Shown here piece after piece: positions 1 through 64,000 of a stretch of 64,000 nt of DNA (within the stretch, counting starts at the first letter, position 1; each line of letters starts with the position of its first letter). The translations under genes and the position numbers were made by a program. The notes under the pieces are model-generated. The model saw only the letters and a list, made by a program, of their open reading frames with translations. It searched no databases and was not told the origin of the DNA. Origin of the DNA: Psychrobacter sp. BI730 (GTDB lineage Bacteria; Pseudomonadota; Gammaproteobacteria; Pseudomonadales; Moraxellaceae); assembly GCF_013414195.1 (NCBI RefSeq), contig NZ_JAATTV010000005.1, positions 1 to 64,000 on the forward strand, read 5' to 3'.

Positions 1-71
1 ATTTGTTTCAACAAGTTAACTGGGTTATTAATGTGTAATTACACACTAGCTACTTCCAGCTCGTCTTGATG

Positions 72-107
72 AGGTGCGTATTATAGACGGTTTAAATTTT
101 GTGTCAA
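72..107 (-). promoter_or_regulatory. Strong stable-RNA-type (rrn-like) sigma-70 promoter, reading off the left edge
   Basis: Read on the minus strand, a perfect -35 box TTGACA (102-107) and a perfect -10 box TATAAT (80-85) are separated by 16 bp. They are followed by a GC-containing discriminator (ACGCACCTC) typical of rRNA and tRNA promoters. The tRNA-Phe promoter in this window has a similar discriminator (GCGACCTC). The transcript would start near 72-74 and leave the window. An rRNA operon or tRNA gene just beyond base 1 is inferred, not seen. A 14-nt palindrome at 32-45 lies in the presumed leader. Confidence 0.75.
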
Positions 108-120
108 CCCGTTTTATTAA

Positions 121-510
121 TGTTTTTAATCTTATTTTAGTAGATGAATAAATCTGTATTTTTTTTCAATGGGTTATGAACTTAGGGTTCTTTATCTTCT
201 TAAGTACTAGTGTGCAATACGACTTAATTTAACAATTTTTAGTAAAGGTAAGATTATTTGTTCCTTATAACTGGACTTATCCATCCTGTCATTCTTGAGT
301 ATCTTCCTTAAACAAATTATCTATTATATTTTTGAATGTTGATATTCATATGATTAGCACTATATAGGAGCTAAGTCATTTAGGGTTATATGATGCTTTC
401 AATATATTGTCCTATATAGTGTAGTATTTGATACTACCTTTGTCATAAGATGTGGCTCTTATATTAGTCGTCGCGCAATCCCTTGATATCTAGTGTTGAG
501 AGACGGTTTT
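121..510. other. AT-rich intergenic spacer, nothing recognised
   Basis: This stretch lies between the minus-strand stable-RNA promoter and the presumed thrS promoter. It is AT-rich, has no credible open frame and has no clear terminator hairpin. Confidence 0.5.
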
Positions 511-519
511 TGCTATAAT
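491..519 (+). promoter_or_regulatory. Candidate extended -10 promoter for thrS-infC
   Basis: TATAAT at 514-519 is preceded by TG at 511-512 with one base between, making an extended -10 element (TGCTATAAT). No good -35 box lies at the matching distance (around 491-496). That is tolerated by extended -10 promoters. It would give a thrS leader of about 250 nt, long enough to hold the operator-like hairpin at 723-743. Confidence 0.4.
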
Positions 520-722
520 AGGTATTTTGCTGCATTACTTATATATTTTGGCTGTTATGTTACTTCTATAGCGAAATGCGTTTTGCTGCAATGCTATTGA
601 TTAACTGGCTTTAAGCCTTGCATCAGCTCTAGCATATATAGTCATAATAAGTCTTTAGGTAATGCGTCCCTTTCACAACATATCACGATGATTAGATATA
701 ATTGATGTGGTCTCACGGTTAT

Positions 723-743
723 ATGATTGATGGTTGCAATCAT
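723..743 (+). promoter_or_regulatory. Anticodon-arm-like hairpin in the thrS leader (candidate translational operator)
   Basis: A perfect 7-bp stem (723-729 with 737-743) closes a 7-nt loop ATGGTTG, the loop size of a tRNA anticodon arm. Taking the loop as positions 32-38, it reads U33-G34-G35-U36. GGU is the anticodon of a tRNA-Thr. The hairpin ends 35 nt before the thrS ATG. In E. coli, ThrRS represses its own translation by binding a leader domain that mimics the tRNA-Thr anticodon arm. The same role here is inferred from that precedent and from the loop. Confidence 0.55.
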
Positions 744-778
744 CACTGCCAACGGACCCAATAATAGGCGAATAGATT

Positions 779-2713
779 ATGGTAGCGATTACTTTACCCG
801 ATGGTAGTGTAAAAGACTTTGAAGGTCATACAACAGTCATGGAAGTGGCGCAAAGTATTGGGACAGGACTCGCTAAAGCGACGGTTGCTGGACGTGTAAA
901 TGGTCATCTCGTAGACGCTCATGATCCTATCGTCGCTGATGCCAACGTTGAAATCGTAACGCCAAAAGACGACGACGGTGTCGATATTATCCGTCACTCA
1001 TGCGCTCATCTATTAGGTCACGCTGTTAAGCAGCTATATCCTGATGTGAAAATGGTCATTGGTCCTGTCATTGATGATGGTTTTTATTACGATATCTTTA
1101 GTGAAACACCATTTACGCCTGAGCATATGGAAGCGATTGAAAAACGCATGATGGAGCTGATCAAGCAAGATTATGACGTTATCAAAAAAATGACGCCACG
1201 TGCCGAAGCGATTGAGATATTTGAATCACGTAACGAAGACTATAAGCTAAAGCTTATCAATGATATGCCAGGTGAAGAAGCCTTTGGCTTGTATCATCAT
1301 CAAGAATACGTCGATATGTGCCGTGGCCCGCATGTGCCAAACACGCGCTTTTTGAAAGTATTTAAACTGACCAAAATGTCAGGTGCTTATTGGCGCGGCG
1401 ATGCGAAAAATGAGCAGTTACAACGTATCTATGGTACTGCGTGGGCTGATAAGAAACAGCTAAAAGCTTATATCCAGCGTATTGAAGAAGCAGAAAAACG
1501 TGACCATCGTAAAATCGGTAAAGCGCTGAACCTATTTCATATGCAAGAGCAAGCGCCAGGTATGGTGTTCTGGCATGCTAATGGTTGGACGATTTATCAA
1601 GTACTTGAGCAATATATGCGCAAAGTACAATACGATAACGGCTACGAAGAGATTAAGACACCTCAAATCGTTGATCGCAGCTTGTGGGAGCGTTCAGGAC
1701 ATTGGGGCAACTATGCAACCAATATGTTCACGACTTCTAGCGAAAACCGTGATTATGCAGTAAAACCGATGAACTGCCCTTGTCATGTGCAAGTGTTTAA
1801 TCAAGGTTTAAAGTCTTATCGTGACTTACCACTGCGTATGGCTGAATTTGGTTCTTGTCATCGTAATGAGCCATCAGGTTCATTGCATGGTTTGATGCGT
1901 GTACGTGGTTTTACTCAAGATGATGCCCATATCTTCTGTACGCAGGCACAGATTCAACAAGAAGTTGCTGATTTTATTAAGCTAACGCTTGCTGTCTATG
2001 AAGATTTTGGCTTTGATAACATTATCATGAAGCTCTCTACCCGCCCTGAAAAACGTGTTGGTAGTGATGATTCTTGGGACTTTGCAGAAAAAGCGCTAGC
2101 AGATGCGCTTGACAGCTCAGGGCTAGACTGGGATTACTTACCTGGCGAAGGTGCATTCTATGGTCCAAAGATTGAGTTTAGTCTAAAGGATTCTTTAGGA
2201 CGTATTTGGCAGTGCGGTACTATTCAGGTTGATCCAAATATGCCTGAGCGTCTCGATGCTGAGTTCGTCAATGAGCAAAACGATCGTGAAGTACCTATTA
2301 TGTTGCACCGTGCAATCTTAGGTTCGTTCGAGCGTTTCATCGGTATTTTGATCGAAAACTATGCTGGTTGGATGCCAGTATGGCTAGCACCGCAGCAAGT
2401 TGTGGTCATGAATATCACCGATAAGCAAGCTGATGCATGTGAAAACGTGGTTAGCGAGCTCAAAAATGCAGGTTTGCGCGCTATTAGCGACTTGCGTAAC
2501 GAAAAGATTGGATTTAAGATACGAGAGAAAACATTAGAACGTATTCCCTATATGCTAGTATTAGGGGATAAAGAAGTCGAATCGGGCAGTGTTAACGTCC
2601 GAACTCGTGAAGGTGAGAACCTTGGCGTGATGAGTGTTTCTGAATTTATTACATTAGTACAGACCGCTGTCAGTAAAAAAGGCCGACAGACCCCAAAAAC
2701 AGATGAGGAGTAA
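779..2713 (+). CDS. thrS: Threonine--tRNA ligase (ThrRS)
   Basis: Cytoplasmic class II synthetase that charges tRNA-Thr. Its 644 residues match the usual length (about 642 in E. coli). In order it has an N-terminal TGS domain (about 1-60), the editing domain with HSCAH near residue 73 and the later CRGPH motif, the catalytic core (about 240-535) and the C-terminal anticodon-binding domain. The zinc-binding MNCP segment reads MNCPCH where E. coli has MNCPGH. The zinc-ligand cysteine is kept. The ATG start follows a modest AGGCGA ribosome-binding site. infC follows immediately, with its Shine-Dalgarno just before the thrS stop. An anticodon-like hairpin upstream suggests autoregulation. Confidence 0.97.
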
Positions 2714-2718
2714 TACCT

Positions 2719-3240
2719 ATTAAACAGTCCAACCGTTTGAACATCAACGAAGATATCAATGTCAAAGAAGTCCGTCTCGTTAAAGAAGATGGCGAGCAAA
2801 TGGGTGTGGTTGATATCGCAACCGCGATGAAAGCGGCACGTGATGAAAATCTAGATTTGGTTGAATTAGTTCCTGAAGCTAAGCCGCCAGTATGTAAGAT
2901 CATGGATTATAAGCATTTCCTCTATGATCAAAAGCAAAAGGCTAAAGAAGCTAAGAAAAACCAAAAGCAGACTCAGCTTAAAGAGATGAAGCTACGTCCT
3001 AGTACCGAAGAGGCCGATTATCAGGTTAAACTGAGAAAAATCGTGAGCTTCTTGGAAGATCAAGACAAAGTTAAAATTAGCATCCGTTTCCGCGGACGTG
3101 AAATGGCGCACCAAGATATTGGTCGCAAACAACTTGATCGTATCATTGAAGATACTGCTGATATCTCAAACGTCGAACAGTACCCTAAGATGGAAGGTCG
3201 TCAGATGGGTATGCTGCTTGGACCCACTAAGAAAAAGTAA
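2719..3240 (+). CDS. infC: Translation initiation factor IF-3, AUU start codon
   Basis: IF-3 binds the 30S subunit and proofreads the initiator tRNA-start codon pairing. The reading frame has no suitable ATG at its head. An ATT at 2719 is followed by [19 protein letters not shown], the usual IF-3 N-terminus, and is preceded by GAGGAG at 2705-2710 with 8-nt spacing, so ATT is taken as the start (173 aa). AUU starts in infC are known from E. coli, where IF-3 represses its own mRNA by rejecting them. The N-terminal and C-terminal IF-3 domains flank a lysine-rich linker (near residues 75-90), and the conserved FRGREMAH segment is present. A terminator follows directly, so the usual rpmI-rplT genes are not attached. 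Confidence 0.95.
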
Positions 3241-3300
3241 TCTGTTTATTGGATTGCTTTGAGTGGTGGCTGTTAGTCTATATAGCTATTTATAAATCTA

Positions 3301-3335
3301 ACCATCAATATGCTGCGGGATATTGATGGTTTTTT
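3301..3335 (+). terminator. Rho-independent terminator of thrS-infC
   Basis: A perfect 11-bp stem (3301-3311 with 3320-3330) with an 8-nt loop is followed by a T run. It lies 60 nt after the infC stop. Confidence 0.9.
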
Positions 3336-3644
3336 ATTATTTGGACTCAAAAACGGCTGTAATGAACATAGCTATACTGAACATAATAGCCTAGCATCAT
3401 TGACTGACGCTATTTTACAAAACCTACCTTCTCAACTTTCTGATTACACGGTAATCTAAAGGTCTAGTTATATTTACTAGTTAGTATTTAGCAGTAACTA
3501 ATGATCATTTGATAAAAATTAGTACGAGCTAAAAACATTTTATAAATGTATAAAAGCTAAGTGTATAAATAAAAACAATGTATATCACGACTGTCAGAGT
3601 CGTTGAAAAAAACACTTCCCTTCTCCGATATCAGAGGATATTTC
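3336..3644 (+). other. AT-rich intergenic region before telA
   Basis: About 310 nt without a credible gene. It presumably holds the telA promoter, but I could not pick a convincing -35/-10 pair. Only the ribosome-binding site AGAGGA at its end is clear. Confidence 0.4.
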
Positions 3645-4889
3645 ATGCAAGAATTGACGCCACCAGAAAACGCTACAACGCCCAGTATCTCTCTAACAGC
3701 ACCTGAACCTGTCAAAGAAATACAGAAAAGTGAAGCAGATCAGATGGTCAAATTGGATGAAAGCCAAATTCCTGAGCTCGATGCCAAGGTTGATGCTTTT
3801 GTTGATCATGTGCTTACCAACTCTGTGCATAGCGATGAGTTTCGACAAAATGTGCAGTCTATTCATAATCTAGGTACCAAAGAGATTCGTGAATCTGCGC
3901 AAGTATCTAATCGAATGTTAGATTTGCCTGCAAAAAGTCTTAATGACAGTTTATTCGACAACTCTCCTATCGCCAAATCATTGACGGAACTACGCGGGAT
4001 TGTCGAAGACTTAGATCCGAGCAAAAAAGAGCTGACCAGCTCACGCAAGTTGTTCGGTCTCATTCCGTTCGGTAATAAAGTACAAGATTATTTCCGTCAA
4101 TATGAGTCAGCGCAGTCGCATATCAATGCAGTGGTGACCAGCCTCTATAATGGTAAGGATGAGCTGCTCAAAGACAATGCGATGATCGAGCAAGAAAAAG
4201 TCAATATGTGGGAGCTGATGCAGTCTATTCGCCAGTATGTCTATGTTGGCAAAAAGATTGATGAGCAGCTTGAGCATAAGGTCTATGCCATAGAAGCAAC
4301 AGATCCAGAAAAAGCGCGCATCATTAAAGAAGAGATGTTGTTTTATGTCCGTCAAAAAAATACTGACTTTTTAACTCAGTTAGCAGTGAATGTACAAGGC
4401 TATTTAGCGCTTGATACCATTCGCCGTAATAACTTAGAGCTGATCAAAGGTGTCGATCGCGCAACCACGACCACGGTGTCTGCATTACGCACGGCTGTTG
4501 TTGTTGCCCAAGCAATGACCAATCAAAAATTGGTATTGGATCAAATCACTGCATTGAACAAAACCACCAGTAGTTTGATTGAATCAACTTCAGCGATGCT
4601 CAAACGTCAGTCAGGTGAAATCCATGAGCAGGCGACCAGCAGTAGTATTGAGCTTGATAAACTGCAAAATGCCTTCAATAATGTCTATGACACTATGGAT
4701 ATGATTAGCAATTACAAAATTGAAGCGCTAGAGAATATGAAGCAAACGGTCAATACACTGACCACTGAAGTAGATAAAGCACAAAAATACTTGGATAAAT
4801 CAAATCAGACTACGGTGTTAGAAGTCTCAAAAGAGTTAGATAGTAAAAAAATCACTAACCAATCAAGCAATGTCAATATTGATATTTGA
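3645..4889 (+). CDS. TelA/KlaA-family (toxic anion resistance) protein
   Basis: A 414-aa cytoplasmic protein matching the TelA family (PF05816), whose members are linked to tellurite and other toxic-anion or envelope stress. The biochemical role is not established. It is mostly helical, with a conserved middle (LFGLIPFGNKVQDYFRQYESAQ, near residues 135-155) and a heptad-rich C-terminal half that suggests coiled coils. The frame is open 14 codons further upstream from a TTG. The ATG at 3645 is preferred because AGAGGA lies 6 nt upstream. It is a single gene between the infC terminator and rnr. An imperfect hairpin (4901-4925) follows but lacks a T tract. Confidence 0.8.
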   Translation: MQELTPPENATTPSISLTAPEPVKEIQKSEADQMVKLDESQIPELDAKVDAFVDHVLTNSVHSDEFRQNVQSIHNLGTKEIRESAQVSNRMLDLPAKSLNDSLFDNSPIAKSLTELRGIVEDLDPSKKELTSSRKLFGLIPFGNKVQDYFRQYESAQSHINAVVTSLYNGKDELLKDNAMIEQEKVNMWELMQSIRQYVYVGKKIDEQLEHKVYAIEATDPEKARIIKEEMLFYVRQKNTDFLTQLAVNVQGYLALDTIRRNNLELIKGVDRATTTTVSALRTAVVVAQAMTNQKLVLDQITALNKTTSSLIESTSAMLKRQSGEIHEQATSSSIELDKLQNAFNNVYDTMDMISNYKIEALENMKQTVNTLTTEVDKAQKYLDKSNQTTVLEVSKELDSKKITNQSSNVNIDI

Positions 4890-5028
4890 TTTATCCCTAT
4901 AGCGGTCGCCAGAAAACTGACCGCTTCCTGCTACCGAATACACATAAGACAATTGACGCAAGATATTGCAACGTCGTTCGTGTTAAGATAGCCACTATTA
5001 ATAATTTTAAAAATAGATACGGTAATTT

Positions 5029-7305
5029 ATGAGTTGGAATGATCCAAACGCCTCAAGTGAGGCAAAAAAATATGACAACCCGATTCCTAGTCGTGAGCTG
5101 ATACTCAGCACGATTAATGAGCATGGGGAAGTCACGCATCAACAGTTGGCAAAAGCCTTTAACATTGATGATCCTGATCAGTTTGATGCTTTGGGCAATC
5201 GCCTAAAAGCAATGGCGCGTGACGGCCAAGTGAATCGTGATGGTCGTCCTTATCGCTATCGCACGGTGACTAAGCAAGATATCGTCTCAGGTACAGTGTC
5301 TGCACATCCAAAAGGTTTTGGTTTTGTAGTGCTAAGTGACATGCCAGATTTGTTTTTGCATGAAAAACAAATGCGCTGGGTATTCAATGGCGATACAGTA
5401 GCAGCCGTCGGCACTTCGACAGACAATCGTGGACGTACCGAAGGGCGCATCGTTGATGTTGTCGAACGTCGCCAAAACAACTTTATCGGTACACTTGCTC
5501 GTGATGAAGACGGCTATTGTGTTGAGCTTGGTAGCCCGAACAATCATCAACCGATTACGGTTACTGATGACAATGTTCAGGCGCTAAATATCAAACAAGG
5601 CGCTCCTGTTAAAGTCGATATCATTGACTGGCCAAACCAGCATGAATTTGCCACTGGTAAAATCACTGAAGTGCTGTCTGACGATAATGATCGTGAATTG
5701 ATTATTGAGACTACCCTGCTCAACTATGATATTCCATCAGATTTTAGCGAAGCTGCGCTTAAACAAGCTGATGACTATCAGGAGCCAACCGAAAAAGACA
5801 TAAAAGGCCGCACAGACATACGTCATCTACCGCTTGTCACTATCGATGGCGAAGATGCTCGTGACTTTGATGATGCTGTATTTGCTGAAAAGCGTTCTGG
5901 TGGTAACTACCGTGTCGTGGTTGCGATTGCGGACGTCAGCTATTATGTGACACCGAATTCACCACTTGACCAAGATGCTTATGAGCGTGGTACTTCGGTA
6001 TACTTCCCGCATCGCGTGATTCCAATGTTGCCTGAAGTGTTATCTAACGGTCTATGTTCATTGAACCCTAATCTAGATCGCTTATGTATGGTTGCTGATA
6101 TCAAGATATCGCGCGCTGGTAAAGTGACTGGATATGAGTTTTATCCGTCAGTGATGCACTCACAAGCACGTCTAACTTATAATCAAGTAAATGATTATCT
6201 TGTGAACCCGAATGATAAGAGATTACCTAAATCACTAACAGGTAATAAAGACGTTAAAAAGTCTGTTGATACCTTACATCAATTGTATGAGCTACTGCTT
6301 AAAAAGCGTGAAGAACGTCATGCAATGGAATTTGAAACGGTTGAAACGTATATCAAGTTCAATGAGAAAGGCGGAATCGAAGCGATTTTACCACGTACTC
6401 GTGGCGACTCTCAGAAGCTAATCGAAGAGTGTATGCTCCTTGCCAATACTTGTGCTGCAAACTTCGCGCTTAAGCATGAGTTACCAGTTTTGTATCGTAA
6501 CCATGATAAGCCTGATAATGAGAAGTCGATGCGTATTCATGAATATGCAAAAAACTTTGGCTTACCATTCCCAGAAGAAAATCCAACGCAAGCGGATTAT
6601 CAGCGCATTATCGAAGCGACTAAAGATAGACCAGATGCCATCAGTATTCATAGCATGCTGCTGCGTTCAATGATGCAAGCAAACTATGCACCTGACAATA
6701 TTGGTCACTTTGGCTTAGCATATGACGAATATAGCCACTTTACCTCGCCAATTCGCCGTTATCCAGATTTGATGCTGCATCGCGCGATTAAAGCGAAAGT
6801 CACTAATAGCCCACAGCCTGTTATGGACTTTTCTCTTGAAGGTGCTGGTACACAAACATCAGATACAGAACGCCGTGCAGAAAAAGCATCACGTTATGTA
6901 GAGTCTTGGCTCAAGTGTCATTATATGACCGATCATGTCGGTGAAGAGTTCGAAGGCGTTGTGACTACGGTTACTAGCTTTGGTCTATTCGTCACATTGA
7001 CTGACTTATATATCGATGGTTTGGTTCATATTTCAAACGTTGGCGATGACTTCTTCGTCTACGATGAACAGCAACAGCAGCTTATCGGTAAAGATAAAGG
7101 CACGCTATTTGGACTGGGCGATTCAGTTAAAGTGAAGGTTGCGGGTGTCAACATGGACCTGCTACAGATTGATTTTGATTTGAAGGCTAAATTGCAATCT
7201 AGTGCAATGAACCAAAGTAAAAAAGGTCAATCGAAGAAAGAGCAGCCTAAGAAAGCCCCAGCGAAAAGAAGCAGCAACCGCAGAGGCGCTGCCAAAAAAA
7301 GCTAA
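5029..7305 (+). CDS. rnr: Ribonuclease R
   Basis: Processive 3'-5' exoribonuclease of the RNase II/RNB family that degrades structured RNA and takes part in rRNA quality control and cold adaptation. The 758 residues contain an N-terminal winged-helix segment (about 20-80), cold-shock/OB domains (about 85-240), the RNB catalytic domain starting at the IDGEDARDFDD motif with the metal-binding aspartates (about residue 273), an S1 domain (about 640-720) and a lysine-rich tail typical of RNase R rather than RNase II. The ATG lacks a strong Shine-Dalgarno. A strong terminator follows. rlmB, the common downstream neighbour, is absent. Confidence 0.95.
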   Translation: MSWNDPNASSEAKKYDNPIPSRELILSTINEHGEVTHQQLAKAFNIDDPDQFDALGNRLKAMARDGQVNRDGRPYRYRTVTKQDIVSGTVSAHPKGFGFVVLSDMPDLFLHEKQMRWVFNGDTVAAVGTSTDNRGRTEGRIVDVVERRQNNFIGTLARDEDGYCVELGSPNNHQPITVTDDNVQALNIKQGAPVKVDIIDWPNQHEFATGKITEVLSDDNDRELIIETTLLNYDIPSDFSEAALKQADDYQEPTEKDIKGRTDIRHLPLVTIDGEDARDFDDAVFAEKRSGGNYRVVVAIADVSYYVTPNSPLDQDAYERGTSVYFPHRVIPMLPEVLSNGLCSLNPNLDRLCMVADIKISRAGKVTGYEFYPSVMHSQARLTYNQVNDYLVNPNDKRLPKSLTGNKDVKKSVDTLHQLYELLLKKREERHAMEFETVETYIKFNEKGGIEAILPRTRGDSQKLIEECMLLANTCAANFALKHELPVLYRNHDKPDNEKSMRIHEYAKNFGLPFPEENPTQADYQRIIEATKDRPDAISIHSMLLRSMMQANYAPDNIGHFGLAYDEYSHFTSPIRRYPDLMLHRAIKAKVTNSPQPVMDFSLEGAGTQTSDTERRAEKASRYVESWLKCHYMTDHVGEEFEGVVTTVTSFGLFVTLTDLYIDGLVHISNVGDDFFVYDEQQQQLIGKDKGTLFGLGDSVKVKVAGVNMDLLQIDFDLKAKLQSSAMNQSKKGQSKKEQPKKAPAKRSSNRRGAAKKS

Positions 7306-7344
7306 GCTTAGACTGATACTTAAATACTGATGTTGTAATACAAT

Positions 7345-7376
7345 AAAAAAGGCTAACGCGATCGTTAGCCTTTTTT
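7345..7376 (+). terminator. Bidirectional rho-independent terminator after rnr
   Basis: GGCTAACG (7351-7358) pairs with CGTTAGCC (7363-7370) around a 4-nt loop, flanked by six A and six T. It can act on both strands and separates rnr from the convergent small membrane-protein gene. Confidence 0.9.
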
Positions 7377-7422
7377 ATGCTGTGTACTTTTGAGTTATAG
7401 ATGATATAGCTATTTATTGTGC

Positions 7423-7704
7423 CTATTGCGCATCGTCCAATTGGTCTACACGGTCTTGCTCTGCTTGCTGCGCTTGGTCAATTTTACTGGTCGCACTATC
7501 TACGATAGCTTTCGGCTGTTGACTAAGTGGCTGGCTAGTAATATCTGCATCAGAGGTAGCTACTGTAGAATCAGGCTGTTCAGCCGCTACACTACTGGTT
7601 GCAATCTCTCTATTTTGTTCGCGACTATTACCATTGATAATGTTAAAGCCAAGCAATGCCACAATACCAATTACTGCAAAGATAATAACGTGTTTCATTT
7701 CCAT
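7423..7704 (-). CDS. Small single-pass membrane protein, unknown function
   Basis: 93 aa with one N-terminal hydrophobic segment (about residues 4-22) followed by a polar tail rich in Ser, Gln, Asp and Ala. This is typical of a membrane-anchored periplasmic protein. I recognise no family. The ATG at 7704 follows a G-rich stretch (GGGGC) at 5-nt spacing. An in-frame ATG two codons later is also possible. It lies downstream of the MscS-type gene on the same strand and might be cotranscribed with it. Confidence 0.5.
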   Translation of the reverse strand: MEMKHVIIFAVIGIVALLGFNIINGNSREQNREIATSSVAAEQPDSTVATSDADITSQPLSQQPKAIVDSATSKIDQAQQAEQDRVDQLDDAQ

Positions 7705-7785
7705 AAAAAGCCCCGTATTTGAATAACCATCAAATATAGATTCTGTTGCACTTTTTATGCCTAAATCTTATTTAACGTCTAGTAC

Positions 7786-9462
7786 CTATTCTTGCGGGCT
7801 ATTATTATTCAATAAATCCGTCTCATCTGAGCTTTGAGCAATCTCTTGCTCTACCTTTTCCATCAGCTTATCGTCAGGACGGGCGTCGAGAACCTCATTA
7901 GCACTGCGACCTTGCAAAATGGTTTTGGCTCGAGCCTTGGCTTGTTGTTTATCTTGGTCATCCGTATGACTCTCAATGACCTGATTTGTTTCAGCAGGTT
8001 TAGGAGTCGACGGCGTAATCGTTATATCAGATTGAATATTATTAGCATTGCTGACACTGCTTTGCATGTGCTCAAAGGCTTTTTCTAACTTATTGTTGAA
8101 GCGCAGACGATAGATAGGCTCAGGTAAGCTAAAGCCTTTATCTTCTAGTGCATGCTTGGTCTCACGAATGGCGATACTGCGTGCTTTGGCAAAGTCAGTC
8201 TCTGATTGGTCTACCCAAACCTGAAATTCCAAAACAATATTAGAATCACCCACATTGGTAATGACCGCAATCGCCTTTGGTTCATTCAACACAAACGCTA
8301 GTGTATGTATCGCATCCAATCCGACTTTGATTGCTGCTAATGGATCGTCATTGGCATCAACGCCTAATTCAAAAGTAAATCGGCGCTCAGGATTTTTGGT
8401 GTAATTTAGAATGGTACCTTTAAAGACTTCAGCATTAGGAATACGTAACTGATTACCATCTAATGTCATCAGTATCGTCGCGCGCGAGGTCAAACGAACC
8501 ACGATGCCCTCTTGCCCATTAATCACGATATGGTCACGAGCACGAAAAGGTTGGCGAATGCTCAGCATTAGTGAAGCGATATAATTCTCGATAGTATCTT
8601 TGACTGCGAAACCAACCGCAATACCAATGACACCTGCACCACCAAGCAATGTGCCTAAAATAGTCTCTGCACCTATCAGACTTAGTCCTAGAATCAGACC
8701 AAAGATAATAAAAATGACTTTGACCGTTTGTGACAGCAGCTCAGCGACAAATGGATTGGGCGTAAGACGTTGCCACATTTTTTTTCGATTAGATAACCAA
8801 CTGCCAAACCATGCTACCAAGGCAAATATAACGATGCCAACCAATAGTAGTGGTAGCGCCTTCACTAGATTGGTCACCTGCGCTTTTAAACCTTGATAGA
8901 CCGTTGAGACATTCTCTTGAACATCTAGCGTGCGGTTAATTCTGTCTTCTACAGTGACGACATCTGTTAGTCGGTTGGTTAAGTTAATCGCTTGCTGTGC
9001 TTTTTTTTCGTTGGCTGTCTCTCCCGTTAGGGTAACGACCCCTTGGGTAACACTAACATTGACAGCTTGTAAACCTTCGATTTCAGAGAAAATACCGCTG
9101 ATACGTTGACGAATGTCGTTGTCTTTTTGCGGTGTGGGTGTGGTCTCGATTTGAGCATTATTGGTGCTTTCGCCACTGATTACTGGCGGTGGAGCAGGCG
9201 TTGGCAATGAGCTAGCAGGTTCTGTGGTATCACCTGTTGATGCTTCATTTTCTGATGTGGCAGAATTATCGTTAGATACGCTTTCCTCTGTCGTCTCTAC
9301 ACCTTCAGTTGTCTCTATACCTAGCGCTGCTGCGATACCAGAAATTTCTTCACTGGCAGCATGCGCTGAAAACGCAAAAAGAAGGATGCTTAGTAGCAAC
9401 ACTATTTGACCCCACGCTTTTATAGAACTGCGTACTATCGGACGGTCAATATAAGTGGCCAT
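7786..9462 (-). CDS. MscS-family mechanosensitive channel with BON domain
   Basis: 558-aa inner-membrane protein. It has a signal sequence ending AFSAHA (about residue 36), a low-complexity periplasmic segment, a BON domain (about 120-185, with VTLTGE and VEDRINR), then transmembrane helices. The pore helix region GGAGVIGIAVGFAVKDTIEN and the cytoplasmic beta domain (IRQPFRARDHIVINGQEG) are characteristic of MscS. The tail is acidic and polar. It should release solutes on hypo-osmotic shock. The start is set at the third codon of the longer frame because AAAGGA lies 5 nt before that ATG. hisA lies 89 nt upstream on the same strand. Confidence 0.85.
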   Translation of the reverse strand: MATYIDRPIVRSSIKAWGQIVLLLSILLFAFSAHAASEEISGIAAALGIETTEGVETTEESVSNDNSATSENEASTGDTTEPASSLPTPAPPPVISGESTNNAQIETTPTPQKDNDIRQRISGIFSEIEGLQAVNVSVTQGVVTLTGETANEKKAQQAINLTNRLTDVVTVEDRINRTLDVQENVSTVYQGLKAQVTNLVKALPLLLVGIVIFALVAWFGSWLSNRKKMWQRLTPNPFVAELLSQTVKVIFIIFGLILGLSLIGAETILGTLLGGAGVIGIAVGFAVKDTIENYIASLMLSIRQPFRARDHIVINGQEGIVVRLTSRATILMTLDGNQLRIPNAEVFKGTILNYTKNPERRFTFELGVDANDDPLAAIKVGLDAIHTLAFVLNEPKAIAVITNVGDSNIVLEFQVWVDQSETDFAKARSIAIRETKHALEDKGFSLPEPIYRLRFNNKLEKAFEHMQSSVSNANNIQSDITITPSTPKPAETNQVIESHTDDQDKQQAKARAKTILQGRSANEVLDARPDDKLMEKVEQEIAQSSDETDLLNNNSPQE

Positions 9463-9551
9463 AAGCATCCTTTATTTTTTACGGATTTTTCTCGCTTAGC
9501 TTGTTGCTGATAATTAGCTGTCTGATTTTAACCGACTAATTTTTGATTTAT

Positions 9552-10289
9552 TTAGCTATCTAAGTAAAGCTGCGCTTCGCTCAAGTTCAATGTGCCTTCA
9601 TAGATAGCGCGACCGGTAATGATACCTTCGATACAGTCACCGTAAAGCTTTAACAGCTCAATATCTTTCATATCAGTAACGCCGCCTGATGCAATCACAG
9701 GTAATCCGCCTTCGCGCGCCAGATTAACAGTTTGTTCAACGTTGACGCCTTGCATCATGCCATCACGGGCGATGTCAGTATAAACGATTGATGACACACC
9801 GACGTCTGCAAAGCGCTTAGCAAGCTCGGTCGCCTTGGTGTCTGTCACGTTTGCCCAGCCATGAGTGGCTACCATACCGTCTTTGGCGTCGATACCGACG
9901 ATGATATGCCCTGCAAATTCGCGGCAAGCTTCCGCGACAAAATCAGGATCTTCAACGGCTTTTGTACCGATAATGATATACGTCAAACCTGCGGTAATAT
10001 ACTGCTCGATAGTGTTCATGTTACGTACACCGCCGCCTAGCTGAATAGGCAGGTTCGGGTAGGCTTTGGTGATATCATTGACCACTTGTCTATGTACTGG
10101 CACACCGTCAAAAGCACCATTCAAATCGACCAAATGTAAGCGACGCGCGCCTTCATCTACCCAACGCGCTGCCATGGCAACTGGGTCATCAGAGAACACC
10201 GTATCATCTTCCATACGGCCTTGTTTTAAACGTACACACTTACCATCTTTTAAATCAATAGCCGGGATAATGACAGGCACAGCACACAT
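9552..10289 (-). CDS. hisA: HisA, ProFAR isomerase
   Basis: Phosphoribosylformimino-5-aminoimidazole carboxamide ribotide isomerase, the fourth step of histidine synthesis. It is a cytoplasmic (beta/alpha)8 barrel of 245 aa, close to the family norm. The first strand [15 protein letters not shown] carries the catalytic Asp. The phosphate-binding QLGGGVRN and the second-half YTDIARDGM and ASGGV motifs are present. A longer frame exists, but the ATG at 10289 is preceded by AAGGA at normal spacing. The usual neighbours are elsewhere: hisH and hisB are 20 kb away and hisF is not in the window. Confidence 0.96.
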
Positions 10290-11385
10290 ATAGCATTCCT
10301 TATAAAGCACAAGATTGGCAATAAATTTAGTAAATTAAAATTTTGAGAATGAAACGTTATTGAAGCATCAAATAACGAGAGAAAACGCTGCTTAAAAGTA
10401 GCATAAATTATGGACAGATCGAAAACCAAGACATCGCTAAGTTAGCAATCTGTTTGAATACAAATAAGAAAGACAGAAACTAGACAATCATAACCATAAG
10501 TTTTAGTACGTAGAATCACTACCAACAATCGTTAAATTCTATTACTGACTGGCAATTTTAGGTCAATTTAGCGTATAATCCTAGGTAAATTTTTATTTGT
10601 TTCTATGTGATAGTAACCATGTGTTACGCTTTTTGTTGAGTTGTTACAACTCACTAATACAGCATGGTGATCAGGATGGATCGAGCAATCCTTCAATACG
10701 CCAATAAAATATTGGCCAAGAAATTGCTAAAAAGGACTATCTGAAAAAATCTCAACCAATAGTCTCTAAACCATCGATTCTGCGGTATTTAACCTTAATT
10801 AGATGTCTTGCAAGCCCCTATCACTAGCTAACTATATTAAAACCGTTACGATTAAAACTATAGCAGCTTATAATAAGTGAAGTTTGCTTATCAGTTGCTT
10901 AGCTAGTTTGTCTTTTAACCAGTATATCATCTACCTTAATAGATCGTTATTTGGCCACACTCTTATTCTATCGAATACTTTTAGACGGTATTAGTGAGCG
11001 AGAGATGGTCAAACATACTGGTGTTACAAGTTTTAAATTTCAATGAAACGTGTGATAAAGCCATTTGTATTTAAACCAGTCTCTTTTAGCCATGTGCTGT
11101 AGTGATTGATTTCGATGAAACGGTTTTAGCATACACCTTGGTAGCCAGTCGCCACTTTGGTAATTCGAATAAGACATTAACGTGTTGTTAAGGAGTCTAA
11201 GGTCAGCGTTAATACTCTTACTAGTAGTTATGATCATGTATTGTCTTCACAGAGCTTTCATCCCTATTTCACTATAAAGGAAATAGACGATTGAAGGCTT
11301 TGTTGAGTGATACAAACGTTCATGCTACCGATATACCAAACAGGACGTCTGGTATCGTTTTAGACTATGGACTAAGTTTTCGCTT
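10290..11385. other. 1.1-kb gene-poor region upstream of nqrA
   Basis: No complete gene could be supported here. It contains a palindrome (10638-10652, 7-bp arms around one base), a candidate promoter near 10574, and a start-less plus-strand open stretch (10903-11046). That stretch reads LFYRILLDGISEREMVKHTGV, resembling a helix-turn-helix and possibly a decayed regulator. A short frame at 10676-10744 (22 aa) has no usable ribosome-binding site. The rest is AT-rich with stops in all frames. It should hold the hisA and nqr promoters. Confidence 0.5.
10549..10579 (+). promoter_or_regulatory. Candidate sigma-70 promoter, about 800 nt upstream of nqrA
   Basis: A perfect -10 TATAAT lies at 10574-10579, with a weak -35-like CTGGCA at 10549-10554 (19-bp spacing). 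If it drives nqrA, the leader would be about 800 nt. It could instead drive a non-coding transcript. Confidence 0.3.
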
Positions 11386-12738
11386 ATGATTACCATCAAA
11401 AAAGGTTTGGATTTGCCCATCACTGGTGAACCCTCCCGCGAGATATCTGAGCACCAACCGACACATGTAGCACTTGTTGGCTATGATTATGTGGGTATGA
11501 AACCCACTATGAATGTCAAAGAAGGTGACATTGTAGCCAAAGGTCAGCCCGTTTATGAAGACAAAAAACGTGTTGGCGTGATCTACACTGCCCCTGCTGC
11601 CGGTAAGGTCGTCGCTGTTAAACGTGGCGAACGTCGAGTGTTTGAGAGTCTTGTGATTGCGGTCGACCCAAATGGTGAAGAAGTAGACTTTGAGCGCTAT
11701 GACTCACAGCAGCTTGCTGACCTAGACTCTGAAGTCGTTGAAACCCAACTGATTGCCTCTGGCGAATGGACGGCGTTCCGTACGCGTCCTTATAGCCGCG
11801 CACCCGAAATCGGCGCTCGTCCACATGCCATCTTTGTCACAGCAATGGATACCAATCCACTTGCCTTTGACCCGATGCTTGTGATCAATGAGCAGCTACA
11901 AGCGTTCAATGATGGACTTGCTGTATTATCTACGCTTAGTCCAAAGACCTTTGTCTGCCATCATGGCGATACCCAACTGACGCCAGTTGCAAAAACTGCA
12001 GCGAATAACGTCACTGAGTATCATGGTTTTGCTGGTAAGCATCCAGCTGGTCTTGCTGGTACGCACATTCACTTTTTGCATCCTATTAGCCGCGGTGTGA
12101 CCGTATGGACGATTGGTTATCAAGACGTGATTGCCATCGGTAAATTGTTCACGACAGGTCGTCTATATACGCGCCGCATGGTGAGCTTAGCAGGTCCTGC
12201 TGTCACTAACCCGCATTTGGTTATGACTGAACGTGGTGCTGATATTACTGCATTGACCAAAGGTAAGCTGGCTGCTGGCGAGAACCGTATCATTTCAGGT
12301 TCAGTATTGTCTGGTCGCAAAGTGTTTGAAAACATTGCCTATCTGGGTCGTTTTCACAATCAGATCAGCGTATTGACTGAAGGCCGTGAGCGTCCTGCGT
12401 TCCATTTCTTTAGCCCCGGTAAAAACCGCTTCTCAAAACTGCCTATCTATATTTCGCAGTTCTTTGGTGGCAAAAAGTACGACTTTACTACGACAAGTAA
12501 CGGCTCACCACGAGCGATGGTACCAATCGGTGTCTACGAAGAAGTCATGCCACAAGATTACCTACCAACTCAGTTACTACGTGCATTGATTGTCGAAGAC
12601 ATCATTAGTGCCGTAGATTTGGGTGTGCTTGAACTGGACGAAGAAGATTTGGCACTATGCACCTTTGTATCTCCTGGCAAATATGAATTCGGTGATATTT
12701 TGCGTGATAACTTAACGCGCATTGAGCTGGAGGGCTAA
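11386..12738 (+). CDS. nqrA: Na+-translocating NADH:quinone reductase subunit A
   Basis: Subunit A of Na+-NQR, the respiratory enzyme that oxidises NADH, reduces ubiquinone and exports Na+. NqrA is the cytoplasmic, peripheral quinone-site subunit. The 450-aa sequence begins [16 protein letters not shown], the typical NqrA N-terminus, and has the expected length. The ATG has only a weak upstream GGA. The stop is followed 5 nt later by nqrB, whose GGAGG lies in the nqrA tail, so the two are translationally linked. Confidence 0.97.
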
Positions 12739-12743
12739 CCACG

Positions 12744-13979
12744 ATGAAATTTTTACACAATATGTTCGATCGTATGGAGCCATCTTTCACCAAAGGCGGC
12801 AAACACGAAAAGTACTACGCTATTTTTGAGATGTTTGATACGTTCTTACGTCAACCAAGCTCAACCACTTATGCATCATCGCATGTACGTGACGGGATTG
12901 ACCTAAAACGTATTATGATTACCGTATGGCTATGCACCTTCCCAGCGATGTTTTGGGGTATGTACAACATTGGTCATCAAGCACTAACCGCTATCGCTCA
13001 GCTTGGCTTGCAGCCTGAAGGCTGGCGTACTGTAATCACTAGCATGGCAGGCTATAACCCAGACAGTATCTGGGCAAGTTTCGTCTATGGTGCGATGCAG
13101 TTTTTGCCTATTTATATCGTGACGTTTGCAGTGGGTATTCTCTGTGAGATTATCTTTGCTGTCGTCCGTGGGCACGAGGTCAACGAAGGTTTCTTTGTGA
13201 CTTCAGTTCTATTTGCATTATGTCTACCACCTGATATTCCTTTATGGCAAGTTGCCCTAGGTATTATCTTCGGTGTGGTTGTCGCAAAAGAAGTGTTCGG
13301 TGGTACTGGTAAAAACTTCCTGAACCCTGCCCTATCGGGTCGTGCATTCCTATACTTTGCTTATCCAGCCTATATGTCTGGTGACTCAGTATGGACGGCG
13401 GTAGATGGTTTCTCAGGTGCGACGCCTCTTGGCCTTGCAGCACTTGGTGTGGTTCCTCAGGACTTCGTCGATGTCTATGGTAATGCGATCACGTGGAGTG
13501 ATGCATTCTTAGGCAACATGCAAGGCAGTATCGGTGAAGTATCGACGCTAGCCATCCTAATGGGTGCGGCAGTGTTGCTATGGACGCGTATTGCTTCTTG
13601 GCGCATTATGGCAGGTTGTGTGGTCGGTCTGATTGCGACGTCTCTTGTGTTCAACATGATTGGCTCTGAAGACAACATGATGATGAGCTTGCCGTTCTAC
13701 TGGCACTTAGTTATCGGTGGCTTTGCTTTCGGTGCTGTATTTATGGCAACCGATCCAGTATCAGCTGCGCATACAAACAAAGGCCGCTGGGCTTACGGTA
13801 TCTTGATTGGTTTTATGACCGTATTGATTCGCGTCATCAACCCTGCTTTCCCAGAAGGCATCATGCTGGCCATTCTATTCGCCAACTTATTTGCTCCATT
13901 GTTTGATTACTTTGTGACTCAAGCAAATATCAAACGCCAAACCGCTCGGAGGGTTCGCTATGTCCAAGCCCAAAAGTAA
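12744..13979 (+). CDS. nqrB: Na+-NQR subunit B, covalent-FMN membrane subunit
   Basis: Polytopic inner-membrane subunit of 411 aa (10 or more hydrophobic segments) that carries riboflavin, one covalent FMN and part of the Na+ path. The flavinylation motif SGATP is visible. The acceptor is predicted to be Thr227, equivalent to Thr236 of the Vibrio enzyme. GGAGG precedes the ATG. The end overlaps nqrC by 20 nt. FMN attachment would depend on the ApbE encoded downstream. Confidence 0.97.
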
Positions 13980-14862
13980 TAACGCGAAAACCATCAGTGT
14001 GGCTTTGACGCTATGCTTGGTGTGTTCAGTGTTGGTTTCAGCAGTGGCTGTTGGTCTAAAGCCTGCGCAAGTCGAAAACGCACGTTTAGATCGTAACAAA
14101 AACATCTTAGTTGCGGCTGACATGTATGACGCTGAGTCTGATACAGCAGATGATGTCGCCGAACGTTTTAAAGACTTTGAAGTCAAAATCATTGATTTAA
14201 ACGAAGGTACTTATCTCGATGACGATGCGCTAAAAACTGCTGGCATCCCTGATCGTAATGCTTATGACGCCAGTCAAGCGACAAAAAACCAAGCTCTAAG
14301 TGAAGACTTGGGTGACAACGATCCTGCTGGTATTGGTCGTAAGCCAAAATATGCCAAAGTCTATGTCAAAAATGATGACGCAGGTCAGCCAGAAACGGTT
14401 GTATTGCCAATTCAGGGCTACGGTCTATGGGGCACTATCTATGGTTTCTTAACGCTCGAAAGTGATATGAATACCATCAAAGGTATCAGTTTCTATGAGC
14501 ATAAAGAAACCCCAGGTCTTGGCGCTCGTATCGAAGAGCCAGAATGGCGTGCAAAGTGGAGCGGTATCGAGTCTTATGACGAGAATGGTAACGTTGCCAC
14601 TGGTGTCACCAAAGCTGGTAACCCAAAAGAGAACTGGGTTGATGGCATTAGCGGTGCAACATTGACTAGCCGCGGCGTCAGCAACATGATTCAGTTTTGG
14701 TTGGGCGAGCAAGGTTATAAGCCTTATCTAGATACGCTACGCGAAAAGAGCGGCCAAACGGTTGAAGGTGCAGACACGCAAGCAAATCAATCAAAGCCGG
14801 CAGCTCAACCTAAAACCGAATTGGCAGCCAAGCTACCAGTAGCAAACGGCAAGGAGGCATAA
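13960..14862 (+). CDS. nqrC: Na+-NQR subunit C, covalent-FMN subunit
   Basis: 300-aa subunit with one N-terminal transmembrane helix (about residues 9-28) and a periplasmic FMN-binding domain. The motif SGATLTS places the phosphodiester-linked FMN on Thr234. The ATG has a strong GGAGG and overlaps the end of nqrB. The C-terminal 35 residues are a polar, Ala/Gln/Lys-rich extension with no obvious function. It receives FMN from ApbE and passes electrons towards NqrB. Confidence 0.97.
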
Positions 14863-14863
14863 C

Positions 14864-15535
14864 ATGGCTGACACTAAAAGCATTTTAACCACGCCTATCT
14901 TTGATAATAACCCTATTGCCCTACAGATCCTTGGTATCTGTTCGGCATTGGCTGTCACCACCAGCATGGCTAACGCTATGGTCATGTGTGTGGCATTGAC
15001 CTTGGTCACGGCATTTTCGAGCTTCTTTATCTCGATTATCCGTAAGCAGATTCCATCAAGCATTCGTATCATCGTACAGATGACGATTATTGCTTCATTG
15101 GTTATCTTGGTTGATCAGGTACTAAAAGCAGTTGCTTATGACGTCAGTAAAGGTTTGTCAGTTTTCGTCGGTTTGATCATCACGAACTGTATCGTTATGG
15201 GCCGTGCTGAAGCATTTGCTATGAGCAACCCACCAGTCCCAAGCTTTTTAGACGGTATTGGTAACGGTCTTGGTTACTCAGCAGTATTACTATTCGTTGC
15301 AACTATCCGTGAGCTATTGGGTGCTGGTACTTGGTTCGGTATTACGATTCTACAGCCAGTCACTGATGGCGGTTGGTACATACCAAACGGTCTATTACTG
15401 TTACCACCATCAGCGTTCTTTATCATTGGTTTGTTCATCGCTGTTGTCCGTATCTGGAAACCAGAACAAGTTGAAGAAGCTGAGTTTGTAATGAAGCCGC
15501 AGTCTAAAGGCATGGCACATGGAGGCGGTCACTAA
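14864..15535 (+). CDS. nqrD: Na+-NQR subunit D
   Basis: Integral membrane subunit of 223 aa with six predicted helices. NqrD and NqrE are homologous to each other and together hold a membrane-embedded iron centre. AAGGAGG sits just before the ATG, one base after the nqrC stop. The nqrD stop overlaps the nqrE start (TAATG). The C-terminus ends in a short Gly/His-rich tail. Confidence 0.97.
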
Positions 15536-16143
15536 TGGGACATTATGTTAGTTTATTTATAACCTCAGTCTTTATTGAGAACATGGCGCTTGCCTACTTC
15601 TTAGGTATGTGTACTTTTTTGGCCGTATCCAAAAAAGTCTCTACAGCGATTGGTCTAGGTGTTGCGGTTGTTGTCGTGATGGCAATTACCGTTCCACTAA
15701 ACAATTTACTATTCCAGTTCATCCTAAAAGATGGTGCGCTGGCATGGGCAGGGTTCCCTGATATCGACTTGAGCTTCTTAGGATTGCTAAGTTATATCGG
15801 TTTGATTGCAGCCACCGTACAGATCCTAGAGATGTTCTTGGACAAGTTTGTACCGAGTCTATATAACGCGCTTGGGGTGTTCTTACCACTAATCACCGTA
15901 AACTGTGCCATCTTGGGTGGTGTACTATTTATGGTTGAGCGTGACTATAACTTTGGTGAATCTGTTGTCTATGGTGTGGGTGCAGGCTTCGGTTGGGCAC
16001 TTGCTATTACAGCATTGGCGGGTATCCGTGAAAAGCTCAAATACTCAGATATTCCAGCACCGCTGCGTGGTCTTGGTATTACTTTTATCACGGTTGGTCT
16101 TATGTCGCTCGGCTTTATGTCGTTCGGTGGTATGTCCATCTAA
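15535..16143 (+). CDS. nqrE: Na+-NQR subunit E
   Basis: Integral membrane subunit of 202 aa, six helices, inverted-topology partner of NqrD. Conserved cysteines include those in [12 protein letters not shown] and VNCAILGG, consistent with the iron site between NqrD and NqrE. The start overlaps the nqrD stop, with GGAGG upstream. A 122-nt gap follows before nqrF, the only sizeable gap in the nqr operon. Confidence 0.97.
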
Positions 16144-16265
16144 ACCGCTAAGCTCAAAGCTTTCATTAGCTATTTGACTTATTTAATTCATTTATTCGGT
16201 AGAGGTTTGGGTACAGCATAGATTATGCCCCCACACCCCTACCCCATAGATTAAGGATACCTACC

Positions 16266-17501
16266 ATGGATTACGCTACGGCGATTGGTGGCGTTGCTAT
16301 GTTTACCTTGATCATCATGGGCCTCGTCGCTATTATTTTGGCGGCACGCTCAAGACTGGTCAGTTCAGGCGATGTCACTATCCATATTAATGATAATCCC
16401 GATAATGATGTGGTGACACCAGCTGGCGGCAAACTACTACAAACGCTAGCGGGCGAAGGTATATTTTTATCTTCAGCTTGTGGTGGTGGTGGTACTTGTG
16501 CGCAGTGTCGTTGCCGCGTTATTGAAGGTGGTGGTTCTATTTTGCCCACCGAAGAAGGCTATTTTACTCAAGGTGAAATCCGCAATCACATGCGCTTAGC
16601 TTGTCAGGTAGCTGTTAAGCAAGACATGAAAATTGAGATTGATCCTGAGTTCTTTGACGTACAGAAATGGGAATGTGAAGTTATCTCTAACGATAACGTT
16701 GCCACTTTCATTAAAGAGCTTGTTCTAAAAATTCCAGAAGGCGAAGAAGTAAACTTCCGCGCTGGTGGTTATGTACAGTTGGAAGCGCCACCGCATGAAG
16801 TACACTACAAAGACTTTGTGGTTGATGAAGAATATAGAGAAGACTGGGAAAAATTCGGCATTTTCAACTATGTCTCAAAAGTTGATGAGCCTGTTATCCG
16901 TGCTTACTCAATGGCTAACTACCCTGAAGAGAAAGGCCTCATCAAATTTAACATCCGTATCGCCAGTCCACCGCCACGTGGTCCTGACGGTATCCCACCA
17001 GGCAAAATGTCTTCATGGGTATTTAGCTTAGTACCTGGTGACAAAGTGACAGTTTCAGGTCCTTATGGTGAGTTCTTTGCCAAGAAGACCGAAGCTGAAA
17101 TGATCTTTGTCGGTGGTGGTGCTGGTATGGCCCCAATGCGCTCACATATCTTTGATCAGCTCAAACGCCTGAACACTGATCGTAAGATTAGCTTCTGGTA
17201 TGGTGCTCGTTCTATTCGTGAGATGTTCTACGTTGAAGACTATGATCAGCTAGAAGAAGAGTTCGATAACTTTGAGTGGCATGTTGCACTGTCTGACCCA
17301 TTACCAGAAGATAACTGGGAAGGTCCAACAGGCTTTATCCATAACGTATTGCTCGAAAACTATCTGAAAGATCATCCAAACCCAGAAGACTGTGAATACT
17401 ACATGTGTGGGCCACCGATGATGAACGCTGCCGTAATCGACATGCTACACAGCATGGGCGTGGAAGACGAAAACATCATGCTTGATGATTTCGGTGGTTA
17501 A
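16266..17501 (+). CDS. nqrF: Na+-NQR subunit F, NADH dehydrogenase subunit
   Basis: 411-aa electron-input subunit. It has an N-terminal membrane helix (about 5-25), a 2Fe-2S ferredoxin domain with the [10 protein letters not shown] cluster and a fourth cysteine in RLACQV, then an FAD domain (RAYSMANYP) and an NADH-binding domain ([22 protein letters not shown]). It takes hydride from NADH on the cytoplasmic side. AAGGA precedes the ATG. The upstream gap has a C-rich stretch (around 16226-16246). A terminator follows 39 nt after the stop. Confidence 0.97.
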
Positions 17502-17540
17502 GTTAGATAATTAATCTAGCAAAGTAAGGTTTAAGAATAT

Positions 17541-17570
17541 AAAAAAGAGTCTCAATTGAGGCTCTTTTTT
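17541..17570 (+). terminator. Rho-independent terminator after nqrF
   Basis: A 13-bp A/T-flanked stem (17541-17553 with 17558-17570, one G-T pair, 4-nt loop) ends in seven T. It ends the nqrA-F operon before the SDR gene. Confidence 0.85.
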
Positions 17571-17678
17571 TGTGCGATTTTTACACATAGTAGTGCCTTT
17601 GCAGACTACAAATCTAGCTAGTAGAGTCGCTTTATTATCCTATATTATGGACTATCTAAACTTTGAGAAAGGACTCTT

Positions 17679-18479
17679 ATGAAAACGAAATACAAAGATT
17701 TGACCATTTGGATTACCGGTGCTTCTAGCGGTATTGGAGAAGCCCTTGCCATAGCCTTTGCCAAAAAAGGTGCTCGGATTATTTTAAGTGGACGCGATCA
17801 GGACAGATTAGACACAGTCAAACAACGCTGCAAGCGTGCTAACAAGCATATAGTTATTCCTTTTGATATCAGTGATGCCAACCAAGCCAAAGAAGCTTAT
17901 GCTACTGCTAAAGCTCAGGCGGGGAAAATCGACTGGCTGATTAATAACGCTGGTATCAGTCAGCGTTCACTCATCATGGACACGGCTGAAGAAGTTGAAC
18001 GCCAAATCATGGAAATAGATTACTTTGCTCAGACGCGTCTTACCAGACTTGCGTTGCCTGACATGATTGCACAAGGCGGCGGCAAAGTAGTTATGATATC
18101 TAGTGTGGCAGGTTTATTGGGTACGCAATATCGCGGTGCTTATGGGGCAGCCAAGGCGGCACTGCATATGTGGGCAAACAGCTTGCGCGCTGAGCTACAT
18201 GACCAAGGTATCGAAGTAGCCACGATATTCCCCGGGTTTATTCAGACCAACATCTCTATCAATGCATTGACTGGCGATGGTAGCGCACAAGGTACGATGG
18301 ATGAGGCAACCAATAATGGTCTAACTGCGACTGAGTTTGCTAAACAAGTTGTGAAGGCGCTCGCCAAGGAAGAAGAATATATTATCGTCGCTGGTCGCAA
18401 AGAAAAACTGGCCACACGAGTCAACCGCGTCTCTCCGCCAAAACTCTATAAGCTCATACGTGAGTCACAAGTGAAATAA
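17679..18479 (+). CDS. Short-chain dehydrogenase/reductase (SDR)
   Basis: 266-aa classical SDR. The nucleotide-binding TGASSGIGEA lies near residue 14, NNAG near 88-91, and the catalytic Ser (ISSVAG) and YGAAK follow. Substrate is unknown. The sequence resembles the short-chain reductases often annotated as DltE-like. AAAGGA lies 6 nt before the ATG. It has its own transcription unit between the nqr terminator and apbE. A functional link to Na+-NQR is not implied by the sequence. Confidence 0.85.
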   Translation: MKTKYKDLTIWITGASSGIGEALAIAFAKKGARIILSGRDQDRLDTVKQRCKRANKHIVIPFDISDANQAKEAYATAKAQAGKIDWLINNAGISQRSLIMDTAEEVERQIMEIDYFAQTRLTRLALPDMIAQGGGKVVMISSVAGLLGTQYRGAYGAAKAALHMWANSLRAELHDQGIEVATIFPGFIQTNISINALTGDGSAQGTMDEATNNGLTATEFAKQVVKALAKEEEYIIVAGRKEKLATRVNRVSPPKLYKLIRESQVK

Positions 18480-18602
18480 GCTACTTAACCGAACGAATTG
18501 TCACCGAATAATGCCTTCGTTGGTATTTTTGGGTTCAAGGGGTGTAAAATAGGCAGTGCTTGTTTTACACCCTACTCATTTCTACGCCATACCGAAAATA
18601 TT

Positions 18603-19757
18603 ATGAAAAACACTATATCCAGCTTATCTTCCAAAAAACCTATACACCTTACCTTAGTAGGCGTCATCAGCCTTGCTAGTACTTTAGGTCTTAGCGCTTG
18701 CCAGCAAACCCCAGACTATAACTATCTGATCGGTGAGACGATGGGAACGAGCTACCATATTAGCTATCAGTTGCCTGATGATGCGGACGAAGCTGCCATA
18801 CAAGCTGCGGTAGACGAGCGCCTAAAACAAATTAACGATAGCATGTCTACTTATCAAAACGACTCAACAATATCTACATTCAATCGTTTGGGCAAAGACA
18901 AACCTATCACTATCGATGCTGATTTTAGTCGTGTGCTAGATGTCTCGCAAATTGTCTATCAGCAGTCTGGCGGTGCTTTTGACCCTACCGTTATGCCACT
19001 CGTAAACACCTGGGGCTTTGGGAGCACCATGACGGTCGAGCGCCTACAAAGTCCACCGACCGCCGTTGAAATTGCGCAGGCCAAAGCATTGGTCGATTTT
19101 GAGAGCATCATAAAGAAAGACGACACCATCTATAAAACCAAAGATGGCGTTGGTTTAGATTTTTCTGCTGTTGCCAAAGGTTATGGCGTCGATGTCATCG
19201 CTGATGTGCTGAGAGAGGATTACCAAATTCGTAACTATATGGTTGAGATCGGTGGTGAAATAGCCACCTCTGGTGTCAATAACCAACAGCAGCCATGGCA
19301 AATTGCGATTGACGCTCCTATTGAAGGCAGTACGGTCAGCGAACGTCAAACCATATCTGCTATTCGTCAACCAAAGAATACGGCTAGCCAAATGCATCTA
19401 GCGACCTCTGGTAACTATCGCAACTCTGTCATATTCGATGGCAAACGCTATAGCCATACTATCGATCCGACAACGGGTAACCCTATTGCAGACGGCGCAC
19501 CTTCAATTACTGTCGCAGCTGATTCGGTTGCATTGGCGGATGCGTGGGCAACTGCCCTTACCGCGATGCCTTATCACAAAGCACTAGACCTCGCTAAAAC
19601 GCAAAATCTAGCAGCCATGTTTGTGGTACTAGCTGACGATGTAAAGGCAAAAGGTTCTGATGATATCTCTAACGAAGCTGCTGACGATAACATTGACGAT
19701 TGGCAGGTGGTACAGACACCAGCGATGAAAGCGTTACGTGCTGATAAAAAGCTCTAA
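18603..19757 (+). CDS. apbE: ApbE-type FMN transferase, lipoprotein
   Basis: Periplasmic flavin transferase that uses FAD to attach FMN covalently to threonines of NqrB and NqrC. The 384-aa protein starts at an ATG with a typical lipoprotein signal. The lipobox is LSAC, with the lipidated cysteine near residue 33. A frame extends 35 codons upstream, but the signal peptide only makes sense from this ATG. Family motifs include MGTSYHI at the mature N-terminus, GGAFDPTV, the FSAVAKGYGVD segment, and the C-terminal THTIDPTTG-like SHTIDPTTGNP. Its place between nqrF and nqrM supports the Na+-NQR maturation role. Confidence 0.93.
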   Translation: MKNTISSLSSKKPIHLTLVGVISLASTLGLSACQQTPDYNYLIGETMGTSYHISYQLPDDADEAAIQAAVDERLKQINDSMSTYQNDSTISTFNRLGKDKPITIDADFSRVLDVSQIVYQQSGGAFDPTVMPLVNTWGFGSTMTVERLQSPPTAVEIAQAKALVDFESIIKKDDTIYKTKDGVGLDFSAVAKGYGVDVIADVLREDYQIRNYMVEIGGEIATSGVNNQQQPWQIAIDAPIEGSTVSERQTISAIRQPKNTASQMHLATSGNYRNSVIFDGKRYSHTIDPTTGNPIADGAPSITVAADSVALADAWATALTAMPYHKALDLAKTQNLAAMFVVLADDVKAKGSDDISNEAADDNIDDWQVVQTPAMKALRADKKL

Positions 19758-19957
19758 ACATACTTCAAACTCTAGATGGCACATTCTAAAAGCTACTAGT
19801 AAGTGATAGATGTGAAACAAGAGAATACGTTAACGCACAACGAGCCGCACTAAAATTTGCTATACTATTATACAGTTGTTATTAACGGTGCTTAGCTGCC
19901 ATAAACTTAGGTAACACCACTAATAACTGCCCTATTTTTTAAAATGAGGTTTCCTCT

Positions 19958-20203
19958 ATGCTTAGCCAACTGCTTCTTATGCTTGCCATTACTTTCACCG
20001 TATTTGTCCTATTCTTCATTTTTATGGGCGTCGGTTATATGGTCAAAAAAAAGCCGCTTAGAGGATCTTGTGGCGGTGTTGCCAAATTGATGGGTGATGA
20101 AAATTGCTCGTTTTGTGGTAATGATCCCAATAAGTGCGATTCACTAATCGCTGAACAGCAAGAGAATGCATTGAGAGCTGCTCAATTGGGTAAATCGGTT
20201 TAA
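19958..20203 (+). CDS. nqrM: NqrM, Na+-NQR maturation protein
   Basis: 81-aa membrane protein (former DUF539) required in Vibrio to deliver iron to the NqrD/NqrE centre. It has one N-terminal membrane helix (about residues 5-27) and a cysteine-rich domain: SCGG, then NCSFCGND and NKCD, giving four conserved cysteines. The start codon follows GAGG at 8 nt. That GAGG can pair with CCTC just before the ATG (4-bp stem), a possible weak Shine-Dalgarno masking. A clear terminator follows. Confidence 0.93.
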   Translation: MLSQLLLMLAITFTVFVLFFIFMGVGYMVKKKPLRGSCGGVAKLMGDENCSFCGNDPNKCDSLIAEQQENALRAAQLGKSV

Positions 20204-20255
20204 TAGCCTATTGGTTACCATACGCTGGTAGCATTTACCTGACATATGTTCTTAT

Positions 20256-20297
20256 AATAGCGTCAAGTCATTCAAAAGTGACTTGGCGCTATTTTTA
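20256..20297 (+). terminator. Rho-independent terminator after nqrM
   Basis: A 15-bp stem (20256-20270 with 20279-20293, one wobble pair) has an 8-nt loop and ends in a T-rich run. It lies 53 nt after the nqrM stop. Confidence 0.88.
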
Positions 20298-20599
20298 TTG
20301 TGCGATAAGACTGCTTATTTAAGATTTATTATTATCGCCATCTCTTATTATCACTGTTCTATAGCCGTAACTCGAAGTAACCACACATACATTTTGACTA
20401 AGCTGCCTGCCAATTTAGCAAAGTCAGTTAAGAAAATTGTATGTCTTACGCGCTACATATATTTTTCGGTCTGATTTACGATATCTCTTACCGTCTAGGT
20501 ACGTGTCTGGGTAAATGCTCTCTGGTGTTATTTTATAAGCGGCAATTTCTTGGCGCTGTTTAATAACGTGTTCTTTTTCGCTGTCATCGTTGTGCTGCT
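20298..20599 (+). other. Intergenic region before the MFS gene
   Basis: About 300 nt. A short open frame running through it begins inside the nqrM terminator and has no family resemblance, so it is not called. No clear promoter or ribosome-binding site was found. Confidence 0.4.
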
Positions 20600-21832
20600 A
20601 TGTCTACCTCGTCCAATCTATCTGCTTCATCTAGCCTGCCATCCTCGCGCTTTACCTTTTGGTTGGTTCTGTGTGCCATGGTTCTGCTAGCCACCAATAT
20701 GCGTGCGCCTATCGTCGCACTAGGTTCTATCGCCCCAGTGGTAAAAGACGCGCTTGATATCTCTGAGTTTCAGATAGGCTGGCTAGGGGCAGTACCTATG
20801 CTGAGCTTTGCCGTTGGTGCGCTGATTTCCCCAACCATTGGCAAGCGATTCGGACTAGAAAACACACTGATTGCTATGATTGGGCTATTGACGGTAGGAA
20901 TGGTTATCCGTACTGCTATCCCGACGTGGAGTGGGTTTTTAATTGGTACTTTACTACTTACCCTCGCCATCGGCTTCGCTAATACTTTGGCAGCACCTGT
21001 CATTAAGCAGCGTACCCCGCAACATATTCCGCTAATTACTGGTCTGTTTAGTCTAACGATGACCACAGCAGCAGGTATCGTCGCAGGCGTCGTACTACCG
21101 TTATCGGAGCAAGTTGGTTGGCAGTGGGCATTAGGTGGTTGGACGATACTGGGCGTATTTGCCTTTGTCATTTGGCTGTTCTTACGTGTGCGTTTGGGTT
21201 CATCTAACCATCAAGCGGTTATCCCTGCGGCCTTAGGTTCTTCTGAGATCTCTATGTGGCGAACCACCTTTGCGTGGCAGATTGCTATTTTTATGGGATT
21301 ACAGTCATTATTGTTTTATACCGTCGCCAGTTTTTTACCATCGATTTGGGTTAGTAAGGGACTATCTGCCGTCAGTGCTGGACAGATGGGTTCTGTATTC
21401 CAGTTTATGGCACCAGTTTCTATATTAAGTTTAACTTGGCTAGTCAATCGCGGCCGCCCTATTCAAGCGCTAGCAGTGTTCGCCGCTGTGCTAAATGTCG
21501 TTGGTATATTGGGCATAAGTTACCTATCGACTGACTTGGCATGGCTATGGTCAGGCATGATGGGCATGGGCTGTTCAGCAATTTTTACCTTGAGCATGAT
21601 GCTGTTCTCTATGCGTACTTATACGACCAATCAGGCAAGTGAGCTGTCTGGTATGGCTCAAGCAGTGGGTTATGTGATTGCGTTTTTTGGCCCATTGGGC
21701 ACAGGCTGGCTCCATGAAACAACGGGCAGTTGGAGTGTGCCACTTTTTATTATGCTGATACTGATGATTGTCAACGTCGTGATTGCTTGGCTTGTTAGTC
21801 GTCCAGTGATGGTCGATGGCAAATATATTTGA
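20600..21832 (+). CDS. MFS transporter, CynX/NimT-like
   Basis: 410-aa inner-membrane transporter with about 12 predicted helices. The beginning of the core, LLATNMRAPIVALGSIAPV, matches the CynX/NimT (cyanate or nitroimidazole type) branch of the major facilitator superfamily. The substrate cannot be told from sequence. The ATG lacks a visible Shine-Dalgarno, so the exact start is uncertain. It stands alone between the nqrM terminator and the tesA cluster. Confidence 0.85.
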   Translation: MSTSSNLSASSSLPSSRFTFWLVLCAMVLLATNMRAPIVALGSIAPVVKDALDISEFQIGWLGAVPMLSFAVGALISPTIGKRFGLENTLIAMIGLLTVGMVIRTAIPTWSGFLIGTLLLTLAIGFANTLAAPVIKQRTPQHIPLITGLFSLTMTTAAGIVAGVVLPLSEQVGWQWALGGWTILGVFAFVIWLFLRVRLGSSNHQAVIPAALGSSEISMWRTTFAWQIAIFMGLQSLLFYTVASFLPSIWVSKGLSAVSAGQMGSVFQFMAPVSILSLTWLVNRGRPIQALAVFAAVLNVVGILGISYLSTDLAWLWSGMMGMGCSAIFTLSMMLFSMRTYTTNQASELSGMAQAVGYVIAFFGPLGTGWLHETTGSWSVPLFIMLILMIVNVVIAWLVSRPVMVDGKYI

Positions 21833-21956
21833 TTGCTATAAGCCTTTGTTATTCATAAGGCCATAATTGCTAACGCGCAATAAAGCGGCTTTAAATTAAC
21901 CTTAGGGCAATATAGGTCACTGTCTTATTTTGCTATAGTCAGTTCAATATAACTTA

Positions 21957-21998
21957 GATACTTAATATAAGCTGGATACTCAATATAATCTGGATAAA
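21957..21998. repeat. Tandem 18-bp direct repeats upstream of tesA
   Basis: Two adjacent copies of an 18-bp unit (21957-21974 and 21975-21992, pattern GATACTYAATATAAKCTG) differ at two or three positions. The start of a third copy follows (21993 on) and a partial related copy lies just before (around 21943-21956). The array sits about 130-170 nt upstream of the tesA start codon. A role as a binding-site array is possible but unproven. Confidence 0.7.
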
Positions 21999-22127
21999 AG
22001 GAAGGTGAGTGACAGTACTACCAATAGTAGACTGAGCGAGCCTGACGATTCATCCGACTGATACCGTATCTGATTTAGATAGGATTTGACTATACCTTGG
22101 TTTGATTGCATATAGGACATAACACCC

Positions 22128-22982
22128 ATGATGAATTTCCCTTCTCGTTTTGCTCAGCCCTTGCCTGCTATCGCCATGCTCGCAGCTGTAATGGCTATCA
22201 GTGGCTGTCAGAAAGATGCTGAAACCACATCTGCTACTGATACGCAGAGTACCAGTACTGAAGCGACTAACAGTCAAGCCAGCACTGCTCCAGTAGCAGC
22301 TGAAACCGCAGCAACAACTGATCAACAGGTCAAATCCTCATCACTTACTATTTTAGCGCTTGGTGACTCTCTGACAGAAGGTCTGGGAGTGGACAAAGAC
22401 GACAACTATCCTGCTCAGTTAGAAGATCGTCTACAAGAGATGGGCTACGCTAATGCCAAGGTTATCAACTCAGGTCTAAGCGGTGAAACCAGTACGGGAT
22501 TGGTCAATCGATTGGACTGGGTGTCGCAAACCAAACCCGACATCACCATATTGACTATTGGTGCTAACGATGCGATACGCGGTATCGATGTAGCGACCAT
22601 TGAAGCCAATATTCGTACTGCGGTTAAGCACCTGCAAGACAATGGTAGTGTCGTCATCTTAGGCGGTATGTCGATCTATGACAATCTAGGCAGTGAATAC
22701 GTCGCGGCATTCTCAGACATTTATCCACGTGTTGCCAAGGATATGAATCTAACGCTTATTCCGTTCTTCTTAGAGGGCGTCGGCGGTGACCGAGAGCTTA
22801 ACCAAGCAGATGCGATTCATCCAACCAAAGAAGGCTATGAGATTATCGTTAATAACAATATCCTGCCCATTCTAGAACCGAAGCTAGAAGAACTACAAGA
22901 GTTAAAAACAGCCGATACCGATAACACAGCTACTACTGCTCAAGACAATACGACAAAAAATAAGACAAATGAGACTACTTAA
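22128..22982 (+). CDS. tesA: TesA-like SGNH esterase/lysophospholipase, lipoprotein
   Basis: 284-aa GDSL/SGNH hydrolase of the thioesterase I/protease I/lysophospholipase L1 type. Blocks seen are GDSLTEG (nucleophile Ser), the Gly block SGLSGET, GAND (Asn) and DAIHP (catalytic Asp and His). It has a lipoprotein signal with lipobox ISGC (near residue 27), then a low-complexity Thr/Ser/Ala linker of about 40 residues, so it is probably membrane-anchored rather than soluble as in E. coli. The C-terminal 30 residues are a Thr/Asn-rich tail. ybbA starts 12 nt later, the conserved tesA-ybbA-ybbP arrangement. Confidence 0.88.
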   Translation: MMNFPSRFAQPLPAIAMLAAVMAISGCQKDAETTSATDTQSTSTEATNSQASTAPVAAETAATTDQQVKSSSLTILALGDSLTEGLGVDKDDNYPAQLEDRLQEMGYANAKVINSGLSGETSTGLVNRLDWVSQTKPDITILTIGANDAIRGIDVATIEANIRTAVKHLQDNGSVVILGGMSIYDNLGSEYVAAFSDIYPRVAKDMNLTLIPFFLEGVGGDRELNQADAIHPTKEGYEIIVNNNILPILEPKLEELQELKTADTDNTATTAQDNTTKNKTNETT

Positions 22983-22994
22983 CGAGACCATGTA

Positions 22995-23714
22995 ATGACA
23001 TTATCATCTTCGACTGCCACAGCAACGCCACAAGCAGACGCTAAGACACAAGCACTACTGACCGCCTCACAGTTAAATAAAACCGTACAAGTCGGTGAGC
23101 AAAAGCTGTCCATCATCAAAGACGTGGATATCTATGTTAATGCTGGCGAGTTTGTGGTCATTATGGGCAAATCAGGCTCGGGTAAATCTACTCTGTTAGG
23201 GTTACTCGCAGCATTAGACTATCCCGATAACGGTACGGTATCGCTGGCAGGTCAAATGCTTAGCAGTCTTGACGAAGATGCGCTAGCCGTTATTCGTCAA
23301 CAGGATATGGGCTTTGTCTTTCAGTCGTTTCATTTATTGCCCACACTGACCGTCGCTGAAAATATCGCCTTTCCACTTGATATTGCCAGACGTCCAAACC
23401 CAGCACGCGTAGACGAGCTGATAGATGCGGTCGACTTAGGTCATAGACGTAACAGCTTACCTAATCAGTTGTCAGGTGGTGAGCAGCAGCGTACAGCGGT
23501 GGCACGAGCACTGGTATCGCACCCAAAGATTGTGTTTGCGGATGAGCCAACGGGTAACTTAGACGAGCAAAATGCTGATCAAGTCATGCAGCTATTGTTA
23601 GACCTACGTCAACAGGTTGGCTCGGCACTGGTGGTCGTGACTCATGACCCTGCACTTGCCGAGATGGCAGATCGCGTCATCACTATGCATGACGGCCGCA
23701 TTGTACCTACATGA
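22995..23714 (+). CDS. ybbA: YbbA-like ABC transporter ATPase
   Basis: 239-aa ATPase of the LolD/MacB class. Walker A is GKSGSGKST, the signature is LSGGEQQRTAVARAL, Walker B is IVFADEP, and the switch His is in VVVTHDP. It partners the YbbP-type permease that begins 19 nt downstream. In E. coli the pair lies divergent from tesA. Here tesA-ybbA-ybbP look like one operon. The transported substrate is unknown, with a lipid- or envelope-related role likely. Confidence 0.93.
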   Translation: MTLSSSTATATPQADAKTQALLTASQLNKTVQVGEQKLSIIKDVDIYVNAGEFVVIMGKSGSGKSTLLGLLAALDYPDNGTVSLAGQMLSSLDEDALAVIRQQDMGFVFQSFHLLPTLTVAENIAFPLDIARRPNPARVDELIDAVDLGHRRNSLPNQLSGGEQQRTAVARALVSHPKIVFADEPTGNLDEQNADQVMQLLLDLRQQVGSALVVVTHDPALAEMADRVITMHDGRIVPT

Positions 23715-23733
23715 ATAACTGGATTGTATCTTA

Positions 23734-26376
23734 ATGAATAGTAAGCCCACAGACAACAAATCGCCTGATACAAAAAAGACTGCTACCAGTATGCATCAAG
23801 AGTCCAGTTATCCTAGCGGCATTCTTAGTCAACTATTTACCCGTACCCTAGGTTTTCAAACACTAGGCTCGCAAGCACTCAGCCGTAGCTGGTGGCAGCG
23901 CTGGGTGTATCCCGTGTTGTTTCTACTCACATTGACCTTGTCTCTTGCAACCTACCTGACCCTCGACTCTGTACAGCAGTCTGTCGATAGCTATATCAAT
24001 GACAATCAGCGCGCGCTCGTTGGTGGGGATCTAATCCTAAACAGTAAACAAGACTGGCCAAGCGAAGTATTGTCACAGGTAGAAACTATCCCTAATACAC
24101 AGACCGTGTATGACTATCAGTTTAGCGCCATGCTGGTCAATGATGAGCAAACCTTGCTTGCCAGCGTCAAAGCCGTCTCGCCGTCGTATCCCTTATACGG
24201 CACAGCGGAGCTTGCCTCGGGGCAGCCGCTGTGGGATCAGCTAACATCTGACAGTGTGATCGTCGCACCAGAAGTGCTCAGTAGTCTACAGGCCGATATC
24301 GGCGACCGTATCACCATTGGCGATGCGCAGTTTACGATCAGTGATGTACTGACCAAAGAGCCTGACCGTCCGCTGACTACCTTTGGTTTTGGTGGGCGTG
24401 TGTTGATGAAACAAGATGCACTCCCGTCAACCAACCTATTGGGGCAACGCAGCCGCATAAACTATCGTATTGAGATGGCAGGCGATCCAGAGCTGATAAC
24501 CACGCAGCGTGAACAGCTTACAGATATCCTGACCAATTATCCTGATATCGAGCTCTCTGATGCAGAGTCCGCAGATACTTCTGTCTCGCGTATATCTGAT
24601 AATGTGCTGATGTTTTTAAAATTGCTAGTCATTGCGGTGTTGCTACTATCTGCGGTTGCTATGTATGGCGTCATTAGTGCATTTGTCAGTAAGCAGCAGT
24701 CCAATAACGCGATTCGCTTGGCGTTAGGCGAGCCGCTGGGCTCACTCAAACGTAGCTACTATCAATTGCTTATCGTCACGACCGTCATTGCTTGTGTCGC
24801 AGCGGTTGCCCTTAGTTTGGGCTTGCTTAAAATCGGTCAGCCGTATCTGGTGGCTATCTTGCCTGCCGATGTGGGTCTCGCTATTAACCCAATCAGTGCT
24901 ATTAAAACCATTGTGATTGCTTTAGCCCTGACGTTACTGATTGCGCAGCGTGGTTTGAGCGCGCTTAGCACAACCAAACCCGCTACCCTACTCAATCAAG
25001 GGGCGAGTACGCAAACACAAAACTTGCCTTGGTATCGACGCGTACCGTTACTATGGTATGGCTTGGTGCTGGCAGGGCTGTATGCTTTCTTTGCTTATGA
25101 AGTGGGTTCGCTGTCATTAGGCGCACAGTTATTGGGCGGCTTGATTGGCTTTGTGGCGATATTTTGGCTATTGGCACGTGGGTGGCTCTGGCTGCTCAAC
25201 AAGTTGGCAAGTAATACCAAGGTCAGTTGGATGCAGCGTATCTCCATTCATAATCTGGCGCGTAAAGGCAACCAATCAGCGTTATTCTTTGTCACCTTAT
25301 CACTATCGGTGGCGGTGCTGACGCTTATCACCACACTCAATCACAGTATCAATGCGCAGTTTATCAATGCTTATCCTGAAGACGCGCCCAATCTGTTTTT
25401 GCTCGATGTGCAGAGCGATCAGCATGATGATATTGATGCGATCATTGAGGCGCCCGTCACTTATTACCCCGTAATTCGTGCCCGTGTGGAGACAGCAAAT
25501 GATGTGGCGGCAAAAGATATCGAGCCTGCTGATGGGTTTGATGATCCCACGCGTGTCTTTAACTTGAGCTATGCAGATACGGTCATGGATACCGAATACA
25601 TCGTTGACTCACTCACGGACGATGCACTGTATACGTCTATCGATGCGACAAATGAACAAATCAAGCCTTTGTCTATCTTGGACACTGCCGCAGGTATGCT
25701 CAATGTCGGTATGGGCGATCAGGTGCGTTTTAACATTCAAGGTATCGAAATCATCGGGCAAATTACCAGTATTCGCACGCGCTATGAGCGTGGCCCAAGC
25801 CCGTATTTCTACTTCTTGTTTGAGCCGTCCGTGCTGTCTGCTGCCCCGCAGATTCAGTTTGCTACTGCACATGTATCAGAAGATGCTATTCCAGAGCTGC
25901 AAGGCAAACTGGTACGCGAGTTCCCTGCTGTCACCACAATCGATGGCACTGCTATTGCTAAGCAAATCCAAGAGCTGGTGGTACAAATGAGCCGCTTGGT
26001 CTATGTGTTCACCTTGCTTGCCCTACTCACTGGGGTCATGGTGCTAATTAGCTCGCTACTATCTACCTCGCAAGACCGTATGAAAGACAGCGCGTCATTT
26101 AGACTGCTCGGTATGCAAAAGCGCGACCTGTATATGCTAAATATCCTAGAGTTAGGCGTGCTTGGTATTAGCGCGGCGACCTTTGCCGTTGTCATTGCCA
26201 ACGTTGGTGCATGGGCTGCCATCACACAATGGTTTAATCTACAGTTTAGTGTGCCGTGGACAAGCTTGGCCATTGGCGGTGCGGCATTAATCGTATTGCT
26301 GTTTGCCATTGCTATTATTTATGTGAGATTGGTGATTGGACGTGGGATTATGGCAAGGGTCAGGGCGATGATTTAA
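23734..26376 (+). CDS. ybbP: YbbP-like FtsX-family ABC permease
   Basis: 880-aa inner-membrane permease. An N-terminal helix (about residues 51-70) is followed by a large periplasmic domain, then two FtsX-type membrane blocks (about 285-420 and 755-880) and additional helices in the middle (about 435-490). The length and organisation fit YbbP (about 800 aa), with a polar 45-residue N-terminal extension. It works with YbbA. It is the last gene of its operon, with a terminator 25 nt downstream. Confidence 0.9.
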   Translation: MNSKPTDNKSPDTKKTATSMHQESSYPSGILSQLFTRTLGFQTLGSQALSRSWWQRWVYPVLFLLTLTLSLATYLTLDSVQQSVDSYINDNQRALVGGDLILNSKQDWPSEVLSQVETIPNTQTVYDYQFSAMLVNDEQTLLASVKAVSPSYPLYGTAELASGQPLWDQLTSDSVIVAPEVLSSLQADIGDRITIGDAQFTISDVLTKEPDRPLTTFGFGGRVLMKQDALPSTNLLGQRSRINYRIEMAGDPELITTQREQLTDILTNYPDIELSDAESADTSVSRISDNVLMFLKLLVIAVLLLSAVAMYGVISAFVSKQQSNNAIRLALGEPLGSLKRSYYQLLIVTTVIACVAAVALSLGLLKIGQPYLVAILPADVGLAINPISAIKTIVIALALTLLIAQRGLSALSTTKPATLLNQGASTQTQNLPWYRRVPLLWYGLVLAGLYAFFAYEVGSLSLGAQLLGGLIGFVAIFWLLARGWLWLLNKLASNTKVSWMQRISIHNLARKGNQSALFFVTLSLSVAVLTLITTLNHSINAQFINAYPEDAPNLFLLDVQSDQHDDIDAIIEAPVTYYPVIRARVETANDVAAKDIEPADGFDDPTRVFNLSYADTVMDTEYIVDSLTDDALYTSIDATNEQIKPLSILDTAAGMLNVGMGDQVRFNIQGIEIIGQITSIRTRYERGPSPYFYFLFEPSVLSAAPQIQFATAHVSEDAIPELQGKLVREFPAVTTIDGTAIAKQIQELVVQMSRLVYVFTLLALLTGVMVLISSLLSTSQDRMKDSASFRLLGMQKRDLYMLNILELGVLGISAATFAVVIANVGAWAAITQWFNLQFSVPWTSLAIGGAALIVLLFAIAIIYVRLVIGRGIMARVRAMI

Positions 26377-26401
26377 GCGTATTCGATTTTGGCTTTATAC
26401 G

Positions 26402-26427
26402 AAAAAACCCCTTAATTGGGGTTTTTT
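26402..26427 (+). terminator. Bidirectional rho-independent terminator after ybbP
   Basis: A perfect 10-bp stem, six A plus four C (26402-26411) with four G plus six T (26418-26427), has a 6-nt loop. It marks the left border of the AT-rich island. Confidence 0.9.
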
Positions 26428-26560
26428 GGTCTGCTACTTTAGACTAAACGGTGGCTATAAGGGCTATAAAATTTCTCTAATCAGTATTGAATATAGAAAA
26501 ATCGATTTAAATGTTTATTTCTTTCGAATTAAAATATGGTCTATTCCTAGTTATTAATGA

Positions 26561-27043
26561 TTACTTAAAGCAGTCATCAAACTCTCTAAGCAACTCAAAC
26601 GTATTTATATAATCTACACCTAGTTCATGACAAATATTGGGTATAAGTATTTTCTCCCCTTGTAACTTATATCTCTCTTCAGTAACAACCGTTGAACCAT
26701 CTGTCATGGCTCTAGCAATTAGCCAAGGATCTGCTGAACCTAAAAAATTTATATTTTTCTTATGGCCTAAATTATATTTTCTTTGGCATAGATTCGCGAT
26801 GATTTTGAAGTTCTCTTGACACGCATTATCACTTTCAGAATGGAAGTAATAGCTATACTGTTTAACCCAATCTGCTAATTCATCTCCAAAATCTTTAAGT
26901 TCATCGTAAACTGATCGAATACTATATAAATTTCCTTTATTCTCATGGTCACGTAACCACTCCCAAAAAACGGGACAAAAATCTAAACCATAATATCGTT
27001 TGTTCGCTTCAAGAAATACATTAGTATCCAAAACGTATCTCAT
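26561..27043 (-). CDS. DUF4411-type PIN-like protein (putative toxin)
   Basis: 160 aa. The N-terminus YVLDTNVFLEA and the later GSADPWLIARA carry the acidic residues of a PIN-like nuclease fold. The whole sequence resembles DUF4411. The start overlaps the stop of the HTH-metallopeptidase gene by 4 nt (ATGA), so the two are cotranslated. By analogy with such pairs this would be the toxin or RNase and its partner the regulator. RNase activity is inferred only. The pair is clearly more AT-rich than its neighbours, consistent with horizontal transfer. Confidence 0.75.
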   Translation of the reverse strand: MRYVLDTNVFLEANKRYYGLDFCPVFWEWLRDHENKGNLYSIRSVYDELKDFGDELADWVKQYSYYFHSESDNACQENFKIIANLCQRKYNLGHKKNINFLGSADPWLIARAMTDGSTVVTEERYKLQGEKILIPNICHELGVDYINTFELLREFDDCFK

Positions 27044-28182
27044 AGTTTTATACCTACATTCTGAGCAAACTTTTCAATATTACTAGGCTTAATTCCTAAC
27101 ATGTATCCAGCATCTCTATAAAGCATCCTTCCAGATAAAGTCTGTGAGATAACCGCTTGTGATAACTGTGAACTAAGTTTAGAGTTTTTGACTACATAAT
27201 AGCTAGGCCCGCTATCGCTCTTCTTCTTACTAGCTAAGAATTCTTCGCGGATTTTGTAGATATAATTTTCATAATGCTGTTTATCAATATAATTTAAGGT
27301 TAGTGATCGTCTAGCAATAACATGACGGCTTACGTGGAAAGTTTTTGCTAGACTAGCAAAAGCCATATCAAGGCTGGTTTCATCAAGATTGTTCCACTGT
27401 TTCACAAACTCGTTCTTAGGAACTAAGAACTCTCCAGCCACTGCATTACAAAATTGCTCAGTAGGGTCTACTGATGAGAAGCTGTTGTCAGAAACGCCTG
27501 ACTCTCCCTTCAGAATATGAGCTAGCTCATGAATCAAAGTAAATAGTTGAGCATTCAAACTATCCGCAGTATTTATAAATATTAGTGGAGCAATCTCATC
27601 AGCTATAGCAAACCCACGAAACTCTTCAATATCCAACGGTTTAGTATGATGGCCTAAGTTACTATCCTGTATTACCATTACTCGCAATTCTTCAACAGCT
27701 TTGACCAATTGTCGATAGTAGTCCCTAGCATCCTTAACTTTACAAACTTTTAATTTCTTAGTTAAAAAAGTAACCATTTCCTTGATGTCTGCTTTAGATA
27801 AAGAACCTACATAAGAGTTTTCTTCAACACCTAGTTCGCTTAAATAAGCTCGATACCATTCTACTCTTTCCTGATTCAAACGAATTATCTCTTTTAAGGC
27901 TTGGCTAGGCTCTCTTAGGTCCTTACTGTCTATAGTACGCAAGTCTGGTAGTGCGAGGTTATCTTCCTCTGGAACTTCATTCAAAAATAAGAAACCGAAA
28001 GGAATATTAGTAATGTTAGCAAACTGCTTAGCTTTACCAAAAGCTATATTAGTCTTTCCTTGTTCAATTTCAGTCAGCTTTTCTTCTTTTATAGAAAGCT
28101 TCTTAGATATATCAGACATACCTAAACCTGAGCGTTTAATAGCCCAGCTGATAATGTTAGGATTTATGAGAGCATATGCCAT
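27040..28182 (-). CDS. XRE-type HTH plus ImmA/IrrE metallopeptidase (putative antitoxin/regulator)
   Basis: 380 aa. An N-terminal Cro/CI-type helix-turn-helix (about residues 10-65) is followed by a linker and an ImmA/IrrE-type domain with the zinc motif HELAH (about residue 217) and a downstream acidic region (ETSLDMAFASLAKTFHVS). It probably represses its own operon and may be proteolytically active. It precedes the PIN-like gene and overlaps it by 4 nt. There is no integrase or recognisable attachment site near the pair. Confidence 0.85.
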   Translation of the reverse strand: MAYALINPNIISWAIKRSGLGMSDISKKLSIKEEKLTEIEQGKTNIAFGKAKQFANITNIPFGFLFLNEVPEEDNLALPDLRTIDSKDLREPSQALKEIIRLNQERVEWYRAYLSELGVEENSYVGSLSKADIKEMVTFLTKKLKVCKVKDARDYYRQLVKAVEELRVMVIQDSNLGHHTKPLDIEEFRGFAIADEIAPLIFINTADSLNAQLFTLIHELAHILKGESGVSDNSFSSVDPTEQFCNAVAGEFLVPKNEFVKQWNNLDETSLDMAFASLAKTFHVSRHVIARRSLTLNYIDKQHYENYIYKIREEFLASKKKSDSGPSYYVVKNSKLSSQLSQAVISQTLSGRMLYRDAGYMLGIKPSNIEKFAQNVGIKL

Positions 28183-28705
28183 GATAAACTCAATACGACT
28201 TAGAATAGTTTAGTATGATTATATTCTAGCACTTTTTCTGTTACCATCATTTTAAAAATGTACCTAACAGGTATTATTGATTTATCTCAGTATCAAATAG
28301 ACGTTAACTCACCTTCCTAATAATAGTCGCCTTGAGACGTGGTTTAGCCTCGACAGTAGCGGGTATACTTATGTGACCACTTGCTTGCGGGGACTTGGCT
28401 GAAAGGGTTATCGAAACAACAGGAACACTATCAGCCTTTAGTCACCGCGCCAGTGGGCATATAAGATATTAGCGGATGGCGAGATTAGCTACCAAACCCT
28501 TAGCTTTAAAACCTCAAACCAAAACGCCTTCTATCCATACAGAGGGCATTTTTGATGCGCTCAACGTATAAGCATATAAACCAATATCAGCCATTCACTT
28601 TGCTTATTTATTGGGGCGATTACCTAGCCCTCATTTGCTATACTAGCCCAACTTTATCGGTTAAATACCCACTTATAACACCCTCCCAAACAGCATGGTA
28701 GCCTT
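28183..28705. other. Intergenic region right of the AT-rich island
   Basis: The first 130 nt are AT-rich and presumably hold the promoter of the HTH-metallopeptidase gene. From about 28320 to 28560 composition returns to that of the chromosome, but no gene is visible. A start-less stretch ending with TGA at 28553-28555 reads WAYKILADGEISYQTLSFKT in one frame and may be a gene remnant. An imperfect hairpin with a T run (about 28540-28555) resembles a decayed terminator. Confidence 0.4.
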
Positions 28706-30043
28706 ATGAAATTCTCAAAGTTCGGTCAAAAATTTACCCAACCCACTGGCATCTCACAATTGATGGATGATCTGGGCGATGCGCTAAAAAGCGATCAACC
28801 TGTCAACATGTTGGGCGGTGGTAACCCTGCCAAAATTGATGCCGTTAATGAGTTGTTCTTGGAGACCTATAAGGCGCTGGGTGTTGATAATGATGCAGGC
28901 GTGCCCAATAGTAGCGCGATTATCAGCATGGCGAACTACTCTAATCCGCAAGGTGATGCCGCTTTTATCGACGCCTTAGTTGGCTTCTTTAACCGTCATT
29001 ACGATTGGAACCTCACTTCAGAAAACATCGCCTTGACCAATGGCTCACAGAATGCGTTTTTCTATCTGTTTAATCTGTTTGGCGGTGCTTTCGTTGATGA
29101 AAACAGTCAAGATGAAAAGAACGAATCTATCGACAAGTCCATTCTACTGCCATTGACCCCTGAGTATATCGGCTATAGCGATGTGCATGTGGAAGGTCAG
29201 CATTTCACCGCGGTATTACCGCATATTGATGAAGTGACGCATGATGGTGAGGAAGGCTTCTTTAAATATCGTGTGGATTTTGACGCGTTAGAGAACTTGC
29301 CAGCGCTAAAGGAAGGGCGTATCGGCGCGATTTGCTGCTCACGCCCGACCAACCCGACTGGCAACGTGCTAACCGATGACGAAATGGCGCATTTGGCCGA
29401 GATTGCCAAACGCTATGACATACCGCTGATTATCGATAATGCCTACGGTATGCCCTTCCCCAATATCATCTACTCTGACGCGCATCTGAATTGGGATAAT
29501 AATACGATTCTGTGCTTTAGCCTATCCAAAATAGGTTTGCCCGGTATGCGTACCGGTATCATCGTGGCCGACGCCAAAGTAATCGAAGCGGTTAGCGCGA
29601 TGAATGCGGTGGTCAATCTAGCACCGACACGCTTTGGTGCAGCGATTGCCACGCCATTGGTAGAAAACGATCGTATAAAGCAATTATCTGATAACGACAT
29701 CAAGCCGTTTTATCAAAAGCAGGCCACCCTTGCTGTGAAGCTATTAAAAGAAGCCTTGGGCGATTATCCTTTGGTCATTCATAAGCCTGAAGGCGCGATA
29801 TTTTTATGGTTATGGTTTAAAGACTTGCCGATTAGCACGCTGGATCTATACGAGCGCCTAAAAGAAAAAGGCACGCTTATTGTACCAAGCGAGTACTTCT
29901 TCCCCGGTGTCGATGTCAGCGATTATCAGCATGCGCACGAGTGTATTCGTATGAGTATCGCCGCGGATGAGCAGACACTGACTGATGGTATCAAAGCCAT
30001 TGGTGAAGTCGTACGTGAGCTGTATGATGAAGCCAAAAAATAA
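28706..30043 (+). CDS. avtA: Valine--pyruvate aminotransferase
   Basis: 445-aa PLP-dependent fold-type I aminotransferase. The N-terminus KFSKFGQKFTQPTGISQLMDDL and the MLGGGNPA motif match AvtA, which interconverts valine and alanine through their keto acids. The PLP lysine is in SLSKIGLPGMRTG. It is longer than E. coli AvtA (about 417 aa), mainly through an insertion near residues 130-145. No strong Shine-Dalgarno precedes the ATG. A terminator follows. Confidence 0.88.
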   Translation: MKFSKFGQKFTQPTGISQLMDDLGDALKSDQPVNMLGGGNPAKIDAVNELFLETYKALGVDNDAGVPNSSAIISMANYSNPQGDAAFIDALVGFFNRHYDWNLTSENIALTNGSQNAFFYLFNLFGGAFVDENSQDEKNESIDKSILLPLTPEYIGYSDVHVEGQHFTAVLPHIDEVTHDGEEGFFKYRVDFDALENLPALKEGRIGAICCSRPTNPTGNVLTDDEMAHLAEIAKRYDIPLIIDNAYGMPFPNIIYSDAHLNWDNNTILCFSLSKIGLPGMRTGIIVADAKVIEAVSAMNAVVNLAPTRFGAAIATPLVENDRIKQLSDNDIKPFYQKQATLAVKLLKEALGDYPLVIHKPEGAIFLWLWFKDLPISTLDLYERLKEKGTLIVPSEYFFPGVDVSDYQHAHECIRMSIAADEQTLTDGIKAIGEVVRELYDEAKK

Positions 30044-30081
30044 GATGAGCTGCTAGAATTATAAATTTAAATAGCAAAACG

Positions 30082-30112
30082 AAAAAACGGACTAATTAAT
30101 AGTCCGTTTTTT
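30082..30112 (+). terminator. Bidirectional rho-independent terminator after avtA
   Basis: A 13-bp stem (30082-30094 with 30100-30112), six A plus CGGACTA and its complement, has a 5-nt loop and ends in seven T. The end of the convergent minus-strand membrane-protein gene lies inside it. Confidence 0.9.
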
Positions 30113-30485
30113 TATGGCGCTTGGTCAATGAAGTCGATTTATTGGTTGGTCGAAATATAGTCGTCCACTTATTCAGCGCAAAAAGCACGTACGGCAGCAT
30201 ACAAGTATTAATCAAATCACGGATACTTGCGAGTATCTGATCACGGCTCAAGCCAGTTAAGCCAAGCGATTCAATTGTATCTCGATTGTCCAGATACTCA
30301 CCCAACAGCGCAATGCAAGTTACGACGATCAGAGCGATAAATGATCGAATACCTTGGCTTTTGATAATAGGTCGCAGCGCAACCAGACACAGCAGATAAA
30401 CACCGACACCGACATAGATATGTAAGGCATCTTTGGCAAGGCCAGTTGTTTCCACAACATTCATTTTAAAGGCAGTAAAATCCAC
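30096..30485 (-). CDS. Small integral membrane protein, unknown function
   Basis: 129 aa with about three hydrophobic segments (about residues 18-40, 45-65 and 90-108) and a basic C-terminal tail. The stop codon falls inside the shared terminator. I do not recognise a family with confidence. The HIYVGV start of the first helix recalls small membrane proteins of unknown function in proteobacteria. The start ATG at 30485 is uncertain because no clear ribosome-binding site is seen. Confidence 0.6.
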   Translation of the reverse strand: MDFTAFKMNVVETTGLAKDALHIYVGVGVYLLCLVALRPIIKSQGIRSFIALIVVTCIALLGEYLDNRDTIESLGLTGLSRDQILASIRDLINTCMLPYVLFALNKWTTIFRPTNKSTSLTKRHKKTDY

Positions 30486-30668
30486 TGAGATATTCCAAAT
30501 ATAAGCGAGTAGAAAATAACTGAGCGTATCACTAAACCATAATGGCTAAACTATAATAGCTAAAGAATAGCAGCTACAAAGTGATCACTGAGCATAAAAA
30601 AGGCAGATTATACAATTGATAATCTACCTTCTACTAAATTAAATATTCACTTCACGTTTATCAACTAC

Positions 30669-31304
30669 TTACACATTCCACTCTACAAAGTTCTTGAGCA
30701 GTTGCAAGCCAGCAGTATGGCTCTTTTCTGGATGGAACTGGGTGGCAAATAGATTGTCTTGGATAACACTGGCGCAGAACGGTTGACCATAGTCACATAC
30801 CGCCGCCACTTGTGAGCTATCAGCAGGTTCACAGTAGTAACTATGCACAAAGTAAAAGTGCGCATTGTCTTCGATACCGTGCCAAAGCGGATGATCAAAA
30901 TCCATACCGCTAATGGTATTCCAACCCATATGCGGTACTTTTATCGTTGCGCCCTGCTTGTCTTTCCACGTATGGTCAAACGCTTCTACAGTGCCGTTTA
31001 AGATGCCCAAACAGTCCGTGCCACCATTTTCAGCTGACTGCTCAAACAATGCCTGCATGCCCACACAGATGGCCATAACGGGCTTGTTAAATACTGCATG
31101 CCGTATCACTTCATCAATGCCTGCCTCGTGCATACCAGCGATACAATCACGCATCGCACCCACACCAGGGAAGACAATCTTATCAGCCGCCGCCACGACT
31201 TTTGGATCATTGGTGATAGAGACTTCTGCCCCAACTACTGATAAGGCTTTGCTAGCAGAATGCAGGTTGCCCATACCATAATCTAATAGTGCTACTTTAG
31301 TCAT
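30669..31304 (-). CDS. hisH: HisH, glutaminase subunit of imidazole glycerol phosphate synthase
   Basis: Class I glutamine amidotransferase, 211 aa, that feeds ammonia to HisF in histidine synthesis. The nucleophile Cys is in [12 protein letters not shown], and the catalytic His-Glu pair is in QFHPEKS. The start is taken at the ATG giving [21 protein letters not shown], the family N-terminus. An upstream extension of 19 codons is unlikely to be translated. It lies 188 nt downstream of hisB on the same strand, with a long inverted repeat between. hisF is not in the window. Confidence 0.95.
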
Positions 31305-31410
31305 CGATTGGTTCTCATTTTTAAATATTTTGACTACTGTACTATTTATATTATTGACCATTTATATTGTTGGCTATTACTAAGGTGTAGATAAGGTTTT
31401 GCTACAAGGA

Positions 31411-31451
31411 AGTCAAGCGCAGGCTGTACAACTAGTATGCTACGCTTGACT
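31411..31451. repeat. 12-bp inverted repeat between hisB and hisH
   Basis: Arms 31411-31422 and 31440-31451 pair over 12 bp (one G-T pair on the minus-strand RNA) around a 17-nt loop. No T tract follows on either strand, so it is not a normal terminator. It lies in the presumed hisB-hisH transcript and could be an mRNA-stabilising or processing hairpin, or an operator. Confidence 0.6.
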
Positions 31452-31492
31452 GGCCCTTTTGAGTAATCTTGTAGAAGAGCCTTAAATGCGCC

Positions 31493-32158
31493 TTAGAAAG
31501 CTTCTTTGGTCGATGGCAAGGTGTTTAGCGCACGCTCATCATACTCACAGGCCATACGTAACGCACGAGCAAAGGCTTTAAAGGTTGATTCGATCTGATG
31601 ATGACTGTTTTTGCCTTTTAGGTTGTCCAAGTGCACCGTCATCCATGAGTGATTGACGAACCCGTAAAAGAACTCACTGAACAAATCCACATCGAAACGG
31701 CCGACGTGCGAACGTGTAAAAGGAATGTCCATATGCAAACCAGGACGCCCTGACAGATCGACGACAGCACGGGTCAATGACTCATCTAGCGGCGCATAGA
31801 AATGCCCATAACGACGAATGCCTTTCTTGTCACTCAATGCTTTATTGAACGCTTGGCCAAGGGTAATACCAGTGTCTTCAACGCTATGATGGTCATCAAT
31901 AAACGTATCACCGGTACATTTGATATCTAAGTCAAACAAACCGTGACGCTTAATTTGATCAATCATATGATCCAAAAATGGCACACCAGTGTCTACTGTG
32001 CCTTTACCTGTACCATCTAAATTAACGGTACAGGTGATTTGCGTTTCGGCAGTGATACGCTCAACGGTCGCGATACGTTCAGGGCGACCATATAGATTTA
32101 CGTTTTTTGACTCAGTTTGCTCAGGTGTGGCAGCAGTCGTCGTTGCATTGGCTGTCAT
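31493..32158 (-). CDS. hisB: Imidazoleglycerol-phosphate dehydratase
   Basis: Monofunctional dehydratase, sixth step of histidine synthesis, cytoplasmic and manganese-dependent. The 221 aa include about 25 extra N-terminal residues (Thr/Ala-rich) compared with the usual length of about 195. The metal-binding histidine clusters [15 protein letters not shown] and KNSHHQIES are all present. A GAGAG ribosome-binding site precedes the ATG. It is followed by hisH on the same strand. Confidence 0.96.
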
Positions 32159-32545
32159 GGCTACTCTCTATCAGTTTTTTATCAGTGAAAAGCGGTCAAT
32201 AAATAAGGCAAAAACCTGCCCAAAATATTTTACTAGTGTCTGGGTCAGACCTTAGCAGAAAATGTATTAGAAAATGATATATACAAAAGATATCAACATA
32301 TTAGGGTTTATACATACTAAATATTATATAGCCTCATCATAGCAAACCCTAACATTTACTGCCACGACCAAGCGGTAAACCACGCACAAAATCACGTCAT
32401 TCTGCTAAAATAGTGTGTTCAGTATTATCAATCATGACTCGCGCTGACTTTGCAGACCCTTACTTACGGCACTACACGCTATGACATCGTGCTGTCTCAT
32501 ATTGCTAATTTATACTATAGAAACCCTCTATTTATAGGAACTGCT
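32159..32545. other. Divergent intergenic region between hisB and the PanZ-like gene
   Basis: It presumably contains both divergent promoters. A short palindrome (32238-32250, GTCTG-3-CAGAC) about 80 nt upstream of hisB could be an operator. Nothing else is recognisable. Confidence 0.4.
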
Positions 32546-32968
32546 ATGCCTTTAGAAGCGATCGCCATTAATAGTTTGGATGCGCCACTTATCAAAAAAC
32601 CTGCTCGCGACAATGAGCTAGCAGAGCGCTTGCAAGCGTTGTACGATAGTGATGATGCACAGCCTGATGGTCTCGAGGTATTAAATATCGTTGAGCAAGG
32701 GTTTAAACGTGGACAGTATCTCTATGTCGGGATGTTCAATGATAAGCCTATCGCTGCGGTCGCCTGCTTTGATGACGGGCAGACCAATGCCAAGCGCCTG
32801 CAATATCTCACCGTGCATCCAGAGAACCGTAAACGTGCTATCGATGCCAAGTTTATTAAATTGGTCTATGATTGCGAAGTTAGAAAAGGCGTACGTGAAT
32901 TTGTCCCTGCTGACGCTGATATTCACCGCATCATGAGCGAGTACGAACTATTACGTGTAAAAGACTAA
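32546..32968 (+). CDS. PanZ-like GNAT-fold protein
   Basis: 140 aa. The middle (YVGMFNDKPIAAVACF, then LQYLTVHPENRKRAID) resembles PanZ, the acetyl-CoA-binding GNAT-like protein that triggers maturation of aspartate decarboxylase PanD and so controls pantothenate synthesis. The frame runs 32 codons further upstream, but this ATG has AGGAA at 5-nt spacing. The protein is slightly longer than E. coli PanZ (127 aa). panD is not in the window, so the role is inferred from similarity only. Confidence 0.55.
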   Translation: MPLEAIAINSLDAPLIKKPARDNELAERLQALYDSDDAQPDGLEVLNIVEQGFKRGQYLYVGMFNDKPIAAVACFDDGQTNAKRLQYLTVHPENRKRAIDAKFIKLVYDCEVRKGVREFVPADADIHRIMSEYELLRVKD

Positions 32969-33044
32969 ATTGAGCACTAAAATGGTTAATTTTGCCAATA
33001 TCTAATTATTTATCGTCTTTTATCAGATATAATGCAAAAACAGC

Positions 33045-33073
33045 TTGACAGAAGCGCGTATATTTAGTTTAAT
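33045..33073 (+). promoter_or_regulatory. tRNA-Phe promoter
   Basis: A perfect -35 TTGACA (33045-33050), 17-bp spacer and -10 TTTAAT (33068-33073) are followed by the discriminator AGCGACCTC, similar to the stable-RNA promoter at the left edge. It ends 18 nt before the mature tRNA. Confidence 0.85.
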
Positions 33074-33091
33074 AGCGACCTCAACGAAGAC

Positions 33092-33167
33092 GGCTCGATA
33101 GCTCAGTAGGTAGAGCAACGGATTGAAAATCCGTGTGTCGGCAGTTCGATCCTGCCTCGAGCCACCA
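33092..33167 (+). tRNA. tRNA-Phe (GAA)
   Basis: 76 nt. The acceptor stem GGCTCGA pairs with TCGAGCC. The D-loop segment TAGCTCAGTAGGTAGAGCA, the anticodon loop TTGAAAA (anticodon GAA), TTCGATC in the T arm, discriminator A and encoded CCA are all present. It has its own promoter and terminator, so it is a single-gene unit. Confidence 0.98.
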
Positions 33168-33184
33168 TTCGTTAATAGAATTCT

Positions 33185-33220
33185 AAAAAGCCCTGAACAG
33201 CGATGTTCGGGGCTTTTTTT
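33185..33220 (+). terminator. Rho-independent terminator after tRNA-Phe
   Basis: A 14-bp stem (33185-33198 with 33205-33218, one G-T pair) has a 6-nt loop and ends in seven T. It is 17 nt after the tRNA CCA. Confidence 0.92.
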
Positions 33221-33291
33221 ATGTTTGAATTTTACCGTATTCTTTAGCGTTTATTCTATTCATGCATTGTTCTTATTCGTAGAGCCGACCA

Positions 33292-33648
33292 CTATTCGTA
33301 CAACCGACCACGTAAGAGTAAATTACAGCGCTCACGCGAATCCAAGTCGTATATAGTTGCGCGGTAATCAATACCGTGACGCCCTTCAAAAAATATCACT
33401 CGATCACCCACTGCCAAAAAACAAGACGTGCGTGCATCATAGATAAAGCCATCTATCACAAATGCCAAATCGCGATCTATCTCGCGTACCGTATAAGTCT
33501 CCCCTTGCGGAATCAAACGTTCAAACCACGCGCTATGGGCAGTCGTATTGGCTAGTATGCTTGTCGTTAGCAATAGCCATGCCACCAGTATATTTTTGGG
33601 TAATCGCAAACGGCTGAGCTCATTTACACTTATCTTATTTCTCAACAT
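33292..33648 (-). CDS. Small secreted protein, unknown function
   Basis: 118 aa with an N-terminal signal peptide (hydrophobic core VAWLLLTTSILANTT, likely cleavage after AHS/A near residue 39) and a mature domain of about 80 residues with one cysteine in each half. I recognise no family. The ATG at 33648 is chosen because GAGAG lies 6 nt upstream and because it puts the signal peptide at the N-terminus. The frame is open 42 codons further. It is convergent with the tRNA-Phe unit. Confidence 0.6.
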   Translation of the reverse strand: MLRNKISVNELSRLRLPKNILVAWLLLTTSILANTTAHSAWFERLIPQGETYTVREIDRDLAFVIDGFIYDARTSCFLAVGDRVIFFEGRHGIDYRATIYDLDSRERCNLLLRGRLYE

Positions 33649-33853
33649 AACATCTCTCGTGGCATTGTATTTATCATACTCATAGTCTTCATACCTCTCA
33701 CAGCTAACCTTACCATAACCATTTTCGCTCATCGCTTCTGATGCTAAATACCTACTGTCACGGTTGCATAACATTTTTGTGCTTTTTTCTAAACAGCTTG
33801 GCTAAGTATACTCAATAACCATCTACGCTAGATAAAAATAATAGGTCATACAT

Positions 33854-34354
33854 ATGAGAGAGTTTGATTACGACTTGGATTATAAGAGTTTGGATTTGCG
33901 CGCTCAGCCTGAGTTGTACCGTGTCGGTCGCGGTGAGCAAGGCGTATTACTGGTAGAGCCTTATAAGTCTGAGATTTTACCTCATTGGCGCTTTGCGACT
34001 CCCGATATCGCCCGCGAGAGTAGTGAGGCTATCTATCAGATGTTTTTAGATTACTTGGCTGACGATGACTTCGTCGGCGCAGATATGGCGCGCAAGTTTA
34101 TTCAAATGGGCTATACCCGCGCTCGTCGCTTTGCCAATCATAAAGGTGGCAAAAAATATAAAGGCGCGGTACCCGATGATAAAAAAGGTCAAAGCGGCGC
34201 TCATGGTCGCGAAGAGTTGCCACGACAAGAGGAAGACCCAGTTAAAGCAGAATCCGCACGAATCTTTAAAGTTAAATGGGATGAATGCCGTGAGAACAAA
34301 GATTACTTAAGAATGAAAAAAGAGCATCGTGAACGCTATAAAGATGTCGAATAG
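33854..34354 (+). CDS. DUF4385-type protein
   Basis: 166-aa cytoplasmic protein, highly charged. The beginning (FDYDLDYKSLDLRAQPELYRVGRGEQGVL) and the middle (WRFATPDIA, then MARKFIQMGYTRARRFANH) match the DUF4385 family of unknown function. The C-terminal third is Lys/Glu-rich. It is transcribed divergently from the small secreted protein. The spacer between them is only 205 nt. Confidence 0.75.
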   Translation: MREFDYDLDYKSLDLRAQPELYRVGRGEQGVLLVEPYKSEILPHWRFATPDIARESSEAIYQMFLDYLADDDFVGADMARKFIQMGYTRARRFANHKGGKKYKGAVPDDKKGQSGAHGREELPRQEEDPVKAESARIFKVKWDECRENKDYLRMKKEHRERYKDVE

Positions 34355-34484
34355 ATGCTAATGCTCAAGACATTTGCTCAAGACATTAAGCACAACAGGT
34401 AACTAAATTGACTGGTCTCAGAACGCTACTGTGCTAAGGTATGGCCAATATAATAAATATAACGATTTTCAATAGTGAGGAACA

Positions 34485-35168
34485 ATGAACAAGCAGCTTT
34501 TAATTTTTGATTTTGATGGAACGCTCATTGATAGCGTACCTGATTTGGCCGACGCCACCAACACCATGCTAACCACATTAGGCAAAGACACCTACCCTAT
34601 CGAGACGATACGTAACTGGATAGGAAATGGCTCACGCCTGCTCGTAGAGCGCGCGTTGGTTGGTAAAGTGGAAGTAGCAGAAGGTGAGCTAACGGTTGAG
34701 GAAGCCGATCATGCAGAGCAAATATTTTTTGAGGCTTATAAAAACCTCAGTGGTAGCAAAACCGTTGCCTATCCAGATGTCGATGACGGACTCAAAAAAC
34801 TGCACGCAGCTGGCTATACGCTTGCTTTAGTCACCAATAAGCCCATTCGATTTGTACCGAAGATATTGCACTCATTTGGCTGGCAAGATTTGTTTAGTGA
34901 AGTGATTGGCGGCGACAGTTTATCTGTCAAAAAACCAGATCCAGCGCCCCTACTGCATGTCTGTGAGACTCTCAATGTCAGTGTTGATCAGGCAGTGATG
35001 ATTGGCGACTCTAGGAACGATATGTTGGCTGGACAGAACGCCAATATGGACACGCTCGGTTTGTCTTATGGTTATAACTACGGCCAAGATATTCGCGAAT
35101 TAAATCCGACCGAAGCATTTGACCATTTCGCGGACTTGGTTGCTTGGGTTATGAAAGATAGAGTTTAG
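34485..35168 (+). CDS. gph: Phosphoglycolate phosphatase
   Basis: 227-aa HAD-superfamily phosphatase that removes phosphoglycolate formed during DNA repair. Motif I is FDFDGTLIDS with both catalytic aspartates, motif II lies in LALVTNKP, and motifs III and IV are KKPDPAPLL and MIGDSRNDM. GAGGA precedes the ATG at 4 nt. A PGP/GPH assignment fits length and the DSVPDLADA cap segment, but related pyrophosphatases look alike. Confidence 0.85.
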   Translation: MNKQLLIFDFDGTLIDSVPDLADATNTMLTTLGKDTYPIETIRNWIGNGSRLLVERALVGKVEVAEGELTVEEADHAEQIFFEAYKNLSGSKTVAYPDVDDGLKKLHAAGYTLALVTNKPIRFVPKILHSFGWQDLFSEVIGGDSLSVKKPDPAPLLHVCETLNVSVDQAVMIGDSRNDMLAGQNANMDTLGLSYGYNYGQDIRELNPTEAFDHFADLVAWVMKDRV

Positions 35169-35218
35169 TCTATAAAAAACCTATCAAATCATCATGATGT
35201 AACTTGCTCAAACATAGA

Positions 35219-36808
35219 TTACGCTTTGCTGCGATAGCTCAGCGCCTCAGATACGTGGGCGCTGTTGATATCCGTACTATTAGCCAAATCCGCGATTGTA
35301 CGCGCAACCCGTAATACTCGGTGGTAGCCACGCGCGGATAAATTCAAACGCTGCTGAGCAAGTTGCAATAACTGCTTTTCATTGTCGCCTAGCTGGATAT
35401 ATTCATCGATTTCGCTAGGGCTAAGCTCATTATTGACTTTTTGTTGTCGTTTTAATTGATGCTGATGCGCGGCTGCTACTCGCTCGCGTACTTGTTTGGA
35501 TGTTTCCCCTGCCTGCGCGCTTTGCAAATCAGCAATCGGCAATGCTGGTACGGTAATATGCAAATCAATACGATCTAATAGTGGCCCTGAGAGTTTGTCT
35601 TGATAGCGTTTGATTTGCTCAGGTCGACAGCGGCAGCGACCTGAAGTATCACCATCATAACCACACGGGCACGGATTCATAGCAGCGACTAATTGAAAGT
35701 TGGCTGGAAAGGTCATTTGAGAGTTAGCACGGCTAATAGTAATTTGTTTGGCTTCTAACGGCTGGCGTAATACTTCAAGCACGCTCCGATCAAATTCTGG
35801 TAACTCATCAAGGAACAATACCCCTTTATTAGCAAGCGTAATCTCGCCTGGTTTTGGCCGTGAACCACCACCGACTAATGCCACAGCTGATATCGTATGA
35901 TGCACTTGTCTGAACGGCCGCGTCCCATAGTCATAATCGCTGTCCGCCACCGAATAGGTACTGGCAACCTCTAGCGCATCCTCATCACTCAAATCTGGCA
36001 ATATCGTTGGCAATCGTGATGCCATAAGCGTCTTGCCAGAACCTGGGGGCCCTGTAAATAACAATGAATGGCCACCAGCGGCGGCAATCTCTAACGCGCG
36101 CCGAGCATGATGCTGTCCTTTGACATCAGCTAAATCCACTTGATAGCCAACATGCTGCTGTGTGGGACTAGGCTGTACTACTGCTAAACTCTCATAGCTT
36201 GCACTTGGGTCAACGAGCGACTGCAGATGGTCGCAAACTGCTTTTAGACTCTGAGCAGCTAGTATCGTTACGCCATCAACGCGGCTGGCCTCACGACCAT
36301 TATCAATCGGTACGATCAGTTGCGGAGTTGTCTGTGGCGAGTTATTTGAGTTATTTGAATTATTTTGCTCTTGGTCACTCGCTGCTACCTGAGACAACGC
36401 TACTGCCAATTTCTCAGCTTTGATTGCTCGTGCGACTGCCAAACTACCAGTTACTTGTCGCAATTGACCATTGAGCGCTAATTCGCCGATAAATTCAAAT
36501 CCTGATAGCACCTCTGGCTCAAGCTGTCCGCTTGCTGCCAGTATACCAATAGCAATTGGTAAGTCTAAACGCGCGCCATCTTTAGGTAGATCAGCAGGGG
36601 CTAAATTGATCGTGAGACGGCGGTTAGGAAACTGGAAACCTGAATTGAGAATGGCGGAGCGTACCCTGTCTTTACTCTCACGCACGGCGGCTTCAGGCAG
36701 CCCAACGATGGTCAATGCAGGTAATCCTTGCGATAGATGCACCTCAATGATGACCTTTGGAGCATGCAGACCAACCACCGAACGGGTATAGACTTGGGCA
36801 AACGACAT
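35219..36808 (-). CDS. comM: YifB/ComM-family AAA+ Mg-chelatase-like ATPase
   Basis: 529 aa. The order is an N-terminal Lon-protease-like fold (VYTRSVVGLHAPKVIIEVHL), a AAA+ domain with Walker A FTGPPGSGKT and Walker B GVLFLDELPEF, a cysteine-rich loop (NPCPCGYDGDTSGRCRC) and a C-terminal Mg-chelatase domain. ComM is a branch-migration helicase in natural transformation. dprA, another transformation gene, lies in the same window. The start is the ATG giving MSFAQVYTRS, with AGGAAG 6 nt upstream. A frame extends 32 codons further. Confidence 0.9.
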   Translation of the reverse strand: MSFAQVYTRSVVGLHAPKVIIEVHLSQGLPALTIVGLPEAAVRESKDRVRSAILNSGFQFPNRRLTINLAPADLPKDGARLDLPIAIGILAASGQLEPEVLSGFEFIGELALNGQLRQVTGSLAVARAIKAEKLAVALSQVAASDQEQNNSNNSNNSPQTTPQLIVPIDNGREASRVDGVTILAAQSLKAVCDHLQSLVDPSASYESLAVVQPSPTQQHVGYQVDLADVKGQHHARRALEIAAAGGHSLLFTGPPGSGKTLMASRLPTILPDLSDEDALEVASTYSVADSDYDYGTRPFRQVHHTISAVALVGGGSRPKPGEITLANKGVLFLDELPEFDRSVLEVLRQPLEAKQITISRANSQMTFPANFQLVAAMNPCPCGYDGDTSGRCRCRPEQIKRYQDKLSGPLLDRIDLHITVPALPIADLQSAQAGETSKQVRERVAAAHQHQLKRQQKVNNELSPSEIDEYIQLGDNEKQLLQLAQQRLNLSARGYHRVLRVARTIADLANSTDINSAHVSEALSYRSKA

Positions 36809-36865
36809 CAGCATCTTCCTAATACAGAGTATTATTGATAATAAAGTATTATTTATCAACGCGCA

Positions 36866-36931
36866 AATGTCGTGTTTTATTGCTGGTGTGGAGAGAATCA
36901 CCACAACCTCAGCGTCGTTCTGAGGTTTTTT
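36866..36931 (+). ncRNA. Orphan plus-strand terminator, possible small RNA
   Basis: A terminator-like hairpin, AACCTCAG (36905-36912) with CTGAGGTT (36920-36927) and a T run to 36931, lies in the spacer between the divergent yifB and hemN. No plus-strand gene ends before it. A second small hairpin (TGGTG with CACCA, about 36885-36903) sits just upstream. This would fit a short transcript antisense to the start of the yifB mRNA, or a premature terminator. No clear promoter was found. Confidence 0.35.
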
Positions 36932-37161
36932 ATGTGTAAATGATAGCTCTATTTTAATATTTAAGAATACTCACCGACCACCCCACTGCTAACAAGGATT
37001 TGCTATACTAACTACTATACATTTAGCGATACATACTGCTGCCGATGATATATTCAAGCCGTGTTATCAATCAATCTTAAAAGCAAAAAATAAACGCCAA
37101 ATCCGAAATCATTGATAATATAAAAACCAGCAGTATCTAGAGTAAAAACGAGGAATATCGC

Positions 37162-38718
37162 ATGACAGACTATTCAGAACAGAACACTCAGCAGCCCTAC
37201 AACCGTGCGGACGAGCCGCCCACGACTGTGCGCCCTGTTATGCAGACTGACAACCCTTATGCTAGTACACGTGGCAGTATTACTAGCAAGCAGCTACCAG
37301 CATTTGATGAGGCAATCATCAATAAGTACAATCGCTCAGGGCCACGTTATACCTCTTATCCGACTGCTTTAGAATTTACTCCAATACCGGATAGCTTTGA
37401 GGCTATCGGTCTTGAGACAAAAATCCTGCAGAATCGTGAAGGGCGCGCTCCTTTATCGCTATATTTTCATATTCCGTTCTGTCGCCACCTTTGCTACTAC
37501 TGCGCTTGTAATAAGATTATTACCAAAAAAAATAGCGACTCTGGCGATTACTTGCAGTATTTAATCGCTGAAATTACGCATAAGCGCCGCCTGTTATCTA
37601 CGCCAGAAGGCAGCGACAAACCATTGGTCAAACAGCTACATTTAGGCGGTGGTACACCAACGTTTTTACGTGACGAAGAGATGGTGCAATTATGGGAGTT
37701 TTTACAGACTCAGTTTGAGTTTTTGCCAGAAGACGAAGGTGACTACTCTATCGAAATTGATCCTCGTGAGCTGAGTGAAAACACTCTGAAAATATTGCGT
37801 AATCTCGGTTTCAACCGTATCAGCTTAGGTGTGCAAGATTTAGATGAAACGGTGCAAATTGCCGTTAATCGTGTGCATTCCGCAGAGCTTATTGAAAGCG
37901 TGCTAACAGAAGCACGTGAGCTTGGTTTTCGCTCTATCAATATTGATTTGATTTATGGTTTACCGCATCAAACGCCTGATACTTTGGACAAAACCGTAAA
38001 TCGTATCATCGAGATGTCGCCAGATCGCCTGTCGGTCTTTAACTATGCGCATTTGCCTGAGCGATTTAAAGCTCAGCGTCAGATAAAAGATGAAGACTTG
38101 CCAAGCCCAGCTACCAAACTGACGATGCTCGGCAGTACTGTCAATACATTGACCGAAGCCGGCTATCAATATATCGGTATCGATCATTTTGCCAAACCTG
38201 ATGACGAGTTGGCTATCGCCCAGCGCGAAGGTAAATTACATCGTAACTTTCAGGGTTACACCATCATGGGTGATTGTGACTTATTAGGCTTTGGTGTCTC
38301 ATCAATCAGTCAGGTTTCTAATGCCAATACGCGCTATATTTTGCAGAACGATACTGATCTACAGAACTATCAAGCCAAGATTGATATGACGAAAATCAAT
38401 CCGACTGTCATGCCTGCGGTCAAGTATATAAAAACCTCTATCAAAGACCGCTTGCGTGAATATGTCATCATGAACTTACTATGTCATGACTATCTCGATT
38501 TTAAAGATGTGAATCAAAAATTTGGTATCGATGCCATCACCTATTTTATTAATGAGATTCAGCAGTTGGGCGCTATGCAAGACGATAGACTGATTGATAT
38601 GGATGCAGCAGGTATCCGCGTCTTACCTAGAGGTCGCTTGCTTGGCCGTAACGTCGCCATGGTATTTGATGAATATTTAGAAAAGAAACATCAAAACCGC
38701 TTTTCGAAAGTTATCTAA
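37162..38718 (+). CDS. hemN: Oxygen-independent coproporphyrinogen III oxidase
   Basis: 518-aa radical SAM enzyme of haem synthesis (coproporphyrinogen III to protoporphyrinogen IX without oxygen). The 4Fe-4S ligands are Cys107, Cys111 and Cys114 in HIPFCRHLCYYCAC, the HemN-type CX3CX2C motif with the extra cysteine that separates HemN from HemW. The LHLGGGTPTFL motif follows. It has about 50 extra polar residues at the N-terminus compared with E. coli (457 aa). GAGGA precedes the ATG. A terminator follows. Confidence 0.93.
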   Translation: MTDYSEQNTQQPYNRADEPPTTVRPVMQTDNPYASTRGSITSKQLPAFDEAIINKYNRSGPRYTSYPTALEFTPIPDSFEAIGLETKILQNREGRAPLSLYFHIPFCRHLCYYCACNKIITKKNSDSGDYLQYLIAEITHKRRLLSTPEGSDKPLVKQLHLGGGTPTFLRDEEMVQLWEFLQTQFEFLPEDEGDYSIEIDPRELSENTLKILRNLGFNRISLGVQDLDETVQIAVNRVHSAELIESVLTEARELGFRSINIDLIYGLPHQTPDTLDKTVNRIIEMSPDRLSVFNYAHLPERFKAQRQIKDEDLPSPATKLTMLGSTVNTLTEAGYQYIGIDHFAKPDDELAIAQREGKLHRNFQGYTIMGDCDLLGFGVSSISQVSNANTRYILQNDTDLQNYQAKIDMTKINPTVMPAVKYIKTSIKDRLREYVIMNLLCHDYLDFKDVNQKFGIDAITYFINEIQQLGAMQDDRLIDMDAAGIRVLPRGRLLGRNVAMVFDEYLEKKHQNRFSKVI

Positions 38719-38750
38719 GTTAGCGAGTCATTCCTCAATTATTAAACATA

Positions 38751-38778
38751 AAAAAGACCTCAAGCGAGGTCTTTTTTT
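38751..38778 (+). terminator. Bidirectional rho-independent terminator between hemN and qmcA
   Basis: AAAAAGACCTC (38751-38761) pairs perfectly with GAGGTCTTTTT (38766-38776) around a 4-nt loop. A and T runs on both sides let it serve both convergent genes. Confidence 0.92.
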
Positions 38779-38795
38779 ATTATTGCTGTGGCTTT

Positions 38796-39656
38796 TTACA
38801 CTTTTAATTTATCACCGACCATACCTTTTACAGTGCTTAAGATATCTGCTGGTAATACCACCATTTTGGAGTTATCAGATTCCGCCAACTCTCGTATCGC
38901 TTTAATATACTGCTCACCAAGCAAGTATACAATCGGCATCTCTTCCTCACCCATCGCACTAGTAATCAAACGAATCGATTCTTCAGAACCTCTGGCTAGT
39001 ACCACCTGCGCTTCAGCATCACGGCGTGACGCTTCCAAGCGACCATCCGCTTCTAAGATAGCAGCTTGCTTTTGACCATCAGCACGGGTCACGGTTGCAC
39101 GGCGTAAACGCTCTGCCGCTGCTTGCTCTTCCATGGATGCTTGCATGGTCTGCGAAGGATTAATATCTTGAATCTCTACTGTCTTAAGGGTAATACCCCA
39201 ATCTGCGATATCTTCTGAAATCGCATGTTTTAGCTTGGTTTTGATCTCGTCGCGACTAGACAATGCGCTATCAAGATCCATCTCACCAATGATCGAACGT
39301 AGCGATGTTTGCACCAGATTACGGATACCGTATTCATAATCTTCAATACCATAGACCGCTTTATCAGGACGCACGATATTAATATAAGCGACAGCGTTTG
39401 CAATGATAACGACGTTGTCACGAGTAATGACTTCTTGTGACGGAATATCAAGTACGATGTCCTTGGTCGTTACTTTATAAGCCACATCATCTACATAAGG
39501 GATGATGAGGTTGAGTCCAGGCTCTAGCGTTTGGCTATACTTACCCAGTCTCTGCACTACCCATTTATAACCTTGCGGTACAATACGTACGCCTTTAAAC
39601 ACGGTGAATACCACCAGTGCAATCAATACCACCATGACAATACTAAAGCTTTCCAT
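38796..39656 (-). CDS. qmcA: QmcA-like SPFH/band-7 membrane protein
   Basis: 286 aa with one N-terminal membrane helix (about residues 4-22), then a band-7/SPFH domain beginning VRIVPQGYKWVVQRLGKY, and a coiled Ala/Glu-rich region (about 170-215). It is a stomatin-like protein of membrane microdomains and quality control. AAGGGA precedes the ATG. It is downstream of an NfeD-type gene, 16 nt apart, the common SPFH-NfeD pairing. Confidence 0.88.
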   Translation of the reverse strand: MESFSIVMVVLIALVVFTVFKGVRIVPQGYKWVVQRLGKYSQTLEPGLNLIIPYVDDVAYKVTTKDIVLDIPSQEVITRDNVVIIANAVAYINIVRPDKAVYGIEDYEYGIRNLVQTSLRSIIGEMDLDSALSSRDEIKTKLKHAISEDIADWGITLKTVEIQDINPSQTMQASMEEQAAAERLRRATVTRADGQKQAAILEADGRLEASRRDAEAQVVLARGSEESIRLITSAMGEEEMPIVYLLGEQYIKAIRELAESDNSKMVVLPADILSTVKGMVGDKLKV

Positions 39657-39672
39657 AACTCATCCCTTATTA

Positions 39673-40152
39673 TTATACCTGCATACTTTTATGCATCGCT
39701 GCCTGCGCTTTTGTACTGCTCACAATCAGCTCGTTACCCACGATATCCGTCACTACCACTCTATCGCCGATTGCCACCTGCTCCCCTCTCGTACGGCACA
39801 TCCATTCAGCCGCACCAACGATAGGAACACTAAATCTAACTGTGCCAGCTTTATCTAGCTGCGGTGACACGATAATCATCCCGACTTCACCGACTATGAC
39901 ACTGCCGCCCAGTCCAGCTTTGGTACGATCTACTGACAACGGTTTGATAAACTTGAACCAAGCCAGTAAGAACACAGCAGAGAGCACTAACCAGACGATA
40001 ATCTGAACAGAGACAGAAATAGGTAGCAGCCATGATAGAGCTGCAACGATGATGGCAGCGGCACCAAACCACAGACTGGCAAACGTCGGTACAAACATCT
40101 CGACTATTAGTAATAAGAAGCCCAATACTAACCAATGCCAAGGTTCAATCAT
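39673..40152 (-). CDS. NfeD-like membrane protein
   Basis: 159 aa (from the ATG giving MIEPWHWLVLGFLLL) with three membrane helices in the first 75 residues and a C-terminal OB-fold domain (about 90-150). This is the short YbbK/NfeD1b type that pairs with SPFH proteins. Upstream in-frame starts (up to 40194) are possible. The chosen start fits the family N-terminus and has GGAG 9 nt before it. It is in an operon with qmcA. Confidence 0.82.
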   Translation of the reverse strand: MIEPWHWLVLGFLLLIVEMFVPTFASLWFGAAAIIVAALSWLLPISVSVQIIVWLVLSAVFLLAWFKFIKPLSVDRTKAGLGGSVIVGEVGMIIVSPQLDKAGTVRFSVPIVGAAEWMCRTRGEQVAIGDRVVVTDIVGNELIVSSTKAQAAMHKSMQV

Positions 40153-40310
40153 CCAAAGTATCTCCATCCTTGCCACCATTCCTATCTTTATCATTCCAGT
40201 TTTTAATGTAGCACATTTTTAAGGATAACAACGCTTTAACGATAATGATATATTATCGGTGAGCTACTTATAAATTATTACCCTAAAAGCCTCATCATAA
40301 ATTTTAAGCA

Positions 40311-40338
40311 AAAAAAACGACCACTTAAAGTGATCGTT
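40311..40338 (-). terminator. Terminator of the first beta-barrel gene
   Basis: On the minus strand the hairpin around 40316-40338 (AACGA and CACTT arms, one wobble pair) is followed by a T run (40317-40311). Its sequence and the 10 nt after it closely match the terminator of the paralogous gene at 41919-41948. Confidence 0.8.
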
Positions 40339-40362
40339 CTATTGACTAACTCTAACTCTATA

Positions 40363-40929
40363 CTAGAATTTGAAATGTGCGCCTAATGTAAAGCCATTTA
40401 CATCTACATCATCGCCATCAGCGTCAATAGTAGGGTAAACGTTGTACATAACCTCCATAGTTGCCATAGGGGTAATGTTATATCCGAGTCCTAAACCACC
40501 AGATATACCTGTATCAGAATAGCTAAAACTTTCATCTTCTTCATCAATATTAAAATCATCTATATCAATTTTATTTTTAGCAACGCCTAGACGACCCTTA
40601 GCATATAAAGCGGTATTAGGAAACATATAGTCATAAGTAGCGTATAAACCGTAAACATCAGCACTATATTCTGAAGTTCCAAACTCGTCTTTAAAGGCAT
40701 CAGCATCACCAGTAGCTAAATATTCAGCTTCAACACCAAACTCTGGAGTAAACTTATAGCCACCATAAATACCATATGACACTGCATCATCATCTACATC
40801 GTCTGGACCATATTGACCAACTTTAACACCAGCATACGGTTGGCCTGTGTAATTCATTGCTGCCTGTGCGCTCATTGTCATTACTGAGCCAGCGATTACT
40901 GCGATTAAAGCTTTTTGTAGATTTTTCAT
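40363..40929 (-). CDS. Outer-membrane beta-barrel protein, paralogue 1
   Basis: 188 aa with a signal peptide (about 1-23, ending SAQA) and an eight-stranded-type barrel of the OmpA/opacity class (PF13505-like): alternating aromatic strands, acidic loops and a C-terminal Phe. It is a clear paralogue of the gene at 41988-42527, sharing for example YTGQPY and FPNTALYAKGRLG. Function is unknown. Only about 80 nt separate its start from the IS element, so its native upstream control region may be truncated. Confidence 0.85.
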   Translation of the reverse strand: MKNLQKALIAVIAGSVMTMSAQAAMNYTGQPYAGVKVGQYGPDDVDDDAVSYGIYGGYKFTPEFGVEAEYLATGDADAFKDEFGTSEYSADVYGLYATYDYMFPNTALYAKGRLGVAKNKIDIDDFNIDEEDESFSYSDTGISGGLGLGYNITPMATMEVMYNVYPTIDADGDDVDVNGFTLGAHFKF

Positions 40930-41011
40930 ATACTTTTCTCAACTTTGGATTCAATAAACAAATAGTTTGTTTAATATCAAATGATACTCAACTATTTTCT
41001 ACTTGTTATTA

Positions 41012-41852
41012 GGGCGTGTCTTCAATTCATCTTACAATGAACGATAGTACACGCCAGATAAAGCATTGACTTAAAATTACGCGCTAACTTCTCATAGCGA
41101 GTGGCGATACTACGAAAGTGTTTAAGCCTTGCAAACATATTTTCAACAAGATGACGCAGCTTGTACAAATAGCTATCAAACTCTGGATTAGGCTGTTTGG
41201 CATTTTTCCTTTTAGGAACGACAGGTATCATATTATGGCTTCGAGCTTTGTCTCTGATAGACTCTGAGTCATAGCCTTTATCAGCGATAAAGTAATCAGC
41301 TTGCCCAATCATTTCAATCAATTCACCTGCAACTTGACTGTCGTGGACTTCACCCCCAGTGATTTTAAAATTGAGCGGATATCCATCGGCATCACAGGAT
41401 AGGTGTATCTTTGTAGTTGCTCCGCCACGGCTTTGTCCAATTGCTCGTTCTTCACCAAGCCGAGCTCCACTTGCATGCTGATGACAGCGAACATAGCTTC
41501 CGTCTGTGAATACCCATTCCGTATCAACTTCTGCTCAAAAGCCAAAAAAAAATCCGCCCATAAGCCAGTTTTCGACCAGCGGTTGAAACGACTATAGGCT
41601 GTTTTCCACGAACATAATTCTTCAGGTATGTCACGCCAAGGCGCCCCTGTGCGTAGTTTCCACAGTATGGCTTCCATGATCTCTCGGCTGTTTTGAGTTT
41701 GATAGCAGCCGTACTTTATCATCGTCGATTGCAATTGATCCCAAAGCGTATCTGTTAATGCTTTTCTTGCCATAACTTGTATTTCTAGCATCGACTCAAT
41801 AGATGCGGTATTGTAACTATTATTTAGGGCTTATCCAATTGAAGACACGCCC
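41012..41852 (-). mobile_element. IS5-family (IS427-group-like) insertion sequence
   Basis: 841 bp bounded by inverted repeats starting GGGCGTGTCTTCAATT (41012-41027 and 41837-41852). Each end is flanked by TA, fitting a 2-bp target duplication. It encodes one transposase on the minus strand, split between two frames. The arms look identical over at least 16 bp. It sits between the terminator of one beta-barrel gene and the promoter of the other. Confidence 0.92.
41022..41773 (-). pseudogene. IS5-family DDE transposase, frame-disrupted
   Basis: The N-terminal part runs from the ATG at 41773 (MARKALTDTLWDQL) to about 41540, reading ...WADFFLAFEQK. The catalytic part continues in another frame from about 41534 to 41022, with WVFTDGSYVRCHQHASGAR, IGQSRGG, ITGGEVHDSQ, ADKGYDSE and KYR-like VENMFARLKHFR. 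An open stretch of the first frame to 41318 is an out-of-frame read-through. The two frames differ by -1. A TGA (41537-41535) lies in the second frame right at the junction, after a run of nine T (minus strand). A simple programmed slip at that run would therefore hit the stop, and a one-base deletion is the likelier explanation. Confidence 0.8.
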
Positions 41853-41918
41853 TAGTAGTGGAGGTATCATACCAAATTACTTAAGAAAGTAAACATATGT
41901 TTCATAGAAATTTTAAGC

Positions 41919-41948
41919 AAAAAAAACGACCATGTGAAATGGTCGTTT
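41919..41948 (-). terminator. Terminator of the second beta-barrel gene
   Basis: On the minus strand a 10-bp stem (41948-41939 with 41933-41924, 5-nt loop) is followed by a T run ending at 41919. It matches the terminator of the paralogue at 40311-40338, including the flanking TTTTAAGC on the plus strand. Confidence 0.88.
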
Positions 41949-41987
41949 ATTCGTTTTTGACTATAGGTACGAGTACACTATATTATC

Positions 41988-42527
41988 TTAGAACTTTAAG
42001 TTAGCACCAACAGTAAGCAGCTTAGTATCTGCATCACTATCCATCATGGCATACTCTGTTTCAATATTGAAGTTAGGATTCACCGCATAGCCAAGACCGA
42101 TGCCACCAGCAATACCAGTATCACTCACTGAATCACTGCTACCGTCGTTAAAATCAGCTTCTAGCTCTGTTTTAGCGATACCAAGCTTACCTTTGGCATA
42201 CAGTGCAGTATTTGGGAACGTGTAACGATAAGTACCGTACGCACCATAAGTTTTCGTATCATAATCGCCAGCATTATTGTCTAGATCAGCATCATCTGAA
42301 CCAACATATTCAACTTCCATACCAAAATTAGGATCGAAGTTATAACCAGCATACACACCATACGCAGTTGGATCGTCGCCGCTTACATCATTATCGAACT
42401 GACCAATCTTAGCACCAACATACGGTTGACCTGTATAGCCGTTACCATAATTAACGGCAGCTTGTGCACCTACAGTAAGTAAAGAACCAGTTGCTAGTGC
42501 AAGTATAGTTTTTTGTAGAGTTTTCAT
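41988..42527 (-). CDS. Outer-membrane beta-barrel protein, paralogue 2
   Basis: 179 aa from the ATG at 42527, which has AAGGAG 7 nt upstream. The 38-codon open extension before it is not credible. The signal peptide (about 1-23) ends VGAQA. The barrel has aromatic strands, acidic loops and a C-terminal Phe. It is a paralogue of the protein encoded at 40363-40929, with the same start MKxLQK and shared FPNTALYAKGKLG. It has a long leader and keeps its own upstream region, unlike its copy. Confidence 0.87.
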   Translation of the reverse strand: MKTLQKTILALATGSLLTVGAQAAVNYGNGYTGQPYVGAKIGQFDNDVSGDDPTAYGVYAGYNFDPNFGMEVEYVGSDDADLDNNAGDYDTKTYGAYGTYRYTFPNTALYAKGKLGIAKTELEADFNDGSSDSVSDTGIAGGIGLGYAVNPNFNIETEYAMMDSDADTKLLTVGANLKF

Positions 42528-42831
42528 TATTAGCTCCTTCAAGTAAATTTGGACAAACAAGTTATTTAGTTGTATTGACCATTTGGCCGTATCGCCTTGT
42601 TTGCTAACGATGGGTACATAGTAACAAACTATTTCAGACACTCTGTCAGTGTTTAATGGTATGAGAGTTAAGATTTGAAAGCATTTGTCAGTGCTCGGGT
42701 TACAAAGGCCTAGATATGAAACCTTTTGTTACATCCACCCAGTTTATGCAATAATCCGTACTCATTTCACAGTTTTCTTGCTAGATAAATCGGCTAAATA
42801 TGGCTGATATAACAATAATTAGAGAGAAAAA
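42528..42831. other. Divergent intergenic region, beta-barrel gene and bioF
   Basis: About 300 nt that should hold both promoters. I saw no convincing -35/-10 pair or BirA-type operator. The bioF ribosome-binding site (AGAGAG) is at its right end. Confidence 0.4.
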
Positions 42832-44064
42832 ATGCAAAATTCTATCACTGAGCGCTTACAAACTGCACTTGCAGACTTAAAAGCAAAGCAGCAGTACCGC
42901 CAATTTCCAAACCTGCAGCACGATGGGCGATACGTCGTTAGTGCAGGTAAGGCTTTACTTAATATTGCGAGTAATGATTATCTTGGCTTAAGCGGCGATA
43001 CCGAGATGCAAGCTGAGTTTCTAGCTCAAGTGGGACAGCTATCTACTATGCACACTCCTAAAATGAGTGCCACTTCCTCACGCCTACTGACAGGCAATGA
43101 TATACAGTTAGAAGCTCTAGAAGAGGAACTGCAAAACTGGTATCAAAGCGCCATAGAGAAACAGAGTTCAACCAACTCCAAGTCGGTGCTGGTGTTGAAC
43201 AGTGGCTATCATGCCAATCTAGGTATCTTGCCAGCATTAACAACTTTGCCAGTCAAGACACTTATTTTGGCTGATAAACTAGTACATGCCAGCATTATCG
43301 ATGGTATGCGCTTAAGCCAAAGTAAATTTGTCACTTATCGTCGTTACCGTCACAACGATTACGAGCATTTGGCCAAGTTTATTGAACAAGCAGACGAGAC
43401 GGTTGAACGCATCATTATTGTCACCGAGAGTATATTTAGTATGGATGGTGACCGTGCTGACTTGGCTCAACTAGTTCAATTCAAATCCAAAGATACTCGT
43501 ATTGAGCTGTATGTCGATGAAGCACATGCTGTTGGAGTGCTTGGCGATACAGGTCTAGGATTGGCGGAAGAAACGCATACCTTGGCTGATATTGACTATT
43601 TGGTAGGTACCTTTGGTAAAGCATTTGCTTCAATGGGTGCTTATATAATGTGTGATGAAGTCATCAAACAATGGCTGATCAATGCCATGCGTCCACTGAT
43701 TTTTAGTACCGCACTCCCTCCTATCAATCACGCATGGACACGATTTATCTTAGCAAAAATGCCGACCTTAACTGACCAACGTGCGCATCTAGCCCAGCTA
43801 TCTACTACGCTTAGTCAAGCCATTGACCCACGGCACCGTGTATCGCCAACTTTGCAAGAGATATATTACCAATCCCCTATCGTTCCTTATATATTAGGCG
43901 ATAATGCAAGTACCCTTGCCAAAGCACAACAGTTACAAGCCGCTGGATTTTACGCGCTGCCTATCAGGCCTCCTACTGTGCCTACAAATACTGCTCGCAT
44001 TCGCTTAGTTATGAATGCCAAACTAACTAACGAAGACTGCGAGCGATTGATACAGCAATTGTAA
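42832..44064 (+). CDS. bioF: 8-amino-7-oxononanoate synthase
   Basis: PLP enzyme that condenses pimeloyl-ACP with alanine in biotin synthesis. 410 aa. Family motifs are NIASNDYLGLSGD, HASIIDGMRLS, YVDEAHAVGVLG and GTFGKAFASMG, with the PLP lysine at residue 263. An AGAGAG ribosome-binding site lies 4 nt before the ATG. bioC follows 62 nt later on the same strand. bioA, bioB and bioD are not in the window. Confidence 0.95.
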   Translation: MQNSITERLQTALADLKAKQQYRQFPNLQHDGRYVVSAGKALLNIASNDYLGLSGDTEMQAEFLAQVGQLSTMHTPKMSATSSRLLTGNDIQLEALEEELQNWYQSAIEKQSSTNSKSVLVLNSGYHANLGILPALTTLPVKTLILADKLVHASIIDGMRLSQSKFVTYRRYRHNDYEHLAKFIEQADETVERIIIVTESIFSMDGDRADLAQLVQFKSKDTRIELYVDEAHAVGVLGDTGLGLAEETHTLADIDYLVGTFGKAFASMGAYIMCDEVIKQWLINAMRPLIFSTALPPINHAWTRFILAKMPTLTDQRAHLAQLSTTLSQAIDPRHRVSPTLQEIYYQSPIVPYILGDNASTLAKAQQLQAAGFYALPIRPPTVPTNTARIRLVMNAKLTNEDCERLIQQL

Positions 44065-44126
44065 TTTTATCGTTTAACACAAACTTTATTTCTACTATCG
44101 ATAGATAACTGGCGCACTTGGACATA

Positions 44127-44945
44127 ATGAAGCCTATGACAACACTCGACACAGCTGATGACCTCAGTGTTAGAAAACGAACCATCGCTCGCCACTTTGC
44201 CAATGCAAGCGACTATGACCAGCATGCCAGTATCCAGCAGACCGTTTGTCAGTATTTATTAGGCAGTATTGCTCATACCAAGCAAAGTAGCGTGCTAGAA
44301 GTGGGTGCAGGCACAGGTCAAATGACGCGCCTACTCGCTGCTCATATTCAAAGCCAGTATTGGCTTATTAATGAGTTATGTAATGAGCAGACGGCTACAT
44401 TGCAATCAATACTGCCAACTGCTGACGTAATGATTGGCGATGCTGAAACCATAGATTTAGCAGAAAATAATAGCTTGATAGTTAGTGCCAATGCCGTGCA
44501 ATGGTTTGATAATCCGTTGAGTTTCGTCACGCAATCCGCGCAGCGTCTACAACCTGGAGGACAACTGGTCTTTAGTACTTTTACGCCAAATAACTTTTTG
44601 CAAATTAAAACTCTTACTGGCCAAGGACTTCACTACCCAGATATTAATGAATGGCAATTGGCATTAGATAGTGCAAGCTTTGAGAATATCAAACTCTCAA
44701 CTCAGCGCTTTGATTTACCATTTCCAACCCCCTACGCTATCCTAAAGCATATGAAACTCACTGGCGTATCGACCAATCAAACGCAAGCTAAATCAGAAGA
44801 TACTCAAACCTTTATATGGACAAAATCCCGTCTACAGCAATTTGAGTCAGACTATTGGCAGCAATTCTCAAAAAAGAATGACATAGGACAGCTCGTGGTT
44901 AATTTAACCTATGAAGTGCTCATAGTGAGCGCGTTTAAACTATAA
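44127..44945 (+). CDS. bioC: Malonyl-ACP O-methyltransferase
   Basis: 272-aa SAM-dependent methyltransferase that methylates malonyl-ACP to start the pimelate chain of biotin. The N-terminal FANASDYDQHASIQ and the SAM motif LEVGAGTGQMTRLLA fit BioC. The downstream AVQWFDNP segment is also typical. The start is one of two closely spaced ATGs (44127 or 44136), with only a weak ribosome-binding site. It forms an operon with bioF and ends before a strong terminator. Confidence 0.9.
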   Translation: MKPMTTLDTADDLSVRKRTIARHFANASDYDQHASIQQTVCQYLLGSIAHTKQSSVLEVGAGTGQMTRLLAAHIQSQYWLINELCNEQTATLQSILPTADVMIGDAETIDLAENNSLIVSANAVQWFDNPLSFVTQSAQRLQPGGQLVFSTFTPNNFLQIKTLTGQGLHYPDINEWQLALDSASFENIKLSTQRFDLPFPTPYAILKHMKLTGVSTNQTQAKSEDTQTFIWTKSRLQQFESDYWQQFSKKNDIGQLVVNLTYEVLIVSAFKL

Positions 44946-45010
44946 GAACACGTCTCATCAATAAAAACAATAGCTAGCAGAAATAGTAACTGATAAGAAA
45001 AATAGCCATA

Positions 45011-45041
45011 AAAAAACGCACCCCGAAGGATGCGTTTTTTT
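45011..45041 (+). terminator. Bidirectional rho-independent terminator between bioC and dnaK
   Basis: AAAAAACGCA (45011-45020) pairs with TGCGTTTTTT (45031-45040) around a partly paired 10-nt loop. It can stop bioC transcription and that of the convergent dnaK. Confidence 0.88.
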
Positions 45042-45174
45042 AATTTAACTAGTTATCGATTCGTATCGACTATACCATTTTCAAAAACTTGAGTAGCAAG
45101 GAAAACAAGCGTAAGTACTACATCAAGTAGACTAAGCGAGTTTGACGTAGCTAATCGCGTTTTTGGATTTGGTA

Positions 45175-47115
45175 TTATTTTTTGTCTTCGTCTACTTCAG
45201 TGAACTCAGCATCAACGACGTCGTCATCAGCTTTGTTGCTACCAGCATCGTCAGCACCTTGTTGGAACTGGCTTGGATCCATACCTTCTGCGCCAGCGCC
45301 GCTATCAGCGTAGATTTTTTGGCTGATTGGCAAGAATGCATTGTCTAATGCTTCAAGCTTAGCTTTGATTTCGTCATGATCGTCTTCTTTCGCCGCCGCT
45401 TCAAGCTCAGTGATGGCAGATTCTACTGTTGATTTTTCTTCATCAGTGACTTTGTCTTCTGCTTCTTTTAGCGCTTTTTGTACGGCATGAATACGACCAT
45501 CTGCTTCGTTACGAACTTGCGCTAGGTTAGCGAACTTCTCATCTTCAGCAGCATTGGCTTCTGCATCGCGAACCATTTGTTCGACTTCTTCGTCCGACAA
45601 ACCAGAATCCGCTTTGATTTGGATACTTTGTGCTTTACCAGTACCTTTATCGGTTGCAGAGATGTTCATGATACCATCAGCATTGATGTCAAAAGACACT
45701 TCGATTTGCGGTAGGCCACGTGGTGCTGGTGGAATATCCGTCAAGTCAAAACGACCAAGCATTTTGTTTTGGTTAGCGATTTTACGCTCACCTTGATATA
45801 CCTGAATCGTTACAGCTGGCTGGTTGTCTTCAGCAGTTGAGAATACCTGTGATTTCTTAGTAGGAATCATGGTGTTTTTCTCGATAACTGGCGTCATGAC
45901 ACCGCCCATCGTTTCGATACCTAGAGTCAATGGCGTTACATCAAGTAGCAATACGTCAGTTTTGTCACCAGACAATACGGCACCTTGAATCGCTGCACCA
46001 GCTGCAACTGCTTCATCAGGGTTCACGTCTTTACGTGGCTCTTGACCGAAGAAGTCTTGTACTTTTTGCTGTACTAGTGGCATACGAGTCTGACCACCGA
46101 CCAAGATTACATCGTTGATGTCGCCAATTTTTAGGCCAGCATCTTCAAGTGCAGTCTTACAAGGACCCATTGTACGTTGTACCAATTCTTCAGTTAGGCT
46201 CTCTAGTTTCGAGCGACTGATAGTAACGACTAAATGCTTAGGACCACTGCTATCAGCAGTGATGTATGGCAAGTTTACTTCAGTGCTTTGTGCACTTGAT
46301 AGCTCAATCTTCGCTTTTTCAGCCGCTTCTTTTAGACGCTGCATCGCAAGAGAGTCACCTTTTAGGTTCACGTCTTGCTCTTTTTTGAATTCAGCAACTA
46401 AGAAGTCAATCAATGCTGAGTCAAAGTCTTCACCACCTAGGAAAGTATCACCGTTGGTCGCTAGTACTTCGAACTGTTGTTCGCCGTCTACGTCTGCGAT
46501 TTCGATGATTGAGATATCGAAAGTACCACCACCTAAGTCATATACAGCAACAGTGCCATCGCCTTGCTTCTTGTCCATACCATAAGCAAGTGCAGCAGCA
46601 GTTGGCTCATTGATGATACGTTTTACATCAAGACCAGCGATTTTACCCGCATCTTTAGTTGCTTGACGCTGTGAGTCATTGAAGTAAGCAGGTACAGTTA
46701 CAACTGCTTCAGTCACGCTCTCACCAAGATAATCTTCTGCTGTTTTTTTCATTTTTTTCAAGATTTCAGCAGAAACCTGTGGTGGCGCAAGCTTTTTACC
46801 GTTGATTTCTACCCACGCATCGCCGTTATCTGCTTTAGCGATTTTGTAAGGAACCATGCCGATATCTTTTTGCACGACTTTGTCATCAAAACGACGACCG
46901 ATCAAACGCTTGATCGCAAACAAAGTGTTACTTGGATTAGTTACTGCTTGACGCTTGGCTGACTGACCAACAAGCGTTTCGTCATCTTTATAAGCGACGA
47001 TTGATGGTGTTGTACGAGTACCTTCAGCATTTTCGATGACTTTAACTTTGTCACCTTCCATTACTGCTACACACGAGTTAGTAGTACCTAAATCAATACC
47101 AATTACTTTACCCAT
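45175..47115 (-). CDS. dnaK: Chaperone DnaK (Hsp70)
   Basis: 646-aa cytoplasmic Hsp70. The start is [21 protein letters not shown], the ATPase domain runs to about 385 ([21 protein letters not shown]), then the substrate-binding domain and the acidic lid (ending in a [12 protein letters not shown] tail). The AGGAG ribosome-binding site is 9 nt before the ATG at 47115. A TTG two codons upstream is also in frame. dnaJ does not follow, unlike in many relatives. It has its own sigma-32-type promoter and lies downstream of grpE on the same strand. Confidence 0.98.
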
Positions 47116-47187
47116 AATCAATTGCTCCTAATTTGTTTTTAACTATAAATACTTATTTATCCAGACCGTAGTCGGTCACTTGTTGCT

Positions 47188-47218
47188 ATATATCGGTTTA
47201 CCCGTCGTATTTTTCAAG
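47188..47218 (-). promoter_or_regulatory. Sigma-32-type heat-shock promoter of dnaK
   Basis: On the minus strand a perfect -35 CTTGAAA (47218-47212) is followed 15 bp later by CCGATATAT (47196-47188), close to the sigma-32 -10 consensus CCCCATNTA. It sits about 75 nt upstream of the dnaK start. Confidence 0.7.
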
Positions 47219-47298
47219 GTGATAATCACGCAAAAACTGTGTTTCATGTCATTTTTTGTGAAAAACCTTCATATTAGTAGGGTTTAGCCCTAAAAATA

Positions 47299-47898
47299 TT
47301 ACTGACCAACACGAACCATGGCCGGACGTAATAGACGACCGTTTAGGCTATAGCCTTTTTGTAAGACCGTACCCACTGTATCTGCCGCTGCTTCTGGGTC
47401 AATACCCACTGCTTCATGGAAGTCCGCGTTGAACTTTTCGCCTTGTGGATCGACCACTTCTACGCCGTTTTTGGTCAATACTGCAACCAATGCTTTGTGC
47501 GTTAATTGCACACCCTCAGCGACTGGATCATTGGCATCGGCATTTTCGATAGCACGCTCTAAGTTGTCAACGATGTCTAACAATTCTTTAGCAAATTTCT
47601 GTAGTGCAAACTTTTTGCTCTTATCCGCTTCTTGCTCCATGCGTTTTTGCGCATTATAAGCTTCAGCATTAGCGCGTGCAGTACCTTCTTTGGCTTGTTT
47701 TACTTCGCCTTCTAGCTCAGCAATACGCGCTTTAAAAGTATCAAGGTTGATTTCGTTTTCGATAGTCGTTTCTTCACCTGAATTATTCTGTGGATCAAAC
47801 TCTTTCATGGTTTCTTCTAAGATACTGTCATTGTGATCAATATTCTCATGTGCCACATTTTGGTCAAGATTTTCGTGGTTCGGGTTTTGCTCGCTCAT
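47299..47898 (-). CDS. grpE: GrpE nucleotide-exchange factor
   Basis: 199 aa. GrpE exchanges ADP on DnaK. A polar, acidic N-terminus is followed by a long coiled coil (about 55-110) and a C-terminal beta domain with the family motif GVEVVDPQGEKFNADFHEAVG and LRPAMVRVGQ at the end. The start is the ATG at 47898, with AAGGAGC 4 nt upstream. A frame extends 7 codons further. It precedes dnaK on the same strand, 183 nt away, but each has a promoter. Confidence 0.96.
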   Translation of the reverse strand: MSEQNPNHENLDQNVAHENIDHNDSILEETMKEFDPQNNSGEETTIENEINLDTFKARIAELEGEVKQAKEGTARANAEAYNAQKRMEQEADKSKKFALQKFAKELLDIVDNLERAIENADANDPVAEGVQLTHKALVAVLTKNGVEVVDPQGEKFNADFHEAVGIDPEAAADTVGTVLQKGYSLNGRLLRPAMVRVGQ

Positions 47899-48035
47899 GA
47901 TAGCTCCTTGGAATTTCAATAATGAAGATTAAGAGACGGCACAGTAGACCAAATCATTACTGGTCCTACTATGCCATTATTAAATGCTCGATGTTTCTAA
48001 CTCATTGTTTTTTTAATACGCTTCAATAGCTGCTT

Positions 48036-48063
48036 GATAAAGGTGATGAGGACAAATTTCAAG
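48036..48063 (-). promoter_or_regulatory. Candidate sigma-32-type promoter of grpE
   Basis: On the minus strand -35 CTTGAAA (48063-48057) is followed 13 bp later by CCTTTATC (48043-48036), a looser match to the sigma-32 -10 than that of dnaK. It lies about 140 nt upstream of grpE. Confidence 0.5.
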
Positions 48064-48331
48064 CCTAGAGCAAAGGAATTTTTACCATTTATGACAAATA
48101 TTCAAGAAGTCTGATTAAAGATATGCGTCAAACGTTTTTGTTCCATGTCAATAAATCTCAATATTTACTCACAAAAAGAACAAAAAACCGCTATTTATTC
48201 CAATTGCTTTACGCTTATTAATCAAGCTATTACCAAACGATACGCTATTATTCTGCTAGCTATTTTATCATTGCTATAAATATTATCGCCCACACTCAAA
48301 TGCACGCTAAAAATCATTTATGAGAGCTGTT

Positions 48332-49744
48332 ATGTCTAATTCAAAAAATTTATCTATCAATACTTTGCTTAATAAAGCATTGATGACATTGCACTTAGCG
48401 TCAAAAGAAAATCCAGCGTCAAGAGAGTCATCGAACCAAGATGCACAAACGTATGACTCATTAGAAAAACGTCTGAGCGTTAAAGAAAAAATACTCGCTT
48501 ATAACCCTGTAGCAAACTACCAGCCGCATACATTGCACTATGCAATGAAAAGTCTCGGTTACTTACCAGACCCTATTTTAGAAGGGGTGATTGGTTACCT
48601 AAAAGGTCCTAATTCAAAACAATATTTGCATGCAAACGCTCATATGCGTCTCATCCTTGCAGTGAATAGCTACCTAAAAACACCGTTAGAACTAACTCCA
48701 ATGCCGGAATTGCGTGAGAGGTTTACTACTGATGCGGTAGCCATGCAATCACCTAGAGTATGGCAGCAAGCCAATACGACTATGCTAAGTAACATAAAGC
48801 CCTTCACTAAAAAAAATGATTCACCTGTTAGTTGGAAAGATGAAACGATTGCCAATGCGGATAATGGCGACATGACTGTCCGTTGTTATAAAGCAGGCGG
48901 CAAAAAATCTGGTTTTAGAAGAAAACGTGTCCATAATCCTGATGAAACAGTCATGCTGTTTTTTCATGGTGGCGGGTTCTGCATTGGTGATGTCGATACA
49001 CATCATGAGTTCTGTCATGCGGTCTGTGAGCAGACTGGCTGGTCTGTGGTTAGTGTCGATTATCGCTTAGCCCCTGAATGTCCCGCTCCAGCAGCATTAA
49101 AAGACTGTATCACTGCATATGCTTGGTTGGTTGAAAACTCTGACAAATTAGGTGCATTACCCTCTCGTATCGTATTAGCTGGTGATAGCGCAGGTGGTGG
49201 TCTATCAACTTTAATTGCGCAGCAGCTGACAGCACCGAGCAAAAGCGCATGGGCAGACCTAGGGATAGAAGGTCAGAAAATGTTTAATCTATTAGAAAAA
49301 CTACCCGAACCTCTAGCGCAAATGCCCTTGTATCCAGTCACTGATATTGAGACAGATTATCCTAGTTGGGAGCTATATGGTGAGGGTCTACTATTAGATC
49401 ATGCTGATGTAGCAGTATTTGATGCTGCTTGTTTGGAAAATAGTCCGCTGCCTCGTCTACATATACTGAACTCACCTATGCTGGGTGATAATAGTAAAGT
49501 TTGCCCAACTTACATTGTAGCTTCTGAGCTCGATGTATTACGTGACGAGGCATTTGCTTATGCAAAGCAGCTGAGAGGTTATGGCGTTGCTGTAGAGACC
49601 TATACTGTGCTTGGTGCACCGCATGGCTTTATTCACTTTATGAGTGTCCATCAAGGTCTTGGACAAGAGACAAACAATATCATTCTTGGGTTTAGCAGCT
49701 TTGTACGTGAGATCATCAGTACACAATCGCGGTTAGCTGCATAG
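48332..49744 (+). CDS. Alpha/beta hydrolase, hormone-sensitive-lipase type
   Basis: 470 aa. The oxyanion motif FFHGGGF, the nucleophile elbow GDSAGGG and the late GAPHGF with the catalytic His identify the HSL family of esterases/lipases. A helical N-terminal region of about 180 residues precedes the catalytic domain, which is longer than usual. No signal peptide is seen. The ATG at 48332 has GAGAG 5 nt upstream. An alternative ATG lies 4 codons earlier. The gene is divergent from grpE. Confidence 0.85.
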   Translation: MSNSKNLSINTLLNKALMTLHLASKENPASRESSNQDAQTYDSLEKRLSVKEKILAYNPVANYQPHTLHYAMKSLGYLPDPILEGVIGYLKGPNSKQYLHANAHMRLILAVNSYLKTPLELTPMPELRERFTTDAVAMQSPRVWQQANTTMLSNIKPFTKKNDSPVSWKDETIANADNGDMTVRCYKAGGKKSGFRRKRVHNPDETVMLFFHGGGFCIGDVDTHHEFCHAVCEQTGWSVVSVDYRLAPECPAPAALKDCITAYAWLVENSDKLGALPSRIVLAGDSAGGGLSTLIAQQLTAPSKSAWADLGIEGQKMFNLLEKLPEPLAQMPLYPVTDIETDYPSWELYGEGLLLDHADVAVFDAACLENSPLPRLHILNSPMLGDNSKVCPTYIVASELDVLRDEAFAYAKQLRGYGVAVETYTVLGAPHGFIHFMSVHQGLGQETNNIILGFSSFVREIISTQSRLAA

Positions 49745-49776
49745 ACCGCTTGCTAGCTAATTATCGGTTTGTATAT

Positions 49777-50910
49777 TCAATTTGTATTGCCAGATAGTGT
49801 AATTAACCAAATCTCTGAGCGCGATCCCAATCGAAAGGGAATGCCCCAAAAACCATAACCAGAGGACACGACGAAGTGCCCTTTACCAATCTGCTCATAG
49901 CCATAGCCTAATCTATTAATAGCATTGACGATGAAATTAGCGGGGAATACTTGACCGTTGTGGGTATGTCCCGAGACTTGTAAATCTATAGGTAATTGAC
50001 TGTGATTATCTATATCACTCGGTCTATGGTCTAACAATATCACTGGCTGCGACGTATCTACTTGCGTCAGCAGATCGGTAGTTGCTACACGTTGACGTTT
50101 ATGATTATCAAAACGTCCAACTAACCATACTGGTTGACCCTCGTGCTCGATATAGAGCACCTCATCGTTCAACAATTGTATACCTGCATTTTGCAGCGCT
50201 TCGCTAATGGGTCGCTCATGACCATACAAATCATGATTACCCAATGTCGCATAGACACCGCGTGGCAGAATGCTGCACAATTCTGCTAAGTTTTGCTCCA
50301 TATGATATTCATTAAAGGCCTCTGTATTATCATCCATAATATCCCCTGGCATTAGTAGCATATCTGCACCAGAGCGAATCATAAGTTGTTGCAATCTATC
50401 TATGGCTTTTACACCAAATAATCGTCCTATATGCAAGTCACTAGCGACTGCAATGCGTAATGGCTTGGTTAAAGGTTTATCTATATTAATAGAAAGCTTG
50501 CGTATAACAGGGGTATAGGCACTATATAACGAATAAATAAATAGTCCTAAAAATAGGAATAGCGCTAGTACTCTTAGCCCTATAGCCATTTCATTCGATT
50601 GGTGTAACGTACTACCTGATAAAGCAACTACTAGCAGATACCCTCCGTAGAATAGACTCACTGCCAACGCCGTCAGTATCATAAAATGCATGATTAGCAT
50701 CCATCCACTAATCCAGCGATAACTGTTAGCAAATGCTCTTTTTACGCTCAATATTAATAGACCATTAGTAATAATAAATACACTAACCCATATCGTTGTC
50801 TGTAATGTTGGCGTCATCCAAGGCTGGAGCCACCACTGTATACTTAATACTGTACCCAGACTGAACAGCTGTAATAGCAAAAAGATAGTGAAGAAAAATG
50901 CGTAACGCAT
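49777..50910 (-). CDS. Membrane metallophosphoesterase (YkuE-like)
   Basis: 377 aa. The first 150 residues hold about four hydrophobic segments, and a calcineurin-like phosphoesterase domain follows. The metal motifs are VASDLHIGRLFG, MPGDIMDD, TLGNHDLYGH and the late VSGHTHNGQVFP. It resembles membrane-bound metallophosphoesterases of the YkuE/YaeI class, whose members cleave lipid-linked phosphates. The substrate is not shown here. AAGGG precedes the ATG. The parS-like site (50969-50984) lies just upstream. Confidence 0.85.
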   Translation of the reverse strand: MRYAFFFTIFLLLQLFSLGTVLSIQWWLQPWMTPTLQTTIWVSVFIITNGLLILSVKRAFANSYRWISGWMLIMHFMILTALAVSLFYGGYLLVVALSGSTLHQSNEMAIGLRVLALFLFLGLFIYSLYSAYTPVIRKLSINIDKPLTKPLRIAVASDLHIGRLFGVKAIDRLQQLMIRSGADMLLMPGDIMDDNTEAFNEYHMEQNLAELCSILPRGVYATLGNHDLYGHERPISEALQNAGIQLLNDEVLYIEHEGQPVWLVGRFDNHKRQRVATTDLLTQVDTSQPVILLDHRPSDIDNHSQLPIDLQVSGHTHNGQVFPANFIVNAINRLGYGYEQIGKGHFVVSSGYGFWGIPFRLGSRSEIWLITLSGNTN

Positions 50911-50968
50911 GGACTGCCCTTAGACATAAATACTGTTTGATAAGTGATTATCAGAAAATAAACTCTAA

Positions 50969-50984
50969 TGTTTCACATGAAACA
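50969..50984. promoter_or_regulatory. parS-like ParB site, one mismatch
   Basis: TGTTTCACATGAAACA is the 16-bp bacterial parS consensus (centre CACGTG) with a single change at the ninth base. It lies between the metallophosphoesterase gene and the TIGR01777 gene. It is 8 kb from a perfect copy inside rsmB. Confidence 0.75.
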
Positions 50985-50996
50985 ACTGCTATATAA

Positions 50997-52007
50997 CTAT
51001 TTCTGATTTCCTAATGCTTGCTGGAGTGTCGAGTGTTTGAACGAATAACCTGCATCCAATAGTGCTTGTGGCAGCACCTTTTGACCATCGATAAGTAATG
51101 TCGACATTTCGCCAAACATCAGCTTGAGTAAAAACTCTGGTAAAGTAAAAAAGGTTGGACGATGTAGCCACGAGCCAAGCGCTTTGGTAAAAGTATGATT
51201 GTTCACAGGATTTGGAGCAGTAAGGTTATATACGACTGTATGCGTATCATTTGCGGTACCGCTTGCAGTCTTGATAGTGCTGTTACTAATAGGTGCATTA
51301 TCTTGGGCTAAGCTTTCGATGTGATTAACGTCTGATTCTTTAGTAAGTTTAAGCTGCTGCTCGATAATAAAGATGACCGCACTAACCCAATCTTCACGGC
51401 TGATCCAGCTCATGATTTGTTGTCCATCACCCAACTGTCCACCGACACCAAATTTAAATGGTAGCAACAATTTAGCCACCATACCGCCTTCAGGATGGAT
51501 GACTACACCTGTTCTGACGATAGCTACAGGAACATCATGATCGGTCGCTTTAAGTGCTAATTGCTCCCATTCATCACATAGTGTATGAGCAAAGTCTGTC
51601 TCATAATCGCTGTTTTCAGTCAGTGGCTTATCGCCTTGTGTACCATACCAGCCGATTGCTGATCCGCTCACCAGTAACTTGGGTTTTGTGCTAGCACGTG
51701 CGATAAAATCCAGTATCGATTGAGTAGGTTTGATACGGCTCGCCATCAACTCTCTTTTGCGCTCATCGCTCCAACGAGAGTCAGCAATCCCAGCACCTGC
51801 TAAATTTAGTATGACATCAAAGCTCATATCAGACATCGCAAGCTCGTCATAAGTCATCATATTGATATCATCGGGATGTGGTTGACCGCTATTACGAGTT
51901 AGCCAAGTAATCGTCACGTCTTTATTCTGCGCGCGATACCGTGCCATTAGCTCTCGACTAAAAGCACTTCCCAAAAACCCTGAACCACCACTGATCAAAA
52001 CATCCAT
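50997..52007 (-). CDS. TIGR01777-family NAD-dependent epimerase-like protein
   Basis: 336-aa Rossmann protein of the extended SDR type. The N-terminus MDVLISGGSGFLGSAF is the nucleotide-binding motif, and the WLTRN strand end, NLAGAGIAD and SGSAIGWYG motifs match TIGR01777 (YfcH-like). The C-terminal part PEFLLKLMFGEMSTLLIDGQ is the DUF1731 tail. An extra 35-residue Ser/Asn/Thr-rich insertion occupies about 215-250. Function of the family is unknown. Strong AAGGT precedes the ATG. Confidence 0.87.
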   Translation of the reverse strand: MDVLISGGSGFLGSAFSRELMARYRAQNKDVTITWLTRNSGQPHPDDINMMTYDELAMSDMSFDVILNLAGAGIADSRWSDERKRELMASRIKPTQSILDFIARASTKPKLLVSGSAIGWYGTQGDKPLTENSDYETDFAHTLCDEWEQLALKATDHDVPVAIVRTGVVIHPEGGMVAKLLLPFKFGVGGQLGDGQQIMSWISREDWVSAVIFIIEQQLKLTKESDVNHIESLAQDNAPISNSTIKTASGTANDTHTVVYNLTAPNPVNNHTFTKALGSWLHRPTFFTLPEFLLKLMFGEMSTLLIDGQKVLPQALLDAGYSFKHSTLQQALGNQK

Positions 52008-52090
52008 ACCTTACACTCCCTATATGCCTCAAATATCGCCATTATGACTTATCGCTGAGTTGCTTATTGTTGAAGTACTTATCGTTCAAT

Positions 52091-52125
52091 AAAAACCAGA
52101 CCGTTATAACCATCGTCTGATTTTT
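52091..52125 (-). terminator. Imperfect terminator-like hairpin upstream of the TIGR01777 gene
   Basis: CAGAC (52097-52101) pairs with GTCTG (52115-52119), flanked by A and T runs that extend the stem. It pairs better as minus-strand RNA, with a G-U pair. It could terminate the tsaC transcript, which ends 175 nt upstream. Confidence 0.45.
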
Positions 52126-52299
52126 TGTGGTTTTTATCAAAACGACTTTTACATGCTTTTGGTAAAGGAAAGTGAGCAAATAGGAAAGCTAGCAGATGGT
52201 TAATTTATAAACGCTCACGTAAATAAGGAGTAGCGACAATCATCACTTTGCATTGCAAGCAATCGCTTATGAGAAATTTAAGAGTTCGTATAGAGAACG

Positions 52300-52929
52300 C
52301 TATCGAACGACGAAACCTGTCGTTGCATCACGAATTTGGCTAGGCAAGGTATAACCTAAAGTATCGCCCTGCAAATAACCAATTTGCTCTTCGAAATAAG
52401 CATAGGCGGCCTCAAAAGTGCTAGCAGGTATTTGACCTGACGGGTTGCAGCTTGTAGAAACCAATAGACCAAATGGGTTCTGCTCACTGACCATCTGCTG
52501 GCAAAGCTGACGAACTGTAAGATGCGAGATAACTCGAACAGCAATAGTCTGATGCTGACCGGTAATCCAAGTGGGCACAGTGTTCGCAAGCGGCTGAGGA
52601 ATCGGTAATAACCAAGTATGTGCTTGGCGATTGTGCTGTTCATCTCTACTATCGTCTGTCTGCCAGCTATCAATAACCTGCTGGCGCTGAACATCATCTA
52701 AAGAGGCTAGTAAGGGGGCTAAGCGAGACACACTATCAGTAACGACTATCATGCCTTTGGCTTGTGGACGTTGTTTGATATCCAAGATACGCTGAACAGC
52801 TGCTTGGTCATAAGGGTCGCAACCAATACCCCAAACGCTTTCTGTAGGATACGCGAGCAGTTGCCCTTCTTTTAGCCACTTAGCAGCTTGGATAGCAGAA
52901 TTAGTAATAAGAGGTGTAGGTTGGCTCAT
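52300..52929 (-). CDS. tsaC: L-threonylcarbamoyladenylate synthase
   Basis: 209-aa YrdC/TsaC-type enzyme that makes threonylcarbamoyl-AMP for the t6A37 modification of ANN-decoding tRNAs. The motif AYPTESVWGIGCDP, the KQRPQAKGMIVV phosphate-binding stretch and STSCNPSGQ are visible. It is shorter than Sua5, as TsaC should be. The ribosome-binding site is weak. Its neighbour is dprA, an arrangement also known in other gammaproteobacteria. Confidence 0.93.
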   Translation of the reverse strand: MSQPTPLITNSAIQAAKWLKEGQLLAYPTESVWGIGCDPYDQAAVQRILDIKQRPQAKGMIVVTDSVSRLAPLLASLDDVQRQQVIDSWQTDDSRDEQHNRQAHTWLLPIPQPLANTVPTWITGQHQTIAVRVISHLTVRQLCQQMVSEQNPFGLLVSTSCNPSGQIPASTFEAAYAYFEEQIGYLQGDTLGYTLPSQIRDATTGFVVR

Positions 52930-53046
52930 GACTTAAATGGTTCGTAGAAGTAAATTCTAATAATACCACAAGAGGGATATTGTCTAGGAGAGACTATAAC
53001 TAAGGGCTATCTATGCCAGCGTCTAATAAGGAATATTTGCAATATT

Positions 53047-54312
53047 TTAAACGCGTAAATATCGTCCACCTTGTTCGCTGATAAGACCCATTAACTCAAG
53101 CTCCATTAGCTGACCAATCAACTGCGGCGGTGCAAGCTTGGTTGCACTAATAAGCGCATCTAAATCCTGCCCATGCCAGTCAAGCTGCTCATAGATTGCA
53201 GCTAAATGCTCAGGCACAACGACTGTGCTGCGCGCAGGCTTTATCTCAGAGGATGGTTGCTGGCTAGTAGATTTGATTGAGTTTTTCTCTATCTCAAATG
53301 CATCTGAAGTCTGAATAACATTATAGTGATTGCTATTAGAGTGATTACTATTGAAAGTAGTAACGTTTGCTGTTCTATAAGCGCCTTTATCGTAATCAAG
53401 CTGACCATTGACGTCTTCTAGTACTTGCTGAGGATGATAAACCAAAGTCGCGCCTTCACGTATTAAATGATGGCAACCCTCTGCATTGCTATTGTCAATA
53501 TGACTGGGAATAGCAAAGACCTGTTTACCTTGCTCAGACGTGAGACGTGCTGTGATAAGCGAGCCGCTTTTGATTGTCGCTTCCGTTACGATGGTCGCGA
53601 GACTCAGTCCAGCTACCAAACGATTGCGACGCGGAAAAGTATGTTTATGCGGCTGAGTGTGTGGTAATAGCTCACTAATAATGCAGCCACCTTGCTCAAC
53701 AATTTGAGTAAATAACTGATCTCGATGATTGGGATAGTTCACATCGATCCCTGTACCCATGACACCAACCGTCCGTCCCTGATAGTCAGGGTCTGCTTGT
53801 GCTAGCGCGCCTAAATGTGCGCGTTTATCTACACCCATAGCCAGACCGCTAGTAACAATATAACCTGCTTGCGCTAAGTACTGCGCCATATCAAACGTGA
53901 TTTTTTGCGCATGCGCGGTAGGTTTTCGGCTACCTACTATAGCGATTTGTGCTTGATGCAGGCGCGCGCTATTCCCACGATAAAACAATAATGGCGGCGG
54001 GTCGTAGATTTGTGAGAGTTGGGCAGGATAATCGGCGTCATCAGCGAATAGCAAACCATAACGCCCATCTATCAATGCTTGCTGAATCTTATCGATATTG
54101 GCGAGTGTTTGCTCTGGCTGCTCATGACGTTTTAGATGGGTATGATGAATACCTAGCTGCTTCCATGCCTCTACTTTGGCTTGCCAAGCAAGCTGCGGAT
54201 AACCGAAAGAAGTGATTAGTGTGTGATAAGCAGATAACGACGCATTCACCTCGTACCACAGCGCTAGGATAGCGCGCTGATCGTCGGATAAAGAAGAGGT
54301 GACTGCCGTCAT
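53047..54312 (-). CDS. dprA: DprA, DNA-processing protein
   Basis: 421-aa protein that protects incoming single-stranded DNA and loads RecA in natural transformation. An N-terminal SAM-like domain is followed by the extended Rossmann fold (VGSRKPTAHAQKI, TSGLAMGVDKRAHLGAL, GVMGTGIDVNYPNHR, SEL, PRRNRLVAGLS, TEATIKSGSLITA). The C-terminal winged helix (about 355-421) is preceded by a Ser/Asn/Thr-rich linker. The ATG has no strong Shine-Dalgarno. It lies between tsaC and the LysM gene. Confidence 0.94.
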   Translation of the reverse strand: MTAVTSSLSDDQRAILALWYEVNASLSAYHTLITSFGYPQLAWQAKVEAWKQLGIHHTHLKRHEQPEQTLANIDKIQQALIDGRYGLLFADDADYPAQLSQIYDPPPLLFYRGNSARLHQAQIAIVGSRKPTAHAQKITFDMAQYLAQAGYIVTSGLAMGVDKRAHLGALAQADPDYQGRTVGVMGTGIDVNYPNHRDQLFTQIVEQGGCIISELLPHTQPHKHTFPRRNRLVAGLSLATIVTEATIKSGSLITARLTSEQGKQVFAIPSHIDNSNAEGCHHLIREGATLVYHPQQVLEDVNGQLDYDKGAYRTANVTTFNSNHSNSNHYNVIQTSDAFEIEKNSIKSTSQQPSSEIKPARSTVVVPEHLAAIYEQLDWHGQDLDALISATKLAPPQLIGQLMELELMGLISEQGGRYLRV

Positions 54313-54387
54313 TGTGATCTGTCTCGTATAGGCAAGCTTAGATTAGTATTTAGTTTAATATATTGCTTAATAAAACCTTATAGCTAT

Positions 54388-55497
54388 TTATAAATAAGGG
54401 GGTGGTAATAACTGATCGCCAATATTAAGTGGCAGCTCAGAGTCAAGTACGTAAGCATAGCTGATGTGGTCAAAGGTATTGAAAACCATCACCATACCAC
54501 TTGGCTCGTTTGGTAGACGTACAGGCGTGTCGTTGTCTTTAGTATCACGTACCAAAGGTCCTTTTTGATAAACCGTCAGCACATCACCTGGTTTAGCACC
54601 TTGTAAGCTACCCAGATTGATGGCAACCACACTACCCTTCGCAGCCGAGCTGATAGAGTCCATCACACGTACGATCATACCACCGCGACTGACACTTGCA
54701 GGCGTTGGATAAAAGACAGGAGGGATAGCGTTATCTAACTCTACGAATACGCGATCCCCTTCACGCACTTCTTTGCCATAGCTATCGATAAGCTGCAAGC
54801 TAGTCACACCATTGCTTTCTGTAGAAGTTGCTAGTCCTGTCGCTACCTGCGTAACTTCTAAGCCGATCACTTCTTGCGTTTTGGGGTCTACATATAGCTC
54901 ACCCTCACGGTAAACGCCGTAACGCTGGCCTACGATAAGCGGTACGCCTTTAGCATAGACTTTATCACCACGCGCCGTGATTAAGTTACCTTTTTTAGAG
55001 GCCAATATATAAGGAGTGGTGTTGAAGTCTTGAGGATTAACAATGAGTGTTTTATCAAGCCAATGCTGAATAGCCGACCACGGAATAGGAGGAATACTAT
55101 TGGCCGTCGAGGTAATCGCGACCGTACTCGTACTTACATTTCCAGTAAGCTGCTTTTCAACGCCAGCACAGCCTTCACCAGTATCAACGCCAATCAGTGT
55201 TTTTCCTTGAATCACACAAAGGATAAGAACGTCATTAGGGTAAATAAGGTTTGGATTTTTGATTTGCTTATTGGTTGCCCAAATTTCTTTCCAGCGCCAT
55301 GGGCTGTCTAGGTAGCGACCTGAGATATCCCATAAGGTATCGCCTTTTTTAACGATATAACGATTGGGCGCATCAGCTTTGATAGTTGGCGGCGGATTGT
55401 TAGCTTGAGCCGTGCTCATCAACATGGCACTACTAAACGTCGTAACTAATAATCCTTTTGCCAGTGCTTTTGCTGTCTTTTTTAAGCTCATCTTCAT
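54388..55497 (-). CDS. LysM-domain secreted protein
   Basis: 369 aa with a signal peptide (about residues 1-32, ending STAQA) and one LysM domain (about residues 46-95, YIVKKGDTLWDISGRYL...NPNLIYPNDVLIL), so probably a periplasmic peptidoglycan-binding protein. The rest has no recognised domain but contains three short repeats of the GDRV/GDQ type. The same kind of gene sits next to dprA and def/fmt in other gammaproteobacteria. Start at 55497 is chosen for a GTGGA ribosome-binding site. The frame runs 8 codons further. Confidence 0.85.
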   Translation of the reverse strand: MKMSLKKTAKALAKGLLVTTFSSAMLMSTAQANNPPPTIKADAPNRYIVKKGDTLWDISGRYLDSPWRWKEIWATNKQIKNPNLIYPNDVLILCVIQGKTLIGVDTGEGCAGVEKQLTGNVSTSTVAITSTANSIPPIPWSAIQHWLDKTLIVNPQDFNTTPYILASKKGNLITARGDKVYAKGVPLIVGQRYGVYREGELYVDPKTQEVIGLEVTQVATGLATSTESNGVTSLQLIDSYGKEVREGDRVFVELDNAIPPVFYPTPASVSRGGMIVRVMDSISSAAKGSVVAINLGSLQGAKPGDVLTVYQKGPLVRDTKDNDTPVRLPNEPSGMVMVFNTFDHISYAYVLDSELPLNIGDQLLPPPYL

Positions 55498-55822
55498 CGT
55501 TATATCCACAATATGTACCACTGTGTTCGACGCAAAGAACTGTACTAAATTTATTACTGTAAAAATTTCTTAAATTAATAAAAAATCAATAATATCAGCA
55601 ATTTACAAGTAAAATTCTCATGGCGATTATAGGGTAACTGTTCAGTGTAATTGGCTAGAATAATTCCTAAAAAAGCGCCTAGCACGATGATGACTTGCTG
55701 ACGCTGTTTCTAATATTACAATTATATCTACCATAACACAATCATAAACACTTTATTACAATGGTGTAACTTTTACGCGGATACTTTTCCTTGTTGATGA
55801 TAAGCATAAAGACCGTAATTAC
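55498..55822. other. AT-rich spacer between thrC and the LysM gene
   Basis: 325 nt without a gene. It contains a small palindrome (TTACA and TGTAA around 55757-55770), but I saw no clear terminator for the upstream thrC and no obvious LysM promoter. Confidence 0.4.
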
Positions 55823-57244
55823 TTAAGCAGGATTCGGCGTAACATGTTGGCGGATTTGTTCAGCAACCAGTTCAGCCTTGTTTTCCAGTACCACTACATG
55901 CTGTGGCAAATCTTCTAGACCTTTGGTATGTGCTGGACGAGCAATGTCTATCTGACCAATGGCCTCAACGATAGTATCTGCAAACTTAACAGGTAGTGCC
56001 GTCTCTGCACAAACAATGATTTCGCCATCCAGTTGTAGCTCTTTAGCGACCTTGATACCGTCTGCGGTGTGTGGATCAACCAGTTCGCCATACTGCTCGT
56101 ACAGTGCTTTAATGGTTTGCAAACGGTCGCTGTGGGTAGATTTACCAGCAGCAAAACCATAACGGGTATTGACCGCTTCCATCAACTCAGATAGATCAAA
56201 ACCTTGACCAGATTTCACCCCTTCAAATAACTCATGGACACGGGCGCTATCTTTCTCTAGTAGCAGATAAACAAAACGCTCAAAGTTAGATGCTTTCGAA
56301 ATATCCATCGATGGACTAGAGGTAACATAAGTTTTTTCGGTCGGACGTGGCTGATAAGCGCCTTGATTGAAGAAGTCATTCAATACGTCGTTTTCATTGG
56401 TTGCGACAATCAGACGGTCAATTGGCAGTCCCATTTCACGAGCGATATGACCGGCACAGATATTACCAAAGTTACCAGATGGTACGCTAAAGCTGATTTT
56501 TTCATCGTTGCTGGTAGTAATGGCAAAATAGGCTTTAAAGTAATAAACGATTTGCGCAAGGATACGACCCCAGTTGATAGAGTTAACGGTACCGAGGTTA
56601 TAAGCCGCTTTAAATTCGGCATCTTGCTGCAATGCCTTGACGATATCTTGGCAATCATCAAACATGCCATCGATGGCAATATTATGGATGTTATCATCGG
56701 TCAAACTATACATTTGTGCACGCTGAAATTCGCTCATTTTACCGTGCGGTGACAGCATAAAGACTTCGATATTTTCTTTGCCGCGCAATGCATACTCTGC
56801 TGCGCTGCCCGTGTCACCACTGGTCGCACCAATAATAGTAATGCGAGCGTCCTTTCTTTTGAGCACGTATTCGAAGGCATTGCCCAAGAACTGCATCGCC
56901 ACATCTTTAAATGCCAATGTCGGACCGTTCGATAATCCTAAAATATATAAGTTATCCTCAAGCTTACGGACAGGGACAATCTCATCAGAACCAAATATCT
57001 CAGCAGTATAAGTACGCTCGATGATATCTTGCAAATCAGCCACAGGAATATCAGTGGCAAAGCGCTGCATAATCGCCATGGCAAGCTGTGGATAGCTGAG
57101 CGTACGCCATTCATCAAGGGTCGTGCTATCAATATTTGGATAGTGCTCAGGCAGCATCAAACCGCCATCTGGCGCAAGCCCCATCAATAGTACATCACTA
57201 AAATCCATCGGCGCTGTCTGACCACGGGTACTGATATATTTCAT
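55823..57244 (-). CDS. thrC: Threonine synthase
   Basis: 473-aa PLP enzyme converting O-phosphohomoserine to threonine. The N-terminus MKYISTRGQTAPMDFSDVLL and the PLP site PTLAFKDVAMQFLG are those of the bacterial class of threonine synthases. GATSGDTGSAAEYALRGK and SVPSGNFGNICAG are also present. AGGA precedes the ATG. It is followed on the minus strand by the LysM gene and preceded by the DUF2806-like gene. No leader attenuator is visible. Confidence 0.96.
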   Translation of the reverse strand: MKYISTRGQTAPMDFSDVLLMGLAPDGGLMLPEHYPNIDSTTLDEWRTLSYPQLAMAIMQRFATDIPVADLQDIIERTYTAEIFGSDEIVPVRKLEDNLYILGLSNGPTLAFKDVAMQFLGNAFEYVLKRKDARITIIGATSGDTGSAAEYALRGKENIEVFMLSPHGKMSEFQRAQMYSLTDDNIHNIAIDGMFDDCQDIVKALQQDAEFKAAYNLGTVNSINWGRILAQIVYYFKAYFAITTSNDEKISFSVPSGNFGNICAGHIAREMGLPIDRLIVATNENDVLNDFFNQGAYQPRPTEKTYVTSSPSMDISKASNFERFVYLLLEKDSARVHELFEGVKSGQGFDLSELMEAVNTRYGFAAGKSTHSDRLQTIKALYEQYGELVDPHTADGIKVAKELQLDGEIIVCAETALPVKFADTIVEAIGQIDIARPAHTKGLEDLPQHVVVLENKAELVAEQIRQHVTPNPA

Positions 57245-57298
57245 GGTTTTTCCTATATATAGTTTGAATTACTCATCTGTATTTGAAAAAATAATTTT

Positions 57299-58312
57299 CT
57301 AATCATTAAAAATAAATATAGGCTTAAAATTATTATCAATTTTTTCGCATATTGTAACTTGGTAATCATCTGTTAATTGGTCTGCCAACCACTTTAAGTG
57401 GCTTGGTTTAGTCTCATAGGTGATAAGACTTAAGACCTCTTTTCCTACTTTTGTAACCTTATAGCATAAAAGTTTAACATTCTCATTCAAGCTTTTGCTT
57501 GAAATCATAAGAGCCTTTTCACTGACTAAGATAAATGAAAGAAAACCTGCCTCATCAACTTTTCTTATATTAAGAAGCTCTTGAACTACTCCTAAAGTTG
57601 AAACACCAGAGATTATGCCAATTTCTTCCAAAAGATTTAATTCACCTCTCGTCATTTTTGATGCTTCAAGGAAGTTATCATTTGATGCTACAAAACTTCC
57701 TTCTGTGACACGTCCATATATAATTCCCAGCTCTGAATAATAAGGTGCAAGCTTCTCTACAAGTAAAGCGTCTGATTTAGACATAGTCTTTAGAAACTCT
57801 AATAACCTTAAGGAATAACGTCCTGGTTCTAGAAATTCTTGAGCTAATATGTTACCCCATAGTGACTGAACTTCTTCATCAGTGACTTTACTAGCATTAT
57901 CGCGCCATGTATTTAGCCAATCCTGACTTACTTCTTCCTTAGGTAAATCTGAAACATCTTCTATCAGGCGTCCGTTAGCATGATTAATTGCTTTTACTAC
58001 ATTTATTTCTGCACGGATTAATCTTTTGATATCATGACTAAGAACTGTATCCCTTACTGATGTTCCTGACTCGTTTTCTACTGAAGCTGTCGATTCATAG
58101 CCAATTAGATTGATTTCATTATTATTAAGTTCAGCTATCTCTTTTTCACCTTCAGAGATAGCAATCCTGCTAATTTTATCCAACTCTATTGCGCCAAGAG
58201 TAAGCTTTTTATTTTTCCAAACTGTATAGTAAGGATAGATTAATCCACCAATACCCTTCTCTATTAAAGTCTCCCACATTTTAAGTAGCAACACTTCACC
58301 AGGCATTTGCAT
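57299..58312 (-). CDS. DUF2806-like protein
   Basis: 337 aa. The beginning MQMPGEVLLLKMWETLIEKGIGGLIYPYY and the later WLNTWRDNASKVTDEEVQSLWGNILAQE resemble the DUF2806 family of unknown function, often found in variable genome regions. It is predicted helical and cytoplasmic, with no catalytic motif I can name. It is markedly AT-rich compared with thrC and rsmB on either side, suggesting acquisition. AAGGA precedes the ATG. A defence role has been suggested for similar lone genes but is not shown by this sequence. Confidence 0.6.
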   Translation of the reverse strand: MQMPGEVLLLKMWETLIEKGIGGLIYPYYTVWKNKKLTLGAIELDKISRIAISEGEKEIAELNNNEINLIGYESTASVENESGTSVRDTVLSHDIKRLIRAEINVVKAINHANGRLIEDVSDLPKEEVSQDWLNTWRDNASKVTDEEVQSLWGNILAQEFLEPGRYSLRLLEFLKTMSKSDALLVEKLAPYYSELGIIYGRVTEGSFVASNDNFLEASKMTRGELNLLEEIGIISGVSTLGVVQELLNIRKVDEAGFLSFILVSEKALMISSKSLNENVKLLCYKVTKVGKEVLSLITYETKPSHLKWLADQLTDDYQVTICEKIDNNFKPIFIFND

Positions 58313-58345
58313 TCTTAATTCCTTGAAATACAGTTAGTCAGCTAT

Positions 58346-59947
58346 TTATTCAGCAGTTTTGTGCAACAGCGCATAATAAAAACCATCGCCACTCGCGCTA
58401 TCAATCGGTAAGCACTGACGACCGATCGCTTGTTCGATGCCCCAGTTGCAATCGTCGGTAAACTCAATCACTACCGCATCATTATGATGAGTGATAAAGT
58501 CCTGCATTTGCTCAACGTTTTCTTGCTTTAAGATAGAACATGTCACATACAACAGATAACCACCAACCTTGAGTTGTGGCCATAGATTATGCAAGATGTC
58601 TGCTTGTAGCAGCGCCGTTTGCTCGATGTCTTCTTCAGTACGCAAGATGCTGATATCTGGATGACGGCGAATCACGCCAGTCGCAGTACAAGGAGAATCT
58701 AATAATATCGCATCAAATACCGGCTCATTTGTCGCCGCCTTTTTATTCTTGCCATGCTGCCATCTAGTCGCATCCGCACAGACAATATTCAATGCGATGC
58801 TGTTATTTGCTTGCTGCAAATCATGCTGACTTAGATTTAAACGCTGTAAATTCTCGCGAATACGCTCGATACGCGGTGCTTCATTATCAATAGCTGTTAC
58901 CTTGATATCAGTAATCGCAGGTGACGTTTCAGATGATATCTCATTATTGTCTTGTTTCACGTGAAACAACGATGATTCGTCGTTAGCGCTTATGAGCTCT
59001 AACCAATGAGCAAGCTTGCCACCAGGTGCCGCACAAGCATCTAGAATATGTAGCTCATTATTATTACTTTCATCACTGTCGCTGTCAGTGTTCGCACTTT
59101 CAGCGCTAAGCTTAGCCATTAATGCTTGATTAATAATCGGTGCAGCGAGCTGAGCATGCATATCTTGAACGCTAGCCGTTCCTAAAGTGAAATCAGGCAA
59201 AGCGTTAACGGCAGTACTTTGATGTAGTCTAAGACCTTTGGTTGATAGCGTGGTAGAAATAGCAGACCCTGATGAGTTTGCTACCTTAAAACCAGTCGTT
59301 AGCTCAACGATATCTGCATCAATTTCTGCGCCATCCAATGCATGCTGATAATCTTCTACCGAAGTAACCGCAGAGTTCACTCGTAAAAACATCGGTGCTG
59401 GCTGACGCAAACCTTGTGTCAGCTCATCATACTGTTCGCTCCAATCTTGTTTAAGCTGATAAGCGAGCCAATTCGGTAGACTATGCTTTTTATCGCATTT
59501 CTTACGGAATTTGCTTGGATTCTTGGCGACTTTACGCAAAATAGCATTCACCAAACCAGTCGAATGAGCAAACTCAATTTCTTTGGCTGCTTCAACGGTT
59601 TCATGAATTGCAGCATGGTCAGCCACTTCTAAATATAGCAACTGTACTAAGCCGACTTGAATGGTGGTACGCACTTCAACTTCGTCGATAGGGTTGTCTG
59701 CTAAGCTATCGAGCAAACGTGCCAGCGCATGCCATTGACGCAATGTCGTGAGCAGTAATGCATGAGCAAAGCCTTTATCGCCATCGTGCAGACTATTCAG
59801 TAACGGGTCAAGGACGCTTGAGAGCGACTGACCATTTTGAATAGCCAGTAAGGTACGAATCACACGCACGCGTACGCTGCCATTCATAATAAGATTGCTT
59901 GATGGTTTGAGCTTATTGTTTCTAGGCGCAGTACTGTTTTGTCTCAT
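58346..59947 (-). CDS. rsmB: 16S rRNA m5C967 methyltransferase
   Basis: 533 aa. RsmB (Fmu) methylates C967 of 16S rRNA. A NusB-like N-terminal domain (about residues 20-160) precedes the methyltransferase domain with the SAM motif DACAAPGGK, DAILLDSPCTATGVIRRHPD and the catalytic cysteine in YVTCSIL. It is longer than E. coli (429 aa) through insertions near 265-285 and 315-340. A perfect parS site lies in the second insertion. The start at 59947 has AAGGAA 11 nt upstream, and an ATG 20 codons later is an alternative. It lies 65 nt downstream of fmt. Confidence 0.93.
   Translation of the reverse strand: MRQNSTAPRNNKLKPSSNLIMNGSVRVRVIRTLLAIQNGQSLSSVLDPLLNSLHDGDKGFAHALLLTTLRQWHALARLLDSLADNPIDEVEVRTTIQVGLVQLLYLEVADHAAIHETVEAAKEIEFAHSTGLVNAILRKVAKNPSKFRKKCDKKHSLPNWLAYQLKQDWSEQYDELTQGLRQPAPMFLRVNSAVTSVEDYQHALDGAEIDADIVELTTGFKVANSSGSAISTTLSTKGLRLHQSTAVNALPDFTLGTASVQDMHAQLAAPIINQALMAKLSAESANTDSDSDESNNNELHILDACAAPGGKLAHWLELISANDESSLFHVKQDNNEISSETSPAITDIKVTAIDNEAPRIERIRENLQRLNLSQHDLQQANNSIALNIVCADATRWQHGKNKKAATNEPVFDAILLDSPCTATGVIRRHPDISILRTEEDIEQTALLQADILHNLWPQLKVGGYLLYVTCSILKQENVEQMQDFITHHNDAVVIEFTDDCNWGIEQAIGRQCLPIDSASGDGFYYALLHKTAE
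58953..58968. promoter_or_regulatory. Perfect parS ParB-binding site inside rsmB
   Basis: TGTTTCACGTGAAACA is the exact 16-bp consensus of bacterial chromosomal parS, a perfect palindrome. It lies inside the rsmB coding region, in an insertion relative to E. coli, where the protein tolerates the encoded residues. ParB binds such sites near oriC in many bacteria. Confidence 0.93.
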
Positions 59948-60012
59948 TAAATTTCATTTCCTTGACGTATGATCGATAGCGTCTTGTGCAAGTAGGTTAA
60001 ATATAAGTAACG

Positions 60013-61089
60013 TTATTTTGTTTCTGACGTAAATTGATCGCCGTCATTTAATTGGTTGCCATGGCAAACTTGTTCAGCAGTCATCGGCTTACCACCCGCA
60101 AACTGCAAGTGAGTAATGGCTAAAGTAGTGGCCGACGACTCGGTATCATTATCCTTACCACAAGCGACTAAGATCGCTTTTCGTCCGACACTGATAACCG
60201 TTCCAGCAGGTTTATTCGTTTGCTGCGATGTATTTACAGGTAAGCTAGCCAACACTTTGACGCGCTGCCCTGCTAGGAAAGTATAAGCACCCGGCCATGG
60301 TGTCAGCCCACGAATTTGGCGTTCAATAGCGGCAGCAGGCTGCGACCAATCAACTTCGCCTTCGGTTTTGACCAGCTTTTCAGCGTAGTTGGCTTGACTA
60401 TCATTTTGAGCAATAGCTTGAGCTTGATAAGCAGCTAAATCTTTTAACACCGTACTAATGGCTGTCGCACCAAGTGCAGCCATCTTATCATGTAGGCTAG
60501 CAGCGGTATCATCAGAGGCAATACTTTCGCTAACTTTATAAAGCATGTCACCTGTATCAAGACCTTTGTCCATCTGCATAATGGTAATTCCTGTCTCATC
60601 GTCTCCGGCCAAGAGTGCACGATGGATAGGTGCAGCACCGCGCCAGCGTGGCAACAGTGAAGCGTGAATATTCAAGCAACCATGAGTAGGCGTCTCTAAT
60701 ACACCGATAGGTAGGATCAACCCGTAAGCGGCGACAATCATCACATCTGGTTGATAGGTGCGCAGAGTTTGCCTAGCAGCTAGCCCTTCTGCACTAGACT
60801 TTTTAAAAGTGACTGGCTGCTCTACAGCGATATCATGTGTCAATGCAACTTCTTTTACCGCAGAGGCTGACAGCTTTTGACCACGACCTGCTTTACGATC
60901 AGGCTGGGTGTAAACAGCAACTATCTCTATATTCAGCGCTTCTTGCTGCTTAATTAACGACTCAAGGCTGATAGCAGCAAATTCAGGTGTACCCGCAAAT
61001 ACTACCCTTAATCGGTTAATAGTTGGGTTATCATGGTCAGTAAGCGAGTTAGATGTATCAAAGGTAGGAGCAGTTGTAGTCATAATCAT
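60013..61089 (-). CDS. fmt: Methionyl-tRNA formyltransferase
   Basis: 358-aa enzyme that formylates initiator Met-tRNA. The VVFAGTPEFAA start of the Rossmann fold, the formyl-binding HASLLPRWRGAAPI and the C-terminal OB domain (about 240-350) are present. It has about 25 extra polar residues at the N-terminus and a longer tail than E. coli (315 aa). The start (61089 or 61083) is uncertain because no strong ribosome-binding site is seen. def, the usual neighbour, is not present. Confidence 0.95.
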   Translation of the reverse strand: MIMTTTAPTFDTSNSLTDHDNPTINRLRVVFAGTPEFAAISLESLIKQQEALNIEIVAVYTQPDRKAGRGQKLSASAVKEVALTHDIAVEQPVTFKKSSAEGLAARQTLRTYQPDVMIVAAYGLILPIGVLETPTHGCLNIHASLLPRWRGAAPIHRALLAGDDETGITIMQMDKGLDTGDMLYKVSESIASDDTAASLHDKMAALGATAISTVLKDLAAYQAQAIAQNDSQANYAEKLVKTEGEVDWSQPAAAIERQIRGLTPWPGAYTFLAGQRVKVLASLPVNTSQQTNKPAGTVISVGRKAILVACGKDNDTESSATTLAITHLQFAGGKPMTAEQVCHGNQLNDGDQFTSETK

Positions 61090-61410
61090 GCATTATATAA
61101 GGTTTATTTGTTCATTATAGGTGAGTTTACGGCGCAGTGCCATGATTGTAATGACCTCACTTCATGATAACCAATGACATTATTTGCCTTTATAATATCA
61201 AGGACATCGAACGTTCTATTTATATCTTTTACAAAACAATTTGGTGTTAATAACCACTCTCTGTAAACAGTAAGCCGTTATTCTGCTATAAATAGAAGGT
61301 AACACTAAAAATTTTAGACAATTCAACTGTCGTATAATTCACCTACAATATGTAGAAACCTAATTTTAATTTCACTATATTCTTTCGTGTCGAGATAGGG
61401 CCACGCTTTC
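61090..61410. other. Divergent spacer between fmt and the sensor kinase
   Basis: About 320 nt. It must hold the promoters of both genes, but I could not assign clear boxes. The sensor-kinase ATG at its right end has GATAGGG upstream as a weak ribosome-binding site. Confidence 0.4.
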
Positions 61411-64000
61411 ATGCAACAGTTTCAGTCCTTACAGCGCTTATTGATTTTTTATGCCTTGTCTCTCACGGTTATGTTACTGCTGTACTATGTCACACTGTTT
61501 GATGGGATGAAAAAACATAGTGAGCAACATAGCATAGATACTTTTTATGCCCTACAGCACAGTATTATTGAGCATGCAGCGCCTGTAGATAGTGAAATAA
61601 AAAGAATCTTAGAGCAACCTACTTTTGATCACCTTAGTTATCAGCTGATTTTGATGATGCCTTCTGGGCAGACCTATATTCATCATAATACTCGTCCTAA
61701 TGAATCTGCTTTTTCTACCGTTGCTTTCCCTACCATCGGTACATCAGCTTCTAGCAGCAGCGACCATAGCTCTTATACCATCAATAGCAATGACCTAACA
61801 GGAATCATTAATCTAAAAAGCGGACATCAGATTTATATCGTATTACGCCACGAACCTTTTGTTGTTGACTGGATATCTTACCGTTATTGGCTCCCTTTGA
61901 TGGTCGCCATCGTACTATTTTTCATGGCATTGCTCTATATGCTCAATCGTCGAACCAACTGGGAGCAATTACTGGTTTATACCGATAATTTGAGTAGCCG
62001 CGCAAAAGAATCTTATACGCCGCCGCCGTTTCTACAAAAGAAATCTACTACCGAGTTCATGCTGTTAGGTCATGCGTTAAGTCGCGTCAGCTACCAACTA
62101 CATAATGACTATCGGCGTATAAAAACATTGACTCATCGGTTAGAACGTCTGGTCGATCAGGCACCTTTACCGATGTTGATGAGTATACGACATGGTCAAA
62201 TTAGTTTCTATAATCAACGCTTTGAACAGGTATTTGCACCTTCTGTACATAAAGAAATTAGTTATAGACTTACTGACTTTATTCAAGGTAAAGATGAAGC
62301 GACACAAGTCCTACTACAAAATATGTCCAGCTTACGCATTACCCGCACACTCATCGTTTATGGCTTAGAAAACCAGCAAGCCTATCAACTTCACGTAACA
62401 CCATGGTTTGGTGAACATGGCCAAGTTCATGGCTTTACTGTGATTTTTAATAACGTCGACGATATTCTCCAAAAATCTGAGCAATTACAGCTGCACAACC
62501 AACAACTGCAATTACAAATTGATGAATCAAACGAAGCCCAGGCATTTATAGGTCGTAAGTTAAGGTTACCACTAGAGAAGATAATTGATTCGTTGGAACC
62601 CATCGACCCTTCAACATTGACAGCTCAAGGCAAAAAAACTCTAAATACATTGATTACAACCAGTCAAAGCATGTTGACTGTGCTCAATGAGACGCTAGCA
62701 ACAGAGGAAGTTGAAGTCAGAAAAACACGTCTAAGTATAGAAACGGTTGATATTTATAAGGTAAGCAAAGAGGTTAGCAATTTAGTCACAAAAGAAATAA
62801 GACAACAAGGGTTAGAATTGATCTATTTCTTTGCGCCAGACTGTCCTCGTTACATCGAAACTGATTACATTCGACTGCACCATATCCTATTAAACATGTT
62901 GAAAAACGCTATTAGCTTTACAACATCAGGCTATGTCGCGCTCACTGTTGATCGTGTGCCTGAAGATAAAGTAACGCGAATAAGTAATCAGCATTTAACT
63001 CCTAACAATGACACGACAATGCCTACGCAGACATCTTATTGGATTCGCTTTAGCGTAAAAGACACTGGAGCAACTATTACTCCTGAGAGAAAAAATCAAT
63101 TAGTCAATATCTTGAATCAAAGCAATCATAACTTAGTTGAAGACAGTAATATTGGCTTGAGTGATGCCAATAGCTTTGCTCAGTTACTCGGCGGTTTTAT
63201 CGAACTCAGTAATACGGTAGATAAAGAGACGGTATTTAGCCTCTACCTTCCTTATCCTCATACCACTTATCAATCGGTATATCATCGTTGTTCGCAGCTG
63301 CCCCATATTCACCTTATCGCTATCATCAATCAGCCTCTAGTTGCTAAACATTTACAACGTTTGTGCGAGTACTTAACGATATCCGTGACTATCTACAGCA
63401 CTTTAGATAGAGCCACTGTACAGCAGCTAAAAAATAAATTAAAACAAGATGAGCAAACCATCATTCCTGTCTTGTTATTAGATTATGAGTATAGCCAATC
63501 CATCACCTTACCAGTTCATGCGAGCAACAAGTATAACGAACAACAAGAAGCGTTAAACGACCTAGTCGCTACGCCTTCACTACCGAAGATATTGCTTAGC
63601 ATGAAACTTGAAAGGCATATCCCTTCTACTTTACTAGGCCAATATGATGGATTTTTGACCAAACCCTTGGACGCAAGTTTACTAATTTCTGAACTGCTAC
63701 GTTTAACCTTGTTTGCAAGGAAAACGCTAAACATACTGGTCAAACATCAATATGACAGCAGTCTATCTTTTGTAGAAGATATACCTAAGAAAGAAATCTT
63801 ATCTCCACTGATTTTGGTCGTAGAAGACAGCCCTACTAACCAAAAGATAGCCTGTAAAATGTTAAGTAAACTTGGTTATCGTAGCATCGTCGCAGAAGAT
63901 GGACAGCAAGCACTTGAGAAACTCAAAAGCCAACGTGAAGAGATTTCTCTGATTTTGATGGACTGCCGAATGCCCGTTATGGATGGCTTACAAGCCACAC
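61411..64000 (+). CDS. Degenerate hybrid sensor histidine kinase/response regulator (partial)
   Basis: The open frame runs off the window after 863 codons. Order: membrane helix (about 9-28), periplasmic segment with Ser-rich patch, second helix (about 158-178), PAS-like region (about 245-355), a histidine-kinase dimerisation region, an HATPase-like domain, a first receiver-like domain and a second receiver. The overall plan resembles BarA/GacS. The H-box reads GRKLRLPL (around 381-388) where the family has SHELRTPL, so the phosphorylated His is absent. The N-box (NMLKNAISF, about 495-503) remains, G1 reads DTGATI (about 551) and G2 SNIGLS (about 579). The first receiver lacks its acidic pair, and the second is canonical (VVEDSPTN; Asp851 in MDCRMPVMDG). 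Confidence 0.85.
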   Translation, partial: MQQFQSLQRLLIFYALSLTVMLLLYYVTLFDGMKKHSEQHSIDTFYALQHSIIEHAAPVDSEIKRILEQPTFDHLSYQLILMMPSGQTYIHHNTRPNESAFSTVAFPTIGTSASSSSDHSSYTINSNDLTGIINLKSGHQIYIVLRHEPFVVDWISYRYWLPLMVAIVLFFMALLYMLNRRTNWEQLLVYTDNLSSRAKESYTPPPFLQKKSTTEFMLLGHALSRVSYQLHNDYRRIKTLTHRLERLVDQAPLPMLMSIRHGQISFYNQRFEQVFAPSVHKEISYRLTDFIQGKDEATQVLLQNMSSLRITRTLIVYGLENQQAYQLHVTPWFGEHGQVHGFTVIFNNVDDILQKSEQLQLHNQQLQLQIDESNEAQAFIGRKLRLPLEKIIDSLEPIDPSTLTAQGKKTLNTLITTSQSMLTVLNETLATEEVEVRKTRLSIETVDIYKVSKEVSNLVTKEIRQQGLELIYFFAPDCPRYIETDYIRLHHILLNMLKNAISFTTSGYVALTVDRVPEDKVTRISNQHLTPNNDTTMPTQTSYWIRFSVKDTGATITPERKNQLVNILNQSNHNLVEDSNIGLSDANSFAQLLGGFIELSNTVDKETVFSLYLPYPHTTYQSVYHRCSQLPHIHLIAIINQPLVAKHLQRLCEYLTISVTIYSTLDRATVQQLKNKLKQDEQTIIPVLLLDYEYSQSITLPVHASNKYNEQQEALNDLVATPSLPKILLSMKLERHIPSTLLGQYDGFLTKPLDASLLISELLRLTLFARKTLNILVKHQYDSSLSFVEDIPKKEILSPLILVVEDSPTNQKIACKMLSKLGYRSIVAEDGQQALEKLKSQREEISLILMDCRMPVMDGLQAT

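Follow-up and report, generated by a model that had tools for sequence, protein, structure and literature searches.

The window, the whole stretch of 64,000 nucleotides analysed here, ends inside a gene for a hybrid sensor protein that is referred to below as the pseudokinase. With the neighbouring contig stretches joined, the complete gene extends from window position 61411 to contig base 64164 (C36:64164) and encodes 917 aa followed by a stop codon, in a histidine kinase-receiver-receiver layout that ends a few residues past the last receiver (Table 1). Pfam searches detected no Hpt domain at the C terminus and no HisKA domain even at E<=1, and none of the 14 places returned by a genome-wide HisKA search (E<=0.001) corresponds to this gene. 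The HATPase_c match (PF02518) is weak, at 42.3 bits versus 93.8 bits in the real GacS of the same genome, and the Response_reg match at residues 801-912 is strong (100.3 bits). The stretch of the first receiver (REC1) has no Pfam receiver match, and its receiver-likeness rests on the alignment. The AlphaFold2 model of the P. immobilis ortholog, which is 95-96% identical (mean pLDDT 69.7, pTM 0.41), predicts two DHp-like helices, a CA-like stretch and two receiver-like stretches, with low confidence in the lid region (residues 570-581). Elsewhere in the window, a 337-aa frame (57299-58312) lies between what we take to be thrC-like and rsmB-like genes.

Table 1. Features of the pseudokinase locus, in window coordinates.
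Feature	Position	Strand	Basis or remark
fmt	60013..61089	-	conserved upstream neighbour, species marker
Pseudokinase hybrid sensor gene	61411..64000	+	first 863 codons in the window; continues to contig base 64164
TM helix 1, residues ~10-30	61438..61500	+	hydrophobic stretch read directly; helix in ortholog model
Predicted periplasmic sensor, residues ~31-155	61501..61875	+	inferred from position between two hydrophobic helices; strands in model
TM helix 2, residues ~158-178	61882..61944	+	hydrophobic stretch; helix in model
PAS-like domain, residues ~241-349	62131..62457	+	PAS_8 18.8 and PAS 16.9 bits, both under the Pfam cut-off
Coil and DHp-like helices without HisKA signature	62458..62730	+	no HisKA match; two long model helices
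Arg382, phospho-histidine position	62554..62556	+	alignment
Degenerate catalytic (HATPase_c-like) domain, residues ~441-620	62731..63270	+	PF02518, 42.3 bits; purifying selection, w 0.28 [0.16-0.50]
N-box Asn499, kept	62905..62907	+	alignment
G1 box DTGATIT, third G1 position Gly to Thr	63061..63081	+	alignment
G2 box EDSNIGL, glycines 578 and 580 lost	63139..63159	+	alignment
Pseudo-receiver REC1, no acidic pair, Asp691 and Lys751 kept	63298..63696	+	alignment; receiver-like strand/helix order in model
Canonical receiver REC2, start	63799..64000	+	Response_reg 100.3 bits; continues to contig base ~64158
Asp851, REC2 phospho-acceptor	63961..63963	+	D in 94/94 rows reaching the position, of 97

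Motifs were compared in an alignment of 113 rows, of which the 97 with flanking-gene markers were used: 91 from the genus Psychrobacter (89 full length, the broken G051 and the cut G067) and six from another genus. A further 14 locus rows, all from other genera and devoid of flanking markers, were dropped; His, ExxT and the three G2 glycines are present in all 14. The alignment confirms the central claim of an earlier sequence-only reading, which had placed an arginine (residue 382) at the H-box histidine position. The H-box reads G381-R382-K383-L384-R385-L386-P387-L388, with His382, E383 and T386 all lost, and the HExxT phosphatase motif is absent (R382, K383, L386). In the ATP site, Asn499 is kept and four positions depart from GacS (555 Thr, 565 Val, 578 Asp, 580 Asn). 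The damage reported for the G1 and G2 boxes is likewise borne out: the G1 box (D551-T-G-A-T-I) carries threonine at its third position and the G2 box (E-D-S-N-I-G-L) has lost glycines 578 and 580 and retained 582, with the F-box Phe565 missing as well. The N-box and the last receiver (REC2) are intact, as had been described, and REC2 has all canonical receiver residues (E805, D806, D851, T879, K901). The description of the first receiver stands in part. Its acidic pair is absent and Asp691 is kept, but reading the absence as a step in the decay of the gene was rejected because kinase-intact rows lack the pair too: at columns 640-641, no genus row out of 91 carries the two acidic residues together. 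In two kinase-intact rows (L069, L098) an acidic pair sits one column further on.

With no histidine, no ExxT pair and a broken lid, neither autophosphorylation nor HExxT phosphatase activity would be expected from what is known of the family; the protein probably cannot autophosphorylate and is probably not an HExxT transmitter phosphatase. Residual or cryptic kinase activity on another residue, such as His362, is highly unlikely. His362 is fixed in the 16 rows of the window clade and the N-box is kept, but this residue is Q or K in 66/91 genus rows and lies in the coil, 20 residues ahead of the H-box, and the protein lacks two of its three G2 glycines along with the F-box Phe. A search for another conserved histidine in the H-box helix, the finding that would have spoken against the sequence-only reading, yielded none across the 91 genus rows. 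Candidates for a true H-box elsewhere were rejected, His362 being variable and H336 and H340 (present in 85/91 and 82/91 rows) falling inside the PAS-like domain. Arg382 itself is fixed in 16/16 window-clade rows.

The suggestion that the gene might be GacS/BarA was discarded. The protein has no Hpt, and a separate, intact GacS/BarA-type kinase of 1209 aa (P0002; L010:2654-6283), with all kinase boxes, an ISHELRTPL H-box and an HPt, is encoded on another contig. Against the NCBIfam BarA model the pseudokinase scores 146.4 bits for a cut-off of 890, which the GacS of the genome also fails to reach (511.7). GacS was matched in 21/21 tested genomes, including all nine without the pseudokinase gene, and is therefore not dependent on it. 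The Pfam match to the GacS receiver comes in two pieces about 50 codons apart, and an insertion seems to split this receiver before the phospho-Asp strand.

The pseudokinase gene is held by 95 of 105 genus genomes, 89 of which carry full-length frames (839 aa and more). Frames are broken in G027, G049, G051 and G075, and the copies of G067 and G086 run off the end of a contig. The 839-aa frame, that of G096, is shortened internally: it shows no recognisable match for query residues 376-589, yet REC2 is kept, as are the stand-alone HPt and the hybrid kinase discussed below. The gene is cleanly absent from nine genomes, in which fmt adjoins ribE with no remnant between, and it is reduced to fragments in G103. 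Among the 94 fetched genus stretches (G086 apart), fmt flanks the gene in 93 and ribE in 87, at least one of them being found in all 94; the six loci from a second genus of the family have fmt in 6/6 and ribE in 4/6. Given these shared flanks the rows are orthologs, and absence most likely represents loss. In two loci of another family genus (L118:5818-6255, L119:2899-3336) the last receiver is encoded by its own 145-aa frame, close to the kinase gene. In G027 (L091; C1:641353-643160) the pseudokinase gene and the HPt-less hybrid kinase are each split in two frames, which may reflect decay or sequencing error.

The genus displays a graded series of motif loss. When all motifs are taken to comprise H, ExxT, N, the three G1 positions, F565 and the three G2 glycines, with G2 loss counted by glycine columns, every kinase motif is kept in 31/97 rows, 25 of them among the 91 of the genus, and at least one is missing in 66/91 genus rows. 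Intact orthologs are exemplified by the P. coccoides and P. urativorans types. Losses over the 91 rows amount to 65 for ExxT, 63 for F565, 54 for at least one G2 glycine and 28 for His, the last figure also being the total over all 97 rows. The vacated histidine site is occupied by Arg in 20 rows, Tyr in six and Asn in one (27 replaced), and is deleted in one; among named loci (n=51), 33 have His, 15 Arg, two Tyr and one Asn. All 28 His-less rows also lack the ExxT pair and at least one G2 glycine. No row has lost His alone, and there are rows that have lost ExxT, the F-box or G2 glycines with His kept; Arg382 hence looks like a late step and not the cause. Twelve rows have lost only ExxT and the F-box, the motif state of P. 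cibarius; with H, N, G1 and G2 retained, these proteins may have remained kinases.

Parsimony counts indicate that the histidine was lost six to eight times within the genus, the fewest changes being eight on the marker tree, eight on the gene tree without the kinase core and six on the kinase-core tree without motif columns; the trees were built quickly, many of their forks are weak, and the counts might shift if species have exchanged the gene. The corresponding figures on the marker and gene trees are five and two for ExxT, and six and three for the state in which all motifs are kept. The genomes with which G067 clusters differ between the two trees. Conservation persists at other positions of the same proteins. 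In the H-box, where H, E and T are often lost, L384, R385, P387 and L388 are kept in 90, 86, 90 and 87 of 91 rows, respectively. In REC2, D806, D851, T879 and K901 are invariant and 805 is D or E in all 90 genus rows that reach them, of 91. Residue 807 of REC2 (window 63829-63831) is Ser in 63/65 degenerate rows with the residue and Asn in 28/29 intact rows; the N to S change occurs in 0/29 intact rows, and no claim is made from it, as an independent-pairs test had too few pairs.

Estimates of w (dN/dS) from 120 non-independent pairs of the 16 window-clade genomes, with codon bootstrap, are well below 1 in every domain: 0.17 [0.11-0.24] for the first TM helix and periplasmic part, 0.05 for the second TM helix and linker, 0.08 for the PAS-like domain, 0.17 [0.09-0.38] for DHp, 0.28 [0.16-0.50] for CA, 0.18 for the pseudo-receiver and 0.032 [0.013-0.058] for REC2, the lowest of all domains. 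The gene is therefore a maintained pseudokinase, under purifying selection in each of its domains. For CA, ten degenerate pairs drawn from separate places give 0.19 and ten intact ones 0.15, a small difference. The pseudogene reading was rejected on these values and on the 89 full-length genus frames, in agreement with the earlier view that the gene is not a decaying pseudogene. A slow non-functional decay in which the receiver survives by chance is very improbable for the same reasons. It would draw on the clean loss in 9/105 genomes, the G103 remnant and the four broken frames, some of which may be sequencing errors, but frames stay full length with w well below 1 although 66/91 rows are motif-depleted, and the four invariant REC2 residues never vary in the genus.

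The selection estimates bear on two further alternatives. REC2 could be the output of the protein, phosphorylated by a hybrid kinase or an HPt and then binding a target protein, with the membrane part serving only to place it. The w of REC2, the lowest of any domain, and the occurrence of a REC2-like sequence as a separate frame in loci L118 and L119 are in line with such a role, which is nevertheless improbable because purifying selection acts on the sensor and PAS-like domains as well. A weightier but still doubtful alternative is an allosteric pseudokinase, whose DHp and CA domains would pair with GacS or with the HPt-less hybrid kinase and alter its activity, REC2 acting as a sensing input and not as a sink. 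DHp and CA remain under purifying selection after motif loss, the H-box residues around the lost H, E and T are retained, and precedents are available in DivL with CckA (available text of PMC4211667) and in mechanism 3 of RetS with GacS (available text of PMC5992135). Against it, G096 has no alignable segment 376-589 and still keeps REC2, and, as regards GacS as the partner, GacS is present in 9/9 genomes without the pseudokinase gene. An apparent tightening of selection on REC2 in degenerate relative to intact rows was dropped, since many intact pairs are near saturation and L117/L118 are misaligned in REC2. Synonymous divergence within the window clade is 0.07-0.11 across DHp, CA and the pseudo-receiver (62458-63696) versus 0.38 in PAS and 0.22 in REC2, which suggests recent recombination or a sweep; the pair L055/L056 has low synonymous values in CA, pseudo-receiver and REC2.

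Candidate partners were sought among the phosphorelay proteins of the genome. A single stand-alone HPt (126 aa, contig C11) is encoded, presumably between dnaE-like and trmJ-like genes; the other Hpt matches are to GacS, a ChpA-size protein and a CheA-like protein. An HPt-less hybrid kinase (HisKA-HATPase-REC; 604 aa, contig C22) has HisKA and receiver matches and, by reading, a GAF domain and no obvious TM helix, as in a soluble protein. Neither the stand-alone HPt nor this kinase was matched in any of the nine genomes that cleanly lack the pseudokinase gene, and a Pfam Hpt search (E<=0.01) of these nine found no Hpt in a short frame. Among the other 96 genus genomes, the HPt was matched in 94 and the hybrid kinase in 96, some kinase or HPt copies being split or interrupted by a stop; the two HPt misses, G063 and G081, are assemblies 83% and 77% complete. 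Since eight of the nine gene-less genomes group together in the marker tree (SH-aLRT 80) and G005 falls elsewhere (98), the three genes were co-lost in two independent losses, an association that is a new observation. In 22 further genomes of the family, the HPt query was matched in 15/15 with a related hybrid kinase (29-47% identity) and in 2/7 others, the two exceptions being G114 and G128, the latter with a weak kinase hit. Against the proposed link, G105 and G120, which belong to the family and lack the kinase, show weak Hpt matches to frames some 115 aa long.

The co-loss pattern is not exclusive to these genes. The CheA-like Hpt protein (frames of 725-749 aa) is found in 0/9 gene-less genomes and in 6/6 other genus genomes tested, and HisKA places number 8-12 in the nine versus 9-16 in 12 other genus genomes tested, so that part of the co-loss may belong to a wider loss of signalling genes. 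No ChpA-size Hpt protein was shown in three of the nine (G039, G040, G047). Nor is the relation obligatory, since G103 keeps the HPt and the hybrid kinase with its pseudokinase gene destroyed, a pattern that suits a modulator better than an indispensable step of the relay. The CheA-like Hpt protein forms a compact cluster with a single-domain receiver and two 149-aa proteins (L225:2196-5765), a few kb from the GacS gene, and this cluster could be part of the same network. A response regulator for the stand-alone HPt was looked for in the genome and not found; presumable candidates are a GacA-like gene and an OmpR-like gene without an adjoining kinase.

The shared losses of the three genes suggest the stand-alone HPt as the partner of the pseudokinase, an argument that draws on two loss events only. 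The reading we tentatively prefer, at somewhat less than an even chance and by analogy with RetS, is that the protein would act as a sink or buffer coupled to this HPt. In this sink or buffer, two TM helices with periplasmic and PAS-like sensing parts would form a membrane-anchored sensor, the DHp/CA fold of the former kinase core would persist as a signal-responsive scaffold, and the last receiver, through Asp851, would be the only intact chemical centre. REC2 would exchange phosphoryl groups with the stand-alone HPt and so drain or buffer a relay presumably fed by the HPt-less hybrid kinase, and the sensor part might modulate the exchange; this would amount to the phosphate-sink logic of RetS moved to an HPt. 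A fuller historical version, in which, on the gene tree, a single loss of ExxT in the common ancestor of 64 sampled rows was followed by erosion of the lid and then by six to eight losses of the histidine while the receiver stayed fixed, leaving a receiver-only membrane valve for the stand-alone HPt, is rather unlikely in all its parts. More generally, the protein probably now adjusts other signalling proteins rather than starting signals, and the roles first proposed for it (scaffold, allosteric regulator or receiver for another kinase) fit the observations.

Histidine pseudokinases have been known so far from individual cases, such as RetS and DivL, and receiver sinks are known as well. What is new here is a series of decay stages across the genus, in which the receiver stays fixed and the phosphatase motif is lost too. 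One syntenic gene in about 90 genomes displays the whole path from an intact kinase, through a damaged lid with His, to Arg, Tyr, Asn or nothing, and thereby offers natural before-and-after pairs on the role of a sensor kinase once it is unable to phosphorylate; the naming of the stand-alone HPt as candidate partner makes the question testable. Searches of the Psychrobacter literature combining histidine kinase with GacS, or two-component with HPt, returned nothing about the pseudokinase gene, judging by title.

Among known systems, RetS of Pseudomonas is by analogy the closest functional precedent, and many RetS kinase-region chains appear in the Foldseek list of the ortholog model. The RetS sensor is a 7TMR domain; by contrast, the pseudokinase has no such Pfam match at E<=1, shows two hydrophobic helices only, by reading, and combines a small periplasmic region with a PAS-like domain instead. 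RetS targets GacS, whereas GacS persists where the pseudokinase gene is lost, and RetS draws phosphate from the HisKA histidine of a kinase, whereas the proposed model would use an HPt. As described in the available text of PMC5992135, RetS of P. aeruginosa has a degenerate HATPase, is unable to autophosphorylate, inhibits its partner kinase and accepts phosphoryl groups from GacS on its REC2 Asp, a combination of degenerate HATPase and intact phospho-accepting receiver that the pseudokinase shares. According to the same text, however, RetS keeps an HExxT H-box and acts as a transmitter phosphatase, whereas the H, E and T are missing from the pseudokinase.

The GacS of the genome (P0002) is a hybrid kinase in which the alignment suggests a receiver-like stretch ahead of the receiver, as in the pseudokinase, but it has all kinase motifs and an HPt. 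Full-length ShkA (6qrj) is the best match both by PDB sequence and, for the ortholog model, by Foldseek. ShkA, from Caulobacter crescentus, has a last receiver. It also has a central pseudo-receiver, as the pseudokinase does, but it is a working kinase stimulated by c-di-GMP on that pseudo-receiver, as reported in the available text of PMC7010744. DivL of Caulobacter is likewise a pseudo-histidine kinase, with Tyr in place of the phospho-His and a kinase activity dispensable in vivo (available text of PMC4211667). That text describes DivL as retaining the H, N, G1, F and G2 boxes save for the His, and as PAS domains with a histidine kinase module and no receivers; the pseudokinase, on the contrary, has lost its F and G2 boxes and has receivers. 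Lastly, LadS of P. aeruginosa is also a hybrid kinase and signals via the HPt of another protein, but, on the account in the available text of PMC4866733, it does so as a phosphate donor through its own transmitter, unlike the role proposed for the pseudokinase.
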